Assembly (NCBI GenBank): GCA_024763075.1
Contig: JANTGF010000017.1
Coordinates: 1 to 55,990, forward strand
Source of the DNA: Bacteroidales bacterium
GTDB taxonomy: Bacteria > Bacteroidota > Bacteroidia > Bacteroidales > VadinHA17
Reading direction: 5' to 3'
DNA: 55,990 nucleotides
The translations under genes and the position numbers were made by a program. The notes under the pieces are model-generated. The model made no database searches, was not told the origin of the DNA, and saw only the letters and a program-made list of their open reading frames with translations. Below, piece by piece: positions 1 to 55,990 of the stretch (its first letter is position 1; the number at the start of each line of letters is the position of its first letter).

Positions 1-327
1 TATTTAAAGATCAAGGGAAATGAGAAGTTGAAAAGTGGGTTTTATGAAATGGTTTATGAGGGTAAATCGAAATTTATCATTAAGCATTCTACAAATAAAT
101 TTATCAGGGAAGGCCGGGATAATTATGATTATAAGACAATTCCCTATGTTGTGAACAGTACTGGTTACTATAGAATCAGGGGAAGAAGAAGCCTGTTAAA
201 AGTATTTTCTGACCATATTTCCGAAGTCAGGAAGTTTATTAAATCCTCCAATATATCTGTCAGATATGCCAATAAAAATCAAATTTCTGAAATTCTGAAA
301 TTTTACGATAATTACCAGCTTCCATAA
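1..327 (+). CDS. C-terminal part of a hypothetical protein (open at left edge)
   Basis: The reading frame is open from base 1, so this is the 3' end of a longer gene; a TTG at 28 is only an internal alternative start. The visible 108 residues are basic and rich in Tyr, Lys and Ile, and end in a segment with many charged residues (SEVRKFIKSSN, SEILKFYDNY). I recognise no domain or catalytic motif. Its stop lies 10 bases before the TonB-dependent receptor start, so the two are probably cotranscribed; in Bacteroidota such small proteins are often found next to outer-membrane receptors. The function is unknown. Confidence 0.6.
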   Translation, partial: YLKIKGNEKLKSGFYEMVYEGKSKFIIKHSTNKFIREGRDNYDYKTIPYVVNSTGYYRIRGRRSLLKVFSDHISEVRKFIKSSNISVRYANKNQISEILKFYDNYQLP

Positions 328-337
328 TGCAGCCTAT

Positions 338-3118
338 ATGAAAAAACTTACCCTTTTCTTCTTCCTTATTTCAATATACTTTGTTCTTGAAGCACAAAAT
401 AATAGCTTATCCCTGCGCTTACATAATGCAAGCTTTATAGAATTCGTGGATAGTGTGGAAAAAAAAATAAATTACCGCATATATTTTACAAGTGACTGGA
501 CTGACAGTTTGAATATTGATATTTCAGCAGATCATGAGAATATTGAACAGATTTTAGATAGGACTTTGGCTGATAGTGGCTTCACTTTTATGATTACTCC
601 GGAAAACGGGATAATCCTGTCAAAGGGGTACACAATCAAAACCAATTTTCAGGAGGATTTTGAAAATTACCTGGCAAGTCATCTGACCAAAACTGGTTCT
701 GTAATTTATGCTTTACCCGGGAGTGGTCCTGATGAAGAGAAAATAATTAGTGATGAGTTTAAACTTTTTAAAATCGGAAATCCATCGGAAATGAACAAAG
801 GGAATTTTGCAGTTCTCTCAGGATATATAAAAGAGGTGAATACTGGTATCCCGGTAATTGGAGGTGTTATTTATGTCGAAAAACTTAAACTGGGAGCAAC
901 ATCCAATGCAGATGGTTATTATTCTCTGGTATTACCTAAGGGGCGTCATGTTGTTGAATTCAGAACCATTGGGATGAGAACAATCAAACGAAACCTGATT
1001 TTGTATTCCAACGGGGAACTAAATGTTGAAATGGCTGAGAAATTTAATCAGCTTGATGAGGTAACGGTAACGGCCAATAAAGAAAATAACGTCCAGAATC
1101 TTAGAATGGGGACCGAAAAGATCAGTATCAAAATGTTAAAACAGATCCCCATGGGTATGGGAGAAGTGGATGTTGTGAAAAGTTCTTTGCTTCTGCCTGG
1201 TGTTCAGACGGTGGGAGAGGCAGCTGCCGGATATAATGTACGAGGAGGAAGTACCGACCAGAACCTGTTATTACTAAATAATGCACCGATCATAAATCCA
1301 TCTCACTTTTTCGGTTTCTTTTCGGCTTTTAATTCGGATATTATCGGGGATGTTACCTTGTATAAAAGTGGAATTCCTGCAGAATACGGAGGCAGGATCT
1401 CATCGTTGATGGATATCAGACTGAAAGAAGGTAGCAAAGAAAAATTTAAAGTAAGCGGAGGAATCAGTCCTGTAACCGGAAGACTGATGGTGGAAGGGCC
1501 GGTAAAAGAAAAAGCTACTTATATTCTGAGTGCCAGAACAACGTATTCGGATTGGTTGCTAAAACAGCTTGAAAATAAGCAATTACAGCAAAGTTCAACC
1601 AGTTTCTACGATATCCAGGGAATGACCAATATTGATATCGATGATAAAAATAAGGTTTCACTTTCGGGATATTATAGTAAAGACAAATTCGATTTATATA
1701 AACAAAGTGCATTTGATTACAGCAACCTGGCTGCTACCTTACAATGGGATCATAGCTTTAAACCGAATTTATTTGCCAGTTTTTCCGTTATTATGAGCAA
1801 CTATAACTACAGTATCAATGGTGTGCAGGACTCAATAGCGATGAATTCTATGAGCTATCGGTTGAATCAGAACATCGCGCGTGCTGATTTTACCTGGTTC
1901 CCTGTTGAAAAACATAAGCTTACTTTTGGGTTGAATGCTACCTGGTACCAGCTTGCACCGGGCGAACTTATGCCACTGAATGATTCGTCGTCGATTATGC
2001 CGAAAAAACTGGAAAATGATAGAGCTCTTGAAAGTTCTTTGTACCTGAGTGATGAATTTGAAATTTCTCCCCTGATTACCATTTCGGCCGGGCTGCGGTT
2101 GAATTTGTATGCTTCATTCGGACCAAATTCTGAATTTATTTACGGTAATGACAGCCCTCTTTCAACTGAGAATATGGTGGATACTGTCCATTACGGAACG
2201 GGGCAAATTAAGGCTTTCTACCCGAACCTGGAATTCCGCATTTCATCACGGTTTTTACTGGGAGGAGGATACTCTTTAAAAGCCGGTGTTCAAAGAATGT
2301 ATCAGTATATCCATATGATTTCCAATACCACAGCCATTTCACCTACAGATATCTGGATGTTGAGTGATAATTATAGTAAACCGCAGAGAAGCGATCAGCT
2401 TTCATTAGGTATTTACAGGAATTTTAAAAAGAATATGTTTGAAACTTCTGTGGAAGCCTACTACCGGAAACTGAACAACATAATTGATTATAAAGGAGGA
2501 GCACAATTGTTAATGAATGAGCATCTTGAAACAGATATCCTGAATGGTACAGGACGGGCTTATGGAATCGAATTCATGGTAAAAAAAACAAAAGGAAGCA
2601 TAACAGGCTGGTTCAGTTATACTTATTCGCGAATACTGCATAAAATTGATGGGAAATTTGCCGAAGAAAAGGTTAATAATGGTAGTTATTTCCCGGCAAA
2701 TTATGATAAACCCAATGATTTAAAACTGGTTATAAATTCAAAGTTGTCCAGGAGGTTCAATATTACAACAAACTTTGTCTATAATACAGGAAGGCCTATA
2801 ACCTATCCGGTTGGGTATTATAATTATGCCAATGTGAACCGTATTTTTTATTCCCAAAGAAATGAATTCAGAATTCCCGATTATTTCAGACTTGACCTGG
2901 CTGCAACTGTAAATGGTAATCTAAGGAAAAAGAAACTGAATCACTCATCATTAACCTTTGCTGTTTATAACATACTGGGAAGGAGAAATCCATACTCCAT
3001 TTATTTTAAGGTAGAGGATGGTAAAGTCAATGGATATAAAATGTCAATTTTTGGACAGCCAATATTTACACTTACCTATAATTTCCGAATCTTAGGAAAC
3101 GCTACCGGTGATTTTTAA
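338..3118 (+). CDS. TonB-dependent receptor with STN and carboxypeptidase-regulatory-like domains
   Basis: A 926-residue outer-membrane receptor. Residues 1-19 are a signal peptide. Residues ~22-100 look like an STN (secretin/TonB N-terminal) domain, the module that in FecA-type receptors signals to an anti-sigma factor. Residues ~158-235 are a carboxypeptidase-regulatory-like beta-sandwich (SGYIKEVNTGIPVIGGVIYV, then DGYYSLVLPKG). Residues ~250-375 form the plug (YNVRGGSTDQNLLLLNNAPI, YKSGIPAEYGGRISS), and the remainder is a beta-barrel rich in alternating aromatic residues. It would take up a substrate across the outer membrane with TonB energy. There is no SusD-like partner next to it, so the substrate cannot be read from context. 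The STN domain suggests regulation by an anti-sigma/ECF pair outside the window. Confidence 0.9.
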   Translation: MKKLTLFFFLISIYFVLEAQNNSLSLRLHNASFIEFVDSVEKKINYRIYFTSDWTDSLNIDISADHENIEQILDRTLADSGFTFMITPENGIILSKGYTIKTNFQEDFENYLASHLTKTGSVIYALPGSGPDEEKIISDEFKLFKIGNPSEMNKGNFAVLSGYIKEVNTGIPVIGGVIYVEKLKLGATSNADGYYSLVLPKGRHVVEFRTIGMRTIKRNLILYSNGELNVEMAEKFNQLDEVTVTANKENNVQNLRMGTEKISIKMLKQIPMGMGEVDVVKSSLLLPGVQTVGEAAAGYNVRGGSTDQNLLLLNNAPIINPSHFFGFFSAFNSDIIGDVTLYKSGIPAEYGGRISSLMDIRLKEGSKEKFKVSGGISPVTGRLMVEGPVKEKATYILSARTTYSDWLLKQLENKQLQQSSTSFYDIQGMTNIDIDDKNKVSLSGYYSKDKFDLYKQSAFDYSNLAATLQWDHSFKPNLFASFSVIMSNYNYSINGVQDSIAMNSMSYRLNQNIARADFTWFPVEKHKLTFGLNATWYQLAPGELMPLNDSSSIMPKKLENDRALESSLYLSDEFEISPLITISAGLRLNLYASFGPNSEFIYGNDSPLSTENMVDTVHYGTGQIKAFYPNLEFRISSRFLLGGGYSLKAGVQRMYQYIHMISNTTAISPTDIWMLSDNYSKPQRSDQLSLGIYRNFKKNMFETSVEAYYRKLNNIIDYKGGAQLLMNEHLETDILNGTGRAYGIEFMVKKTKGSITGWFSYTYSRILHKIDGKFAEEKVNNGSYFPANYDKPNDLKLVINSKLSRRFNITTNFVYNTGRPITYPVGYYNYANVNRIFYSQRNEFRIPDYFRLDLAATVNGNLRKKKLNHSSLTFAVYNILGRRNPYSIYFKVEDGKVNGYKMSIFGQPIFTLTYNFRILGNATGDF

Positions 3119-3155
3119 TCCGGATTATGCAGTAGAGTTTGTATTCGTTTTCCCC

Positions 3156-5108
3156 TTATTCTTTTAAAAATCTGGAGTTCCAGTTGTTACCATCTTCCGT
3201 AACCTGTATAATATAAGCTCCTGATGCCAGTTCCCGGATGTTTATAACAAGAATGGGTTCTGAAGAATCCAATCGCATAATTTCTTTTCCGGCAAGATTC
3301 ATAATCGTTATTTTATGTGGGGCTGCTTTCCCGTAGAAATCAATGTTTACCTGATCAATCGCAGGGTTTGGGAAGATATTATAAGGAACATTACTGTCCG
3401 GCATATCCTCAATGTAACTTATGGAATTCAATTCAAATAGGGACCATTTATTCGGGTCAACCGTAATATTTGTTATTGAGCCACTTAATTTGAAACTAAA
3501 ATCCTGTAATTCTTCCGTTTGAAATATTCTTATCAATGTATCCCTGTCTGTAAACTCCACTTTTAATTCCAGGGGCATCTGAAAAAAAGGCGTCTCAGCT
3601 GATGATACGGTTTCCAGGGAAGTAATCAGTAGTGAGTCGTTTCTTTGTTTCCAGCCCAGGGTGAAATAGGGGTAGCCTTTGCCAAAATACCACTGATCGA
3701 AAAAAACAGTGAAATCTTTTCCCGACAAATCTTCAATGACTCCTTTAAAATCAAGTCCTGTGGCAACTTTCCCTCCAAACCTTTTCTGATACTCTTTCAG
3801 AATATCAAAAAACAGGGTGTCATTATCCAGTTCAAACCGGATCATATGAATGATCGCAGCTCCTTTTTTATAAGACAAACGATAATCAAATATTCTGTTC
3901 ACATCATCTGCATCTTCAAATGGAATATAGACTGAACCCTGGGGTCTTTCTTTTGCCAGTTTATGTGCATTTTCCATCCAACTGTTTGCAGCTTCCTGAG
4001 ACCGTAAATTTTGTTCGGCAATATATTCTGTGTAAGATGCAAAACCTTCATTTATCCAGATGTCCTGCCACGTAGCGCAGGTAATATTGTCACCAAACCA
4101 CATGTGTCCCATTTCATGGGCTACAAGACCAAAGGAAAAAGAGGATAAAGTAGTCATGGTCTGGTGTTCCATACCGCCTCCCATTGGAGCAACACAATGT
4201 CCGTATTTTTCTTTGTAAAAAGGATACAGTGAGATCTTTTCGGAATAAAGTTCAATCAATGCAGCCGATTCATCAATTTCCTGCTTTTTCTGATTCAGAT
4301 ATTCATCATCATTGTAAATGAAATTCTGGATAAGAACAGAATCTGTAATTCCGTCCGGATGTGCATATACATTATATTCACGGTAGTCAGAAACAGAAAG
4401 TGAAATTAAATAATAGTCGATAGGATAATGTGATTCCCATTCAAATCTGGTATTGCCGTGTCCGTCGTCAACAATATTTTGCAACAAACCGTTTGAGCCT
4501 GCCATAAGACCGTTTGGAACGGTGATGTAAACTTTAACCGAATCAATTTTGTCCGCCAGGTCCTGCTTAACCGGGAACCAGTCTTTCGCAGAAAAAGGCT
4601 CGGAAAGGGTATAGGTAACCTTCTTATTCCATGTTCCGTCTTCCTTGTTTGACATACCTGAGAAAAAACCAGCCATTGGTGATGTGCCATGATAAAAAAA
4701 CCGGACTTCCAGATTCTCTCCAACCGATGGAACACTTTCCAGGGAAACTTTAACCAGATCACCTTCCCTTACAGATGTTCTTTTCTTTTGGTCAACAAAA
4801 ACAGAATCCAGCGTCATATCAGGAATCAACTCAACCACAAATTCACTCATCCCTTCTTCCACTACTTCTGAAAATACGTGCACATCTCCAACGATATAAG
4901 TGGAAGTGTCATTCACAGAAACATTCAGGAAATAGCTTTTTACATCGTATTTTGTCATTTCTTCCGAAGCAATTTCCTGCTGACTGAAAAGGAATGCGTT
5001 TTTCCTGCTGATATCCGTAAATTTATTTACAATAGGTTCCTGGGAGAGGGTCGGGAAAGATATAATATGAATGGATATTATAGCAAATATAAGTGTTTTA
5101 CATCTCAT
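3156..5108 (-). CDS. M1-family metallo-aminopeptidase with T9SS C-terminal sorting domain
   Basis: A 650-residue secreted zinc peptidase. A signal peptide covers residues 1-22. The M1 exopeptidase-type motif appears as GGGMEHQ near 310-315 (the GAMEN-like loop), followed by the zinc site HEMGH (H331, E332, H335) and the third ligand E354 in WINEGFASY, the normal HExxH-18-E spacing. Residues ~575-650 are a type-A T9SS sorting domain (NIFPNPAIDQVNI, then a beta-sandwich ending in SRFLKE), so the enzyme should be exported by the Por secretion system and anchored or released at the surface. It cleaves N-terminal residues from peptides. It is convergent with the upstream receptor and about 100 bases downstream of the glycosidase operon. 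Family and export route are well supported; substrate preference is not. Confidence 0.92.
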   Translation of the reverse strand: MRCKTLIFAIISIHIISFPTLSQEPIVNKFTDISRKNAFLFSQQEIASEEMTKYDVKSYFLNVSVNDTSTYIVGDVHVFSEVVEEGMSEFVVELIPDMTLDSVFVDQKKRTSVREGDLVKVSLESVPSVGENLEVRFFYHGTSPMAGFFSGMSNKEDGTWNKKVTYTLSEPFSAKDWFPVKQDLADKIDSVKVYITVPNGLMAGSNGLLQNIVDDGHGNTRFEWESHYPIDYYLISLSVSDYREYNVYAHPDGITDSVLIQNFIYNDDEYLNQKKQEIDESAALIELYSEKISLYPFYKEKYGHCVAPMGGGMEHQTMTTLSSFSFGLVAHEMGHMWFGDNITCATWQDIWINEGFASYTEYIAEQNLRSQEAANSWMENAHKLAKERPQGSVYIPFEDADDVNRIFDYRLSYKKGAAIIHMIRFELDNDTLFFDILKEYQKRFGGKVATGLDFKGVIEDLSGKDFTVFFDQWYFGKGYPYFTLGWKQRNDSLLITSLETVSSAETPFFQMPLELKVEFTDRDTLIRIFQTEELQDFSFKLSGSITNITVDPNKWSLFELNSISYIEDMPDSNVPYNIFPNPAIDQVNIDFYGKAAPHKITIMNLAGKEIMRLDSSEPILVINIRELASGAYIIQVTEDGNNWNSRFLKE

Positions 5109-5207
5109 GATTTATTTTTTTTTATGAAGCAAAGTAAGAACTAATATTTTGCATTTCAAATCTTATTATTGAATATTAAAACGAAATCCGGTTTCGATGG
5201 TTTAGTT

Positions 5208-7160
5208 TCAATGATTCCCGATACTGTATCTGAGTTCTCCCTTTGAATCTCTGAATCTTGCATAAAAGGCATATCCGCCAAAATTATTTTCAAGTTTCAG
5301 CAAGAGTTCGTTCCATCCTTTTTTTAAGGGAAGTTTGATGGTGTCCTGGTCCGGTGCAGCCACTCTGGTATCCAGAAAACGATAGTATTCTTTACCATTG
5401 AGAAAAACTTTGGAACCGTCATCAGAACCAATGAAGAATAGCACTTCCCGGTTCTCTGGTGAATAAACCCGGGTAAATGCATAACTGATGGCAAATTCAT
5501 AAGGCTTCACCTTGTCCCACAATGAGAAATATCCACTCTCAGGGGTTTTGTACGGAATCCACCGGATCTTTTGATTATTTATACCGGAATAGGATGATTG
5601 GAGGTTGATTTTTTTCTCTGGCGGATAAACCGAATCAATTCCGTACCGGAGTACATCTGAATCTCTTTTATTTATAAAGGGTCCCAGCAACATCCATTTA
5701 GGAATGTAACTTCTTTTTGGATGAAGAATGAATACATCCAGTCCTGCATTTTCATTGCTGTCAACGGAGACAAATTTCAGTTTGATTTGTTTATCTACAG
5801 GTATTAAACCCTTTAACTTACATTTGCCACCAGGAAAAATGTTTTTATTACTGCCGTCAAACTCCGTTAGCATCCGGTCGTCATTGAAAACCTTAACTTT
5901 ACCATATTCAGGCCCTTCTGTATAATAAAGATCAAGATCATACTGTGATTCTTCAAGATTTTTCAGACTAAGCTCAAAATGGAATCCTCCTTTTTGTTTT
6001 ATATGGAGTTGTTTACCATTGCTCCATTCCGGTCCGTAATCTGTCATGTCTTCGATAAAAACAGAAGGATTTTTTGTATTGACCAGATCCTCTGCTTCAA
6101 TTCCGCCTGGAGGAACGATTTTTCGTAAAGGAATCCTTAGGGAGGCCTTTTTGATATCTGGAAATTTCATGTGTGGTTCCTTCTGATACCAGTAAACCGT
6201 ACTGCTGTAATCAGCAATGGATTCATTTGCATGACCATGTTCCATTGTAAATTTGATGCTTTTCTGAAAGGGTATGGGATCCGGAATATGGAGACGATAA
6301 GCGGCAATACGACCATTTTTATCATCTTTTAAAATGAGCCCGTGATAAGGAGCAGAGAACTCTCCGTCTTTAAAATACCATCCGCTTGTAAAATAATCCT
6401 CCGTACCCGTACCATATATTGACGGGTTTTTTTCTCCGTCAATCCAGATCATTTCATCCCCCTCCAGGTATCCCAGACTTCTGTTGTAGGACTGCATGTT
6501 CATGTTCAGACCTACGACATGCCCTTTTCCTTCAGCCTCAAGAATGGTGTAATTCTCCGGTTTATCGGTTTTAATTTTCCGGTTCCAGAAAGCATGAAAA
6601 TATGCCGAGTTCTTTTTAAAGGATTTTTCAGGTTGATAGATATTGATATGGTAATAAAAAGCATAGATTTCTTCTCCGGTCTGATTCACAATTTCTATTC
6701 GGGCATGTTTTCTGAAAGGCATGGGGAAATAGCAAAAATATCCACCACTGGTCATACCAAGATATTGGGAATAATAATGCTTATACTCAAAGCCGGTACC
6801 AAAGAAATCTCCCATCGGGACTTCCACCGAAGGGTTTTTTTCATTATCCCAATACATCCTGATCAGGATTCTCCGTAAAAAGAAGGGATCCCTGGAATCC
6901 ACGGTAAACCAGATACGGTTGATCAACCCCGGGCCGTTAATATCTGTAATAACTGCCGTTTTTCCCTCCGGAATATTGATCCTGTCATTATTTGCTCCGG
7001 TGGTGTCATAACTGGAGATCTGGATCATTTTGCCATTTTTTAAATTGGGCAGGTTTCCCGGATTGATTATACCAGTAATATCATCACCCGTCTCATTGCA
7101 ACTGTAGATAATTATTGCTACAAGAATCAGGTACAAGGGTTTAACATAAATTTTATTCAT
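5208..7160 (-). CDS. DUF2961 / GH172-like lipoprotein with C-terminal PA14-like region
   Basis: A 650-residue lipoprotein (lipobox IIIYSCNE, Cys21). The N-terminal half is a DUF2961 domain, the family now called GH172, whose characterised members act on fructose/arabinofuranose-type linkages. Recognisable motifs are GPGLINRIWFT (residues ~76-86), VPMGDFFGTGF (~114-124) and GTGTEDYFTSGW, whose acidic residue is part of the catalytic site in known members. From ~residue 480 a beta-rich region (WMLLGPFIN, FIGSDDGSKVFLNGKEYYR) resembles a PA14/galactose-binding-like fold that could bind carbohydrate. It starts 12 bases after the upstream GH63-like gene and is surely cotranscribed with it. The substrate is not evident. 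Confidence 0.85.
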   Translation of the reverse strand: MNKIYVKPLYLILVAIIIYSCNETGDDITGIINPGNLPNLKNGKMIQISSYDTTGANNDRINIPEGKTAVITDINGPGLINRIWFTVDSRDPFFLRRILIRMYWDNEKNPSVEVPMGDFFGTGFEYKHYYSQYLGMTSGGYFCYFPMPFRKHARIEIVNQTGEEIYAFYYHINIYQPEKSFKKNSAYFHAFWNRKIKTDKPENYTILEAEGKGHVVGLNMNMQSYNRSLGYLEGDEMIWIDGEKNPSIYGTGTEDYFTSGWYFKDGEFSAPYHGLILKDDKNGRIAAYRLHIPDPIPFQKSIKFTMEHGHANESIADYSSTVYWYQKEPHMKFPDIKKASLRIPLRKIVPPGGIEAEDLVNTKNPSVFIEDMTDYGPEWSNGKQLHIKQKGGFHFELSLKNLEESQYDLDLYYTEGPEYGKVKVFNDDRMLTEFDGSNKNIFPGGKCKLKGLIPVDKQIKLKFVSVDSNENAGLDVFILHPKRSYIPKWMLLGPFINKRDSDVLRYGIDSVYPPEKKINLQSSYSGINNQKIRWIPYKTPESGYFSLWDKVKPYEFAISYAFTRVYSPENREVLFFIGSDDGSKVFLNGKEYYRFLDTRVAAPDQDTIKLPLKKGWNELLLKLENNFGGYAFYARFRDSKGELRYSIGNH

Positions 7161-7172
7161 AATTAAAGCATT

Positions 7173-9326
7173 TCATTCTTTTAAGCTACTAAGTTCAATC
7201 AGCACTTTCGCCATGATGGCATCCCAGATATAATTGGACGGACAATTTAATATCTCATTATCCGGACTGTAAGATTCCCAGTAATTGTGGTTAAGTGAAA
7301 GCTGGGTTTTTACTGCCAGTATCATTTTTTGTCCCAGTTCCCGGGCAATATCTGTATAGCCATAGTTGAGTAGTCCTTCAAAAACCATGTAGTCCCATAA
7401 AAGCCATACGGGTCCGTTCCATTTGCAGCAATAATCAACATTTGGATTGTAAAAGGAATCTGCAGCGGATAAAGTAGGTACACCGTATTTTCTCCAGAAC
7501 TGATCCGGATTAGTTAGCCTTTGAACCAGCTTTCCTGCACGGTCTTTGGGTGCTGCTTCCGCCCACAAAGGCAGAAATCCGATAATTTCCGGCCTCCTGA
7601 GGTCCCTGCCCATAAACCGGAATGTATGGTTCTTTTTATCCACGTGATAATAAAAACCGGTTTCTTCATCCCACATTCGCTCATTTACCAGGGATGAAAT
7701 CTTATCGGCTTTTTTCTTCCATTTACGGGCATCCTTTTCTTTTCCGAGCTCTTTTGCCATAGACGATAAGGAACGCATTTCCTTTGTTACCATCAGGCTA
7801 AGGTCAAGACACTCCAGTTCATCAGAAATATCTTCCTTATCGATGTCAAGGTGCCTTTCTTTGGATACCTGAAAGATCACATTATACCAGTCCCGTACAT
7901 TTTCAATGAGGCCGTATGGCCCCCATTCAAAAGTTCCGTCTTTATCTGTGTCCCTGTTTTTTTCCAGCCAGTTAAGGTACCGGCTCCCTGAAAAATATGC
8001 ATCTTCAAGAAATTCCCTGTCTTTACTGACCTTATAAATTTCCAGATTTATCCAGTTAAAAAACGGAGCCGAAGTAGTTGGTTTTCCTTTATGTTCATAT
8101 GCCTGCATTCCTCTTGGTCCATGCCGGTAGGCAATGAGACCATCATCTCCCTGCTGATCCATATAAATCCGTTGTGAATTTTGGGCAGAAACAGGATCAA
8201 GATAAGCATAGGCCATCATCGAAAGAGATTCATGCAGTACCTGGTGTCCGTGGCCCCATCCCCATTTTGGTTCCCGTGAAAAAACATAGAAATTCCTTTT
8301 GGCTTCCCCTGAAGGTGGAAGCATACATGTTCTTACCAGATTCAAAGCACCGATATAAATAAGCTTTTCATCTTCCGAGTCAAAATTTATTCCGGGTACC
8401 GGTTCAAATAATTTCATGTTAGCATTCAAAAAAGTTTGTAAAGAGATTGTTTTGAGTTTCTGAATCTGGTTAAAAATTTCATTCGGATTTTCATCCTGTC
8501 CCTGCCAGCCTCTGAAAAATTTCACATCGATATTTGCTCCCGGTTCTAAAATAAACCGCCCCTGAATGGAAACATAATTTACAAATCCTTTTGTCGCCAG
8601 GTTCAGCGAGTCTTTTCGGTTTTCATCATACCAGTCGGTTTTAATATGATTGTAAAATTCTTCCATCGGTCCCGGGTAACCACCATAAGACCAGGGAGTG
8701 AAGTTTACTGCAAAAATATCCCTGACATTGGTGGGGTATGGTTCCTTTGCGTAGAGATTGCTGATCAGCCTTTTCCGGGTTTCATAATGATGACAAACAT
8801 AAGCATCCTGTCCCTTTTCAAATTTAACAATTTCCAGGCTGTCATTTCCCAATTTCAGCAAAGGAAAGAGATCAAGTGTATGCGGAATGGAATCTGTGTT
8901 TTCAATATGCAAACTGACTACCGAAAGTGTGGAACTATACACAAAGAAGGTCTCCTGCACCCTTAATTTCTTTACCGGTTGGTATTCCATTACTGCTATA
9001 TCAGGAAAGGATGCAATAACACAGGGTTTTTCAAAAAACTGGTTCATCGACATTATAGCCAGTTTATCTACCATCCAGATGAGTGCTATTTTCCCGGCAT
9101 GGTCGCTTGAATAATTTACCGGATGGCAACCGGAATAATAATCCATTTTATAAGCTTTGTCGCCATATAGTCTGGACCGCTGCATGGACGCTGCGTATGT
9201 AGTGTACAAAGGATCATTATTGCCGGCATGAATTCTCAAATAATAATTGTCAGGTATGGTAAGTTGCTGTCCGAAAATGGTAAAAGGAAGAATCAGCAGA
9301 TAAAATAAAGAAAGAATTTTTTTCAT
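7173..9326 (-). CDS. MGH1/GH63-like (alpha/alpha)6-barrel glycoside hydrolase, secreted
   Basis: A 717-residue protein with a signal peptide (residues 1-19, ending IFGQQ). The second half has the trehalase/glucosidase-type helical barrel signatures: WGWGHGHQVLHESL, WEWGPYGLIENVRDWYN, MWDEETGFYYHVD, a WNGPVWLLWDYMVFEGL helix and a closing YSPDNE segment. These are typical of the mannosylglycerate-hydrolase-like/GH63 group in Bacteroidota. The N-terminal ~280 residues are a beta-rich super-sandwich. The gene is first in a two-gene operon with the GH172-like lipoprotein 12 bases downstream, which suggests sequential action on one glycan in the periplasm or at the surface. Its linkage specificity cannot be read from sequence. 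Confidence 0.85.
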   Translation of the reverse strand: MKKILSLFYLLILPFTIFGQQLTIPDNYYLRIHAGNNDPLYTTYAASMQRSRLYGDKAYKMDYYSGCHPVNYSSDHAGKIALIWMVDKLAIMSMNQFFEKPCVIASFPDIAVMEYQPVKKLRVQETFFVYSSTLSVVSLHIENTDSIPHTLDLFPLLKLGNDSLEIVKFEKGQDAYVCHHYETRKRLISNLYAKEPYPTNVRDIFAVNFTPWSYGGYPGPMEEFYNHIKTDWYDENRKDSLNLATKGFVNYVSIQGRFILEPGANIDVKFFRGWQGQDENPNEIFNQIQKLKTISLQTFLNANMKLFEPVPGINFDSEDEKLIYIGALNLVRTCMLPPSGEAKRNFYVFSREPKWGWGHGHQVLHESLSMMAYAYLDPVSAQNSQRIYMDQQGDDGLIAYRHGPRGMQAYEHKGKPTTSAPFFNWINLEIYKVSKDREFLEDAYFSGSRYLNWLEKNRDTDKDGTFEWGPYGLIENVRDWYNVIFQVSKERHLDIDKEDISDELECLDLSLMVTKEMRSLSSMAKELGKEKDARKWKKKADKISSLVNERMWDEETGFYYHVDKKNHTFRFMGRDLRRPEIIGFLPLWAEAAPKDRAGKLVQRLTNPDQFWRKYGVPTLSAADSFYNPNVDYCCKWNGPVWLLWDYMVFEGLLNYGYTDIARELGQKMILAVKTQLSLNHNYWESYSPDNEILNCPSNYIWDAIMAKVLIELSSLKE

Positions 9327-9481
9327 TTTTTATTTGATGTTTTCAGCAGAAACAGAAAATTTCAGCCCTAAGTTAATTGGAAAAAACGATCTTCAAAAGA
9401 AATATCTTATATTTATCCGGGAATTGATTCCCTGTTGATCATTAATTTTTGTAATTTGATCTGTTTTCTGATGATGTTTCC

Positions 9482-9489
9482 TATTTTTG
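9482..9489 (+). promoter_or_regulatory. Candidate -7 box (TATTTTTG) for the nucleotidase gene
   Basis: This matches the Bacteroidota sigma-ABfr -7 consensus TAnnTTTG exactly. A TTTG at 9455-9458 could serve as the -33 element, but the 23-base spacer is longer than the usual 19-21. The box lies 66 bases before the ATG in the gap between divergent genes. Confidence 0.4.
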
Positions 9490-9554
9490 TTTTTGGACAT
9501 CTTACTTTTAATTCCTTGTTTTATGTTCCCTGACGATTGTTAAACTAATTTCCT

Positions 9555-11333
9555 ATGTTGAAAAATTCATTTTTAAGGTCGCTGTATCTGCTTGCATTTA
9601 TCCTTTTTGTTAGTTCCTGTTCATCCTTTAACAGGCCGAAAGAAATTGAAATTGACCTGATCCAGACTTCCGATGTGCACGGGTCTATATTTCCTTATGA
9701 CTTTATAAAAGATAAACCGGTCACACATTCCCTGGCACAGGTGAGCACTTTTGTTAACGAATTAAGATCAGACAAAAATAAGGAAGTGGTTTTACTGGAT
9801 AACGGAGATATTTTGCAGGGACAGCCCCCTGTTTATTATTCAAATTATGAAGAAGTTAACTTACCCCATATTTGCAGTAAAGTTATGAACTATATGGGGT
9901 ATGACGTAGCAACCATTGGAAACCATGATATTGAAGCAGGCCATGCGGTTTATGATAAGCTTATAAATGAATTCAGATTTCCCTGGCTGGCCGCTAATGC
10001 CGTTTTGAAAGGGACGGATACACCTTATTTTAAACCTTATACTGTTATCAGGCGCAAAGGAATTAAAATTGCGGTACTTGGATTGATAACACCCGGAATT
10101 CCCCACTGGCTGCCGGAGAATTTGTGGAAAGGAATTGAATTCCTGGATATGGTTGAAACTGCAGAAAATTGGGTCCCGAAGATAATGGAAAAGGAAAATC
10201 CTGATTTGTTGGTTGGCTTATTTCATTCAGGACATGATTATACTTATGGTGGCAGTACAGCTTCGGAAGAACGGAATGAAAATGCCTCTTTGCTGGTTGC
10301 CCAAAGGGTGCCTGGATTTGATGTGATACTGATTGGTCATGACCATGACGAGTTCAACCAATGGGTGCTCAGTCGGGACAGTTCCAGGGTTCTGGTGCTG
10401 GATCCGGGGAGCCATGCCCGGAATATTGCTCTTGCGCAGATTCAGCTTTCCTGGAACAAAGAAACAAAAGAATACAATAAACAGATTGAAGGATCGCTGG
10501 TTTCTTTGGCAGATGTTAAAGTGGATACATCTTTCATGAATGAATTTGAAACAGATTTCACTAGCTTTAAGCAATATGTATCTAAGAAAGTAGGTGTTTT
10601 TACGGAGACAATAACTTCTGTTCCGGCATTTTTTGGTGACAGCCCGTTTATGGATTTGATTCACCGTGTTCAGCTTGAGGTTTCGAAAGCCGATATTTCA
10701 TTTGCTGCTCCTTTATCCATGCGATCTGAAATTGACTCAGGTGATGTGTATGTAAGGGATCTTTTTGAGTTATACCGGTTTGAAAATTTCTTATATACAA
10801 TTGAATTGAGTGGAAAAGAAGTTAAAGATTATCTTGAATATTCTTATGATGGTTGGTTCAATCAGATGAAAAGCAGTTCAGACCACCTGTTAAGATTCAG
10901 GACAGATGATCACGGGAAACTGATTAAGTTTGAAAGGCCCCCGGCTTATAGATTATTTAAAAGGTACTATAATTTTGATTCGGCTGACGGAATCCGATAT
11001 GAGGTAGATGTAAGAAAACCCAGGGGAGAGCGGGTTTTAATTTTATCGATGAATGACGGAACTGCCTTTCGATATGACAAGAAATACAAAGTAGCACTAA
11101 ATTCTTACAGGGGAAACGGAGGCGGTGGTCACCTTACGGAAGGTGCAGGAATTCCGCATGATGAGTTAAGCTCAAGAATTCTTTCTTCAACTGACAAGGA
11201 TTTCCGGTATTATATGTTGAAATGGATTGAAAAAAATGGCACGGTTGATCCGGTTTGCAATATGAACTGGAAAGTAGTTCCTTTAAGCTGGTGGAAAAAG
11301 GGAAAGAAAAAGGATGAGAAACTTATTTTCTGA
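9555..11333 (+). CDS. UshA/5'-nucleotidase-family metallophosphatase lipoprotein
   Basis: A 592-residue lipoprotein (Cys22 in FVSSCSSF). The metallophosphatase domain shows every classic block: D40 and H42 in QTSDVHGS, LLDNGDILQGQPP, GNHDIEAGHAVYD, LFHSGHDY and IGHDHDEF. The C-terminal 5'-nucleotidase domain follows, with NSYRGNGGGGHLTEGAGI near the end as a nucleotide-binding loop. The enzyme should hydrolyse 2',3'-cyclic or 5' nucleotides in the periplasm to scavenge nucleosides and phosphate. It stands alone, 68 bases before the next gene, which is probably separately or weakly cotranscribed. The exact substrate (UMP, cyclic nucleotides or UDP-sugar) is not determined. Confidence 0.92.
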   Translation: MLKNSFLRSLYLLAFILFVSSCSSFNRPKEIEIDLIQTSDVHGSIFPYDFIKDKPVTHSLAQVSTFVNELRSDKNKEVVLLDNGDILQGQPPVYYSNYEEVNLPHICSKVMNYMGYDVATIGNHDIEAGHAVYDKLINEFRFPWLAANAVLKGTDTPYFKPYTVIRRKGIKIAVLGLITPGIPHWLPENLWKGIEFLDMVETAENWVPKIMEKENPDLLVGLFHSGHDYTYGGSTASEERNENASLLVAQRVPGFDVILIGHDHDEFNQWVLSRDSSRVLVLDPGSHARNIALAQIQLSWNKETKEYNKQIEGSLVSLADVKVDTSFMNEFETDFTSFKQYVSKKVGVFTETITSVPAFFGDSPFMDLIHRVQLEVSKADISFAAPLSMRSEIDSGDVYVRDLFELYRFENFLYTIELSGKEVKDYLEYSYDGWFNQMKSSSDHLLRFRTDDHGKLIKFERPPAYRLFKRYYNFDSADGIRYEVDVRKPRGERVLILSMNDGTAFRYDKKYKVALNSYRGNGGGGHLTEGAGIPHDELSSRILSSTDKDFRYYMLKWIEKNGTVDPVCNMNWKVVPLSWWKKGKKKDEKLIF

Positions 11334-11400
11334 ACCAATCTGTAATAAATTAGTTTATTTTATTTTATATAATAATTATAGTTAACAAAAATCAATTCTT

Positions 11401-12339
11401 ATGCCTTCTATATTAATAAACTTTAGTATTTATATATTTATGTTTGGGTTTCTGTTGTTTTCATCCTGTAATCAGGAGACGACTTCGGATACTCAGGCGG
11501 ATTCTCTTACAATTGAATTTACTCCTGCTGTATTGATTGATTCCCTCCCTGATATAATCCTTGAAACCTCTGGTTTGGCTGAATTTGATGGATTGTACTG
11601 GACCATAAACGATAGCGGTGGAAAAAATGCATTGTATGGCTTCGACAGGAAAACCGGTAAAATTAAAAGGGTTGTGAATGTACCGGATGCATCGAACAGG
11701 GATTGGGAAACCCTTGCATCCGACAATACGTTTTTCTATATTGGAGACGTGGGTAATAATTCAGGGACCAGAACAGATCTGGTGGTTTATAAGGTAAAAA
11801 AATCTCAATTGACCGAAGGCTCGGGATCTGCTGAAGTTGAGAAGATTACTCTTTCCTGGCCCGATCAGAAATACCTCGTTAAAGCCCCGAATTCAAACCC
11901 TTACGATTGTGAAGCTATGTTATCTTATCATGACAGCCTTATCCTGTTTGCGAAAGACTGGGTTACTGAAAATACAAGGATGTATATCCTGCCAAAAACA
12001 CCAGGGAATTACGTTGCCCGGCTGGACAGTGAGTTTGAGGCCAATGGTTTGATTACAGGAGCAGATATAAGTCCCGATATGAAGGTAGTCGTTTTATCCG
12101 GTTACCATGAATTTGTGCCATTTTTATGGTTGTTTTGGGATTTTGAAGGAAAGAGGTTTTTTGAAGGTAAAAAACTGAGAGTTGATTATCCTGACTTTTT
12201 TAGCGCTCAAACAGAAGGAGTGTTGTTTTCCGGTAATGACTCTATTCTTATTTCTGCAGAAAGAACAAAGTCATGGCCACAGAGATTGTATTATTTTTCT
12301 TTAAGTAAAATCAGGGAGAAAGCAAATGAGAAGAAGTAA
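11401..12339 (+). CDS. Lipoprotein with beta-propeller-like repeats, function unknown
   Basis: A 312-residue lipoprotein (Cys23 in LLFSSCNQET). It contains a recurrent Bacteroidota pattern: SGLAEFDGLYWTINDSGG, YGFDRKTGKIKRVVNV, DWETLASDNTFFYIGDVGNN and later YDCEAMLSYHDSLILFAKDW. These read as blades of a beta-propeller of the kind seen in SdiA-regulated or phytase-like proteins, but I cannot name a known activity. Its last 14 bases overlap the ATG of the following GH38-like gene, which implies translational coupling and a shared role. Confidence 0.7.
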   Translation: MPSILINFSIYIFMFGFLLFSSCNQETTSDTQADSLTIEFTPAVLIDSLPDIILETSGLAEFDGLYWTINDSGGKNALYGFDRKTGKIKRVVNVPDASNRDWETLASDNTFFYIGDVGNNSGTRTDLVVYKVKKSQLTEGSGSAEVEKITLSWPDQKYLVKAPNSNPYDCEAMLSYHDSLILFAKDWVTENTRMYILPKTPGNYVARLDSEFEANGLITGADISPDMKVVVLSGYHEFVPFLWLFWDFEGKRFFEGKKLRVDYPDFFSAQTEGVLFSGNDSILISAERTKSWPQRLYYFSLSKIREKANEKK

Positions 12340-15040
12340 TTTTACTAAATCATTTATTTTACACAGAATGCAACGCCTTTTTGTACTTTTAAGTATTCAA
12401 TTATCCTTATTAAGCATGGTCAATGCTTATTCCCAGGAGTTAAAGCCCAATCCGGGGCTGGAAGAAGTAATTGTTGTTTTCAAAACGCATTTTGACATCG
12501 GTTATACCGATTATGCTGAATCTGTTGTGAGGAAATATGGCTCTTCAATGATTGAAGGGGCTCTGGTTAACCTGGATGCCAGTTTGAAGCTGCCATCTGA
12601 AGAGAGGTTTGTGTGGACACTTCCTGCCTGGCCTATGCAGCAGATTCTGGACCGGAGTAATCCGGTTGTAAAAAAAAGAGTGGAGACAGCACTTGAGGAA
12701 GGAAATTTTGCTATTCATGCCTTACCTTTTACCATTGAGACCGAATCGAGTGATATGGAAAATCTGGCTCGTAGTTTTCAGTTTTCAAGCAATATTTCCA
12801 AAAAATATGGTTTAGAATTACCCAGAGATGCGAAAATGACAGATGTTCCCAGTCATTCCTGGTTTTTGCCAGCTCTGTTAAAAAATGCCGGAATTGATTT
12901 TTTACATATCGGATGTAATCCTGCTTCCCGTTCACCTGAATTGCCCCTTCTTTTCTGGTGGGAGGGACCCGATGGTTCCAGGCTGATGACCATGTACTAC
13001 GGCAGGTATTATGGCACAGATCTGGTATCACCTGAAGGCTGGCCTTTTAAAACCTGGCTTGCACTCATCCCTACAAATGATAACCAGGGGGCTCCTCCTC
13101 CTGAAGAAGTGAGGCAAACGTTGGAGAAGATTCATAAGCTGGCACCAAATGCAAGGGTAAAAATAGGCCGTATGTCAGATTTTTATGATGCACTTATAAA
13201 GGAGGAACCTGAATTACCGGTGGTAAAAGGCGACATGCCTGATACCTGGATTCATGGTTATATGTCAATGCCAAAAGAAGTGAAAACCTCAAGAAGAGTT
13301 CGTCGCGATATATTTGCTATTGAAGTCCTTAATACACAATTGAACCTATGGACCGGAACACCGGAAGATGTATCTGCAATGATTGAAAAGGCAAATGAAA
13401 ATAGCCTGTTGTTTGATGAGCATACTTTTGGGCTGGCAATGAGCCATGGACAAGCTGGTCATTGGGTATACGGGGAGGAGTTTAAATTATTAAGAAGTCA
13501 GGGGATTTATGATCCCATTGAAAAATCATGGCAGGAAAAGGGAAACCGGATCTATGAAGCTGAGAAAAAGATATTGCCTAATTATAAAGATGAAGTGCAG
13601 AGGCTTGCCGGTGAAGTTGATGTGGACAAACCCCATTTGACTGTTTATAATGCATTACCCTGGCAACGAACCGGAATTGTTAAGTTTCAGATAAATTCAG
13701 CTTACATCAAAGGCAATGCCCTAAAGGATCTTTCTACCGGGAAAATAATTCCATATACAAACACCGGTAATGTAATCCGGTTTAAGGCAGAAGATGTTCC
13801 TTCAATGGGTTATAAAACTTATATAGCAGTGAATGAATCTGAAAAGAAGCAGGAAATTCCCCTGAAAATTGATAAGCAACAGAAAATCATTGAAAATGAG
13901 TTTTTTAAAATTAAAATTGACATGAATAGAGGGAGAATACAGTCAATTTTTGATAAACAAACCAAACGTGAAATGGTAAACCGGTCCGGTGATTATGGTT
14001 TTGGTAATTATTTATATGAACGTTTCAGCAAGAAACAAACCGATGCTTATGCCAAAGCATATATAAAAGCCGGCTGGAATTGGGCCTATGATGAACTGGG
14101 GAGGCCTGGTTTAAGCGATGATCCATACCTTATTGTTAAAAAATCAATCGCTGGTGTAAGCTTTTTGCAAGACAAAATCCGGGTTAGTGCGGTGATGTCT
14201 TTTGCCGAAGATGAGAAAAATCCGCATGAATATAGCATTATTGTAACACTTTACAGCGGACAACCTTACGTTGAACTTACCTGGGCAATAGATCATAAAA
14301 ACGCGGAACCATGGCCGGAAGCCGGGTGGATTCCGTTTTCATTTAATGTAAAAAATCCTACTTTTAAAGTTGGGCGTCTGGGCGGAGTAGTTAACCCGGC
14401 AAAGGACTTCATAAAAGGGTCGAATCATGATTATTTTTTCCTGAATACAGGAATTGCAATTCTGGATGAAGAAGGAAAGGGCTTTGGAGTTTCTTCCCCG
14501 GATGTTCCCGGTGTAAGTCTGGACCGGCCAGGTTTATGGAAGTATTCCGGAGATTTCATCCCGGAGAAGCCCAATGTGTTTTTTAATTTGTATAACAATC
14601 AATGGAGTACAAATTTTACCGAGTGGATAGAGGGTTCCTGGAGTACTCGCTTCTATCTTTGGAGCATTAATGAGTATGATAATGGAAATGATCTCATAAC
14701 CCCGTCTGAAGAATTCAGAATGCCGTTAAAAGCTGCATTTTCGGAAGGAAAGAAAGGAAAACTTCCTGTATCTGCCGGTGGAGTTTCTTTATCTGAAAAA
14801 GGATTATTGCTGACTGCATTTGGTCCGGATCCGGATGGTGAAGGTACCCTGTTGCGCTTTTGGGAACAGGCAGGAAACTCAGGTGAATGTATCATCTCCC
14901 TCCCGACTAAGCTAAAAGCTGAATATGCTCAGCCCGTGAATCTGAGGGGGGAAGTTACGGGAGACAAGATTCCTGTCACTGATGGTGTTTTTCATATCAA
15001 AATTGCCAAATATAAGCCCTACTCTTTTATTCTGGAATGA
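12326..15040 (+). CDS. GH38-like (alpha-mannosidase N-terminal-domain) secreted protein
   Basis: A 904-residue protein. The N-terminus carries the GH38-type entry motif EVIVVFKTHFDIGYTDYA, with H55 and D57 as candidate zinc ligands, then a deacetylase-like barrel (PAWPMQQIL, MTDVPSHSWFLPALLKNAGI, MSHGQAGHWVYGEEF). The C-terminal ~450 residues are beta-sandwiches (YNALPWQRTGIVKF, NEFFKIKIDMNRGRIQSIFDKQ) as in mannosidases. It may belong to the DUF5054 subgroup, whose substrate is not settled. The start at 12326 overlaps the previous gene and has AGGGAG upstream; an ATG at 12368 would give a cleaner signal peptide (MQRLFVLLSIQ through AYSQ). Both are possible. It probably trims alpha-mannose or a related sugar in the periplasm. 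Confidence 0.82.
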   Translation: MRRSNFTKSFILHRMQRLFVLLSIQLSLLSMVNAYSQELKPNPGLEEVIVVFKTHFDIGYTDYAESVVRKYGSSMIEGALVNLDASLKLPSEERFVWTLPAWPMQQILDRSNPVVKKRVETALEEGNFAIHALPFTIETESSDMENLARSFQFSSNISKKYGLELPRDAKMTDVPSHSWFLPALLKNAGIDFLHIGCNPASRSPELPLLFWWEGPDGSRLMTMYYGRYYGTDLVSPEGWPFKTWLALIPTNDNQGAPPPEEVRQTLEKIHKLAPNARVKIGRMSDFYDALIKEEPELPVVKGDMPDTWIHGYMSMPKEVKTSRRVRRDIFAIEVLNTQLNLWTGTPEDVSAMIEKANENSLLFDEHTFGLAMSHGQAGHWVYGEEFKLLRSQGIYDPIEKSWQEKGNRIYEAEKKILPNYKDEVQRLAGEVDVDKPHLTVYNALPWQRTGIVKFQINSAYIKGNALKDLSTGKIIPYTNTGNVIRFKAEDVPSMGYKTYIAVNESEKKQEIPLKIDKQQKIIENEFFKIKIDMNRGRIQSIFDKQTKREMVNRSGDYGFGNYLYERFSKKQTDAYAKAYIKAGWNWAYDELGRPGLSDDPYLIVKKSIAGVSFLQDKIRVSAVMSFAEDEKNPHEYSIIVTLYSGQPYVELTWAIDHKNAEPWPEAGWIPFSFNVKNPTFKVGRLGGVVNPAKDFIKGSNHDYFFLNTGIAILDEEGKGFGVSSPDVPGVSLDRPGLWKYSGDFIPEKPNVFFNLYNNQWSTNFTEWIEGSWSTRFYLWSINEYDNGNDLITPSEEFRMPLKAAFSEGKKGKLPVSAGGVSLSEKGLLLTAFGPDPDGEGTLLRFWEQAGNSGECIISLPTKLKAEYAQPVNLRGEVTGDKIPVTDGVFHIKIAKYKPYSFILE

Positions 15041-15083
15041 GAAATTGGTGGGTATGGTTATAAAGGATAATAGAAAATAATTT

Positions 15084-15896
15084 ATGGATGAGTCATACTC
15101 CATGAGAAATACTGAAAAGCAGGTGTTTATGTTTTCAAATGCAATTGTACGCAAACCTGGAAAAAGCCTTATAAAAGGTTTGACCGGCGCAAACCTGGGG
15201 TCTCCGGATTATCATAAAGCACTGGATCAGCATGAAATTTATGTTGAAGTTCTTGAGGCTTGTGGATTAACTGTGAAGGTGCTGGACCCGGATGAAAGCT
15301 TCCCTGACTCAACTTTTGTGGAAGATGCTGCTGTATTAACACCTCTTTGTGCTATTATCACTAATCCTGGAGCAGAATCCAGGAGAGGGGAAGTTGTGGA
15401 AATGAAGGAGGTGATCGAAGAGTACTATACGGATATTGAGGAGATACGTTCTCCAGGAACACTTGAAGGGGGTGATGTGATGATGGTTGGGGATCATTAT
15501 TATATTGGTATTTCTGAGCGAACAAACATGATGGGTGCAGAACAGCTTATTCAAATCTTAAGACAATATGGTATGGACGGATCCATGGTCAGACTTGAAG
15601 AAGTACTACACCTGAAAACAGGTGTGGCCTACCTTGAAAATAATAATCTTGCAGTTTGTGGAGAGTTTCTGACAAGTCCTGAATTTATCAGGTTCAATAA
15701 AATTGTCATTCCTGAAACTGAAAGTTACGCGGCAAATTGCATATGGGTTAATGATCATGTACTTATTCCAAAAGGATATCCTGAAACAAAACAGAAAATC
15801 ACAGATGCCGGATACTCAATAAAGGAATTGGATATGTCTGAATTTCGTAAACTGGATGGTGGTTTAAGTTGCCTCTCGTTACGGTTCTGGAAGTAA
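15084..15896 (+). CDS. Dimethylarginine dimethylaminohydrolase-like enzyme (amidinotransferase fold)
   Basis: A 270-residue protein of the guanidino-group-modifying superfamily. The catalytic set is visible: E80-D81 in FVEDAAV, H176 in EEVLHLKTG, and nucleophile C263 in DGGLSCLSLRF at the extreme C-terminus. TLEGGDVMMVG is the other hallmark. The size and order fit DDAH, which hydrolyses N-methylated arginine to citrulline and a methylamine; an amidinotransferase or plain arginine-deiminase-type activity is the alternative. The start is uncertain: ATGs at 15084, 15102 and 15129 are in frame, and homologous sequence begins around FSNAIVRKPG. It is 43 bases after the GH38-like gene but has no obvious functional link to it. 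Confidence 0.85.
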   Translation: MDESYSMRNTEKQVFMFSNAIVRKPGKSLIKGLTGANLGSPDYHKALDQHEIYVEVLEACGLTVKVLDPDESFPDSTFVEDAAVLTPLCAIITNPGAESRRGEVVEMKEVIEEYYTDIEEIRSPGTLEGGDVMMVGDHYYIGISERTNMMGAEQLIQILRQYGMDGSMVRLEEVLHLKTGVAYLENNNLAVCGEFLTSPEFIRFNKIVIPETESYAANCIWVNDHVLIPKGYPETKQKITDAGYSIKELDMSEFRKLDGGLSCLSLRFWK

Positions 15897-16104
15897 GTGA
15901 TATTTTATGGCATTCCTATTTGTTATTACTAAGCATGCCTGCCGGCCTTGCTCCGTCATAGCTATGTGAAGCTGATGCAGGGAAGGAAGTATAACTGAGA
16001 AAAATTAGAATTACCGGAGATTTCTCGCCATCGTTCCTCAGGTTCAAAATGATAATCTGAATATGACTTGACATTAAAATATTTTTGCTGACTTAATGTT
16101 CATA

Positions 16105-16143
16105 AAAAAAAGCCATCAATGTTTAAATTGATGGCTTTTTGAT
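16105..16143. terminator. Bidirectional rho-independent terminator
   Basis: A 10-bp stem (AGCCATCAAT at 16111-16120 with ATTGATGGCT at 16127-16136) is flanked by an A run on the left and a T run on the right. It therefore terminates transcription from both sides, between the convergent DDAH-like and M16 genes. Confidence 0.85.
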
Positions 16144-16156
16144 CTGAAATAACAGA

Positions 16157-18979
16157 CTATTTCTTATCACTTTCCTCCGGCATCAGCACAACTTTCAGAT
16201 AGTGCTTGTTTTTGAAATATTGTTTAGCGGCCTGATGAATATCCTCTTTCGTGATACTTTCAATCTGACTTTTCTTTTCATCCAGGCTTTTGATTTCCTC
16301 ATTATAGTAATAGGAGTTTTTGAGTATGGATAGCCAATAGTTGTTCTTTTTAACATTGGTTTCCAGATCCCGTATTGAAGTTTCTTTTGCTTTCTGAAGA
16401 TCTTCTTCTTTTGGAGGATTATTTTCAAGTGCCTGCATCTCTTTAAAAACCGTTTCAACCAAAGTGTCCACATTTTCCGGTCCGCAACCCCAGTTTATGG
16501 TGATGGAATATTCGGATTTGGGATATTTGGAAAGGTCATGGTTCACTCCAACGCCATAAACACCCCCCTGGTCTTCTCTCATACTTTCCCTCAATCTGAT
16601 TTCCAGTATCTTCATCAGCAGATTCATTTTTAACCGGTTGGGATAGTTCCATTCAAAGTCATCGTTCATCATAATGGCTACTGAACTTTTAGGTTCTGTA
16701 CCTTTGTGTACGACAGCCTCTGTAATACCATCCGGGAATTTTGGATTTACATCCTTCCATTCATCCTTTCTGTTTATGGCCGGAAGACTTCCAAGGTAGG
16801 TGGTGATAAAAGGAGTAATACTATCAATGTCAAAGTTTCCCACAATGAAAAAACGGAAACCTTCGGCATCAGCAAATCTGTCTTTGTAAAAAGCAAGTGC
16901 CTGATCCAAATCAAGGTTGTTTATTTGTTTTGCCGTAGGAATAATTATACTCCGCGGGTCGTTGGAAGTAGCCAGTTTAATTAAAGTGTCATAAAATACA
17001 TATTGTGGGTTTGACATCAGGAATTTTACCTGATTCAGGAGCTTAGACTTAAATGCGTTGAATGCTTCCGTATCTTTCCGGGGCTGTGTAAAATACAGGT
17101 ATGTCAGCTGAAACATTGTTTCGAGATCTTTTTTCCCGGAGGACCCGTTGATTGCCTGGGTTAAAACCCCGATTCCCGGATTTACCTTCACTACTTTCCC
17201 TGTGAGGAATTTATTCAGGTCAATCATATTGAAAGACCCCACACCACTTTGAGAAACAATAGCCGTAGTCATGGTTGCATTAAAAAACTGGTCGTCAGGA
17301 ACCACAGAAGTACCTCCTTCATTAAAAGCAGTCATCAGTATCTCATCATTTTTGAAATCTGTAGGTTTTAGAATGACCTTAACGCCATTGTTTAATTCAA
17401 GCTCGGTAAAGTCTCCTTTCTCGTGGTTGATTTTCCCGGTAACTTTTCCTCCGGGTAAAGTTGTCTCAATGAGAGATGTCCCTACCAGTTTTTCTTCATA
17501 GGGTTTAAGTTTTGATTTTTTTGCAAAAGCAATGGTTCTTAAAACATCTTTTTCTGATGGAACTTTATTTCCCTCTTTATCGGGTCCGGTAATCAGAACG
17601 ATCATATTGTTGTCTGTAACCAGTTCTTTTGAAAGTGCGTTTACATCTTCAATGGTAACTTCCGGAAGAAATGATTTTACCAGATTGTATTCATAGTCTA
17701 TACCGGGGAAAGGTTCATTCGTTAAAAAATTTGATACATATTCATCCACATATTGTTTGGAGTTTGTTTTGTCTTTTTCTTTCAGAAATTTTTCAAACCT
17801 GCTCAGAATCTCTGACTTTTGTCTTTTTAATTCATTTTCTGTAAAACCAAATTCTTTCACTCTTTCATTTTCCTTAATTAAAGTTGAAAGAGTCTGGTTG
17901 TATTTATTTTCTTTTGCTACAGCAAAAGATTGCCAGGCATCTTTTGATTTTGCAAGGAAACTCCCGTAACTGGAACTGGCAAACAAAAACGGAGCCTCCG
18001 GTTTCTGGCTGATTTCAAATAACCGGCCGTTTAACATCATGGAATACAGATTTAAAAGAATGGAATGCCGGTAATCTTTATTGTTGACAACAGGTTTTTT
18101 ATCCTGCTTATAAAGCAAAGCCACCATATTTGAAGTTGCTTCTTTATCTGTTGCAATGGCAACTAATGGCTTGTCATTATCGGGAATGTCGTATTCTTTT
18201 CTTTCTCTTTCATTTTTTGGATTTTTGATTTTCTTGAAATGCTTAATTATTTGCTTTTCTGCAAAAGCCGGGTCAATGTCTCCTACAATAACAACTGCCA
18301 TCAGATCCGGTCGATACCAGTCTTTATAAAAATCCTTCAATACATCATAACTGCAGGAGTCAACTATACTCATTTTCCCTATCGGTAAACGTTCAGCATA
18401 TCTAGATCCTTTCAGCAAAACGGGAAGGTACACTTTACGCATCCTGTCGTCAGCACCGAGCCCCAATCGCCATTCTTCATGGATTACTCCCCGTTCTTTA
18501 TCAATTTCTTCATTTTCCAGGGAGAGATTATGCGCCCAGTCTTCAATCACAAAAAAGGCAGAATCCAAAAGCCCTTTCCGGTCTGAAGGTATTTCAAACA
18601 TATAAACGGTTTCATCAAAGCTGGTGTAAGCATTCAGGTCGGCTCCAAAGGTAACTCCCGACTTTTCAAGGAAATTTACAAGGTCGTTTTTACTAAAATG
18701 TTCAGATCCGTTAAATGCCATATGCTCAATGAAATGGGCAAGTCCCTGTTGGTCATCATTTTCAAGGATGGAGCCGGCTTTTAATACAAGCCGAAATTCT
18801 ACCCTTTTTTCAGGTTTATGGTTTTTTCTGATATAGTATTGCAGCCCGTTATTAAGCTGGCCGGTAATCACTTCCGGGTCTTTGGGCAGCACATTATCAG
18901 GCTGGTATGTTTGTGCATTGATAAAGGCTGATCCAAGAAGGAGGGAAATAGTAATAAAGAAAGAAAATGTCCTTTTCAT
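16157..18979 (-). CDS. M16-family (pitrilysin/insulinase-like) zinc protease, secreted
   Basis: A 940-residue protein with a signal peptide (1-22). The inverted zinc motif HFIEH (H82, E85, H86) lies in GLAHFIEHMAFNGSEHF, and the third ligand is the Glu in ERGVIHEE near 164. Two M16 repeats are evident; the second, inactive one begins near residue 520 (ELNNGVKVILKPTDFKND), and GVYGVGVNHDLSKYP marks the last substrate-binding region. The length is usual for the two-domain periplasmic members in Bacteroidota. It should degrade peptides in the periplasm. It is transcribed away from the YncE-like gene with a 110-base gap, so it may be cotranscribed or have its own promoter. Confidence 0.93.
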   Translation of the reverse strand: MKRTFSFFITISLLLGSAFINAQTYQPDNVLPKDPEVITGQLNNGLQYYIRKNHKPEKRVEFRLVLKAGSILENDDQQGLAHFIEHMAFNGSEHFSKNDLVNFLEKSGVTFGADLNAYTSFDETVYMFEIPSDRKGLLDSAFFVIEDWAHNLSLENEEIDKERGVIHEEWRLGLGADDRMRKVYLPVLLKGSRYAERLPIGKMSIVDSCSYDVLKDFYKDWYRPDLMAVVIVGDIDPAFAEKQIIKHFKKIKNPKNERERKEYDIPDNDKPLVAIATDKEATSNMVALLYKQDKKPVVNNKDYRHSILLNLYSMMLNGRLFEISQKPEAPFLFASSSYGSFLAKSKDAWQSFAVAKENKYNQTLSTLIKENERVKEFGFTENELKRQKSEILSRFEKFLKEKDKTNSKQYVDEYVSNFLTNEPFPGIDYEYNLVKSFLPEVTIEDVNALSKELVTDNNMIVLITGPDKEGNKVPSEKDVLRTIAFAKKSKLKPYEEKLVGTSLIETTLPGGKVTGKINHEKGDFTELELNNGVKVILKPTDFKNDEILMTAFNEGGTSVVPDDQFFNATMTTAIVSQSGVGSFNMIDLNKFLTGKVVKVNPGIGVLTQAINGSSGKKDLETMFQLTYLYFTQPRKDTEAFNAFKSKLLNQVKFLMSNPQYVFYDTLIKLATSNDPRSIIIPTAKQINNLDLDQALAFYKDRFADAEGFRFFIVGNFDIDSITPFITTYLGSLPAINRKDEWKDVNPKFPDGITEAVVHKGTEPKSSVAIMMNDDFEWNYPNRLKMNLLMKILEIRLRESMREDQGGVYGVGVNHDLSKYPKSEYSITINWGCGPENVDTLVETVFKEMQALENNPPKEEDLQKAKETSIRDLETNVKKNNYWLSILKNSYYYNEEIKSLDEKKSQIESITKEDIHQAAKQYFKNKHYLKVVLMPEESDKK

Positions 18980-19089
18980 TTTAAAATGATTTTGTAAATG
19001 TTTTGTAAATGGTAATTTTCAATTGAAAGGGATAAAGGTAAAAATTATTGAAAATATTTTATATTAAAATAGGTTAATTTTCAGAAATA

Positions 19090-21909
19090 TCAGGGTCTCT
19101 GATTATTTTTTTTAATCTTTTCTTTTTCCCTGTTTTCCAGCCGGTAGGCATCCTGTTCCTTACTGTCTTTAATCATATCGTCCACATTATCAAGCTCCGG
19201 GCTTTCTTTCAGTGCTTTCCAGTTAAAATCCTCATCCAAAGGGTCCAGTGCTTTTTGCGGATCGAAAATCCTTTTATCAACCGGAATGGCGGTGTAAGGG
19301 GTAAAGTCAGGTGTGCCGGTAAAGAAATCGCCAAAATCACTGGCCCCTGCATCATATTGGTTGAGATAGGGAAGGTCAAGCACATGCCAGAATGTTTTAA
19401 AAATACTTCCAAAACTATAATGAACATGGCTCACATAATCTCTTTTGACCCAGGGGGATATTACCATCAGAACACTTCGGTGTGCATCCACATGATCCAC
19501 TCCGTTTTGGGCATCATCTTCCGTTATAACGATGGCCATGTTTTTCCAGTATTTAGTGTGTGAGAGGAACTCAACGATCCTGCCCACTGCCAGATCATTG
19601 TCGGCCATGTAACTTTCACGGAAGGGATAACCATAATCAGGACGGTCATTGGCACCGTGGTCATTGGGAATAATCACAGTCAGTAAAGAGGGAAGTTCTT
19701 CATCTCCGTCCACCCACTTCTCATTCACCTCTTTAATGAACATATCAACCCTGTATTGATCGGGAATGGCTGTATTGTAAGTAGGGTAAGTCCTGGAGGT
19801 TCTTGTAAAAATTGGTGTGGGAACCGGGAAGTTATTCAGATGACGCATTCCCGTATTTTTATACTCAACCGAATAGGAGGACGGTTCAAACATTACGGAA
19901 AAACCAAAATTGAAAAACTCAACCTGATTCCGTTCAAGATGATCCCATAAAGAGCCTGCTTCATTATAATCTTCAGGATATATAGCACCTGCAGCTCCAC
20001 GGAAACCCAATCCTCCTTTTGTATTTTTAACTTTATCATAACTCCGGTTACCTCCGTAACTGGCCGGAACGTTGGTCTCCACCCATTCATTGGGATAAGT
20101 ATTTACGAGCCAGCGATGTCCGTCCGCTGAAACATCGGAATCCACATAAAAATTATCGGAAATGGCAAAATCTCTTGCCAGTTTCAGGTGATTTACCATT
20201 ACATCCGCATTTTCAACCAGCCGGGTTCTTTTCCGGTTGTAGAATGTAGCTCCGTAACCGTATCGCGCCAGGCCGGGTTCTCCCTTGCCCTTTTCTATTT
20301 GCCCGAATATTTCATCATAAGTGCGGTTTTCCTTTGAAATGAAAACAATGTATTTTACAGGAGACTCTTTCTCCCCCGGATACAGGGGGATTGGATTATT
20401 TTCTCTGCCAGTGAAGAGCATATCATCCGGTTGAACAAAATGAAAGTTGTTCTCTACTACCTTTTTTGTTAATTTCTTTAATTCCTTCCTGTCGGGGATG
20501 TCAATGATTTCAATGGTACCTTTCATCAAACTCCCTATGTAAGTGCCTTCCGGCCCCACGTAATAGTCCTTGCCGGCATTTCTGCCACTTCCGTAACCCT
20601 TGGCATTGGTAACGATGAGTTTCTTTCCGTCAGGGCTGACTTTTAATTTTGAAGGAAACCACCCGGTTGGAATATGTCCGATGGTTTGCATTGTTTTAAT
20701 ATCAACTACAGCAACAGCATTGATTCCCGATTCTGCAACAAATAGTGTTTTATTATCCGGGGAGAGTGCAAGGCCAAAAGGAATTTTCCCACGAAGGTGA
20801 TCCATTCTTTCATCCAGGCCAAGGTGAATGGTATGTTCCACGGCGTCGGTATTAACATTGATTACCGAGATATTGTCATTATTACCGTTTGAAGCAAAAA
20901 CATACTCAGTCGTGGCTACTACCGAGTTTGGGCTCGCTCCTCCAACTGCTGGTATTCCTTCAACCATCTGACCCACCAATACTCCGGTTTTTATTTTTGC
21001 TGAAACATTTGGATGGTCCGGATCACTGAGATCAATAGTCCATACCGAAAAGGATTCGGGAACATTTGGGTCTCCGAGTGGTGGAACGATCAGTGTATCC
21101 GTAATGATGCCATTTTTTGCTTCATCCGACAAATATGCAGTAGGCGGAAGGGCAGGAGCTGTTTCTTTCAGGTTATGGTAATCAATGCCTTTCAAATGGC
21201 TGTACTCAAACATACCAACATTTGCTACATAAGCCTTTTTTTCATCAGGAGACAAAGTAATTCCGAAAGGATATCTGCCAACAGGAACCGAATGAATCAG
21301 TTGTTGTTTGTCAGTATCAATAATGATCATCCGGAAATTTACCTGATCAACACCATAAAGTCGTTTGCCATCTTTCGATATGATCATATCACCTATGTAT
21401 CCGTCCGGAAAATTTGTATCGCCCCTCGTAACCGAGCAATCGATGCTGCCTTTAGCCCTACCATTATTCAGGTCGAACAGGTAGATTTTATTTTCCTGGC
21501 CTCCTGAAACATAAACCGTTTGATTGTCGGGTGAAATTGCCAGACCCATGAATACAGATGCCAGCACTCCTTTATCTGTTGCCGGTCCGGGTGGAACCTG
21601 AAGGATTTCAGGTTGCCTGGAATCAAGGCCTTTTACAATAGTAATGGACAATGGAGATGTCCCGGAATTGGCCGTAACGGCGATGGTTCCGTCCTGACTT
21701 AATGTCAATCCGAAGGGATGGGGTGCAATCAGGTAAGATTTACCTGCCGGAGTAATGATCCTTCCGTTTGGAATAATTGTTTCTCCACCCGGATCAATCG
21801 TACAAAACCTGTTTCCCGCAGGAGCAGTAGCAATCCAGATATCTTTATGATTACAAGCTGTGAAAATCGCAAAAAGAAAGAATACCGCAAATACTGATTT
21901 TAATTTCAT
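19090..21909 (-). CDS. Bifunctional YncE-like beta-propeller / phosphoesterase-family lipoprotein
   Basis: A 939-residue lipoprotein (Cys19 in FTACNHKD). Residues ~40-480 are YVTN/YncE-type propeller repeats (LTLSQDGTIAVTANS, LAISPDNQTVYVSGGQ, ITLSPDEKKAYVANVG, LALSPDNKTLFVAESG). Residues ~505-880 are a phosphoesterase domain of the AcpA/phospholipase-C type, beginning YIVFISKENRTYDEIFG, with VIIPNDHG and VITEDDAQNG as metal-binding segments. The C-terminus is highly charged. This fusion is common in Bacteroidota, but its physiological substrate is unknown. It is divergent from queE with only 69 bases between the two starts. Confidence 0.88.
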   Translation of the reverse strand: MKLKSVFAVFFLFAIFTACNHKDIWIATAPAGNRFCTIDPGGETIIPNGRIITPAGKSYLIAPHPFGLTLSQDGTIAVTANSGTSPLSITIVKGLDSRQPEILQVPPGPATDKGVLASVFMGLAISPDNQTVYVSGGQENKIYLFDLNNGRAKGSIDCSVTRGDTNFPDGYIGDMIISKDGKRLYGVDQVNFRMIIIDTDKQQLIHSVPVGRYPFGITLSPDEKKAYVANVGMFEYSHLKGIDYHNLKETAPALPPTAYLSDEAKNGIITDTLIVPPLGDPNVPESFSVWTIDLSDPDHPNVSAKIKTGVLVGQMVEGIPAVGGASPNSVVATTEYVFASNGNNDNISVINVNTDAVEHTIHLGLDERMDHLRGKIPFGLALSPDNKTLFVAESGINAVAVVDIKTMQTIGHIPTGWFPSKLKVSPDGKKLIVTNAKGYGSGRNAGKDYYVGPEGTYIGSLMKGTIEIIDIPDRKELKKLTKKVVENNFHFVQPDDMLFTGRENNPIPLYPGEKESPVKYIVFISKENRTYDEIFGQIEKGKGEPGLARYGYGATFYNRKRTRLVENADVMVNHLKLARDFAISDNFYVDSDVSADGHRWLVNTYPNEWVETNVPASYGGNRSYDKVKNTKGGLGFRGAAGAIYPEDYNEAGSLWDHLERNQVEFFNFGFSVMFEPSSYSVEYKNTGMRHLNNFPVPTPIFTRTSRTYPTYNTAIPDQYRVDMFIKEVNEKWVDGDEELPSLLTVIIPNDHGANDRPDYGYPFRESYMADNDLAVGRIVEFLSHTKYWKNMAIVITEDDAQNGVDHVDAHRSVLMVISPWVKRDYVSHVHYSFGSIFKTFWHVLDLPYLNQYDAGASDFGDFFTGTPDFTPYTAIPVDKRIFDPQKALDPLDEDFNWKALKESPELDNVDDMIKDSKEQDAYRLENREKEKIKKNNQRP

Positions 21910-21932
21910 TTCAGCTGACTTTAGAATTATTA

Positions 21933-21960
21933 TTGATTGACCGATAAATTATTAATTTTG
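21933..21960 (+). promoter_or_regulatory. Bacteroidota-type promoter of queE (TTG-N17-TAATTTTG)
   Basis: TTG at 21933-21935 and TAATTTTG at 21953-21960 match the -33/-7 consensus with a 17-base spacer. The -7 box ends 18 bases before the queE ATG, so the leader must be very short. Confidence 0.6.
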
Positions 21961-21978
21961 CCTTAGAAAGATTGGAAC

Positions 21979-22620
21979 ATGAGTGTAAAGTTAAAGAATA
22001 AGTCTGATTTATTGACAAAAGGGGAGCAATTACCTCTTGTTGAAGCATTTTATACAATACAGGGAGAGGGCTTTCATACCGGGAAACCTGCTTATTTTAT
22101 CCGGCTGGGTGGCTGTGACGTAGGCTGTAGCTGGTGCGACACGAAATTTTCATGGAACCCGGACTTGCATCCTCTGGTTGAAGTACGTAAGATCATTGAT
22201 ACCATTCTGGAATCTTCTCCGGATACAGTGGTTGTTACCGGGGGAGAACCATTAAGTTATAATCTTGATTTGTTATGCAATGAATTAAGAAAAAGAAGAA
22301 TTAAAACATTCCTGGAAACATCCGGAGCTTATCCGCTTAGTGGGGAGTGGGACTGGATCTGCCTGTCACCCAAGAAGAACAGTCCACCTGAGGTTGGGAT
22401 AAATGCAGATGCCGATGAGCTGAAGGTAATCATTCAAACAAAAGATGATTTTGAATGGGCCGAAGAAAATGCTTTGAAAGTTCGTGAAGATTGTAAACTT
22501 TTTCTCCAACCTGAGTGGAGCCGGTATGAGGAAATTATTCCGGTGATTGTGGATTATGTGAAGCAAAATCCCCAATGGAGTGTTTCACTACAGGCTCATA
22601 AATTTATGCATATTCCTTAA
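21979..22620 (+). CDS. queE: 7-carboxy-7-deazaguanine synthase
   Basis: A 213-residue radical-SAM enzyme. The cluster motif is CDVGCSWC (C46, C50, C53), the usual CxxxCxxC spacing, preceded by the family signature FYTIQGEGFHTGKPAYFIRL and followed by VVTGGEPL, the SAM-binding GGE motif. It converts 6-carboxytetrahydropterin to 7-carboxy-7-deazaguanine, the ring-contraction step of queuosine biosynthesis, in the cytoplasm. The length is typical. No other que gene is in the window, so the pathway is dispersed. The upstream PorE-like family neighbour shows no functional link. Confidence 0.95.
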   Translation: MSVKLKNKSDLLTKGEQLPLVEAFYTIQGEGFHTGKPAYFIRLGGCDVGCSWCDTKFSWNPDLHPLVEVRKIIDTILESSPDTVVVTGGEPLSYNLDLLCNELRKRRIKTFLETSGAYPLSGEWDWICLSPKKNSPPEVGINADADELKVIIQTKDDFEWAEENALKVREDCKLFLQPEWSRYEEIIPVIVDYVKQNPQWSVSLQAHKFMHIP

Positions 22621-22728
22621 ATTTAACCGGATAGAAACCAAAAAAGTTTATAAAAGATATTTTGGTGAAATATAAAACACTGTTAAATTTTTCCCGTTAA
22701 ATAATTGCAGCCATATTAACTTAAGTTC

Positions 22729-24663
22729 ATGTTAAAATTTTTATATAAAATAGTTTTATGGAGTCTTTTCCTCGCGCTTTTTAACGGGAGCTTTGTCCTG
22801 GCCCAGTTGCATTCCAATTCAAAAAAAGCGATCAGTCATTACAATGCGGCATTGCAAAGTTATCAGTTGCTGGATTATGAAAAGGCTTCGGAGGAAGTTG
22901 AAAAAGCTTTGAATGCTGATCCTGAGTTTATCGAGGTTTATCTTTTGCGGGCTGAAATGTTAACGGAACAAAAAGATTACCAGGGTGCAATATCTTCTTA
23001 TGCTGAAGTGATCAGGCTGGATCCTTCATTTTATACTACCGCGTATTACAACATAGGGAGACTGGAAGTGCTTACCGGTATTTATAAAGATGCACAAGTT
23101 CATCTTCAGACTTTTCTTTCAATACCCGTAAAGAGTAAAAGATTACAACAAAAAGCAGAGAAAAACCTGAGAATTTGTGAGTTCGCCCTGGATGCGATAA
23201 AGCACCCTGTGCCTTTTCAACCGGTTAACCTTGGAAGCCGGATAAATACAAAGTATGATGAATACTGGCCTTCAATAACTGCTGATAACCGTACACTAGT
23301 GATCACCAGACTTCAACCTTTGCAAATAGCCGGAAGAAAGAAAGCTGTGGAAAATTTTTATGTAAGTACCTGGGAAAATGCAGGCTGGACAAAAGCTGTA
23401 AAACTGGGTCCTCCGGTAAATACCGACAGAAATGAGGGAGCCCAGGCCCTTTCGGCAGACGGACATTTTATGTTTTACACAGCTTGTAACCGGCCGGAAG
23501 GCAGGGGGAGTTGTGATATTTATTTTTCTTCCAAACTGAAAGGAAACTGGTCTTTTCCTGACAATCTGGAAGCACCGGTTAACACTTCTTACTGGGAAGC
23601 ACAGCCTTCCATTTCTCCGGATGGAAGAACCCTGTATTTTGTAAGCAACAGGCCGGGGGGAATCGGGAAAATGGATATCTGGAAATCGCACCTGAATGAT
23701 GCAGGAAAATGGGAAAAACCGGTGAATCTCGGAGCGGGTGTAAATACGCCTGAGAATGAGATGTCGCCTTTTATTCATAAAGATAATCATACTCTTTATT
23801 TTTCATCAGACGGCTGGGTTGGCATGGGAGGTTATGATCTGTTTATTTCACGTTTGGGCAGCGACAGCATATGGTCTGAACCGGTGAATCTGGGATATCC
23901 TATCAATACATGGTCTGATGAGATCGGGATGGTGGTTACGGCGGATGGAAGTAAAGCTTTCTTTTCATCTGCGATCAATGATTCAACAGGTAAGGATATT
24001 TATGAGTTTGATCTGTATCAGAAAATACGGCCTGATCCTGTTTCATATATAAAGGGAAAAGTGTTTGATTCGGAAACAAAACTTCCACTGATGGCCACTT
24101 TTGAATTGATTGATCTGGAAAGCGGGAAAACAAGTATCAGGGCTTTTTCAGATAATAGTGGTGAATTCCTGGTTTGTTTGCCAACGGATAGAAATTATGC
24201 TTTGAATGTTTCTAAAAAGAGATACCTGTTTTACTCTGATAATTTTGCCTTGAAAGGCATAAAGAAGATATCAGAACCATATAATATGGATGTACCATTA
24301 CACCCTGTAAAAACCGGGGAGAAAAGTATATTAAGGAATATATTTTTCAGATTCGATTCCTATGAACTTGAGAAGGAAAGTGTGGTTGAACTTGGTAAGT
24401 TAACCCGGTTTATGGAAACAAATCCGGGTGTGAAAATTGAGATTCAAGGGTTTACTGACGATCAAGGAACTCCTGATTACAATCTGAATTTGTCGCAAAA
24501 AAGGGTTCGGGAGGTATATTTGTATCTCGTGAATCATGGGATTGATAAGGCCCGTCTTTCTTATAAAGGTTTTGGAGAAACGCAACCTGTTGCAAGTAAC
24601 GAAACCGAAGAAGGAAGGGCCAGAAACAGGAGAATTGAATTTGTTATCTTAGGCGTTAAATAA
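22729..24663 (+). CDS. PorE-like TPR / PD40 propeller / carboxypeptidase-regulatory / OmpA protein
   Basis: A 644-residue envelope protein with a signal peptide (1-25). Residues ~30-150 are TPR repeats (YNAALQSYQLLDYEKASEEV, SYAEVIRLDPSFYTTAYYNI). Residues ~165-440 are PD40/WD40-like propeller blades (DEYWPSITADNRTLVIT, EAQPSISPDGRTLYFVSNRP, NEMSPFIHKDNHTLYFSSDG). Residues ~445-520 form a carboxypeptidase-regulatory domain, and ~530-644 an OmpA peptidoglycan-binding domain (IFFRFDSYELEKES, GFTDDQGTPDYNLNLSQKR, NRRIEFVI). This four-domain order and length match PorE, a T9SS accessory that ties the machine to peptidoglycan. Many paralogues with similar order exist, so the PorE assignment is an inference; the T9SS cargo peptidase at 3156-5108 shows the organism uses the system. 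Confidence 0.78.
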   Translation: MLKFLYKIVLWSLFLALFNGSFVLAQLHSNSKKAISHYNAALQSYQLLDYEKASEEVEKALNADPEFIEVYLLRAEMLTEQKDYQGAISSYAEVIRLDPSFYTTAYYNIGRLEVLTGIYKDAQVHLQTFLSIPVKSKRLQQKAEKNLRICEFALDAIKHPVPFQPVNLGSRINTKYDEYWPSITADNRTLVITRLQPLQIAGRKKAVENFYVSTWENAGWTKAVKLGPPVNTDRNEGAQALSADGHFMFYTACNRPEGRGSCDIYFSSKLKGNWSFPDNLEAPVNTSYWEAQPSISPDGRTLYFVSNRPGGIGKMDIWKSHLNDAGKWEKPVNLGAGVNTPENEMSPFIHKDNHTLYFSSDGWVGMGGYDLFISRLGSDSIWSEPVNLGYPINTWSDEIGMVVTADGSKAFFSSAINDSTGKDIYEFDLYQKIRPDPVSYIKGKVFDSETKLPLMATFELIDLESGKTSIRAFSDNSGEFLVCLPTDRNYALNVSKKRYLFYSDNFALKGIKKISEPYNMDVPLHPVKTGEKSILRNIFFRFDSYELEKESVVELGKLTRFMETNPGVKIEIQGFTDDQGTPDYNLNLSQKRVREVYLYLVNHGIDKARLSYKGFGETQPVASNETEEGRARNRRIEFVILGVK

Positions 24664-24681
24664 AATAACATTGTTTTGAAT

Positions 24682-25278
24682 ATGAATCCTGAAGAAATGG
24701 AAAAACCGGATATTGATCGCTGTTCATGGGCAAAGCACCCCCTGGAAGTTGAGTATCATGACAAGGAATGGGGTGTTCCCGTTCATGATGACTTTAAACA
24801 CTTTGAGTTTTTGTTACTGGATACTTTTCAGGCCGGATTAAGCTGGTTAACGATCTTAAAAAAGAGGAATATCTTCAGAAAAGCTTTTGATGGTTTTAAT
24901 CCTGAGATAATTGCTTCATATGATGAGAAAAAAAAGCGGGAACTGCTTCAGGATGCTGGAATAATCCGGAACAAGCTGAAGATCTCAGCAACTGTTAATA
25001 ATGCCAGGATATTTTTGAAAATTATTCAGGAATATGGGTCCTTTGACAGGTATATCTGGTCATTTGTGAATGGAAAGACAAAAATGAATAAATGGGAACA
25101 AATGAAAAAAGTTCCGGTTACTACCAATGAGTCGGATGCAATGAGTAAAGATATGAAGAAACAAGGTTTCCGTTTTGTCGGTTCCACAACCTGTTATGCT
25201 TACATGCAGGCAGCAGGGCTGGTAAATGATCATTTAACCGGATGCTTCAGGCACCGGGAAATAAAATCCTTGAAATAA
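24682..25278 (+). CDS. tag: DNA-3-methyladenine glycosylase I
   Basis: A protein of about 198 residues with the Tag signature from its N-terminus: RCSWAKHPLEVEYHDKEWG, FEFLLLDTFQAGLSWLTIL, then NKLKISATVNNARIFLKI and TTCYAYMQAAGLVNDH. The Cys, His and Cys/His residues near both ends are the zinc ligands of the family. It removes 3-methyladenine from alkylated DNA to start base-excision repair. A TTG at 24676 is in frame, but the ATG at 24682 is the likelier start. It follows the PorE-like stop closely and is convergent with the response regulator. Confidence 0.94.
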   Translation: MNPEEMEKPDIDRCSWAKHPLEVEYHDKEWGVPVHDDFKHFEFLLLDTFQAGLSWLTILKKRNIFRKAFDGFNPEIIASYDEKKKRELLQDAGIIRNKLKISATVNNARIFLKIIQEYGSFDRYIWSFVNGKTKMNKWEQMKKVPVTTNESDAMSKDMKKQGFRFVGSTTCYAYMQAAGLVNDHLTGCFRHREIKSLK

Positions 25279-25302
25279 AGAGTAATCGAAAATCAGGAGG
25301 AA

Positions 25303-25674
25303 CTACTCCGTTAGTAATTCCTGAACGGCATTAACCATTTCCTTTTGTCTGAATGGCTTGCGGAAAACCCTGGAAGCACCAAACAAACGTGCTGAGTCAA
25401 GATATTCATTGGAATCAATTCTTCCTCCCCCGGAAATGGCAATGATTTTAAGGTCTGGATTTATTTGCTTAAATTCCCGGATGGTTTCAAGTCCTTCCTT
25501 TTCAGGCATTACAATATCTGTAATAATAATATCCGCAGGATATTTCGAGAACATCTTTATCCCTTCATCACCATTTATGGCAATATCCACTTCATATCCT
25601 TCTTTCTCAAATAACTTCTTTAACATCAAAAGAATATAGGGTTCATCATCAATTACTAGTATTCTCGTCATCAT
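25303..25674 (-). CDS. Single-domain response regulator (CheY-like receiver)
   Basis: A 123-residue stand-alone receiver. The acidic pocket is ILVIDDEP (D9, D10), the phospho-acceptor is D53 in IITDIVMPEKEG, and the conserved Lys is in VFRKPFRQKE. There is no output domain, so it must act by protein contact or phosphorelay. It starts one base after the stop of the hybrid histidine kinase, so the two are translationally coupled and are almost certainly a cognate pair: the kinase's own receiver may feed, or compete with, this one. Confidence 0.92.
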   Translation of the reverse strand: MMTRILVIDDEPYILLMLKKLFEKEGYEVDIAINGDEGIKMFSKYPADIIITDIVMPEKEGLETIREFKQINPDLKIIAISGGGRIDSNEYLDSARLFGASRVFRKPFRQKEMVNAVQELLTE

Positions 25675-25675
25675 G

Positions 25676-27670
25676 TTAAGCTTTAAGTTCTTTTTTATCT
25701 AAGATTTTTCGAATTAACGAGCTGAATTTACTTAAAATTAATGGTTTTATAACAATGGCATTGATTCCTTTATCTTTTGCAATTTCTTCAGTTATGGAAT
25801 CACCAAAACCGGTTATTATAATTGTTTTAAGATCAGGTCGAAGCTCTTTCATTTTACTTATGAGGTCAGTTCCAAGCATGTTTGGCATGGTTTGGTCTGA
25901 AACCACCAGATCAAACTTTTCCGGACCTGAAACAAAATTCTCAAAAGCGGCCAGGCTGTTTGTATGCACGGTAACAGTATAGCCCAGTCCTTCCAGCATT
26001 CTTTTTCCCATAAAGGTAATCTCCTCTTCATCATCAATAAACAGGATATGTTCCTTTCCCTTTTTTAGTTTTTCATTATCAATGGCTGCTTTATTCTGAG
26101 ACTCACTATGCTGGGGTAAGTAAATGGTAAAAGTGCTGCCTTTCCCCAATTTACTATCTACCGTAATGGCTCCGTCAAAACTGTTTACCAATCCATGTAC
26201 TACCGATAGACCAAGACCTGACCCGGAACCTACTTCCTTCTTTGTGAAAAAAGGCTCAAAAATCCGTTCCATTGTTTCTTTATCCATTCCGTGTCCCGTA
26301 TCTGAGATACTCATACATACGTAAGTTTTTACTTTTAGTTTTGGTATCTTTCGGACCATGTTACGGTTCACTTCTTTGGTGAAAAGTTCAATTTTAAGTG
26401 TGCCGCCAAATTCAGCCATAGCATGACTGGCATTTGTACACAGGTTCATTATTATCTGGTGAATTTGTGTTGCATCAGCCAGCACGGTTCCACAATCCGG
26501 ATTCAGATCCTGGATTATTTCAATATTTGCAGGGAAAGAAGCCTTAACCAGAGAAAGGACTTCTCTGATAACATGATGAAGCTGCAGGGGTTTCATATCA
26601 ATATCTACCTGTCGGCTAAACGTAAGAATCTGTTGAACCAAATCTTTAGCCCTTATGGCTGCATTGTTAATTTGTTCAATATCATATCTCAGATTATCAT
26701 CATCCGAAAGTTCTTCCAGAGCCATTTCTGTATATCCCAGTATGGGTGTCAGAATATTATTGAAGTCATGGGCAATACCACCGGCAAGAGTCCCTATGGT
26801 TTCCAGTTTTTGCATCTGGAATAACTGGGATTCAAGATTATTTCTTTCTTCCTCAAACTGAAGTCTACGCTTGATTTCTTTGTTAAGTTCTTTGTTGGTT
26901 TTTGTAAGTTGCAGGGTTCTTTCAATAACTCTCCTTTCCAGTGACTCATTGGCGGCGATAACTTTTTCCTGTTCTTTCTCCAGGAGTTTACGCATATAAA
27001 AATCCCGGCGATCATTAATTTCAAGGGTATAATTTATAAACATCCCGATCAGGTTGGCACTCAGGAAAAATGCACTTGTAATTTTCAGATGGTCTGTCCC
27101 TACTTCTGTGTAGAAATAGGACGTGAAAACAAATGCGAAAAATAATACCCAGCCAATAAAAACGGCATTCAAAAACCGGGCCCTGACAAAAGTATAACCA
27201 AAGAAGAAAATAAGCATAAGCCCGGCATAATAGGAGTAAATCCCCACACTGGACATAACTACATTCATGTAAATGATACCACCACCGGTGATTAACCAGA
27301 CAATATTAATGGTTATTTGGCCAAACTTTAAGAATAATTTGCTAAAAGAAAAGAAAAAGGCAATTATTAACACAGGGGAGACAAGTACAAACCGGATAAA
27401 CCATATTTGTTTGTAAACTTCAGGAACCAGGTTTACATCAAGTAAGGCAAACAGATCATAGAAAATTAGTGCCAGGACCATGGCAAACCGGAATGCTCCC
27501 TGTGATTTATGAGCATACTCTTTGAGGAACTCATTTTCAAGGTGTGACTGATCACCGGTAAAAGAAAGATTTAATCTATTTAGCCTCACTGTGTTGGGTG
27601 AGGCTAAATGATCAATACCAAAAATTTTTTTAAAATTCTTAAGCAAAATACTATGAAATTTAAGTTTCAC
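25676..27670 (-). CDS. Six-TM hybrid sensor histidine kinase
   Basis: A 664-residue membrane sensor. Six hydrophobic helices span roughly 58-78, 89-109, 117-137, 143-163, 167-187 and 196-216, with almost no extracytoplasmic loop, followed by a coiled coil (~225-290). HisKA has H301 in GGIAHDFNNILTPILGYTEM; HATPase_c has the N box around NLCTNASHAM, G1 SDTGHGMD, F box FEPFFTKK and G2 GSGLGLSV; the C-terminal receiver (~540-660) has D592 in VVSDQTMP. The start codon is GTG: the frame is closed by an upstream stop, and the first ATG would fall inside TM1. A loop-poor six-TM sensor usually detects a hydrophobic or membrane-borne signal. It is cotranscribed with the methyltransferase 24 bases upstream and the receiver one base downstream. 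Confidence 0.92.
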   Translation of the reverse strand: MKLKFHSILLKNFKKIFGIDHLASPNTVRLNRLNLSFTGDQSHLENEFLKEYAHKSQGAFRFAMVLALIFYDLFALLDVNLVPEVYKQIWFIRFVLVSPVLIIAFFFSFSKLFLKFGQITINIVWLITGGGIIYMNVVMSSVGIYSYYAGLMLIFFFGYTFVRARFLNAVFIGWVLFFAFVFTSYFYTEVGTDHLKITSAFFLSANLIGMFINYTLEINDRRDFYMRKLLEKEQEKVIAANESLERRVIERTLQLTKTNKELNKEIKRRLQFEEERNNLESQLFQMQKLETIGTLAGGIAHDFNNILTPILGYTEMALEELSDDDNLRYDIEQINNAAIRAKDLVQQILTFSRQVDIDMKPLQLHHVIREVLSLVKASFPANIEIIQDLNPDCGTVLADATQIHQIIMNLCTNASHAMAEFGGTLKIELFTKEVNRNMVRKIPKLKVKTYVCMSISDTGHGMDKETMERIFEPFFTKKEVGSGSGLGLSVVHGLVNSFDGAITVDSKLGKGSTFTIYLPQHSESQNKAAIDNEKLKKGKEHILFIDDEEEITFMGKRMLEGLGYTVTVHTNSLAAFENFVSGPEKFDLVVSDQTMPNMLGTDLISKMKELRPDLKTIIITGFGDSITEEIAKDKGINAIVIKPLILSKFSSLIRKILDKKELKA

Positions 27671-27694
27671 AATTCCAGTTAATGGAATAAGAAA

Positions 27695-28663
27695 CTAGTT
27701 TTCCGAATACTTCTCAAAGTCTGGAATATTTGTATTTGTAACAACCTTGATATCCTTTTTGATTTTTATTCGCATAAATAAGTTAATCCCAAGGGGTTCT
27801 TGTTCGATGGTAACATCACCATCCTTGATCCCTGATTTACCTGCAATTCTCATCAATTCTTCAGAAGACCGGTAGTTCAGATACCAATCAGAAAAGGCTT
27901 CCTGAAGATTTCGTGTAGGATTATTAACCGAAAAGTTTCCAATCACCATTTCTCCGTCTTCATTTAATAATTTCAGATATTTCTTAATCAGGTAAATAAA
28001 GTGTTTTTCTTTGAAATAATCAAATAAACCTGCACTCCATATCATATCATAACGTTTATGGGTGTTAAATCGTAAGACATTGATCCTGTAGAAGTTCAGT
28101 TTTTCCTCAAAAGATTTGTTTTTGTTTTGGGCATATTCTATGGCCCGGGCGTCCAGGTCCAGGAGGTCGAACGTAATTCTGCTGTTAGGGTTTTTGGTTA
28201 AATACTCATGAACATCTGTAGCAGGTCCCGATCCCAGGACAAGTATTCTTTTTGGTTCCATAGATTTTGCTTCCAGCGTACGCATTAGTCCCAGGAAATA
28301 GTCTTTTCTGTTTCTTACAGCCGTTGCAGCATGTGACTTTTGCCACCAGATATCCCATTTTTGGAACATAGGATTGGTTGAAACTTCCTTGTTGTATATT
28401 TTTTCGATCATCATGAAATCCCCCGCATATCCCAGCGGTTTAGTGAAAGCGTATCCCTGAACTGTGCTCGGGTTTTTAAGAAGCGGATATAAAATATTCC
28501 TCATCTTTTCAATTACATCCTGGTTGAAGGTACTTACCATTTGTGCAAACTCATAATATTCATTTTCTTCAGGGCCACCTTTTTGCAACATTTTCTCCAA
28601 ATAACTGATTTGTTCAAATGTTAAAATACCTTTCTTTTGTACAACGCTTTGTTTGGTTTCCAT
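27695..28663 (-). CDS. Class I SAM-dependent methyltransferase, PhcB-like group
   Basis: A 322-residue cytoplasmic protein. Residues ~1-135 are a helical N-terminal region with the distinctive TKPLGYAGDFMMIEKIYN (75-91) and a WDIWWQKSHAATAVRNR segment. The Rossmann fold follows: motif I RILVLGSGPATDVHEY (139-154), an acidic motif II around LLDLDARA (167-173), then MIWSAGLFDYF and GEMVIGNFSVNNPT. From memory, proteins with the GYAGD block are annotated as the 3-hydroxypalmitate methyl ester (EF) synthase family, to which Ralstonia PhcB belongs. The gene heads an operon with a six-TM hybrid kinase and a receiver, which fits a signal synthase and its sensor. The substrate is an inference. Confidence 0.72.
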   Translation of the reverse strand: METKQSVVQKKGILTFEQISYLEKMLQKGGPEENEYYEFAQMVSTFNQDVIEKMRNILYPLLKNPSTVQGYAFTKPLGYAGDFMMIEKIYNKEVSTNPMFQKWDIWWQKSHAATAVRNRKDYFLGLMRTLEAKSMEPKRILVLGSGPATDVHEYLTKNPNSRITFDLLDLDARAIEYAQNKNKSFEEKLNFYRINVLRFNTHKRYDMIWSAGLFDYFKEKHFIYLIKKYLKLLNEDGEMVIGNFSVNNPTRNLQEAFSDWYLNYRSSEELMRIAGKSGIKDGDVTIEQEPLGINLFMRIKIKKDIKVVTNTNIPDFEKYSEN

Positions 28664-29220
28664 TTTTATTATTTTAGGGTTTATTAAGATTAAAATTGTC
28701 AGATTTTAAGATTGTTTTTTTGCTGAATATTTGTCAGTCATATAAAATTGAATTGGTGTGCAGCCTTATTTTGTAAAGGTGATTTAAATCATCGCTCAGG
28801 GTAAAAATATATATGGATGTGCTCTTAACTGCCATTTTTTAGTATGTAAAAAAAATTGCCTGTTGCAATAAAGAAAATGAAAAAAAAGTTCTCCGGATTC
28901 GGTCTGATAATTTTTCCTTGCTAAAATACTGGCTATACCTTATTTAGATACAGTAAAACAAATGACAGATATTTCCTGAAAAAGATGAGATATATCATCA
29001 GACAGGATTGATTCCGATCAACAGAATTGTGGTCAAATAAATGATGATTCATCTAAAAAACTGTATAACAGATTTTTGGGTAATCCTGGTTGTGCCGTAA
29101 CTGTAAATTGCGAAAAGCCTTATTTTTGTTAAATCGATTTAAAACCAATTTTTTAACAATTATCCTGGATTATTAAAAATCAGATGAAAATAATACTTTT
29201 GCTTAAATTAATAATTTCAG
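28664..29220. other. 557-base gene-free gap between divergent transcription units
   Basis: AT-rich sequence between the methyltransferase operon (leftward) and the epimerase gene (rightward). No ORF longer than a few dozen codons looks real and no RNA gene is recognisable. A good -7 box for the epimerase is at its right end. The unusual length for a divergent gap suggests it also carries the operon promoter and possibly regulator sites, but I could not pick one out. Confidence 0.4.
29194..29201 (+). promoter_or_regulatory. Candidate -7 box (TACTTTTG) for the methylmalonyl-CoA epimerase gene
   Basis: An exact match to TAnnTTTG, 19 bases before the first ATG. No clear TTG/TTTG at the -33 position is seen. 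Confidence 0.45.
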
Positions 29221-29631
29221 ATGATGAATACAGAACATATTGAACACATCGGGATTGCAGTAAAAAGTCTGGAGGACTCCATTCCTTTTTATGAGAAATT
29301 GCTTGGACAAAACTGCTATGCTGTTGAAGAAGTGGTGGAGCAAAAAGTCAAAACCGCTTTTTTTAAAGTAGGTGAAACAAAAATTGAACTGCTGGAACCC
29401 ACCGGTCCTGACAGTGCAATTGCCAGGTTTATAGAGAAAAGAGGAGAGGGGATGCATCATATTGCATTTTCCGTAAAAGACCTGGAAGGGAAGCTTAAAA
29501 CAGCCGAAGAAAGCGGTATAAGACTGATTGATAAAAAGCCAAGAAAAGGTGCCGAAGGACTGGATATTGCATTTCTGCATCCGGCTTCAACTTTCGGTGT
29601 TTTAATGGAGCTTTGCGAAAACAGGGAATGA
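29221..29631 (+). CDS. mce: Methylmalonyl-CoA epimerase (VOC fold)
   Basis: A 136-residue glyoxalase-fold protein. It begins EHIEHIGIAVKSLEDSIPFY, with a metal-ligand His in HIGIAV, and continues IELLEPTGPDSAIARFIEKR, MHHIAFSV (second metal His) and LMELCEN (Glu ligand), the standard epimerase pattern. It interconverts (R)- and (S)-methylmalonyl-CoA, joining methylmalonyl-CoA mutase to propionyl-CoA chemistry in the succinate-propionate route. The mutase and carboxylase/transcarboxylase genes are not in the window. It lies 174 bases before the citrate lyase genes. Confidence 0.93.
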   Translation: MMNTEHIEHIGIAVKSLEDSIPFYEKLLGQNCYAVEEVVEQKVKTAFFKVGETKIELLEPTGPDSAIARFIEKRGEGMHHIAFSVKDLEGKLKTAEESGIRLIDKKPRKGAEGLDIAFLHPASTFGVLMELCENRE

Positions 29632-29769
29632 TTTATCCATTTAAGGTTAAAAGACAAACACTTAATTCCGGCAATTTGATTTATTGAAAAATACAGCTTA
29701 TTGTATTTTATAAATTCAGCAATTATATTTAAAAATTGTGTTGAATAATTCAGGTTAAGTATTGTTTCT

Positions 29770-29777
29770 TATCTTTG
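29770..29777 (+). promoter_or_regulatory. Candidate -7 box (TATCTTTG) for the citrate lyase operon
   Basis: An exact TAnnTTTG match 28 bases before the citDE ATG. The -33 element is not obvious. Confidence 0.45.
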
Positions 29778-29805
29778 AGAAAGAAAAATTTAAGTCTAGT
29801 TTTTT

Positions 29806-31023
29806 ATGGGAAATACCGCATCTGCCGGAAACTCCGGTCCAAAAATCAGGTCGGATTGCAGAATCAGCCTTGAACTCACCGCATCGGGTGGGATGGAAAT
29901 CAACTTATCTTCAAAAGTTATATCAATGTATGGAAACTCCATCAGGCAACTGGTGGAAGATATGCTTGATTATTTTGGAATAAAGAATGTTCGCGTAAAT
30001 CTGGACGATAAAGGAGCCCTTCCCTTTGTATTAATGGCCCGTCTGGAAGCTGCGGTTAAGCAACTGGTAAAAACAGAAAGAGTATTTCTCCCGGAAGAGA
30101 AGAATAATCATCAGGAACCATCAAGCCCTGACAGATTCCGTTTTACCCGTTTATATCTTCCGGGGAATTCTCCTGCCTTAATGCTGAATGCAGGTATTCA
30201 TCAACCCGATGGATTGATTCTTGACCTGGAGGATTCTGTGGCACAGGATAAGAAATATGAAGCCCGCTATCTGGTGAGGAATGCTTTGAGGTCCCTCGAT
30301 TTTATGGGTGCTGAAAAAATGGTAAGGATAAATCAGTTGCCTGGCGGATTGAAGGATCTTGAGCATATTGTTCCCTATGGTGTGGATTTAATTCTTATCC
30401 CAAAGTGTGAGGGACCGGAGCAGGTATTGGCAGTAGAAAAAGAAATAAAGCGAATAAGAAAAGATGCCCGGATATTATTAATGCCAATTATTGAAAGCGC
30501 TCTGGGAATAGAAAGAGCTTTTGATGTTGCGGTTGCCTCTCAGGATGTTGTGGCAATGACTATAGGTCTGGAAGATTATACGGCCGATTTAGGGGTGAAA
30601 CGTACTCCCGGAGCGAAAGAGTCCTTTTATGCCCGTAGCAGATTGGTAAATGCCTGTAAAGCTGCAGGAATTCAGGCCATTGATTCGGTATTTTCAGATG
30701 TTGCCGATATGGATGGACTGAAAAATGCAGTACAGGCTTCACGCTCTCTTGGGTTTGACGGAATGGGTTGCATTCATCCCCGGCAAATTAAGTATATAAA
30801 GGAAGGCTTTTTACCGGATAAGGATGAAATGGAGAAAGCAAAAAAAATTATAATGGCTTATGAAGATGCTCAAAAATCCGGATTAGGAGTGGTCTCTCTG
30901 GGAACCAAAATGATTGATGCACCGGTTGTAAAAAGAGCAGAAAGAATCATTAAACTTGCTTTGGGTCAGGGTCTTCTTCCAAAAGACTGGAGGAATGAGC
31001 AAGGAAGTCATCATGAAGCTTAA
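29806..31023 (+). CDS. Citrate lyase CitD-CitE fusion (acyl-carrier and beta subunits)
   Basis: A 405-residue fusion. Residues 1-~95 are the citrate lyase acyl carrier protein (SDCRISLELTASGGMEINL, MYGNSIRQLVEDMLDYFGI, RVNLDDKGALPFVLMARLEA); the candidate attachment Ser for the phosphoribosyl-dephospho-CoA arm is Ser16 in RSDC, less likely Ser10. Residues ~110-400 are a CitE/HpcH-type TIM barrel (FTRLYLPGNSPALMLNAG, DGLILDLEDSVAQDKKYEAR, PKCEGPEQV, GLEDYTADLGVKRT, GCIHPRQI). CitE cleaves citryl-ACP to oxaloacetate and acetyl-ACP. In enterobacteria these are separate proteins, so the fusion fixes their 1:1 stoichiometry. It overlaps citF by 11 bases, indicating translational coupling. Confidence 0.9.
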   Translation: MGNTASAGNSGPKIRSDCRISLELTASGGMEINLSSKVISMYGNSIRQLVEDMLDYFGIKNVRVNLDDKGALPFVLMARLEAAVKQLVKTERVFLPEEKNNHQEPSSPDRFRFTRLYLPGNSPALMLNAGIHQPDGLILDLEDSVAQDKKYEARYLVRNALRSLDFMGAEKMVRINQLPGGLKDLEHIVPYGVDLILIPKCEGPEQVLAVEKEIKRIRKDARILLMPIIESALGIERAFDVAVASQDVVAMTIGLEDYTADLGVKRTPGAKESFYARSRLVNACKAAGIQAIDSVFSDVADMDGLKNAVQASRSLGFDGMGCIHPRQIKYIKEGFLPDKDEMEKAKKIIMAYEDAQKSGLGVVSLGTKMIDAPVVKRAERIIKLALGQGLLPKDWRNEQGSHHEA

Positions 31024-32593
31024 AAAAGAAACTATGAGTGAATTAGTGAAGAATGAAGCCGGAAGATGGGTGCCTGTTGAGGTTAACGGGCAGACTCAGA
31101 TTCCATTTAAAGGAGTTGCCGCCTATAAACCCCGGGGAAAGAAATTTGGACCGGCTGTTTCATCCTGTGCGGATTATCCTGCAGATGGAAACAAACAGGT
31201 GGATTCATTGCGCACCGCTTTAGTAAAAGCAGGATTGAGAGACGGATTGTGTATTTCTACACACCACCATTTTAGAAACGGAGATTTGCTTGCTAACCAG
31301 ATATTTGATATTGCAAAAGAGTTGGGGGTGAAGGATCTGGTATGGTTCCCGTCAGCCTCTTTCCCCTGTCATGAGCACCTGATACCATATCTTGAGGATG
31401 GAACCATTCACCACATTGAAGGCAGTATGAACGGGCCTTTGGGGAGATTTGCTTCAGAGGGGAAAATGAAAGGGGTGGGGATTTTGAGGTCCCATGGTGG
31501 AAGATATCAGGCCGTGCAGGATGGAGAAGTAAAGATTGATATTGCAGTGATTGGAGCGGCATGTGCCGATTCTTTTGGCAATGCAAACGGGCTTTACGGG
31601 TCGTCGGCAACGGGTTTGCTGGGGTTTGCCCTGGCAGATTCGCAGTATGCAGAGAAGGTGATTGTGGTTACGGATAACAGGGTGCCGTTTCCATGTGTTC
31701 CCTGGCAGATTCAGGGGAATTATGTTGATTTTACTGTTCAGGTGGATAAACTGGGAGACCCGGAAAAAATTATATCAGGTACCACCCGGATCACAAAAAG
31801 TCCAGACCGTTTGTATATGGCTGAACTGACTGCCAGGTTTTGTGAGGCTGCAGGAATTATAAAAGACGGGTTTTCATTTCAGACAGGTGCCGGTGGTACA
31901 TCTCTGGCCGTGAGTGAATATTTTAGGGAAATAATGCAGGAAAAGGGTATAAAAGCCCGCTTTGCCAGAGGTGGAAGCAACAAATATCTGGTTTCCATGC
32001 TGGAAGAAGGACTCATCGATTATATCCTTGACGGACAGACTTTTGACCTGGAAGGAGTTCGGTCCATGTCTGAGAACCCATCGCATGTCTGGACAAGTCC
32101 TTTTACCTCATACAATTATCATGGGAAAGGTAATTTTGCCGGAATGGTGGATGTGGTGATACTTGGTGCCACAGAGATTGATCTGAACTTTAATGCCAAT
32201 GTAGTGACGCATTCAGATGGTTATCTGCTTCATGGAATCGGAGGATGGCAGAATTGTCTGTTTTCAAAAACGGTGATTCTTCCTGTTCCGCTATTCAGAG
32301 ACCGGATACCTGTAATTGTGGATGAGGTAACCACTCTTTGTGGTCCGGGGGAGTTGATTGACGTGGTAGTTACAGAACGGGGAATAGCAATCAATCCCCT
32401 GAGAAAAGATCTTCTGGATGCAGTAAAAAATTCCGGATTGCCGGTAAAAACCATTCAGGAATTGAAAGAAATGGCGGATCAGATTTGTGGAGTACCTGAA
32501 AAACCGGTGTTTGATGATCAGATCATTGCACTGGTGAAATGGGTGGACGGAACGGTACTTGATGTGGTGAGGAAAGTGGGGGAGAAACCTTGA
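31013..32593 (+). CDS. citF: Citrate lyase alpha subunit
   Basis: A 526-residue citrate:acetyl-ACP transferase, close to the ~510 of known CitF. It starts near VKNEAGRWVPVEVNGQ and continues PFKGVAAYKPRGKKFGPAVS, GLCISTHHHFRNGD, GSSATGLLGFALADSQYAEK, FSFQTGAGGTSLAVSEYF and RGGSNKYLVSMLEEGLIDYI, all typical. The ATG at 31013 sits inside the end of citDE and has AAGGAAG upstream, so I prefer it to the earlier in-frame codon at 30956. It transfers the acyl carrier from acetate to citrate. CitC, CitX and CitG, needed to make and load the prosthetic group, are not in the window. Confidence 0.93.
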   Translation: MKLKKETMSELVKNEAGRWVPVEVNGQTQIPFKGVAAYKPRGKKFGPAVSSCADYPADGNKQVDSLRTALVKAGLRDGLCISTHHHFRNGDLLANQIFDIAKELGVKDLVWFPSASFPCHEHLIPYLEDGTIHHIEGSMNGPLGRFASEGKMKGVGILRSHGGRYQAVQDGEVKIDIAVIGAACADSFGNANGLYGSSATGLLGFALADSQYAEKVIVVTDNRVPFPCVPWQIQGNYVDFTVQVDKLGDPEKIISGTTRITKSPDRLYMAELTARFCEAAGIIKDGFSFQTGAGGTSLAVSEYFREIMQEKGIKARFARGGSNKYLVSMLEEGLIDYILDGQTFDLEGVRSMSENPSHVWTSPFTSYNYHGKGNFAGMVDVVILGATEIDLNFNANVVTHSDGYLLHGIGGWQNCLFSKTVILPVPLFRDRIPVIVDEVTTLCGPGELIDVVVTERGIAINPLRKDLLDAVKNSGLPVKTIQELKEMADQICGVPEKPVFDDQIIALVKWVDGTVLDVVRKVGEKP

Positions 32594-33065
32594 ACGATGA
32601 TCAATCAAGGTTGAAGGTTGAATCAATGAACCAAGATACAAGAACCAAGATCCAAGAAACAAGAAACAAAAAAACTCAGATGAAAGATGAATAATATACC
32701 TCTTTGAAATTAGTTGACAGCTTTCATTCCAGTTTTTTTTTAAGTATTTTAAATTTTAGGCATTTTGAATTTTAAGTATTTTAAATTTTAGGCATATAAA
32801 TTTGTAAAGCCGCTATGCATCGCGTCTGATTAATTGTAAAAGAATGTCAAGATGAACAAAGTAAGAAGGCAGAAGGCAAAAGGCAGAAGTAAGAAGGCAG
32901 AAGGAAAAAGAAAGAAAAATAAGTTAACGTTGGGCTTCCAAAAATTATATATTAGCACCCTGAGCCTGTTAAAGAGCAATTCATGGCTTCTCACAACAGA
33001 AACCAAAGAAACAATAGGAACACCAGAAACTAAAGATATTATTGTAAAATTAATAGCGATTAATC
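32594..33065. repeat. 472-base gap filled with degenerate short tandem repeats
   Basis: This gap holds three blocks of low-complexity repeats: 32628-32672 (units like AGAACCAAGAT and AGAAACA), 32739-32796 (AT-rich TTTTAAGTA/ATTTTAGGCAT units), and 32861-32912 (AGAAGGCAAAAGGC units). At ~32811-32827 lies a decayed half of the ATGCAT-centred palindrome (CTATGCATCGCGTCTG). An 84-codon frame starting at 32852 is composed of the repeats and overlaps the rubredoxin; I do not count it as a gene. Confidence 0.7.
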
Positions 33066-33230
33066 ATGCAAAAATACCAATGCAATATTTGCGGATATGT
33101 TTATGATCCTGAAGAAGGGGACCTTGATTCGGGAATTGCCCCCGGTACAGCATTTGAAGATCTTCCGGATGACTGGTACTGCCCTTTGTGCGGGGTTACC
33201 AAAGAAGATTTTTCTCCATTTGATGATTGA
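33066..33230 (+). CDS. Rubredoxin
   Basis: A 54-residue iron protein. It has both knuckles, [13 protein letters not shown] at residues 6-18 and [11 protein letters not shown] at 39-49, with the Trp-Tyr before the second ([10 protein letters not shown]). The size is standard. It carries one electron on a Cys4-bound iron and usually feeds rubrerythrin or superoxide reductase under oxidative stress, or other redox enzymes in anaerobes. The ATG at 33066 is followed directly by the conserved QKYQCNICG. It lies between the repeat-rich gap and the convergent pepD, whose stop is 17 bases away. Confidence 0.95.
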
Positions 33231-33247
33231 AGATTCTGTTTTTACAA

Positions 33248-34702
33248 TTAAGAAATCCTTTTTAATATTTCTATCAGCAGATCCCAGAATTTATATGTGC
33301 TTTCGATATCCAGCTTTTCATCCGGTGAATGGGCTCCTCTGATGGTTGGTCCGAAAGAGATCATATCCAGTTCCGGATATTTCTCCAGAAACAAGCCACA
33401 TTCCAGTCCGGCATGAATCGCTTTAACTTTTGGCTGTACATCAAAAAGATCATTATAGGCCTTTGAGGCTATCTCAAGGATTTTTGAATCTTTATTGGGT
33501 ACCCATCCCGGGTATCCGCCCGAATGTTCAACTTCAGCACCGGCAAGATCAAAAACGCTGGCTACCATCTGAACAATATCCTCTTTTGCACTTTCCCTGG
33601 AACTTCTCTGGCTGGTAACTACTTCAATTTGATTATCCTTTGTGAATTTTACAGAAGCCAGATTGGTAGATGTTTCAACCAGACCGGGAATTTCATGGCT
33701 CATCCCGAATGCTCCGTGCGGACAGGCATATACTGAGGCGATCAGTCTGTGTTGAAATTCTTTTTGAAGTACATGATCAGGGAGGGCTGTTTTTTCAATC
33801 CGGATATTTAATTCAGGATCCTTCCCTGAAAGTTCTTCTGAGACAGTGTTGAAGAAATCTTTGGCAAAATGTTCTAAAGATTCTGTTTTTTCCTTTTTTA
33901 CAACAAAAACAGCCTGTGCCTCTCTTGGGATGGCATTTCTCAGGTTTCCTCCGTTAAAAGAAGACAACCTGACATCAAAGTCTTTTTCTGCGCTGTAAAG
34001 AAAGCGATTCATAATTTTAACGGAATTTCCAAGTCCGTTATTAATCTCATCTCCCGAGTGTCCTCCCTTCAGTCCCTCAACATAAAGTTTAAAAGCTTTT
34101 GTTCCCTCCGGAGTTTCCTCAGGGGTATATTTAAATGTGGCGACGGTATCCATGCCTCCAGCACAGCCTATGTACAGTTCTCCTTCATCTTCAGAGTCAA
34201 GGTTTAAAAGTATTTCGCCATTCAAAAACCCGGATTGCAACCCTTTTGCCCCGGTCATTCCACTTTCTTCATCAATGGTAAAAAGACACTCAATGGGGCC
34301 GTGTACCATCTCTTTCGTTTCAAGGATAGCCATTTGTGCGGCAACTCCGATTCCGTCGTCGGCACCCAGGGTAGTACATTTTGCTTTTATCCAGTTTCCA
34401 TCAACAACCGGTGAAATAGGATCTGTATCAAAATTGTGGCGGGTATTCCGGTTCTTCTCACATACCATATCAACATGGCTCTGAAGCACAACCGCAGGCA
34501 GATTCTCTTTACCCCGGCTTGCAGGTTTCTTAATTAATAAATTACCCACCTCATCCTGCGCATACTCAAGTTTTAAATCTTTTGCAAATTCAATCAGAAA
34601 ATGAATGATTTTTTCTTCCTTACCTGAAGCTCTTGGTATTTTACATATATTTTCAAAATGTCCCCACAAAGAATGGGCATCTGATAGTTCTTTTAAGACC
34701 AT
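33248..34702 (-). CDS. pepD: Aminoacyl-histidine dipeptidase / cytosol non-specific dipeptidase
   Basis: A 484-residue M20 metallopeptidase. Zinc-site blocks: LQSHVDMVCEKN (His and Asp), TLGADDGIGVA (bridging Asp), IDEESGMTGAKGL (catalytic and ligand Glu), NLDSEDEGELYIGCAGGMD, and the final His in GPTIRGAHSPDEKLD. It hydrolyses dipeptides, including carnosine-like Xaa-His, in the cytosol. The frame extends to a TTG at 34726, but a promoter -7 box overlaps that codon, so the true start is the ATG at 34702 (MVLKELSDAHSLW). It is convergent with rubredoxin. Confidence 0.94.
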   Translation of the reverse strand: MVLKELSDAHSLWGHFENICKIPRASGKEEKIIHFLIEFAKDLKLEYAQDEVGNLLIKKPASRGKENLPAVVLQSHVDMVCEKNRNTRHNFDTDPISPVVDGNWIKAKCTTLGADDGIGVAAQMAILETKEMVHGPIECLFTIDEESGMTGAKGLQSGFLNGEILLNLDSEDEGELYIGCAGGMDTVATFKYTPEETPEGTKAFKLYVEGLKGGHSGDEINNGLGNSVKIMNRFLYSAEKDFDVRLSSFNGGNLRNAIPREAQAVFVVKKEKTESLEHFAKDFFNTVSEELSGKDPELNIRIEKTALPDHVLQKEFQHRLIASVYACPHGAFGMSHEIPGLVETSTNLASVKFTKDNQIEVVTSQRSSRESAKEDIVQMVASVFDLAGAEVEHSGGYPGWVPNKDSKILEIASKAYNDLFDVQPKVKAIHAGLECGLFLEKYPELDMISFGPTIRGAHSPDEKLDIESTYKFWDLLIEILKRIS

Positions 34703-34723
34703 AATTGTTTTAACAAATTTTGG

Positions 34724-34752
34724 CAAAGCTAAGAAAAATTGATGGATACCAA
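34724..34752 (-). promoter_or_regulatory. Promoter of pepD (TTG-N18-TAGCTTTG)
   Basis: On the minus strand TAGCTTTG (34724-34731) is an exact TAnnTTTG box, with TTG at 34750-34752 after an 18-base spacer. The expected transcript start falls between this box and the ATG at 34702, which rules out the upstream TTG as start codon. Confidence 0.6.
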
Positions 34753-34804
34753 TTGATATATGTTTGTTTTGTTTTTATGTTTAAAAGCACTAAACAGTGT
34801 GTTT

Positions 34805-34850
34805 CCATAAAGTCGGGTGTTCGAGCAACAATGCAGATATCGGACTTTAA
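34805..34850 (+). repeat. Short, core-less relative of the structured intergenic repeat
   Basis: It begins CCATAAAGTCGGGTGTT, repeated at 34875-34890 in front of the full element, and ends GCAGATATCGGACTTTA, which resembles GCAGATAGCGGACATTAT at the right end of the full element (34981-34998). TAAAGTC at 34808-34814 pairs with GACTTTA at 34843-34849. It looks like a tandem copy that has lost the conserved core. A small hairpin (GGACT at 34857-34861 with AGTCC at 34868-34872) lies between the two. Confidence 0.55.
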
Positions 34851-34892
34851 TCATAAGGACTAAATAGAGTCCATCCATAAAGTCGGTGTTTA

Positions 34893-35002
34893 GTTCAGAA
34901 TGTTCGCTATCAAGACTTTCGAAGTCTTAATAATCAGGAGTTTACTTTTGTAAATGACTGGTTTTTCAGACAAGAGTAACGCAGATAGCGGACATTATGG
35001 AC
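34893..35002 (+). repeat. Structured intergenic repeat, copy 1 (110 nt)
   Basis: The arms GTTCAGAATGTTCGCTATC (34893-34911) and GATAGCGGACATTATGGAC (34984-35002) pair over 19 positions: 16 Watson-Crick, two G-T wobbles and one mismatch. Inside are a hairpin AAGACTT-TCG-AAGTCTT (34912-34928) and another TTTAC-TTTT-GTAAA (34941-34954). The core from CTTTCGAAG to AACGCAG is shared with copy 2 in the opposite orientation. Together with the core-less relative it fills most of the pepD/dehydrogenase gap (34703-35165), which holds no other gene. Confidence 0.75.
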
Positions 35003-35165
35003 AAACACTAAACAGGATTGATTCTTTGTTTTAAATCCTAAGTTGCCCTTTTAATCCAAAGGAATAAAAAGATATCAGGTGAGTAAGAATATTTGCGAAA
35101 TATACTCTTTGCAGGGGTCTTAAATAATATTATTTTTACAAATAAAATTTTAAAACAATAAAACT

Positions 35166-36359
35166 ATGGCAAAAAGAAAGGTTGTTACTTTGCCCGGCGA
35201 TGGGATCGGGCATGTGGTTCTGGAGGAAACACTCAGGGTGTTGGAAAGTGCCGGATTCCAGGCAGAATATATAGAAGGCGATATAGGCTGGGAATATTGG
35301 TGTAAAGAGGGAAACCCGCTGCCTCAGAGAACAATAGATCTCATTGCTGAGCATAAAATTGCATTGTTCGGGGCAATAACCTCGAAACCCAAGGAGGAAG
35401 CAGTAAATGAATTATCGCCGGAATTACAGTCTGAAGGGTTGATATATTCAAGTCCTATTGTGGGCCTTCGGCAGCATTTTAATCTGGATATCTGTATCCG
35501 TCCCTGTCATACTTATGTTGGGAATCCTCTGAATTTTATCAGAAGGAGTACTGACGGAGGGGTAGATGAACCAAAAGTGGATGTGGTAATCTTTCGCCAG
35601 AATACCGAAGGATTGTACGGGGGAGTGGAATGGTCGGATCCACCTTCTCAGGTTTATGATGCACTTATGACCCATCCTAAATTCAAGAAAAATTTCGGAA
35701 AAATTCCGAAAGATGAAGTATCTGTTTCTACAAGAATTTTCACAAAAAGGGCTACAGAAAGAATTCTTCGTGCTGCATTTGATTATGCCGAAAAATATAA
35801 TTATAAATCGGTGACCGTATGTGAAAAACCAAATGTGATAAGGGAAACCTCAGGCATGATGTATCGTCTGGCAAAAGAAATGCAGAAAAAGGATTATCCT
35901 CAAATCGATCTGTGGAATACAAATATTGATGCCCAGATGATGTGGCTGACGAAGAATCCGGAAGATTACGGGGTGATTGTTGCCGGGAATATGTTTGGTG
36001 ATATTGTTTCGGATGGTTTTGCCGGACTGATTGGTGGTCTTGGATTTGCCTGCAGTGCCCAGTTTAATGATGCGGGCATTGGTATTTTTGAACCGACTCA
36101 CGGGTCTGCTCCAAAATACGCTTCGTATGAAACATCTATAGTAAATCCCATTGCAATGATTGAATCGGCCTGTATGATGCTTGATTTTATCGGAGAAAAG
36201 GAAATATCAAAAAAAATCAGAGCTGCAGTAGCAAAAGTAATTGTTGAAGCAAAGGTGCAGACCTATGATATGAAAAAGATGAAAGGGGCACCGGATGTTA
36301 TCCAAAAAGGTGCTGCCACTACAAAGGAAATGGCAGATGCGGTTATTGCGAATTTATAA
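35166..36359 (+). CDS. Isocitrate/isopropylmalate dehydrogenase family, probably isocitrate dehydrogenase
   Basis: A 397-residue beta-decarboxylating dehydrogenase. Key blocks: TLPGDGIGHVVLEETLRVL at the start, IRPCHTYVGNPLNF, VIFRQNTEGLYGGVEW (substrate and catalytic Tyr region), SVTVCEKPNVIRETSGMM, the metal-binding Asps in GNMFGDIVSDGFAGLIGGLG, and GIFEPTHGSAPKYA before the cofactor site. The RxNTEGxYxGxE pattern is of the isocitrate rather than the isopropylmalate type (which has LTGGIYFG), and no leu genes are nearby. It would make 2-oxoglutarate. The coenzyme (NAD or NADP) and a homoisocitrate-like role cannot be excluded. Confidence 0.82.
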   Translation: MAKRKVVTLPGDGIGHVVLEETLRVLESAGFQAEYIEGDIGWEYWCKEGNPLPQRTIDLIAEHKIALFGAITSKPKEEAVNELSPELQSEGLIYSSPIVGLRQHFNLDICIRPCHTYVGNPLNFIRRSTDGGVDEPKVDVVIFRQNTEGLYGGVEWSDPPSQVYDALMTHPKFKKNFGKIPKDEVSVSTRIFTKRATERILRAAFDYAEKYNYKSVTVCEKPNVIRETSGMMYRLAKEMQKKDYPQIDLWNTNIDAQMMWLTKNPEDYGVIVAGNMFGDIVSDGFAGLIGGLGFACSAQFNDAGIGIFEPTHGSAPKYASYETSIVNPIAMIESACMMLDFIGEKEISKKIRAAVAKVIVEAKVQTYDMKKMKGAPDVIQKGAATTKEMADAVIANL

Positions 36360-36518
36360 TAGAACAGAGGTGTAATGTGTGAATGCTTAAATGATTATTT
36401 TTAATATTACCAGTAATAATTCTTTTTTCATTCATTCATTTGGGCATTAAGGCATTCGATCATTTTAGATTACAATAATAATTTGGAAATAAACATTCTT
36501 AAATAAACAATAATAATT

Positions 36519-37064
36519 ATGTTAGAACAAATATATAAACTCTGGCCGGAACTGAACTGGATTGAGGATCAGAGACTAAGGGACAAGACTGCAAAAACCT
36601 GGATTCTTGCACTGGAAAGAAGTGTGCTGACTGCAGATGATCTGAATCAAATACCGTTTACTTTACTGGCTGATCCCGATTTAAAGGTCAGTTTTATGAT
36701 GCATAAAAGAGCCGTGGTTCATATAGCAAAGGAAAGCGGGGAGAAAATAAACCAATTTTTTGGTGATGAGCTTCCTGTGAACATGGATGTGCTGATCGCA
36801 GGAGCTATTCTTGCCGATGTGGGAAAACTGCTTGAATATGCAAAAGATGATGATGGTAAGGTTATTCAGGGTACTTACGGGAAACTACTGCGTCATCCTT
36901 TTTCCGGGGTTTCCCTGGCGGAAGAATGCGGCCTTCCCCCGGAAGTTTGTCACATTATAGCCACACATGCGGGTGAAGGGGATATGGTAAAAAGGACAGC
37001 AGAAGCTTATGTAGTGCATCATGCTGATTTTATGACTTTTTTGCCGTTTAAAAACAGATTTTGA
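36519..37064 (+). CDS. HD-domain protein with degenerate HD motif
   Basis: A 181-residue soluble protein of the HD phosphohydrolase superfamily. The usual order is visible: H62 in MHKRAVVHIA, then AGAILADVGKLLEYA where HD normally stands (A99-D100, so the His is replaced), then LLRHPFSGVSLAE, IIATHAGEGD and VVHHADFMTF. Several other histidines could still bind metal, so loss of activity is not certain. Related short HD proteins with LLADVGK are known in anaerobes, with no assigned substrate. It stands alone, 159 bases after the dehydrogenase. Confidence 0.75.
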   Translation: MLEQIYKLWPELNWIEDQRLRDKTAKTWILALERSVLTADDLNQIPFTLLADPDLKVSFMMHKRAVVHIAKESGEKINQFFGDELPVNMDVLIAGAILADVGKLLEYAKDDDGKVIQGTYGKLLRHPFSGVSLAEECGLPPEVCHIIATHAGEGDMVKRTAEAYVVHHADFMTFLPFKNRF

Positions 37065-37177
37065 AAAGCATGGATATCATTCCGGGGAGACTGAAGTTTT
37101 GTGTGTTTTGCAATTCCTCAGAAGGGATTTATTTTGAAGGGAAAACATGAAAGCATCATTTTTTAAATGCTTTTTCC

Positions 37178-37196
37178 TATTTTTGGAATACATTTG
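37178..37196 (+). promoter_or_regulatory. Two overlapping candidate -7 boxes for the SLC13/cysQ operon
   Basis: TATTTTTG (37178-37185) and TACATTTG (37189-37196) both fit TAnnTTTG. No TTG at a proper distance marks the -33 element, so support is partial. Confidence 0.35.
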
Positions 37197-37242
37197 TAAA
37201 AAAGTAATAGCAATTTAACCTGACTCATTTTAACAATCCCGG

Positions 37243-39021
37243 ATGATTACATTCGATCTTGTATTGGTAATCCTTGTTGTGATCTTCATTCTGATTTCAC
37301 TGTACAAGGAATTGTTTGGGCCCGCTCTGACTTTTCTGATCGGGATTGTTGTTCTTGGTATTTTTGGTGTGCTTACTCCCCGTGAGATAATCAGCGGATT
37401 TGCGAACGAACAGGTGATGGTTATCATCATGTTATTGCTTGTGAGCGATATCATCCGGCATACGGCCATTGCAGATATGCTGTTCTCAAAGGCTTTTTAT
37501 GGAGTACGGAGTTATAAACGGTTTTTGGGAAGAATGATGATCCTTGTTGCAGGTTTTTCTGCATTTTTGAATAATACTCCATTGGTTGCAGTCATGTTAC
37601 CTTATGTGAATAACTGGTCTGAAAAGTATAAAGTACCTGCATCCAAACTCTTGATGCCCTTATCGTTCGCTGCAATCCTGGGGGGATGTGCAACCCTGAT
37701 AGGCACCTCTACCAACCTGATTGTAAACGGGCTTGTTGTTGACCAGGATATTCTGCCCGGCCTGGAACCCCTGAATATTTTTGATTTTGTTTGGGTGGGT
37801 GTTCCCATGATCGTAATTGGGATTTTATTTATTTATTTTTTTAGTAATAAACTGCTGCCTGATAAGAATGCAAGGGTTGAAGATATACCTGAGTATCAGA
37901 GGACATACATGGTTGAATCGCTGGTTAACAAACATTCGGACCTGATTGGAAAAACGGTGGAACAATCCGGACTCAGGAACCTGAATGGTTTATTCCTGGT
38001 AGAAATCCGCAGGCAGAAAAAGGTTATGTTTGTGGTGCTAAATAATTTGATTATCGAAGAGGGAGACCTTCTAGTATTTGCCGGCGATAAAGCTCCGATT
38101 GCTGACCTGTTGGATGAAAATTCCGGACTTACCATTCCTTCAGTAGGTATGTTACAGCGAAAAAAACATACAGAGGTTGTGGAAGCAGTTGTCTCTCATA
38201 ATTCGAAATTTATAGGAAAACCATTAAAGGAGATTTTTTTCAGAAGAAGATATGATGCAGCTGTTATTTCAATCCACAGGAATGGGGAAAGAATTACCGG
38301 AAGACTCAGGGATGTTGAATTGAGGGCGGGAGATGTACTTTTGCTATATGCCGGTACTGAGTTCAGGGAAAGGATCAGAATGACACAGGATTTTTATCTC
38401 TTGTCGAAGATTAGACAGTTTGATAAGGTGGAGACGTATAAACTGGTGATTTTACTGGGTGGGCTGCTGCTTGCAATATTCCTGTCCTCCATCAAGGTCA
38501 TCTCATTATTCATGGGACTGATCATCCTTTTATTGGTTTCCTTTATTTTGAAACTCACAAATCCCAAGGATCTTTCCCGAAGTATCGATTATAACCTGGG
38601 ACTGATCATTGTGATGTCTCTGGCGCTTGGTATAGCAATGATCAAATCGGGTACTGCCCCCATGCTGGCGAACCTTTTAATTACTCTTTTTACACCCATG
38701 GGGAAGTACGGGATATTATTCGGGATATTCTTAATTACCTCTGTACTTGGTGCTTATATTACCGGTAAAGCTGCTGTTGCTATTATATTCCCCATTGCCG
38801 TAAGTATGTCCATTAGTCTGGGACTTGACCCGAAACCATTTATTCTTACGGTTGCCTATGCTGCTGCAGCTAATTTTATTACACCCATCGGCTATCAGAC
38901 CAACCTTATGATTTATGGTCCGGGTGGATACTCATTCCGTGACTTTTTTAAACTGGGATTCCCTTTAACAGTGATCTACATGTTTGTTACTATTTTTGTA
39001 CTTGGATTAATTTATTTTTAA
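37243..39021 (+). CDS. SLC13-family permease with two TrkA-C (RCK_C) domains, probable sulfate importer
   Basis: A 592-residue membrane transporter. Residues 1-~200 are TM helices with the family signature NNTPLVAVMLPYVNNW and CATLIGTSTNLIVNGLV. Two cytoplasmic RCK_C domains follow (~220-300 GKTVEQSGLRNLNGLFLVEI and ~310-395 GKPLKEIFFRRRYDAAVISI). The second TM half (~405-592) carries the paired motif ITPIGYQTNLMIYGPGGY. Members move anions such as sulfate or dicarboxylates, usually with Na+. The stop codon overlaps the cysQ ATG (TAATG), and this coupling to a PAP phosphatase favours sulfate as the substrate. Confidence 0.88.
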   Translation: MITFDLVLVILVVIFILISLYKELFGPALTFLIGIVVLGIFGVLTPREIISGFANEQVMVIIMLLLVSDIIRHTAIADMLFSKAFYGVRSYKRFLGRMMILVAGFSAFLNNTPLVAVMLPYVNNWSEKYKVPASKLLMPLSFAAILGGCATLIGTSTNLIVNGLVVDQDILPGLEPLNIFDFVWVGVPMIVIGILFIYFFSNKLLPDKNARVEDIPEYQRTYMVESLVNKHSDLIGKTVEQSGLRNLNGLFLVEIRRQKKVMFVVLNNLIIEEGDLLVFAGDKAPIADLLDENSGLTIPSVGMLQRKKHTEVVEAVVSHNSKFIGKPLKEIFFRRRYDAAVISIHRNGERITGRLRDVELRAGDVLLLYAGTEFRERIRMTQDFYLLSKIRQFDKVETYKLVILLGGLLLAIFLSSIKVISLFMGLIILLLVSFILKLTNPKDLSRSIDYNLGLIIVMSLALGIAMIKSGTAPMLANLLITLFTPMGKYGILFGIFLITSVLGAYITGKAAVAIIFPIAVSMSISLGLDPKPFILTVAYAAAANFITPIGYQTNLMIYGPGGYSFRDFFKLGFPLTVIYMFVTIFVLGLIYF

Positions 39022-39857
39022 TGATGAAAAGCCCTTCACCTTTTTACAGAAACCTTGTTTTAACGGCCATAGACCTTTCCCGGAAGGCAGGTCTGGACAT
39101 TCTTGATGTTTATTATCATTCTGATTTTGAGATTGAAATAAAAAGTGATAAGTCCCCTCTGACCATTGCTGATAAAAGGTCGCATATCCGGATTGTTGAA
39201 GGCCTGGAAAATACGGAAATCCCTGTTTTGAGTGAGGAATCAGCAGGAATTACTTATGAGGAAAGAAAACACTGGGATCGCTTCTGGCTGGTTGATCCGC
39301 TGGATGGCACCAAGGAGTTTATAAAAAAGAACGATGAATTTACAGTAAACATTGCATTGATTGAAAACGGTAAACCTGTTCTGGGAGTTATATATCTGCC
39401 TGTTTTTGATGAAATGTATTTCGGTTTGAAAGGGACGGGCTCTTTCAGGATTCCGGCCTTTAAGGAGTTGGGCGCAGACCTTGAATGGGAGTTTCTGATA
39501 GATTCTGCTGATAAACTACCTTCAGCATCAAAAGGGAGCAATGTGAGAGTGGTTGCCAGCCGTTCCCATTTATCTGCAGAGACACAGGAGTTTATTGATA
39601 ATTTGAAAAGCAAATATGGTGAAGTTTCGACAGTAGCAGCCGGAAGCTCACTAAAGCTCTGCCTTATTGCTGAAGGGCGTGCTGAAATTTATCCCCGGCT
39701 GGGACCAACCATGGAATGGGATATTGCCGCGGGACACAGTATTATATCTGCTGCCGGAGGTAGTATTTATAAAAGGGATGGAAGTGAACTGGAGTATAAC
39801 AAAGAGAATTTGTTAAACCCCTGGTTTATTGCCCGCTCAAAATATTTTTTGGAATAA
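39021..39857 (+). CDS. cysQ: 3'(2'),5'-bisphosphate nucleotidase CysQ
   Basis: A 278-residue member of the inositol-monophosphatase fold. Metal-site motifs: SEESAGI (Glu), WLVDPLDGTKEFIKKNDEFT (the DPLDGTxxF block) and TMEWDIAAGHSII (WDxAAG). It removes the 3'-phosphate from PAP, the by-product of PAPS reduction, in the cytoplasm. Translation is coupled to the SLC13 permease by the TAATG overlap, forming a two-gene sulfate-assimilation unit; the reductase genes are elsewhere. Confidence 0.95.
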   Translation: MMKSPSPFYRNLVLTAIDLSRKAGLDILDVYYHSDFEIEIKSDKSPLTIADKRSHIRIVEGLENTEIPVLSEESAGITYEERKHWDRFWLVDPLDGTKEFIKKNDEFTVNIALIENGKPVLGVIYLPVFDEMYFGLKGTGSFRIPAFKELGADLEWEFLIDSADKLPSASKGSNVRVVASRSHLSAETQEFIDNLKSKYGEVSTVAAGSSLKLCLIAEGRAEIYPRLGPTMEWDIAAGHSIISAAGGSIYKRDGSELEYNKENLLNPWFIARSKYFLE

Positions 39858-40052
39858 CTTCTGGTAAGAATTCTGAAATTTATCAATCCTGTTCCTTGAT
39901 TTGGTTCTTGTCTTTTGATTTTTGACAAGACAGGCGGAAATACTAAATCGGTTGATCCCGAAGCATGTCGCATGATATCTAATCGCTAATGCTATCAAAA
40001 TGTGACTTCGCTGAGCTCCGGGTCATATAATATTATGCGGGTTACAAAAATA

Positions 40053-40069
40053 TGACTCCTCCGGAGTCA
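40053..40069. repeat. Short perfect hairpin (TGACTCC / GGAGTCA)
   Basis: A 7-bp perfect inverted repeat with a 3-base loop. The nearby TGACTTCGC...GGGTCA at ~39999-40024 looks like a weaker relative. It resembles a small REP-like palindrome and is not followed by a T run, so it is not a terminator. Confidence 0.45.
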
Positions 40070-40120
40070 ACTGTCTGTTCTGATTGTGACCAGGATGCAT
40101 GACATTTCTAAACCTAATTA

Positions 40121-40243
40121 GTGTCTCTTAGAAAACGCCAAATACTGCGTTATTCTCGTTTTGGAAACGGTCATTTACAAAAGTAAACTCCCTAATTTTC
40201 AAAGCTTCGAAAGCCTTGTCTTTGGCGTCTTCTAAGAAGCCAC
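40121..40243 (-). repeat. Structured intergenic repeat, copy 2 (123 nt, inverted relative to copy 1)
   Basis: Read on the minus strand, arms GTGGCTTCTTAGAAGACGCC (right end) and GGCGTTTTCTAAGAGACAC (left end) pair over about 20 positions, with a G-T wobble where one strand would otherwise show A-C. The arms are unlike those of copy 1. Between them the core aligns closely with copy 1: AAGGCTT-TCG-AAGCTTT hairpin, AGGGAGTTTACTTTTG, TAAATGACCGTTT and AATAACGCAG. The inner hairpin differs from copy 1 by a paired change A-T to G-C. Confidence 0.78.
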
Positions 40244-40313
40244 TCAAAAAGTTAAGAGTTTTCTTAAAAGCACTAATTATAAGTACGATAGTCTCGAAGA
40301 TTTGCAATATTAG

Positions 40314-40466
40314 TCATGTATTACACAAAACAGGTCCAAAATCTATCTGGTTAGATTTTCTCTTCAGAAAATCCTTATGAGGAGCATCTTCGAATAATTT
40401 TGCAAACCACCCTTTGACCCAGCTTAGTATGCTAAAATCTGTAATCTTTCTGGATTCATCGTCCAT
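40314..40466 (-). CDS. Possible 50-residue small protein, unrecognised
   Basis: An ATG-initiated frame directly after an in-frame TAG. The product is amphipathic and aromatic-rich (ILSWVKGWFAKLFEDAPHKD, then RKSNQIDFGPVL), more protein-like than the other frames of this gap. I recognise no family and see no clear ribosome-binding site. It lies 70 bases upstream of repeat copy 2 on the same strand as the repeat's core. It could be a real small protein, a pseudogene remnant or chance. Confidence 0.3.
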   Translation of the reverse strand: MDDESRKITDFSILSWVKGWFAKLFEDAPHKDFLKRKSNQIDFGPVLCNT

Positions 40467-40712
40467 CTATTATATCCACCGAAGCTTTTGTGGAGGAGAT
40501 AGCGAAAGATTCTTCATCGATCATCGTTCTTTGATCATCAGTTACTCGCCCCCCCACAAGGCCACCTCTTAAAAGCTGCTTCGTGAGGTTTTCACTCCTT
40601 TGTCACTCAAACGTTTATCAATCATCGTTTATGGTTCCTTATCACCGACTCTTGAGTCCCGGATATTGATTCCTGGTTTTTCTTGGTTCTTGTTTCTTGT
40701 TTCTTGTCTCTT

Positions 40713-41678
40713 TTATTTATCTTCCTTGTAGATATGAACCTTTCTTTTTCCATCCGAAGTAGCAAAACCCCGAAACATACCCGGAGTATTAAAAGTCATG
40801 GTAACATTTCCAAGGTGATCGATACCGATGACGCCACCATCACCACCCACATTTTTCAGGGTTTCATTAATCACCAGATTCGCAGCATCATTCAGGGAAT
40901 AATTTCTGAACTCCATTAAAGCGGATATTTCATGGGCAACCGTATATCTGATAAAAAATTCCCCGTGGCCGGTTGCTGATATCGCACAGGTTTTGTTGTT
41001 GGCATATGTGCCTGCACCAATAATAGGCGAGTCCCCAATCCTTCCATATTGTTTGTTTGTCATCCCACCGGTGGAGGTTCCGGCAAACAGATTGCCCTCT
41101 TTATCCAGTGCCACGCAACCTACCGTACCAAATTTTTTGTTTTTCAGCGCTTTTTGTAATGATTTCCATCTTCTTTCCGTAAAGAAATAGGAACTGTCCA
41201 CAATTTCCAACCCCTGTTCCCTTGCAAATTCCAGTGCGCCGTTTCCTGAAAGCATCACATGAACAGAGTTTTCCATAATTTTTCGGGCCAGAGAAATAGG
41301 GTTTTTTACATTTCTGACTCCGGCAACAGCTCCGGCTTCCAGATTTTCCCCATCCATCACAGCGGCATCCAGTTCATTGTATCCGTCATGGGTAAATACA
41401 GCACCCTTCCCGGCATTGAACAGGGGTGAATTTTCCATAATATTAATGGTTTGTTCAACGGCATCACGACTGCTTCCGCCGCTTTCCAGTATAGAATAAC
41501 CTTTAGCCAGGGCTTCGGTTAGCTTTGTTTCAAACTCTTTCTCCATTTCCGGTGTCATATTTTCCTTTTTGATTACACCGGCTCCTCCGTGAATAACCAG
41601 ACCGAATTTTGATTCCGGTTGTTTGCAGGCAGTTAAAGCAAAAACAAAACTGAGAATAAAAAATAAATTTTTGAACAT
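40713..41678 (-). CDS. Isoaspartyl peptidase / plant-type L-asparaginase lipoprotein (Ntn hydrolase)
   Basis: A 321-residue Ntn hydrolase that matures by self-cleavage. It has VIHGGAGVIKKENMTPE, GGSSRDAVEQTINIMENSP, FNAGKGAVFTHDGYNELDAA, then the cleavage site with nucleophile Thr in KKFGTVGCVALDKEGN, and GTSTGGMTNKQYGRIGDSPI and ATGHGEFFIR for substrate binding. The N-terminus has a lipobox (FALTACKQ), so it is periplasmic or surface exposed. The frame extends to a TTG at 41687, but the ATG at 41678 gives the better signal peptide. It hydrolyses isoaspartyl dipeptides or asparagine. It stands alone. Confidence 0.93.
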   Translation of the reverse strand: MFKNLFFILSFVFALTACKQPESKFGLVIHGGAGVIKKENMTPEMEKEFETKLTEALAKGYSILESGGSSRDAVEQTINIMENSPLFNAGKGAVFTHDGYNELDAAVMDGENLEAGAVAGVRNVKNPISLARKIMENSVHVMLSGNGALEFAREQGLEIVDSSYFFTERRWKSLQKALKNKKFGTVGCVALDKEGNLFAGTSTGGMTNKQYGRIGDSPIIGAGTYANNKTCAISATGHGEFFIRYTVAHEISALMEFRNYSLNDAANLVINETLKNVGGDGGVIGIDHLGNVTMTFNTPGMFRGFATSDGKRKVHIYKEDK

Positions 41679-41786
41679 AAGATACAAATTAATGGGGTTT
41701 GAATAACTGCGCTAAATTAGTAAAAATAATTATTCCGTAATATTTCAACTGCTTATAAATCTAAGATATAAATTACCCGAACAAAA

Positions 41787-41820
41787 TAAAAAACCGGATC
41801 AGTCCGGCTTTTTATTTTAT
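41787..41820 (-). terminator. Rho-independent terminator of the ECF sigma operon
   Basis: CCGGA-TCAG-TCCGG stem with A and T runs on both sides. On the minus strand it is followed by TTTTTTATTTTG, placing it 165 bases beyond the stop of the last operon gene. It could work in both directions. The surrounding gap (41679-41984, 306 bases) has nothing else I can name. Confidence 0.7.
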
Positions 41821-41984
41821 TTCATTTTAGATGGCATATCTTAATTTAGTGGTTTCAGGTCATATTTAATATGTCATCGAACCTGTGTTATTATGATGAG
41901 AAATCTGCTGGATTTCCATGATTTCTCAGTCATGCTTTTTTTGAAATGACAAATAGTAAGGGTACAATATATTTTACCTGACTA

Positions 41985-43064
41985 CTAATAATCCAGGTGA
42001 ACACTGCCATAACTGGTACTGACCGTCACTTTCGATTTGGTTTCCATATTTGTTCCCACAATCCCTTCATACGAGGAGGAGGTATTTCCTTTGATCCTGT
42101 TTAACCTGCCTTCAGAAGGAACTGATATACTGGCATACCTGGCTTCACCTTTCAGTTGATAAGAAGCTCCTGAGCTGATACCCAGTTTCACTCCCCCATA
42201 ACTGTTTGTAATGCGTATTTCCTCAAAACCGGCAGGAATTCTTTCTACGCTTGTACCTGTATATTTGGTTTCGAGAATAAGTTTCTTCCCTACATACTCC
42301 AGTTTATAACCGGAATAAGATCCCTGGATTACAAAATTATCCGTTTTGCCGATTTTGTAATTGTCGTATTTTGACTCGGCCACAATGGAACTGGCTTCAT
42401 CAACGGTTAGATTTGAGTACTTACTTTCAACCACCAGGGCCCTGCTTTTTTCAATTTTCATGGTGGAATACTTCATGTATATTTTAGCCCAGCGTACTTC
42501 TCCGATCTCAATTTTGTTTGAATATCCGAAAGTAAGAGAGGTCAGTGGTTTGGTATCCCCCCGTATGATCTTATTGGCCTGAAGGTTACCATATTTGATT
42601 TCAATTTCCGAATATCCGGTAAGTTCATCAATAAAGGTATCCCCGTACTTATTTGACAGGTTAATATCCAGGTCTTTTGGCATGGTTACCGTATAGTTTA
42701 TGCGGAATTTTTTATTGTTCCCCCAGTTCGACCCGCGAATTTTATTTATCTTGTCGTTAATATAAGTAATCGCTTTTACCTCATTCCCGGAAGTGGAAAA
42801 CTCAACATCAAGGTAACCAAGTATTTTCTCAGCAGTTTCCTGGCTGGGATGCTCAACAATGATCTTAACATCAATAATTACTTTTGGCTCTGAGCTGTTG
42901 CGGATATCTATTTTTCCGTACTTATTTCGTAACACAAGTACCGTATTATCATTCACATCAAACTCTTTGTGCAGATTCTTTGTTACTTCTTTTGCTGAAA
43001 GACCAAAGCTGCTGCTTATAAGTAACAGGGTGATGAACAGAATTTTAAATTTGATTGTTCTCAT
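41985..43064 (-). CDS. Secreted DUF4097-like beta-strand-repeat protein
   Basis: A 359-residue exported protein (signal peptide 1-24, ending GLSAKE). The body is a regular array of short beta strands with recurring patterns (LVLRNKYGKIDIRNS, INLSNKYGDTFIDEL, VESKYSNLTVDEAS, TNSYGGVKLGIS, VSTSYGSVHLDY), typical of the DUF4097/head-GIN right-handed beta-helix proteins of Bacteroidota. No catalytic residues are evident. It is the third gene of the sigma-factor operon and overlaps the preceding gene by 20 bases. It may be an envelope-stress sensor or adhesin; its role is unknown. Confidence 0.75.
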   Translation of the reverse strand: MRTIKFKILFITLLLISSSFGLSAKEVTKNLHKEFDVNDNTVLVLRNKYGKIDIRNSSEPKVIIDVKIIVEHPSQETAEKILGYLDVEFSTSGNEVKAITYINDKINKIRGSNWGNNKKFRINYTVTMPKDLDINLSNKYGDTFIDELTGYSEIEIKYGNLQANKIIRGDTKPLTSLTFGYSNKIEIGEVRWAKIYMKYSTMKIEKSRALVVESKYSNLTVDEASSIVAESKYDNYKIGKTDNFVIQGSYSGYKLEYVGKKLILETKYTGTSVERIPAGFEEIRITNSYGGVKLGISSGASYQLKGEARYASISVPSEGRLNRIKGNTSSSYEGIVGTNMETKSKVTVSTSYGSVHLDY

Positions 43065-43599
43065 GGCTTATTTGTTTTTGGTTGGTTTGTATTTTTTTCA
43101 ATCGTTCCAGCAGGTTATTCATAACTTCCACCTTTAAACGGTAATGTTCAATCATGGCATTTATGACCCGTTCGTCGTTGGGGTTGGTTTTTAAATCTTC
43201 TTTCATGCAGTTATAAATAGAATCCATTTCGGAAAGTTCTTTCAGGACTATCCTTTTCTGGGTACTGTCGGTAAACAAGTGGTCACTATTGATCTCATCG
43301 TACCTGATATTGATCTGTTGCTTGTAAAAATGTTCAACCTCTCTGTATTCCGGTGAAACATCTCCCAGAGAAATACCATTTTCCGAAGAATGCTGGAATA
43401 CTTTTTCATAGGTCCAGAGGGAAGACAAAACCACAAGTACAGCGATGGCTGCAACTTTCAATAAGCGTGGAAAAAGAGAGACTTTTTTTCCGGAAGGCAA
43501 TTGATCCAGTCTTTCCGAAAACCGGTCGAAGTGCCCTGCTAAAGGTTTGCTGTCAAAAGCTTCCTTGTTTTCTTTTATGTATTTTTCCAGTTCTGACAT
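43045..43599 (-). CDS. Single-pass membrane protein, putative anti-sigma factor
   Basis: A 184-residue protein. A cytoplasmic N-terminal ~45 residues (LEKYIKENKEAFDSKPLAGH, FDRFSERLDQLPSGKK) is followed by one TM helix (~46-66, LLKVAAIAVLVVLSSLW) and a helical periplasmic C-terminal domain (DSTQKRIVLKELSEMDSIYN). It lacks the zinc-binding HxxxCxxC of ZAS anti-sigma factors and is not FecR-like, but its place directly after an ECF sigma gene (9 bases) and its topology make an anti-sigma or sigma-modulating role likely. It overlaps the next gene by 20 bases. Confidence 0.65.
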   Translation of the reverse strand: MSELEKYIKENKEAFDSKPLAGHFDRFSERLDQLPSGKKVSLFPRLLKVAAIAVLVVLSSLWTYEKVFQHSSENGISLGDVSPEYREVEHFYKQQINIRYDEINSDHLFTDSTQKRIVLKELSEMDSIYNCMKEDLKTNPNDERVINAMIEHYRLKVEVMNNLLERLKKIQTNQKQISHENNQI

Positions 43600-43608
43600 T
43601 TTATTTTT

Positions 43609-44169
43609 TTACTTTTCATTCGGTTTTAACAGTTTCAGTAAATATTGTTTTGCCCTGGTATATTGCGACCTTGAAGTGGAATTGCTGATGCCCAGTACTC
43701 CGGCAATTTCATCGTGGTCATATCCTTCAAAAAGGTACATGGAAAGTACGATTCGATATCCATCCGGTAATTTTTCCATGGCTTTCTTAATCGTTTCCAC
43801 CTTATATTGAATTTCACTTTCATCTGTCTCAATTTCTTCCGTAAATTTGCTTGTTTCCTCGTTCAGTTCCGTAAGTTTTATTTTTTTCTTACGAATGGAA
43901 TCCAGCGATTTATTTATTACGATCCGTTTTAACCACGACCCGAAACTAACCTTCCCTTCGTAAGTGCCAATCTTCTCAAAGGCAGTTAAAAATGCTTCCT
44001 GCATGATATCTTCCGCTTCAGCCGTATCCTTCACAATTCTGAGACTCGCGTTATACATACTTCTGTAATACAACTTGTAAAGCCGGAATTGTGCATCTTT
44101 ATCACCCTGCCTGCAACCATCTATTATTTCCTGGTTCAGATTAATATAACTTTGCTCCGGATGACTCAT
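43609..44169 (-). CDS. ECF-type RNA polymerase sigma factor
   Basis: A 186-residue sigma-70 family protein. Region 2 is LYKLYYRSMYNASLRIVKDT, AEAEDIMQEAFLTAFEKIGT and FGSWLKRIVINKSLDSIRKK; region 4 is KLPDGYRIVLSMYLFEGYDH, DEIAGVLGISNSTSRSQYTR. The length and absence of regions 1 and 3 fit ECF factors. It heads a three-gene operon with a membrane protein and a DUF4097-like protein, a common Bacteroidota envelope-stress arrangement. It probably autoregulates the operon, though I could not find its -35/-10 pair. Confidence 0.93.
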   Translation of the reverse strand: MSHPEQSYINLNQEIIDGCRQGDKDAQFRLYKLYYRSMYNASLRIVKDTAEAEDIMQEAFLTAFEKIGTYEGKVSFGSWLKRIVINKSLDSIRKKKIKLTELNEETSKFTEEIETDESEIQYKVETIKKAMEKLPDGYRIVLSMYLFEGYDHDEIAGVLGISNSTSRSQYTRAKQYLLKLLKPNEK

Positions 44170-44938
44170 TTTTCAATTTAAAGACGAATTAAAAATTAAA
44201 CTGCTGCATAAGCCTGAAAATTTACACAGTAGTTTGCTTTTTTGATTGATTTATATGGCTAATGCGGGATAAATATATGCATTATGTTGCTGGAAAGATA
44301 AATCCGTATGAAGAATTTTGATTAAAAGACCGGGGATGTGATATATAACGTCTTCACAATAAAACAACTAATACAATCTCTTAGTCAATCACTTCCCTTG
44401 TTTTTAAATTTTGTTTCATTTAAACATTATCTTATAGTTAAACAGAGACGTGAAGCATTGACCCCATCACCCCATCACCCCATCACTCAGTCATATAGAT
44501 TACCACGTGCAAGGGTTTACATGGTATTCCGGAAAATAATAATATTACGGTGCGCTGCACCTCAATTACATTATTTTTAATAATAATGCTTTTCATCCTA
44601 AATGCGGCAAAGACGCTGAATATTTGCAGTAAAACTTTGTGTTCCTTCGTGCTTTCGTAGTATTGCTTTCGCCACAGGCATTCCTTTGGAAGTGGTAAAG
44701 GGGAACTAATTTTAACCACAAGGGGCACCAGGGATATCACAAAGGATCCTCAAAGCTTAATAAGCTAAATAGTAATATATTATGTCCATCTATTTTATCT
44801 TTGAAACTTTCGTGATTTCTCATTCCAGTCATTTTAAATTTCAGTCATTTCAGGCATTTATCAATTATCATTATTATTTTGCTTATTTTGAATTTTAGTC
44901 ATTTTAGGCATTTCCCAATTTCTCATATTAAGCATTTC
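44170..44938. other. 769-base gap with decayed repeats
   Basis: No credible gene. Around 44439-44460 is a decayed half of the ATGCAT palindrome in the context GTTAAACAGAGACG, matching TTAAGCAGAGACG at 55861. It is followed by a CCCCATCA triple repeat (44461-44490), similar to CACCCCATCACTCC at 55917. The right end (44818-44938) is made of TTTTAAATTTTAGTCATTT-type AT repeats that run up to the PadR stop codon. Confidence 0.5.
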
Positions 44939-45274
44939 TTAATTCCCCGATAATTCTATAAGAAATCTATCCACAAAAATCCATGCCTCTTTTAATTTTT
45001 CAAGTTCCTTTTTCCCCAAATTGGTAATCTTGTAATATTTCCTTGGCCGGTTTCCATTTGGCACCCATCTGGAAATGATCAATTTTTTCTCATTTAATCT
45101 TTTTAAAATCGGATAAAGACTACCATCTTTCCAACGGATCCTGCCTTCTGATAATTCTTCCACTTTCTTAATAAGGGCATATCCATATGTTTCATCCAGT
45201 GCCAGGATGGAAAGGATCAGCAGAACAAATGAGGCACTCATCAGCTCTTTTGTGATTTTATTTTTGTTCTCCAT
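44939..45274 (-). CDS. PadR-family transcriptional regulator
   Basis: A 111-residue winged-helix regulator: ITKELMSASFVLLILSILAL, DETYGYALIKKVEELSEGRI, RWKDGSLYPILKRLNEKKLI, then the wing SRWVPNGNRPRKYYKITNLG and a short C-terminal helix. The GSLYPILKRL segment is the PadR recognition helix. PadR proteins are repressors released by small hydrophobic molecules and often control multidrug pumps. This is the last gene of the leftward RND efflux locus and a tandem near-copy of the broken PadR gene just upstream, so it likely regulates the pump. Confidence 0.92.
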   Translation of the reverse strand: MENKNKITKELMSASFVLLILSILALDETYGYALIKKVEELSEGRIRWKDGSLYPILKRLNEKKLIISRWVPNGNRPRKYYKITNLGKKELEKLKEAWIFVDRFLIELSGN

Positions 45275-45309
45275 ACAATTTCATTTTAATTGTTTTGAAT
45301 TTTAGTCAT

Positions 45310-45648
45310 TTACAATTTCTCCGATAATTTCTTACGAAGATTATCCATAAGGGTCCATTCCTCTTTTATTTTTTCAAGTTCCTTTTCCCCCAAACTAGTA
45401 ATCTAATAATATTTCCTTGGCCTGTCCTCATCCACTACCCATTTGGGGATGATCATTTTTTTCGCACTTAATCTTTTTAAAACCGGGTAAATACTGCCTT
45501 CTTTCCAACGGAGCTTACCTTCTGATAATTCTTCCACTTTTTCAATAATGGCAAATCCATATGTTTCACCCAGTGCCAGGATGGAAAGGATTAGTGGAAC
45601 GGATGAGGCACCCATCAGTTCTTTTGTGATTTTATTTTTTTTCTCCAT
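45310..45648 (-). pseudogene. PadR-family regulator interrupted by an amber codon
   Basis: Residues 1-81 (ITKELMGASSVPLILSILAL, GSIYPVLKRLSAKKMIIPKW, DRPRKYY) closely match the neighbouring PadR. At 45403-45405 the codon is TAG where the neighbour has AAG (Lys, in RKYYKIT). The frame then stays open for 30 more codons with a matching tail (ITSLGEKELEKIKEEW, as against ITNLGKKELEKLKEAW) to a TAA at 45310-45312. So one point mutation has cut off the C-terminal helix used for dimerisation. A truncated DNA-binding fragment may still be made. Confidence 0.85.
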
Positions 45649-45747
45649 ACGATTTCATTTTAATTATTTTGAATTTTAGTCATTTTAAGTATTTTGAATT
45701 TTATCATTTATCATTTTCCTTATTTTAAATTTTAGTCATTTCCCAAT

Positions 45748-48700
45748 TTAGTCATTTCTCACTCCCATAAACAAAGGCAAATAAACCAGTACTGCCAGTA
45801 AGGAGAAAATCAAACCACCCATAGCACCCACCGCAAAGGCAAACCAGAATACCTCTTTTTGTCCGCCCCAGATGAAAGGAAACAAACCCAGGATGGTGGA
45901 GAGGATCGTCAGGTAAACCGGAATGATCTTGTGATTGAATGCCTTTAAATACAGCTTCATGCTTTTTTTGATATTGTGTTCCCTGCAAAAATTATTGTAA
46001 TCATTAATAATATACAAACCTGAATTCACCACAATCCCGGCCAACAAAATAAAAGAGGCAAACCCTCCCTGGTCAAAATTGAAATCGAAGAGATAAAAAG
46101 TCAGGAATACGCCAATATAAGCCAGGGGAATCATGCTGATAATGGCCAGCGGTTGTATCAGTGACTCCAAAAGGATACTGCATATGAAATATATGATCAC
46201 AATCACCAGGAAAATCAGGTAGTATTGGCTTTTATCATCGCGTCTCCATCCCCACCAGGAACGACTCCGGGCTTTATAACCCAGTGGCAGCACGGCATTT
46301 AATTCCTCTATTTTCTTTTTTTGTACCCGCTGGGCAAAGGTGCCCGGACCGATAAAATCGTAAGCTACCGAGAGCTGGTATTGCTGGTTTTCCTTAAAAA
46401 TCTCATTTCCTGTTTTCTTTTTTACCACACTGGCCAGCATTCCCAGTTTAAATATTTTGTTTTCAATAAAAACAGGTTCATTTTTTAGATCCCAGACATT
46501 AAAAGTTTCCGACTGGTCAGATAAAAGAACCACAGGTTGAGCTTCCCCGTGATTATATACCCGATTCAGCGTACGCTTATACACCCTGTCCTGCAGGTAG
46601 TTGTAAAACTGATACAGGGTAACTTCATTCAGGCCCAATTGCTCCCGGTTAAAGTCGAGATAATACTCATGAAGAATCTTCGAACTGTAGAAATCAGTGC
46701 CTCCGATGATGTCCACTTCCTGCACCCTGCTTAATTTCAGCAGTTCTTTTTTTAACTGGTTTGCATAAGTGTAAAGCTGATCATAATTGTATCCTTCCAG
46801 AATGATCTGACTGTTTTTATAACCGGAATACAGGGCATTGCTGAATCCCCTCCCGATACCATAAATACTCCAGTCAAGGCCACCCACATTGTTTGCCTTA
46901 GAGATCAGAGCCCCTTTCAGGAAATAGGGAAAAGAACCGTTTTCCTCCTCAGGTTTAAAATAGATGGTGATTCTTCCGCTCCGGTAGTTGTTAATAGATG
47001 TCTCATACATTTGCACTTCATCATATTTGTTGATGAAGTTTTCCATCTTTTGTACCGCTTCATTCAGTTGCTGAACGGTTGAACCCTCCGGCATTCCTCC
47101 TGTAACATACAATATTGTTCGCTGCGGACTGGAATAGAAGGAACTTTCATATACATTCTCGGTAAATAACCGAAGCGCTCCGCCCAGCACCTTATCTGTT
47201 ACGGGACGCAGGGTTTGCTGGTAAAAAGAGCTGCCAATGGTTTTATTATAAAGAGCTGCCCAGGCAGTTTCCTCAACAGGTTTCTGCTGCCTTCCAAACG
47301 GATCTTCCTCTCCGATTTTTTCAGGCAGCATATATACAGGAAGTCCGAACCCCAGTATCAGCAAAAGGATAAACGCCCAGCGAATCCGATAGAGTTTATG
47401 GATAAACCATGAATAATACCGGGTAAATCCAACTACCCTTCGCTTTCCGCGGAAAAACCTTTTACTTTTCCGGTTTGCCAATGGCAGTTTATCCATCAGG
47501 GCAGGAATAAAAAACAAGGCAATCAAAAGAGAAACAAAAAGGTTCACAATAATGACCTCGGCAAAATCTATCAGATTGATCTTTTGTGCATCGGAAAGAA
47601 AAAAAAGGATGCTCAACGCTCCCACGGTTGTGAGGGTAGCCGCAAGAATAGCCAGAAAGACCTTTTTATTGCCCTGATGACGCAAATGGTCTATCATTAC
47701 GATACTGTTATCGATAATGATCCCGAAAGAAACGGTGATACCGGCCAGGGAATAAAGATGGATTTCAATTTTTAAGAGATAGTAAAAGGTAGCGGCGATT
47801 ACCAGATTGGCTATCAGACTGATTATTATAAGGACCAGATATCTGAACTGCCTGCTGATGAGCAATACAAAGATCATCAGAATAAGCATGGAAAAAATAG
47901 TACGCAGAATCACCTTATGAATCTCAGCGGAAACAAATTTTGTCTGGTCGTAGGAGAGGAGGATGGAATAACCTACCGGAAGTGTTTTTTTTAGTTTTTC
48001 AACCTGCTCTTTCACATTCTGAGCTACTTTAATATTGTTTACACCTTCTTCCGGGTAAAAAACCATATTAATGGTATTCATCCCGTTTATTCTGAAGTAG
48101 GAGGATGGGGGCTGTTCCCTGTATTTTACCTTTACCACATCTTCGAGATAGATCAATCTTCCGTTTGATTTTTTAATGGGAATACGGTCCCAGGTTAATT
48201 CCGGGGGAATATCATTCTGAAGTACGATCCGTATGGTCTTTGTCCGCTCGCTTCCTGGAATCTGAAAAGAGCCCATTCCTATTATGTTCCTCCGGAAATA
48301 GGAATTAATTGCTCCGGCAATGTCATTTGCCGTAATTCCCAGGGAATAGATCTGTTCCACATCAAAACGCAATTCCCACTCAAAAGGGGTAGCTCCGTAA
48401 ACATTTACATCATTGAGCCCTTTAATCCTGGAAAGTTTCGGGAGAAGGTGGTCAGCGGCATATTTCTGAATATAATACGGACTGGCAGGTGCATTCAGGT
48501 TGTAGGTGAGTATGGGACGGACATACCGGCCTCCTGTATTCAGGGATATGTACGGGTAAGAAACCTGTTCCGGCAGTTCGGGGTAGGTCCGGCGGATCAT
48601 GGTGGCAACCTCAAAACGGACGGCATCAAGATTTACCTGTTTTTTGAATTCTATGGTAATGTTGCCTTTTTCCTTTTTTGATTCGGAAGTAATATTGCGG

Positions 48701-48936
48701 ATACCGGAAATAGTGCTTAGCATTCCCTCCAGCGGAGAGGTTACCTGTTCTTCCACCACACGTGCGGATGCATTTGGCCAGGAATAATTCACCGTTATCC
48801 GGGGTAAAGCCCGTGAAGGTTCCAGTTTCAGGTCAAGAAGCGGAAGTACGCTGAATCCAATCAGTACCAGCGCAGCAAAAACCACCATCACAGAAAAGGA
48901 TGAAAAACCGCGGTTGTATTTTTTTTTGTTTAACAA
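45748..48936 (-). CDS. RND efflux permease (AcrB/HAE1 superfamily), second of the locus
   Basis: A 1062-residue inner-membrane pump with the two-fold RND layout: TM1 (SVMVVFAALVLIGFSVLPLL), porter domain (RITVNYSWPNASARVVEEQV, TSPLEGMLSTISGIRNITSE), TM2-6 (with GIIIDNSIVMIDHL in TM4, D-N where AcrB has D-D), a second porter domain and TM8-12 (SMIPLAYIGVFLTFYLFDF, GGFASFILLAGIVVNSGLYI). The start is a TTG right after an in-frame stop; the next ATG (residue 17) would cut off the basic cytoplasmic leader, so TTG is preferred. It is divergent in sequence from the other RND protein here, so the two may form a mixed trimer or separate pumps. Confidence 0.9.
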   Translation of the reverse strand: MLNKKKYNRGFSSFSVMVVFAALVLIGFSVLPLLDLKLEPSRALPRITVNYSWPNASARVVEEQVTSPLEGMLSTISGIRNITSESKKEKGNITIEFKKQVNLDAVRFEVATMIRRTYPELPEQVSYPYISLNTGGRYVRPILTYNLNAPASPYYIQKYAADHLLPKLSRIKGLNDVNVYGATPFEWELRFDVEQIYSLGITANDIAGAINSYFRRNIIGMGSFQIPGSERTKTIRIVLQNDIPPELTWDRIPIKKSNGRLIYLEDVVKVKYREQPPSSYFRINGMNTINMVFYPEEGVNNIKVAQNVKEQVEKLKKTLPVGYSILLSYDQTKFVSAEIHKVILRTIFSMLILMIFVLLISRQFRYLVLIIISLIANLVIAATFYYLLKIEIHLYSLAGITVSFGIIIDNSIVMIDHLRHQGNKKVFLAILAATLTTVGALSILFFLSDAQKINLIDFAEVIIVNLFVSLLIALFFIPALMDKLPLANRKSKRFFRGKRRVVGFTRYYSWFIHKLYRIRWAFILLLILGFGLPVYMLPEKIGEEDPFGRQQKPVEETAWAALYNKTIGSSFYQQTLRPVTDKVLGGALRLFTENVYESSFYSSPQRTILYVTGGMPEGSTVQQLNEAVQKMENFINKYDEVQMYETSINNYRSGRITIYFKPEEENGSFPYFLKGALISKANNVGGLDWSIYGIGRGFSNALYSGYKNSQIILEGYNYDQLYTYANQLKKELLKLSRVQEVDIIGGTDFYSSKILHEYYLDFNREQLGLNEVTLYQFYNYLQDRVYKRTLNRVYNHGEAQPVVLLSDQSETFNVWDLKNEPVFIENKIFKLGMLASVVKKKTGNEIFKENQQYQLSVAYDFIGPGTFAQRVQKKKIEELNAVLPLGYKARSRSWWGWRRDDKSQYYLIFLVIVIIYFICSILLESLIQPLAIISMIPLAYIGVFLTFYLFDFNFDQGGFASFILLAGIVVNSGLYIINDYNNFCREHNIKKSMKLYLKAFNHKIIPVYLTILSTILGLFPFIWGGQKEVFWFAFAVGAMGGLIFSLLAVLVYLPLFMGVRND

Positions 48937-48983
48937 TTATTGTTTTCGTTTTAAATGAAAAAATGTATTTGGGGTTATCGTTG

Positions 48984-49003
48984 AGACGCCATGCATGGCG
49001 TCT
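48984..49003. repeat. 20-nt perfect palindrome centred on ATGCAT (REP-like)
   Basis: Half-site AGACGCCATG plus its complement, 80 bases beyond the stop of the RAYT gene. It is the same palindrome, slightly shortened, as inside the RAYT and RAYT-derived frames. Confidence 0.8.
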
Positions 49004-49084
49004 TTACCATACCTTCCGTTATAACCCAAACCATTACCAATAATAATTTCCCATATATAAAATCATTAATTCATTATTTTATAT

Positions 49085-49843
49085 TTATTTATTTCCTGTA
49101 AAAAATTTGTCCTTATGCCATTTCCCGGGATTTTTAATTATATATTTTTTTACCCTCGCAAAATCTTTTTCATTACGAATTATCCGGTCGTAATAACGTT
49201 CCTGCCATTCAAAATCAATATGGTGTTTTTTTGCATAAACGGTAACGGATGATTTAAATCCGCGTATTATGGATCCAATGTTTTTTATTTGGGGTCCGAA
49301 TTGGTTCATCGGTTTATTTGGGGTTGGGGGTTGGTTTGTTGTTGGATTTTGGTTTGTCGTTGGATTTTGGTTTGTCGTTGGATTTTGATTTGTCGTTGGA
49401 TTTTGATTTGTCGTAGAGACGCCATGCATGGCGTCTCTACCAACCCCACCAACCCCACCAACCCCACCATTCCCACCGTTCATGCCATCACCAACCCCAC
49501 CATCCATACCATGGCCATACATTGCATCAATATAACGGCGACGGTTTTCCGTGTTGTATTTGTTTTTACCGATGATGATAATACCATGGAAATGATTTGG
49601 CATAACAACAAATTCATCCAAAACAATATTCATATCTGGCCGTATTTCGGGGGTTCGTAACCATTCTTGTTCTGCAATTTTTCCAATTTCGGATAATTGT
49701 TGTGTCCCGTTATCTGATATATGACCAAAATAATGTTCATGACCCAGGGTACAAATGGTTATAAAATATGCCGCATTCGAACCATAATCCCATTTTTGTA
49801 CCCGTGCAGATGGTATCCGGTATTGGTTATTGAATTTTGACAT
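49085..49843 (-). CDS. REP-associated tyrosine transposase (RAYT, Y1/HUH family) with repeat-filled linker
   Basis: A 252-residue IS200-like Y1 transposase. The N-terminal part has AAYFITICTLGHEHYFG and the HUH motif H84-F85-H86 in VVMPNHFHGIIII. The C-terminal part has [20 protein letters not shown], with a candidate catalytic Tyr near 203 (VTVYAKKHH), and ERYYDRIIRNEKDFARVKKY. Between them residues ~98-180 are a Gly-rich stretch, the in-frame translation of a 28-nt palindrome ([10 protein letters not shown]), and five TTNQNP repeats. It would nick single-stranded DNA at REP palindromes. It sits between two RND permease genes and has homologous flanks with the RAYT derivative at 53596. Confidence 0.85.
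   Translation of the reverse strand: MSKFNNQYRIPSARVQKWDYGSNAAYFITICTLGHEHYFGHISDNGTQQLSEIGKIAEQEWLRTPEIRPDMNIVLDEFVVMPNHFHGIIIIGKNKYNTENRRRYIDAMYGHGMDGGVGDGMNGGNGGVGGVGGVGRDAMHGVSTTNQNPTTNQNPTTNQNPTTNQNPTTNQPPTPNKPMNQFGPQIKNIGSIIRGFKSSVTVYAKKHHIDFEWQERYYDRIIRNEKDFARVKKYIIKNPGKWHKDKFFTGNK
49413..49440. repeat. 28-nt perfect palindrome inside the RAYT coding sequence
   Basis: Half-site GTAGAGACGCCATG followed by its exact complement, embedded in frame in the transposase linker. Adjacent are ~18-base units reading TTGGATTTTGGTTTGTCG (49330-49412), which encode the TTNQNP repeats on the minus strand. Confidence 0.9.
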
Positions 49844-49933
49844 ATTATTCTTTATTATTCTTTATTGGTGATTACCGTCAAATGGTGTTGTTATTCCAAT
49901 TTGCATTCATTTTGAATTTTTCATTTCCTAGTT

Positions 49934-52900
49934 TTAAATTTTAGGCATTTCCTTTCCCTTTTCAATCAAATAATATAATAAAGGTACAAAATACAGGCTT
50001 ACAAAAGTCCCCAACCCCAAACCGCCAATCACTGCCAGTGCAAGGGGGCGTTGCAAATCTGCTCCGAGGCCTTTGGAAAACAGAAAGGGTATCAACGCCA
50101 GAATGGTGGTCAGGCTGGTCATAAGGATTGGCTTAAGCCGGCGTTTTCCACCCTCGGCAATGGCATGAATAAGGGAATACCCCCGGGCACGTAAATGATT
50201 GATGGTGTCTATTTTCAGGATCGAATCATTGATCACAATTCCTCCCATCACAATTATCCCGATCATTGACATCAGATTAATGCCCTCCTTAAAGATGGCC
50301 AGCATCAGCAATACCCCGGCAAAATCTATAGGGATCTCTGCCAGCAGAATAAATGGCAGCTTTAAGGATTCGAATTGAGCCGCCAGTATAAAATACAGCA
50401 GCAACAGCGAGATAGATAAAATAACTGCGAGTTGCTTCATCATTTTTCGGTTGGAGAAGATGCTGCCCGTAAAATCCGCTTCAAAATGTCCTTCTTTGCG
50501 TAAAACTTCCCGTACCTTATTCTGAACCTGCTCCACGTTCCCTGAACGGATATTAAAAAATACAGGATAATAAACTCCGCCTTCGCCGGCCAGAATGGTT
50601 TTCATATCCCAGGCATTGCTTTGGGTCAGAAGACTCCGCAGTGGGATAAGATCCCCGTCCTTATTGGGAACAGTAGTCCTTGCAAGTATGGTATTGATTA
50701 ATGTTGGTTCGGCACCCAGTACTACAGGAACATAACTCCTGTTTTGTGTGATCAGCAATATCTGATTGCTGCTGAAAGCACTTTTCAGTGCACTGTAAAC
50801 CACATCGAAGGTAACATCGTAGGTCAGAAGCTTTACCGGATCGGTTTTCAATACCAGCTGATTTTTCCAGGGGATGGCCGGAATATGTTGTTGCGGAAAA
50901 GCATCTCTGAGATATTCTAGCGTTTGCTGAAGAAAACGGTTGGTTTCCGGACCAAAATCTCCCATGGCCCTCAAACGGATAACCAAGGGTGGTTCTTCAC
51001 CGGAAAATAAAAGTGTAAAGACATTCTCAGCCTCCCGGAACTGATATGTGGCTTTGGGGTATTGTGTTTGAAGAAACATCCCCGTGTTTTCCTGCACCTT
51101 ACTTAAAGCAACCGGGTTTATGGCTTTCAGGTAGATCATAGCTTCCGAAGCCGATTCACCACCACTGTAATCCAGCAGGAACTGTTGTTCCCCAATCAGA
51201 CAGGTGTTTTGTTTGATATCTCCTCCCAGTGAATTTACCATTTTCTGTATCCTCCGGTTGTTTTCTTCCAGGTTTACCGGCTCATTCCAGTCGATATGAA
51301 CCATCACCTCATCGCGGGTTATGGGGGGTAATTTGGATTTGTGCATATCGTAAAAAAAGATTCCTCCCGCAATCAGCAACAGCACCACAATGCCCCAAAT
51401 AACAGGCTGATGGCGCATCACATAACGGAACCCCGTTTCATATAGCTCACCGTAATCCGCCCATTTCAGACGTTTAAACAACTTCCCGCTTTCCATGTCC
51501 GGATTTTTCAGATACATCAGCCGGTAATAAACGGGTAGCAGCGTAATGGATACCACCAGTGAAATGAACATGCCGATCGCCACGGCCATGGCCTGATCAT
51601 AAAATAAGGCACCGCCCATGCCGCTGAGAAAAATCAGAGGTATGAAAATGGCACAAGTGGTAAGTACGGAGCTTAACATAGGCCGGATCACCTCATTGGT
51701 AGCAGTAACACAGGATTCATCCAGCCGGTGGCCCCGTTCACGGTATTGGGTGATATTGTCTATCACAATAATGGAATTATCAATCATCATACCCATACCA
51801 AGGATTAGGCCGGAGAGGGAGATGATGTTGATGGACAGGCCGATTAGAAAGAATAGCAACAAGCTGATAACCAGGCTCACAGGAATGGTGATGCCAACCA
51901 GGAAAGGAGATTTATAATCCTTCAGGAAGAAAAACATGATGGCAAAAGCCAGGATGGCCCCGTAAAGAAGGCTTTGCCCCAGGTTGGAAAGGGAATAATC
52001 GAGCAGTCTGGTCTGATCGCGATTGATATGGAACACCAGGTCAGGGTAGTCTTTGCGGAAGTTATCCACCAGGGAGTACAGTTCCTTTTTCAGGTCGAAC
52101 ATCCGGGCATCGGATTGTTTTATAATTGCCATGGTAATGGCCAGGCTGCCACCGGATGTAACCAGGCCTTTGCGTTTTTGAATCTCATCGTTTACACTCA
52201 CCAGTTCCTTCATTTGCAGCAAACGTCCTTCCACCTTCAGGTAGATGTTTTCAATGTCACGCTTTGTTTTCAGAGTGGATGAAAACCGGATGTTATACTG
52301 ATATTGCCCGTTATGAATAAGAAGATTTCCCAGGCGAATGTCATTTTTGCGGATGGCCTCCTCAAGGGTATTCAGGGAAATTCCCATTGCCTCCATTTTT
52401 TGTTTGTCGGGGATAATCAGCAATTCAGGATATACACGGCCGCTAATGTCCACCATTGCTACTTCGGGTAATTGCTCAATCCGTTTACCAATTACATTGG
52501 CAGCAAAACTGCTTAATGATGCGAACTGAGAAGATATTGGATTGAATTTGCCGGTTTCCGCAAACTTTGCCGAATCCGTCTTTAAACTGATATTCAAATA
52601 AAAAACAGGAATATCGGTGGCACTGGCCTTTATCACCTTTGGGCGGGTAAGGTCACGGGGCAGGTTACCCATGGCCCGGTCAATTTTTTCGTTTACTTCA
52701 ATAAATGCGAAATCAATGTCTGCCCCATAATCAAAATCCAGATAGATCAGGGCAGTTCCGTCACGGGTTTCGCTGTTTAAACCCGACAGGTGCGATACCT
52801 GCATCAGCTGGTTTCTGAGGCTGCGGACTACGGTATTTTCCAGTTCCCGGGCAGACAAACCGTTCCCGCTCACCTGTACCGTAATCTGCGGAATATCTAT

Positions 52901-53011
52901 CGACGGCATCAAAGATACCGGAATACGTAAAGATGCAACCAGTCCCAATACCAAAATGGCAATAAAGGTCATTGTGACGGCAATGGGGCGTTTTATTAAA
53001 AATTTTACCAT
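49934..53011 (-). CDS. RND efflux permease (AcrB/HAE1 superfamily), first of the locus
   Basis: A 1025-residue inner-membrane pump. TM1 is RPIAVTMTFIAILVLGLVAS, followed by IPVSLMPSIDIPQITVQVSG and the porter domain (LENTVVRSLRNQLMQVSHLS). TM4 is ISLSGLILGMGMMIDNSIIV, again with D-N in place of D-D, and the second half ends AVIGGLGLGTFVSLYFVPLL. The first residues (MVKFLIKRPIA) are standard for the family, so the ATG is secure. With the MFP adaptor upstream and an outer-membrane channel elsewhere it would expel hydrophobic compounds using the proton gradient. Two unlike RND genes in one operon recall MdtBC. Confidence 0.92.
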   Translation of the reverse strand: MVKFLIKRPIAVTMTFIAILVLGLVASLRIPVSLMPSIDIPQITVQVSGNGLSARELENTVVRSLRNQLMQVSHLSGLNSETRDGTALIYLDFDYGADIDFAFIEVNEKIDRAMGNLPRDLTRPKVIKASATDIPVFYLNISLKTDSAKFAETGKFNPISSQFASLSSFAANVIGKRIEQLPEVAMVDISGRVYPELLIIPDKQKMEAMGISLNTLEEAIRKNDIRLGNLLIHNGQYQYNIRFSSTLKTKRDIENIYLKVEGRLLQMKELVSVNDEIQKRKGLVTSGGSLAITMAIIKQSDARMFDLKKELYSLVDNFRKDYPDLVFHINRDQTRLLDYSLSNLGQSLLYGAILAFAIMFFFLKDYKSPFLVGITIPVSLVISLLLFFLIGLSINIISLSGLILGMGMMIDNSIIVIDNITQYRERGHRLDESCVTATNEVIRPMLSSVLTTCAIFIPLIFLSGMGGALFYDQAMAVAIGMFISLVVSITLLPVYYRLMYLKNPDMESGKLFKRLKWADYGELYETGFRYVMRHQPVIWGIVVLLLIAGGIFFYDMHKSKLPPITRDEVMVHIDWNEPVNLEENNRRIQKMVNSLGGDIKQNTCLIGEQQFLLDYSGGESASEAMIYLKAINPVALSKVQENTGMFLQTQYPKATYQFREAENVFTLLFSGEEPPLVIRLRAMGDFGPETNRFLQQTLEYLRDAFPQQHIPAIPWKNQLVLKTDPVKLLTYDVTFDVVYSALKSAFSSNQILLITQNRSYVPVVLGAEPTLINTILARTTVPNKDGDLIPLRSLLTQSNAWDMKTILAGEGGVYYPVFFNIRSGNVEQVQNKVREVLRKEGHFEADFTGSIFSNRKMMKQLAVILSISLLLLYFILAAQFESLKLPFILLAEIPIDFAGVLLMLAIFKEGINLMSMIGIIVMGGIVINDSILKIDTINHLRARGYSLIHAIAEGGKRRLKPILMTSLTTILALIPFLFSKGLGADLQRPLALAVIGGLGLGTFVSLYFVPLLYYLIEKGKEMPKI

Positions 53012-53020
53012 GGGTTTTTA

Positions 53021-53070
53021 ATGGTTTCTATGGTTTCTATGGTTCCTATGGTTCCTATTGTTTCTATGGT
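53021..53070. repeat. Tandem 9-bp repeat (ATGGTTTCT), about 5-6 units
   Basis: Units ATGGTTTCT, ATGGTTTCT, ATGGTTCCT, ATGGTTCCT, ATTGTTTCT, ATGGTTTA run from just upstream of the RND ATG into the stop codon of the S23-type gene (53064-53066). The same motif appears in the opposite orientation at 53491-53545 and in direct orientation at 55731-55780. Confidence 0.85.
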
Positions 53071-53456
53071 TTAAATTTGTTACCCTTAAATTCTGACCTG
53101 GACAGATGGGTCATCAGATTATTTATTTTTCTTCCCAAAACGGTTGTTTTTTCTTTATTATCATCCAGTTCGTTTTGTGTGATGTATTTTCTGTCAAAAG
53201 CCCGGTACAGCTGAGACCTGGTTTCTCCACATGAACCTTTTGAAATGGATAAAAAATTACGGAACTCTTTATTCCCACCGCGTTCAAATCCTTCGGCAAT
53301 ATTATCCATAGCTGAACCGCTGGATCTTCTGATCTGATCTTTTAAACTGAAGTCTTTCGAAAATTCTGATTTCAATGTTAATTCGAAAATGTCAATGCAC
53401 AATTGCCTGGCAAGTTGCCATATCTCTAAATCCTCAAACCTTTTTATCGTAGCCAT
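53064..53456 (-). CDS. Four-helix-bundle protein (23S rRNA intervening-sequence / S23 family)
   Basis: A 130-residue all-helical protein with the S23 signatures: [60 protein letters not shown] and [20 protein letters not shown]. The family was first found encoded in insertions within 23S rRNA genes, and relatives (Avd) bind nucleic acid in diversity-generating retroelements; no reverse transcriptase is nearby. The gene lies within the RND operon, 52 bases upstream of the first RND gene, and is bracketed by oppositely oriented 9-bp repeats, so it looks like a passenger. Its function is unknown. Confidence 0.9.
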
Positions 53457-53490
53457 TTTATTCTTTTTTTATGTATTCATTCAACAATTC

Positions 53491-53545
53491 CAGAAACAAT
53501 AGAAACTATTAGAAACTCAGGAACAATAGAAACTATCAGTAACAG
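53491..53545. repeat. AGAAACAAT-type tandem repeat, inverse of the 53021 block
   Basis: Degenerate units AGAAACAAT, AGAAACTATT, AGAAACTCAG, GAACAATAGAAACTAT. The reverse complement is of the GTTTCTATTGTTTCT type, so this and the 53021 block form inverted flanks around the S23 gene. Confidence 0.75.
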
Positions 53546-53971
53546 ATAACAATTAACAATTTGTCAATGCCAGAATAACGCTGACCGTTTTTAAATCAAT
53601 AAAAATCATCTTTTATCCAATTCTTAGGATTATTAATTATGGATTGCTTAATCCTTGAAAAATCTCTTTCATTTCGGATTATCCGGTCGTAAAAACGTTT
53701 CTGCCATTCAAAATCAATATGGTGTTTCCGTGCATAAACGGTAACGGATGATTTAAATCCGCGGATTATGGATTCAATATTTATTATTTGGGACCCGAAT
53801 TGGTTCATGGGTTTATTTGGGTTCCACGGTGGGGTTTGGTTTGACGTTTTATTTGGTGTTATCGTTGTATTGGATGTTATCGTTGTATTGGATGTTGTCG
53901 TTATGTTGGATGTTGTTGTTATTTTGGATGTTGACGTTGGATTTTGGTTTGACGTTGGATTTTGGTTTGTC

Positions 53972-53999
53972 GTAGAGACGCCATGCATGGCGTCTCTAC
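53972..53999. repeat. 28-nt perfect palindrome inside the RAYT-derived frame
   Basis: Identical to the one at 49413-49440 and at the homologous position of the frame. Confidence 0.9.
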
Positions 54000-54256
54000 C
54001 ATTCCCACCATCCATGCCATCACCAATCCCACCATCCATGCCATCACCAATCCCACCGTCCATGCCATCACCAATCCCACCGTCCATGCCATCACCATTC
54101 CCACCGTCCATGCCGTCACCAATCCCACCGTCCATGCCATCACCATTCCCACCGTCCATGCCGTCACCAATCCCACCATCCATGCCGTCACCATTCCCAC
54201 CATCCATGCCGTCACCATTCCCACCGTCCATGTCATCACCAACCCCACCATCCACG
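54000..54256. repeat. Minisatellite of 24-bp units (about ten)
   Basis: On the plus strand the unit reads CCATCCATGCCATCACCAAT with CCCA; units vary by T/C and between AATCCCACC and ATTCCCACC. The minus strand encodes GDGMDGGI or GDGMDGGN. The unit length of 24 keeps the frame open in every register, which explains the long mirror frames on the plus strand. Confidence 0.9.
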
Positions 54257-54327
54257 CCATGGCCATACATTGCATCAATATAACGGCGACGGTTTTCCAT
54301 GTTGTATATGTTTTTGAATGTTGACAT

Positions 54328-54449
54328 ATTATTCTTTATTATTGATCGCCGTTAAATGGTGTTGTTATTCCAATTTATATTCATTTCCAATTTTTCATTT
54401 TAATTATTTATCATTTTAGGCATTTTGAATTTCATTCATTTTAGGCATT
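54328..54449. repeat. RAYT-copy flank plus AT-rich TTTTAGGCATTT-type repeats
   Basis: 54328-54400 resembles 49844-49920 (TATTATTCTTTATTATT, AAATGGTGTTGTTATTCCAA), showing that the duplicated RAYT unit includes upstream sequence. From ~54371 to 54452 the sequence consists of ATTTTAGGCATTTTGAATTT-like units that also occur at 32739, 44818, 45277, 45650 and 49905. Confidence 0.65.
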
Positions 54450-55517
54450 TCATTTAATCTCCACCTTACTCTCATGTGCCAGGTTCAGGTTTCCGGAAAT
54501 AATAACCGTATCACCGGGTTCAAGGGTAGCACCGCGTTCTGTATTGGCTGTTACTGCGTATGAATCACTGTTCTCCAAATCTATATTTACGTAGGTCCAG
54601 AAGGCAATACCGCTTTTGTAAACAAAAAGTACTTCCTGATTTTGCCGTAATAATACGGCTGACTTTGGCACGACCAACTTGTCAGATACCTGATTTTCTA
54701 TCAGTACCTTAACATTCATTCCGTCCATAAGGGAACCTGTGTTCTCAACCCGGGCTTTTACCTTTACCAGTCCGTTTTCCTCAACCATGGGGTTGATCTC
54801 CGAAATTTTACCGTTCACGGGCTCATCCAGTGAAAAAGGAATGATCTTGATTTCCTTTCCCAACTCTATTTCCATTAATTCGGTTTCCATAACCGAGAAT
54901 TCCACGTTAAAGAATTTATCATTTATAAGTGTGCAAAAATCTTCACCCGGACTCACCATTTCATAAGCTGTGTACTTCAGATTGGCTATTTTCCCGTCAA
55001 AAGGGGCATACATGGTAGTGGCTTTGTATTCATATTCGGCAGTGAGCAATTGACTTTCGGCATCAAGAATTCCCGTACGTATTTTAGCTGTATTCAGTAT
55101 TTCATCGGGTATTTCATCGTAATTATTCGTTTTATAGCCTCTCATCATTAAAAAATCCTTCATTTCCACTTCGGCTTTTTGCTTTTGGAGGCGTGCTTTT
55201 TCCAGTTGTTGTTTTTGTCCGAATTGCGCAAGACGGGCGATAACCTGACCTTTTTTTACCCAGTCGCCGTTTTTAACCGGAAGATATTCCAGCTCTGCGC
55301 CGGTTCGAAACTTCAGACTGCTGTGTTTCAGAGCCTCCAGTTTCCCGTTGCTCACCAGTTCTTTTTTAAAGATGGTGGGTTGCAATACCATTACATCCAC
55401 CGGGTTTCGTTCAACAAGATGGGCTTGTTTGGCTATGGCCTCTTCATCAATTTTTTGTTTGGGCTTACATCCTGCTGCAAGAATCAGGATGACAAAGATC
55501 AGATGTTTTATTTTCAC
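54450..55517 (-). CDS. Periplasmic adaptor (membrane fusion protein) of the RND efflux system
   Basis: A 355-residue HlyD/AcrA-type lipoprotein (lipobox LILAAGCK, Cys17). It has the lipoyl half-motifs GAELEYLPVKNGDWVKKGQV and TTMYAPFDGKIANLKYTAYE, a short helical hairpin between (FGQKQQLEKARLQKQKAEVE), a beta-barrel (GKEIKIIPFSLDEPVNGKIS) and a membrane-proximal domain (VVPKSAVLLRQNQEVLFVYK). It joins the RND pump to an outer-membrane channel; no TolC-like gene is in the window. The start codon is GTG, as no ATG is near. It heads the leftward efflux locus. Confidence 0.9.
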   Translation of the reverse strand: MKIKHLIFVILILAAGCKPKQKIDEEAIAKQAHLVERNPVDVMVLQPTIFKKELVSNGKLEALKHSSLKFRTGAELEYLPVKNGDWVKKGQVIARLAQFGQKQQLEKARLQKQKAEVEMKDFLMMRGYKTNNYDEIPDEILNTAKIRTGILDAESQLLTAEYEYKATTMYAPFDGKIANLKYTAYEMVSPGEDFCTLINDKFFNVEFSVMETELMEIELGKEIKIIPFSLDEPVNGKISEINPMVEENGLVKVKARVENTGSLMDGMNVKVLIENQVSDKLVVPKSAVLLRQNQEVLFVYKSGIAFWTYVNIDLENSDSYAVTANTERGATLEPGDTVIISGNLNLAHESKVEIK

Positions 55518-55625
55518 GTGTTTAAAATTAGGTTTGTTTTTTTATGGATGAATATATTAATTATTTCTCTTTTTTCTATATTTTTTTCAGTAATTATAAA
55601 TTATTCAAATCCTAATTGGTAAAAT

Positions 55626-55633
55626 CAAAAATA
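55626..55633 (-). promoter_or_regulatory. Candidate -7 box (TATTTTTG) for the efflux operon
   Basis: An exact TAnnTTTG match on the minus strand, 109 bases upstream of the adaptor GTG. No -33 element is clear. Confidence 0.3.
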
Positions 55634-55868
55634 TTTGCTATATTTACATAGTTATAGGGGAGCTACCAGAACTGGGATCTAAGTGCATATAGGAACAGTT
55701 TTATGTGAGGTTTCCCTTTCATTTTTATTAATGGTTTCTAAAGGTTTCTAAAGGTTTCTATTGTTCCTGAGTTTCTATTGTCTTGAAACAGTGGTGCAAT
55801 CAAAGATTTCGACTGTTTCGGGATGCCTGTTATTTCATAAAATTAAGCAATATCTTTCAGTTAAGCAG

Positions 55869-55888
55869 AGACGCGATGCATCGCGTCT
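55869..55888. repeat. 20-nt palindrome, variant half-site
   Basis: Half-site AGACGCGATG with its exact complement. Compared with AGACGCCATG at 48984, 49413 and 53972 the C to G change is matched in the other arm, so pairing is kept. Confidence 0.8.
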
Positions 55889-55990
55889 TTACTACAATCT
55901 GGCAACTTCTCTCAGTCACCCCATCACTCCGTCCCTCCCTCACTCATTCCCTCATTTTCGCATTTAAACAAACCCTCATCGTATCTTCCT

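Follow-up and report, generated by a model that had tools for sequence, protein, structure and literature searches.

ERIC repeats of Enterobacteria and Vibrionaceae, also referred to as IRU or RU-1, have long been known and have been in use for typing for decades. They are around 127 bp long, form a single long imperfect stem-loop and carry TATACTC...GAGTATA ends. PMC2759123 gives TA as the ERIC target duplication, and PMC2229807 and PMC10969869 describe effects of Yersinia ERIC as an RNA, on mRNA stability when transcribed. PMC2759123 also presents YPAL, or RU-2, of Yersinia as an enterobacterial palindromic MITE of around 168 bp; the core described below is absent by eye from the RU-2 sequence given there, and YPAL was therefore dropped as an identity for our enterobacterial matches. 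Correia/NEMIS of Neisseria is a folding MITE in which AAGGCGACGAAG and GGCAACGCC can be seen by eye, but kinship is not supported, with our model R2 giving just 9.1 and 8.7 bits (E 1.7 and 2.1).

Here, we describe two repeats from a 55,990-nucleotide stretch of the Bacteroidales contig JANTGF010000017.1 (the window). Like ERIC they are stem-loops, of 142 and 153 bp, and they have the same apex as ERIC, CAGGAG-YTTAC-nnnn-GTAAR-TGACTG, whereas their hosts belong to another phylum and their ends are GAG/GTG...CAC with TAnnTA. An earlier note, made from the sequence of the window, had suggested that these repeats were a structured RNA or DNA hairpin rather than ordinary MITEs.

Sequences and alignments

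Searches listed 225 distinct stretches, among them copies in Cryomorpha ignava; from these stretches, six likely chance coding matches (L060-L063, L066, L067) and the duplicate loci L069, L080, L083, L086 and L087 were dropped. The 179 copies with full flanks were kept and reduced to 55 at <82% identity. Alignment A2 comprises 30 of these 55, picked by hand. Because the arms had to be alignable, it excludes rows that were truncated, bore inserts, came from Gammaproteobacteria or had the third arm type (L240). Alignment A6, which includes Chlorobiaceae-like copies, has 31 rows chosen by score cut-off from 30 hand-picked loci. A1 (36 rows) served for inspection only, and A3, A4 (51 rows; reverse-strand and insert-bearing matches) and A5 (MAFFT misalignment) entered no counts.

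Extent and parts of the window copies

The limits first assigned to the two copies, 34893-35002 and 40121-40243, proved too short because an outer left terminal repeat (L1) and the target duplications had been overlooked. Judged by its ends and length, copy 1 is a type B element (types are defined below) of 142 bp on the plus strand (GAGTCC...AAACAC, 34867-35008), flanked by TAAATA on the left (34861-34866) and TAAACA on the right (35009-35014), which agree at 5 of 6 positions. It consists of L1 (34867-34885), the arm L2, which forms the left strand of stem P1 (34886-34911), a core (34912-34983) holding an AAGAC loop, P1b, P2, a tandem G·A, P3 and an AACGCA loop, and R (34984-35008), which is both the right strand of P1 and the right terminal repeat. 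The apex, GAGTTTACTTTTGTAAATGAC, lies at 34938-34958. Copy 2, on the minus strand, is a type A element of 153 bp (GTGCTTTT...GAGACAC, 40121-40273) with TAATTA duplicated on its left (40274-40279) and right (40115-40120). Its parts follow the same order: L1 with a spacer (40244-40273), L2 (40218-40243), the core (40146-40217) with the apex GAGTTTACTTTTGTAAATGAC (40170-40190), and R (40121-40145).

That the two copies have a common core was borne out, since a centre of 22 nt is identical and no match of this kind arose in 100 shuffles. Model R1, whose training set includes close relatives of copy 1, matches that copy at 34886-35009 with 125.4 bits and copy 2 at 40120-40243 with 115.8 bits. Both fold far better than shuffled sequences (z -7.45 and -6.50).

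A family of MITEs

The genome from which the window comes contains 61 apex matches at ≤3 mismatches and around 60 copies of the core. Two main types are present, A (153 bp) and B (142 bp), each with constant ends. Because the type classes are loose, with both letter tests passed by 26 of the 61 rows, we give only the split between the 52 matches that belong to A or B and the 9 that belong to neither, one of which (L060) is an unrelated coding match. Identical TAnnTA 6-mers flank 18 of 24 type A copies, and identical 6-mers were found around 2 of 4 type B copies. Terminal inverted repeats are present as L1 and R, the copies are many, and no transposase gene lies inside them. The constant ends and the TAnnTA duplications therefore identify the type A and B elements as MITEs, contrary to the view that they differ from ordinary ones. 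The arms do differ between the two window copies and each pair is self-complementary, as had been noticed, but across the 61 apex matches, mostly of two types, they are specific to the type and not to the copy. No orientation bias relative to flanking genes was found in this genome (upstream gene on the same strand in 16 of 31), which counts against an mRNA role since such a role might be expected to leave one.

A covarying fold constrained on one strand

Across the 30 Bacteroidota copies of A2, both partners vary in 28 of the 38 pairs. The cells changed on both sides number 177, compared with 54 after shuffling and no more than 58 with the pairing slid, and rise to 267 compared with 97 when Chlorobiaceae-like copies are added; these counts take in copies related by descent. 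The earlier note had remarked that arm deviations read as G-T wobbles on the core strand, and the relatives agree, with 131 G·U and 16 A·C cells among the odd pairs of A2. This preference for G·U over A·C shows that the constraint acts on one strand. The bias is weaker in A6 (93 G·U and 41 A·C). A tandem G·A internal loop is also conserved.

The details of the fold depart from those first proposed. The inner hairpin AAGACTT/AAGTCTT does not covary (76.9% paired, compared with 76.2% in shuffles, a value reached by 140 of 500), although copy 2 on its own does fold with it. It is instead a helix joining the 3' half of this hairpin to sequence past the apex that covaries, with none of 500 shuffles reaching its value. 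The apical stem TTTAC/GTAAA, thought to be invariant, is TGTAC/GTACA in other lineages and is replaced by another hairpin in L089 and L090. As for the suggestion of a multi-branched structured RNA, structure is supported by covariation, the G·U strand bias and the retained tandem G·A, but the branching is not, as models R1 and R2 have no branch points; the shape that they predict is a single extended hairpin interrupted by internal loops.

These observations bear on whether the structure could, as in an ordinary MITE, simply result from inverted repeats and recent amplification without having been selected for any function. The constant ends, target duplications, many near-identical copies and absent orientation bias would all suit such an origin. 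It is nevertheless largely refuted by the covariation, between families and genomes, of the inner helices P1b, P2 and P3, which are not terminal repeats. The exchange of the apical stem in L089 and L090 and the persistence of the loop letters AAGGC and AACG from Bacteroidota to Enterobacteria also speak against it, and we regard it as very unlikely. The window repeats belong to a MITE family that carries a conserved structure, and the two readings hold together.

We also considered whether the core might be what is left of a small protein gene, reading MFEFEACEVLKIKEFTFVNDCF..., since some copies are open across the core into the flank and weak matches (E 0.018 and 0.049) occur in frames of 814 and 488 codons. 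However, the 814-codon frame begins within element L090 and continues into downstream sequence, the frames holding matches with E ≤0.01 in 60 genomes were never longer than 135 codons, type B is one base shorter, which breaks the frame, and both covariation and indels track helices and not codons. This candidate was rejected, and we give it next to no credence.

Spread beyond Bacteroidota and a probable link to ERIC

The same core, with unrelated arms, was found in Chlorobiaceae-like genomes, Comamonas, Enterobacteriaceae and Chromatiales-type Gammaproteobacteria, the last of these with 8-bp duplications. No match to the core was found in viral contigs, and blastn of window copy 1 and of one gammaproteobacterial copy gave no match in plasmids. 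Of 53 gammaproteobacterial copies, 44 have both ends and 8 flanking bases, and among these 23 show perfect 8-bp duplications and 6 more agree at 7 of 8 positions; in one copy, L197, the 8-bp duplication lies at L2 instead of L1.

Rfam gave no match at gathering score in the window, and relaxing E yielded only matches far below gathering scores. The statement that no known RNA family could be recognised thus holds for Rfam, but the elements do resemble the known ERIC/IRU repeat. Models of Bacteroidota and Chlorobiaceae-like copies, trained without Proteobacteria, match E. coli ERIC from end to end (R1 27.1 and 23.9 bits, R2 29.6 and 26.0 bits), scores that are modest given that reverse strands of family members, which have arms in common, reach 37 bits. 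The central core of ERIC, a tandem G·A flanked by AAGGC and AACG, recurs in the window copies at the same spacing, with AAGAC in place of AAGGC in copy 1. The spaced 21-base pattern of this core is exact in both ERIC loci and copy 2, and its reversed control had no match in 395 genomes.

One could argue that this likeness arose by convergence and not by common descent or exchange of a module, particularly as the arms and ends are unrelated and the ERIC model scores are low. We consider this rather improbable. The unpaired AAGGC and AACG stand at equal spacing, the apex of ERIC agrees with that of copy 1 in 21 of 26 letters, with a compensated pair as the sole two changes outside the 4-nt loop, and other Proteobacteria score above ERIC (Comamonas 62.6 bits, Klebsiella 38.6, Aeromonas 34.4). 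Common descent of all the cores, or exchange of a module, may be the better account of these likenesses. No paper tying ERIC to elements of other phyla was found in an open-access library.

A candidate transposase

A genome of the same order (G206) contains L324, a 1,642-bp IS with TAATTA duplicated and ends GTGTCTGTCCATAA, whose ORF scores above the NCBIfam ISNCY cut-off (332 compared with 325 bits). L324 resembles type B in its ends and its TAnnTA-type duplication: R of copy 1 is identical to its right end at 18 of 20 positions, and L1 to its two ends at 14 and 15 of 20. Type A ends differ, matching ISNCY ends at only 9-12 of 20 positions. Although L324 encodes a transposase, the model found no core inside it, and its transposase therefore seems not to need the core.

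No ISNCY transposase was found in the draft assembly of the window's own genome, nor, among the sites listed there, a long end pair that would mark an autonomous partner. Among the first of the 144 sites in genome G334, one 2-kb end pair (L248) contains no frame of more than 178 codons. Comparing 44 ORFs beside unpaired ends with one another by blast gave no between-locus match, and no transposase was seen by eye in five of the long end pairs (L176, L198, L205, L218 and L247).

The properties of L324 are relevant to the idea that the structure works as single-stranded DNA, with a strand folding in replication or transposition and being bound by a transposase or host factor, so that RNA would be irrelevant. 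The copies are mobile, the strands of P1 double as terminal repeats, and L1 and L2, left ends nested one within the other and each complementary to R, resemble transposase sites; in L197 the duplication lies at L2. Set against this are an ISNCY element that has the same ends but no model-detectable core, the occurrence of one core with at least two duplication types, and the G·U excess and tandem G·A, which are typical of RNA even if G·T in DNA is possible. On balance we think a DNA role unlikely, and we favour selection of the module as RNA.

Discussion

We consider it probable that these elements are non-autonomous transposons in two separable parts, namely ends recognised by a transposase and an ERIC-type hairpin module that probably acts as RNA. 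L1 and R would be the terminal repeats on which a DDE transposase acts in trans. For the B-type ends of Bacteroidota this would most likely be an ISNCY-family enzyme duplicating TAnnTA, of which an L324-type IS may be the source, whilst in Gammaproteobacteria another enzyme, making 8-bp duplications beside GTAA ends, would act. The middle would be a conserved ERIC-type hairpin whose stem P1 forms between L2 and R and leads through an internal loop (AAGGC / AACGnAG) to the covarying P2, the tandem G·A step and the apical P3. Selection probably acts on a single strand of this module, most likely in the form of RNA within read-through transcripts; if the module behaves like Yersinia ERIC, it would alter the processing or stability of the host mRNA.

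More tentatively, it is quite possible that a single structured RNA module, recognised until now only in Enterobacteria and Vibrionaceae, where it forms the middle of ERIC, spans several phyla and has repeatedly been joined to unrelated DNA transposon ends: ISNCY-type ends with TAnnTA, GTAA ends with 8-bp duplications, GGGCACCTCTA ends and GGGGACTTC ends. In that case the module would be a mobile RNA carried along by any transposase available, its L2:R stem being remade at each new combination so that the fold is retained.

The ISNCY element with matching ends provides a concrete candidate transposase, and our results suggest that one covariance model could find and mask this common class of repeat. 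A covarying core common to ERIC and to MITEs of Bacteroidota, Chlorobiaceae-like genomes, Betaproteobacteria and Chromatiales also represents a comparative data set with which the notion of a middle selected as RNA can be tested.

Two element types in one genome

The two window repeats are MITEs of different types: copy 1 (34867-35008, plus strand) is of type B, with flanks TAAATA/TAAACA, and copy 2 (40121-40273, minus strand) is of type A, with TAATTA on both sides. In the draft genome around the window (4.59 Mb, 197 contigs), the 21-nt apex has 61 matches at up to three mismatches, where the reversed apex has none, and 52 of these can be assigned to type A or B by a loose letter test; the other nine are eight diverged members and one locus (L060) that is plainly coding sequence without the remainder of the core. 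Contig ends interrupt several copies in this genome. Where both ends are readable, identical TAnnTA 6-mers lie on both sides of 18 of 24 A-type copies and 21 of the 24 are 153 bp long, while the B-type copies have identical flanking 6-mers in two of four cases and a length of 142 bp in all four. The earlier note had considered the arms to be specific to each copy, but the constant ends and lengths inside each type mean that they are fixed per type.

Directly upstream of copy 1, at 34795-34860, lies a decayed, core-less relative whose end matches the terminal repeat with three mismatches. The genome also holds a further element class, 146 or 182 bp long, whose terminal repeats resemble TAGTGTGTGTCCATAAAGTCGA and TAGTGTTTGTCTTTAAAGTCCG (contigs C4:65862-66043, C10:1485-1666, C20:11550-11695 and C61:14113-14294).

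Conserved structure

Fold tests on single copies, spanning four arm classes, gave energies far below those of shuffled sequences for copy 1 (z -7.45), copy 2 (z -6.50), the type B-like L115 (z -10.2), the gammaproteobacterial L105 (z -10.1) and L240, of a third arm type (z -8.1). For 30 aligned Bacteroidota copies, the RNAalifold consensus has 38 pairs, 28 of them with changes on both sides; 91.9% of cells are paired and 177 are changed on both sides, compared with 54 when shuffled and 37-58 when slid (these and the following tallies are counts, not probabilities, because related copies are counted as independent). The helices are P1, between the inner left arm (L2) and the right end (R), the three-pair P1b, P2, and P3 beneath the apical loop; P2 and P3 are separated by a tandem GA/GA step. 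Adding Chlorobiaceae-like copies (31 rows) brings both-sided changes to 32 of 38 pairs and 267 cells against 97, in an alignment that was fitted to the model and is hence biased towards it. The apical stem had been described as invariant, but P3 reads GTTTAC/GTAAAT in some lineages and GTGTAC/GTACAT in others. The proposed inner hairpin, AAGACTT/AAGTCTT, shows no covariation in the test that P2 passes, although copy 2 alone does fold with it. At two loci of the window's genome (L089 on C5 and L090 on C34) another hairpin replaces the TTTAC/GTAAA apical stem, and the GGAG and TGAC borders are kept.

Odd pairs in the 30-copy alignment are G·U in 131 cells and A·C in 16, a bias also seen in P1 only (60 vs 10) and in the inner helices once a near-invariant G·U pair is excluded (43 vs 6); the excess is smaller in the enlarged alignment (93 vs 41). 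A G·U on the core strand would read A·C on the opposite strand, and the excess therefore indicates that one strand is constrained, which fits either an RNA or a single DNA strand.

Ends and mobility

The left end consists of two repeats, the outer L1 beside the target duplication and L2, the arm recognised previously, and each is complementary to R in both types. Gammaproteobacterial copies repeat this double left end, with L1 = GTAACTATTCAGC and L2 = GTAACTGTTCAGATTGCCCC. In that set of 53, both ends were called by script in 46 and eight flanking bases per side were present in 44; perfect 8-bp duplications flank 23 of the 44, with L1 as the left end in 22 copies and L2 in L197, and in a further six the flanks are alike at 7 of 8. 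Since the duplication of L197 lies at L2, L2 is able to serve as an end, and the arrangement suggests that L1 may have been added so that L2 became free to pair with R. The GTAA ends with 8-bp duplications may point to the IS66 family.

Head-to-tail arrays of two or three members occur at L205:867-1309 and L199, one TATTTA being common to neighbours, as if each member had inserted at the duplication of the previous one. Other palindromic repeats are nested inside members' internal loops (L218:2716-2852, L103, L107 and L196), as if these loops were favoured targets.

A candidate transposase is carried by a 1,642-bp element (L324, genome G206) with ends GTGTCTGTCCATAAACTC and GTGTCTGTCCATAATGTC and TAATTA on both sides. 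Its 443-residue frame scores above the NCBIfam ISNCY cut-off (332 vs 325 bits) and also matches Pfam DDE_Tnp_1. The right end of copy 1 shares 18 of 20 letters with this element, whereas the type A ends disagree (9-12 of 20). A search of the 1,642 bp found no core, and the ISNCY protein did not turn up in the draft genome around the window. A Cardinium MITE, also from Bacteroidota, is reported to be IS982-derived (PMC9769881).

Taxonomic spread

Among 295 genomes of the order, 64 contain the end TAGWGTYTGTCYATAAAGTC with at most one mismatch, at up to 170 sites per genome. Scanning genome contigs for exact matches to the core gave at least 117 stretches; among the matches listed are several classes of Bacteroidota, including the isolate Cryomorpha ignava, two stretches labelled Chlorobiota, and gammaproteobacterial MAGs, several of them independent (Chromatiales, Sedimenticola and others). 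The scan of viral contigs gave no match. When 395 genomes of the phylum were searched with a covariance model built only from Bacteroidota copies (R1), copies turned up in 28, of which 26 belong to a single family that we take to be Chlorobiaceae. A second model, with Chlorobiaceae-like copies added and Proteobacteria left out (R2), has 38 matches in the genome of one Sedimenticola locus, and all but two of the 38 score at least 36 bits.

Relation to ERIC

In the openly accessible parts of the literature, ERIC, Correia, YPAL and others are handled as separate families (PMC2229807, PMC10969869, PMC2267715) and ERIC is given an enterobacterial and vibrionacean host range (PMC10969869); within this largely open-access coverage we found no paper that unites such families across phyla. 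ERIC and the window elements have the same folded shape. Of 5426 E. coli genomes, 5373 contain the ERIC primer core. R1 aligns to full-length ERIC at 27.1 and 23.9 bits, with no other match above 12 bits in the 6 kb searched, and R2 gives 29.6 and 26.0 bits. However, reverse strands of family members reach 37 bits, the arms being common to both strands, so a score of about 30 bits alone is weak evidence. It is instead a spaced pattern, together with intermediates, that carries the argument for a link to ERIC. This pattern, AAGGC-(6-24)-GAGnnTACnnnnGTAnnTGA-(6-22)-AACG, was devised only after the likeness had been noticed; it occurs in 4 of 395 genomes of the phylum, and its reversed form in none. 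Both ERIC loci and copy 2 match it exactly, copy 1 having AAGAC instead; it is absent from the four enterobacterial/Aeromonas repeats retrieved, the Comamonas repeat and Correia. The apices of copy 1 and ERIC are alike at 21 of 26 letters, and outside the loop the two differing letters pair with each other in P3 (T-A in copy 1, C-G in ERIC).

With a Chlorobiaceae-like copy as query, blastn returned 18 plasmid-collection records (hosts Escherichia, Salmonella, Klebsiella, Yersinia, Aeromonas and Comamonas), 16 of them at 80-90% identity, the aligned part being the core. Five of these repeats were examined and have arms of their own: four show a GGCGTAATTG or GGCGTAATCG type, the Comamonas repeat a different one. 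The Comamonas repeat scores 62.6 bits and the others 38.6, 34.4, 27.9 and 27.4. At L304, L305, L307 and L308 the core sits in a repeat of Enterobacteria and Aeromonas whose arms are GGCGTAATTG-like. In the Correia element of Neisseria gonorrhoeae (L309:609-747), AAGGCGACGAAG and GGCAACGCC are visible by eye, and it is the best-scoring placement on L309, yet at 9.1 bits only.

Possible function

Published reviews describe an orientation-dependent change of host mRNA stability by ERIC RNA in Yersinia and cleavage of Correia RNA by RNase III (PMC2229807, PMC10969869), and by analogy with the former the present elements may act at the RNA level. The even orientation of neighbouring genes in the window's genome (same strand in 16/31 cases upstream and 15/31 downstream) counts against this; the corresponding figures are 32/76 and 28/76 in other Bacteroidota and 19/37 and 14/37 in Gammaproteobacteria, from simple frame calls on 144 copies with sufficient flank. 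No frame of at least 120 codons spans any of these 144 copies; at L090, outside this set, an 814-codon frame begins within the element and continues into the downstream sequence.

The observation is real and of more interest than a plain MITE would be, but the earlier note, which set a structured RNA or a hairpin DNA substrate against an ordinary MITE, was half right. The window repeats combine mobility with a conserved structure; they are ERIC-type elements whose ends are exchangeable.
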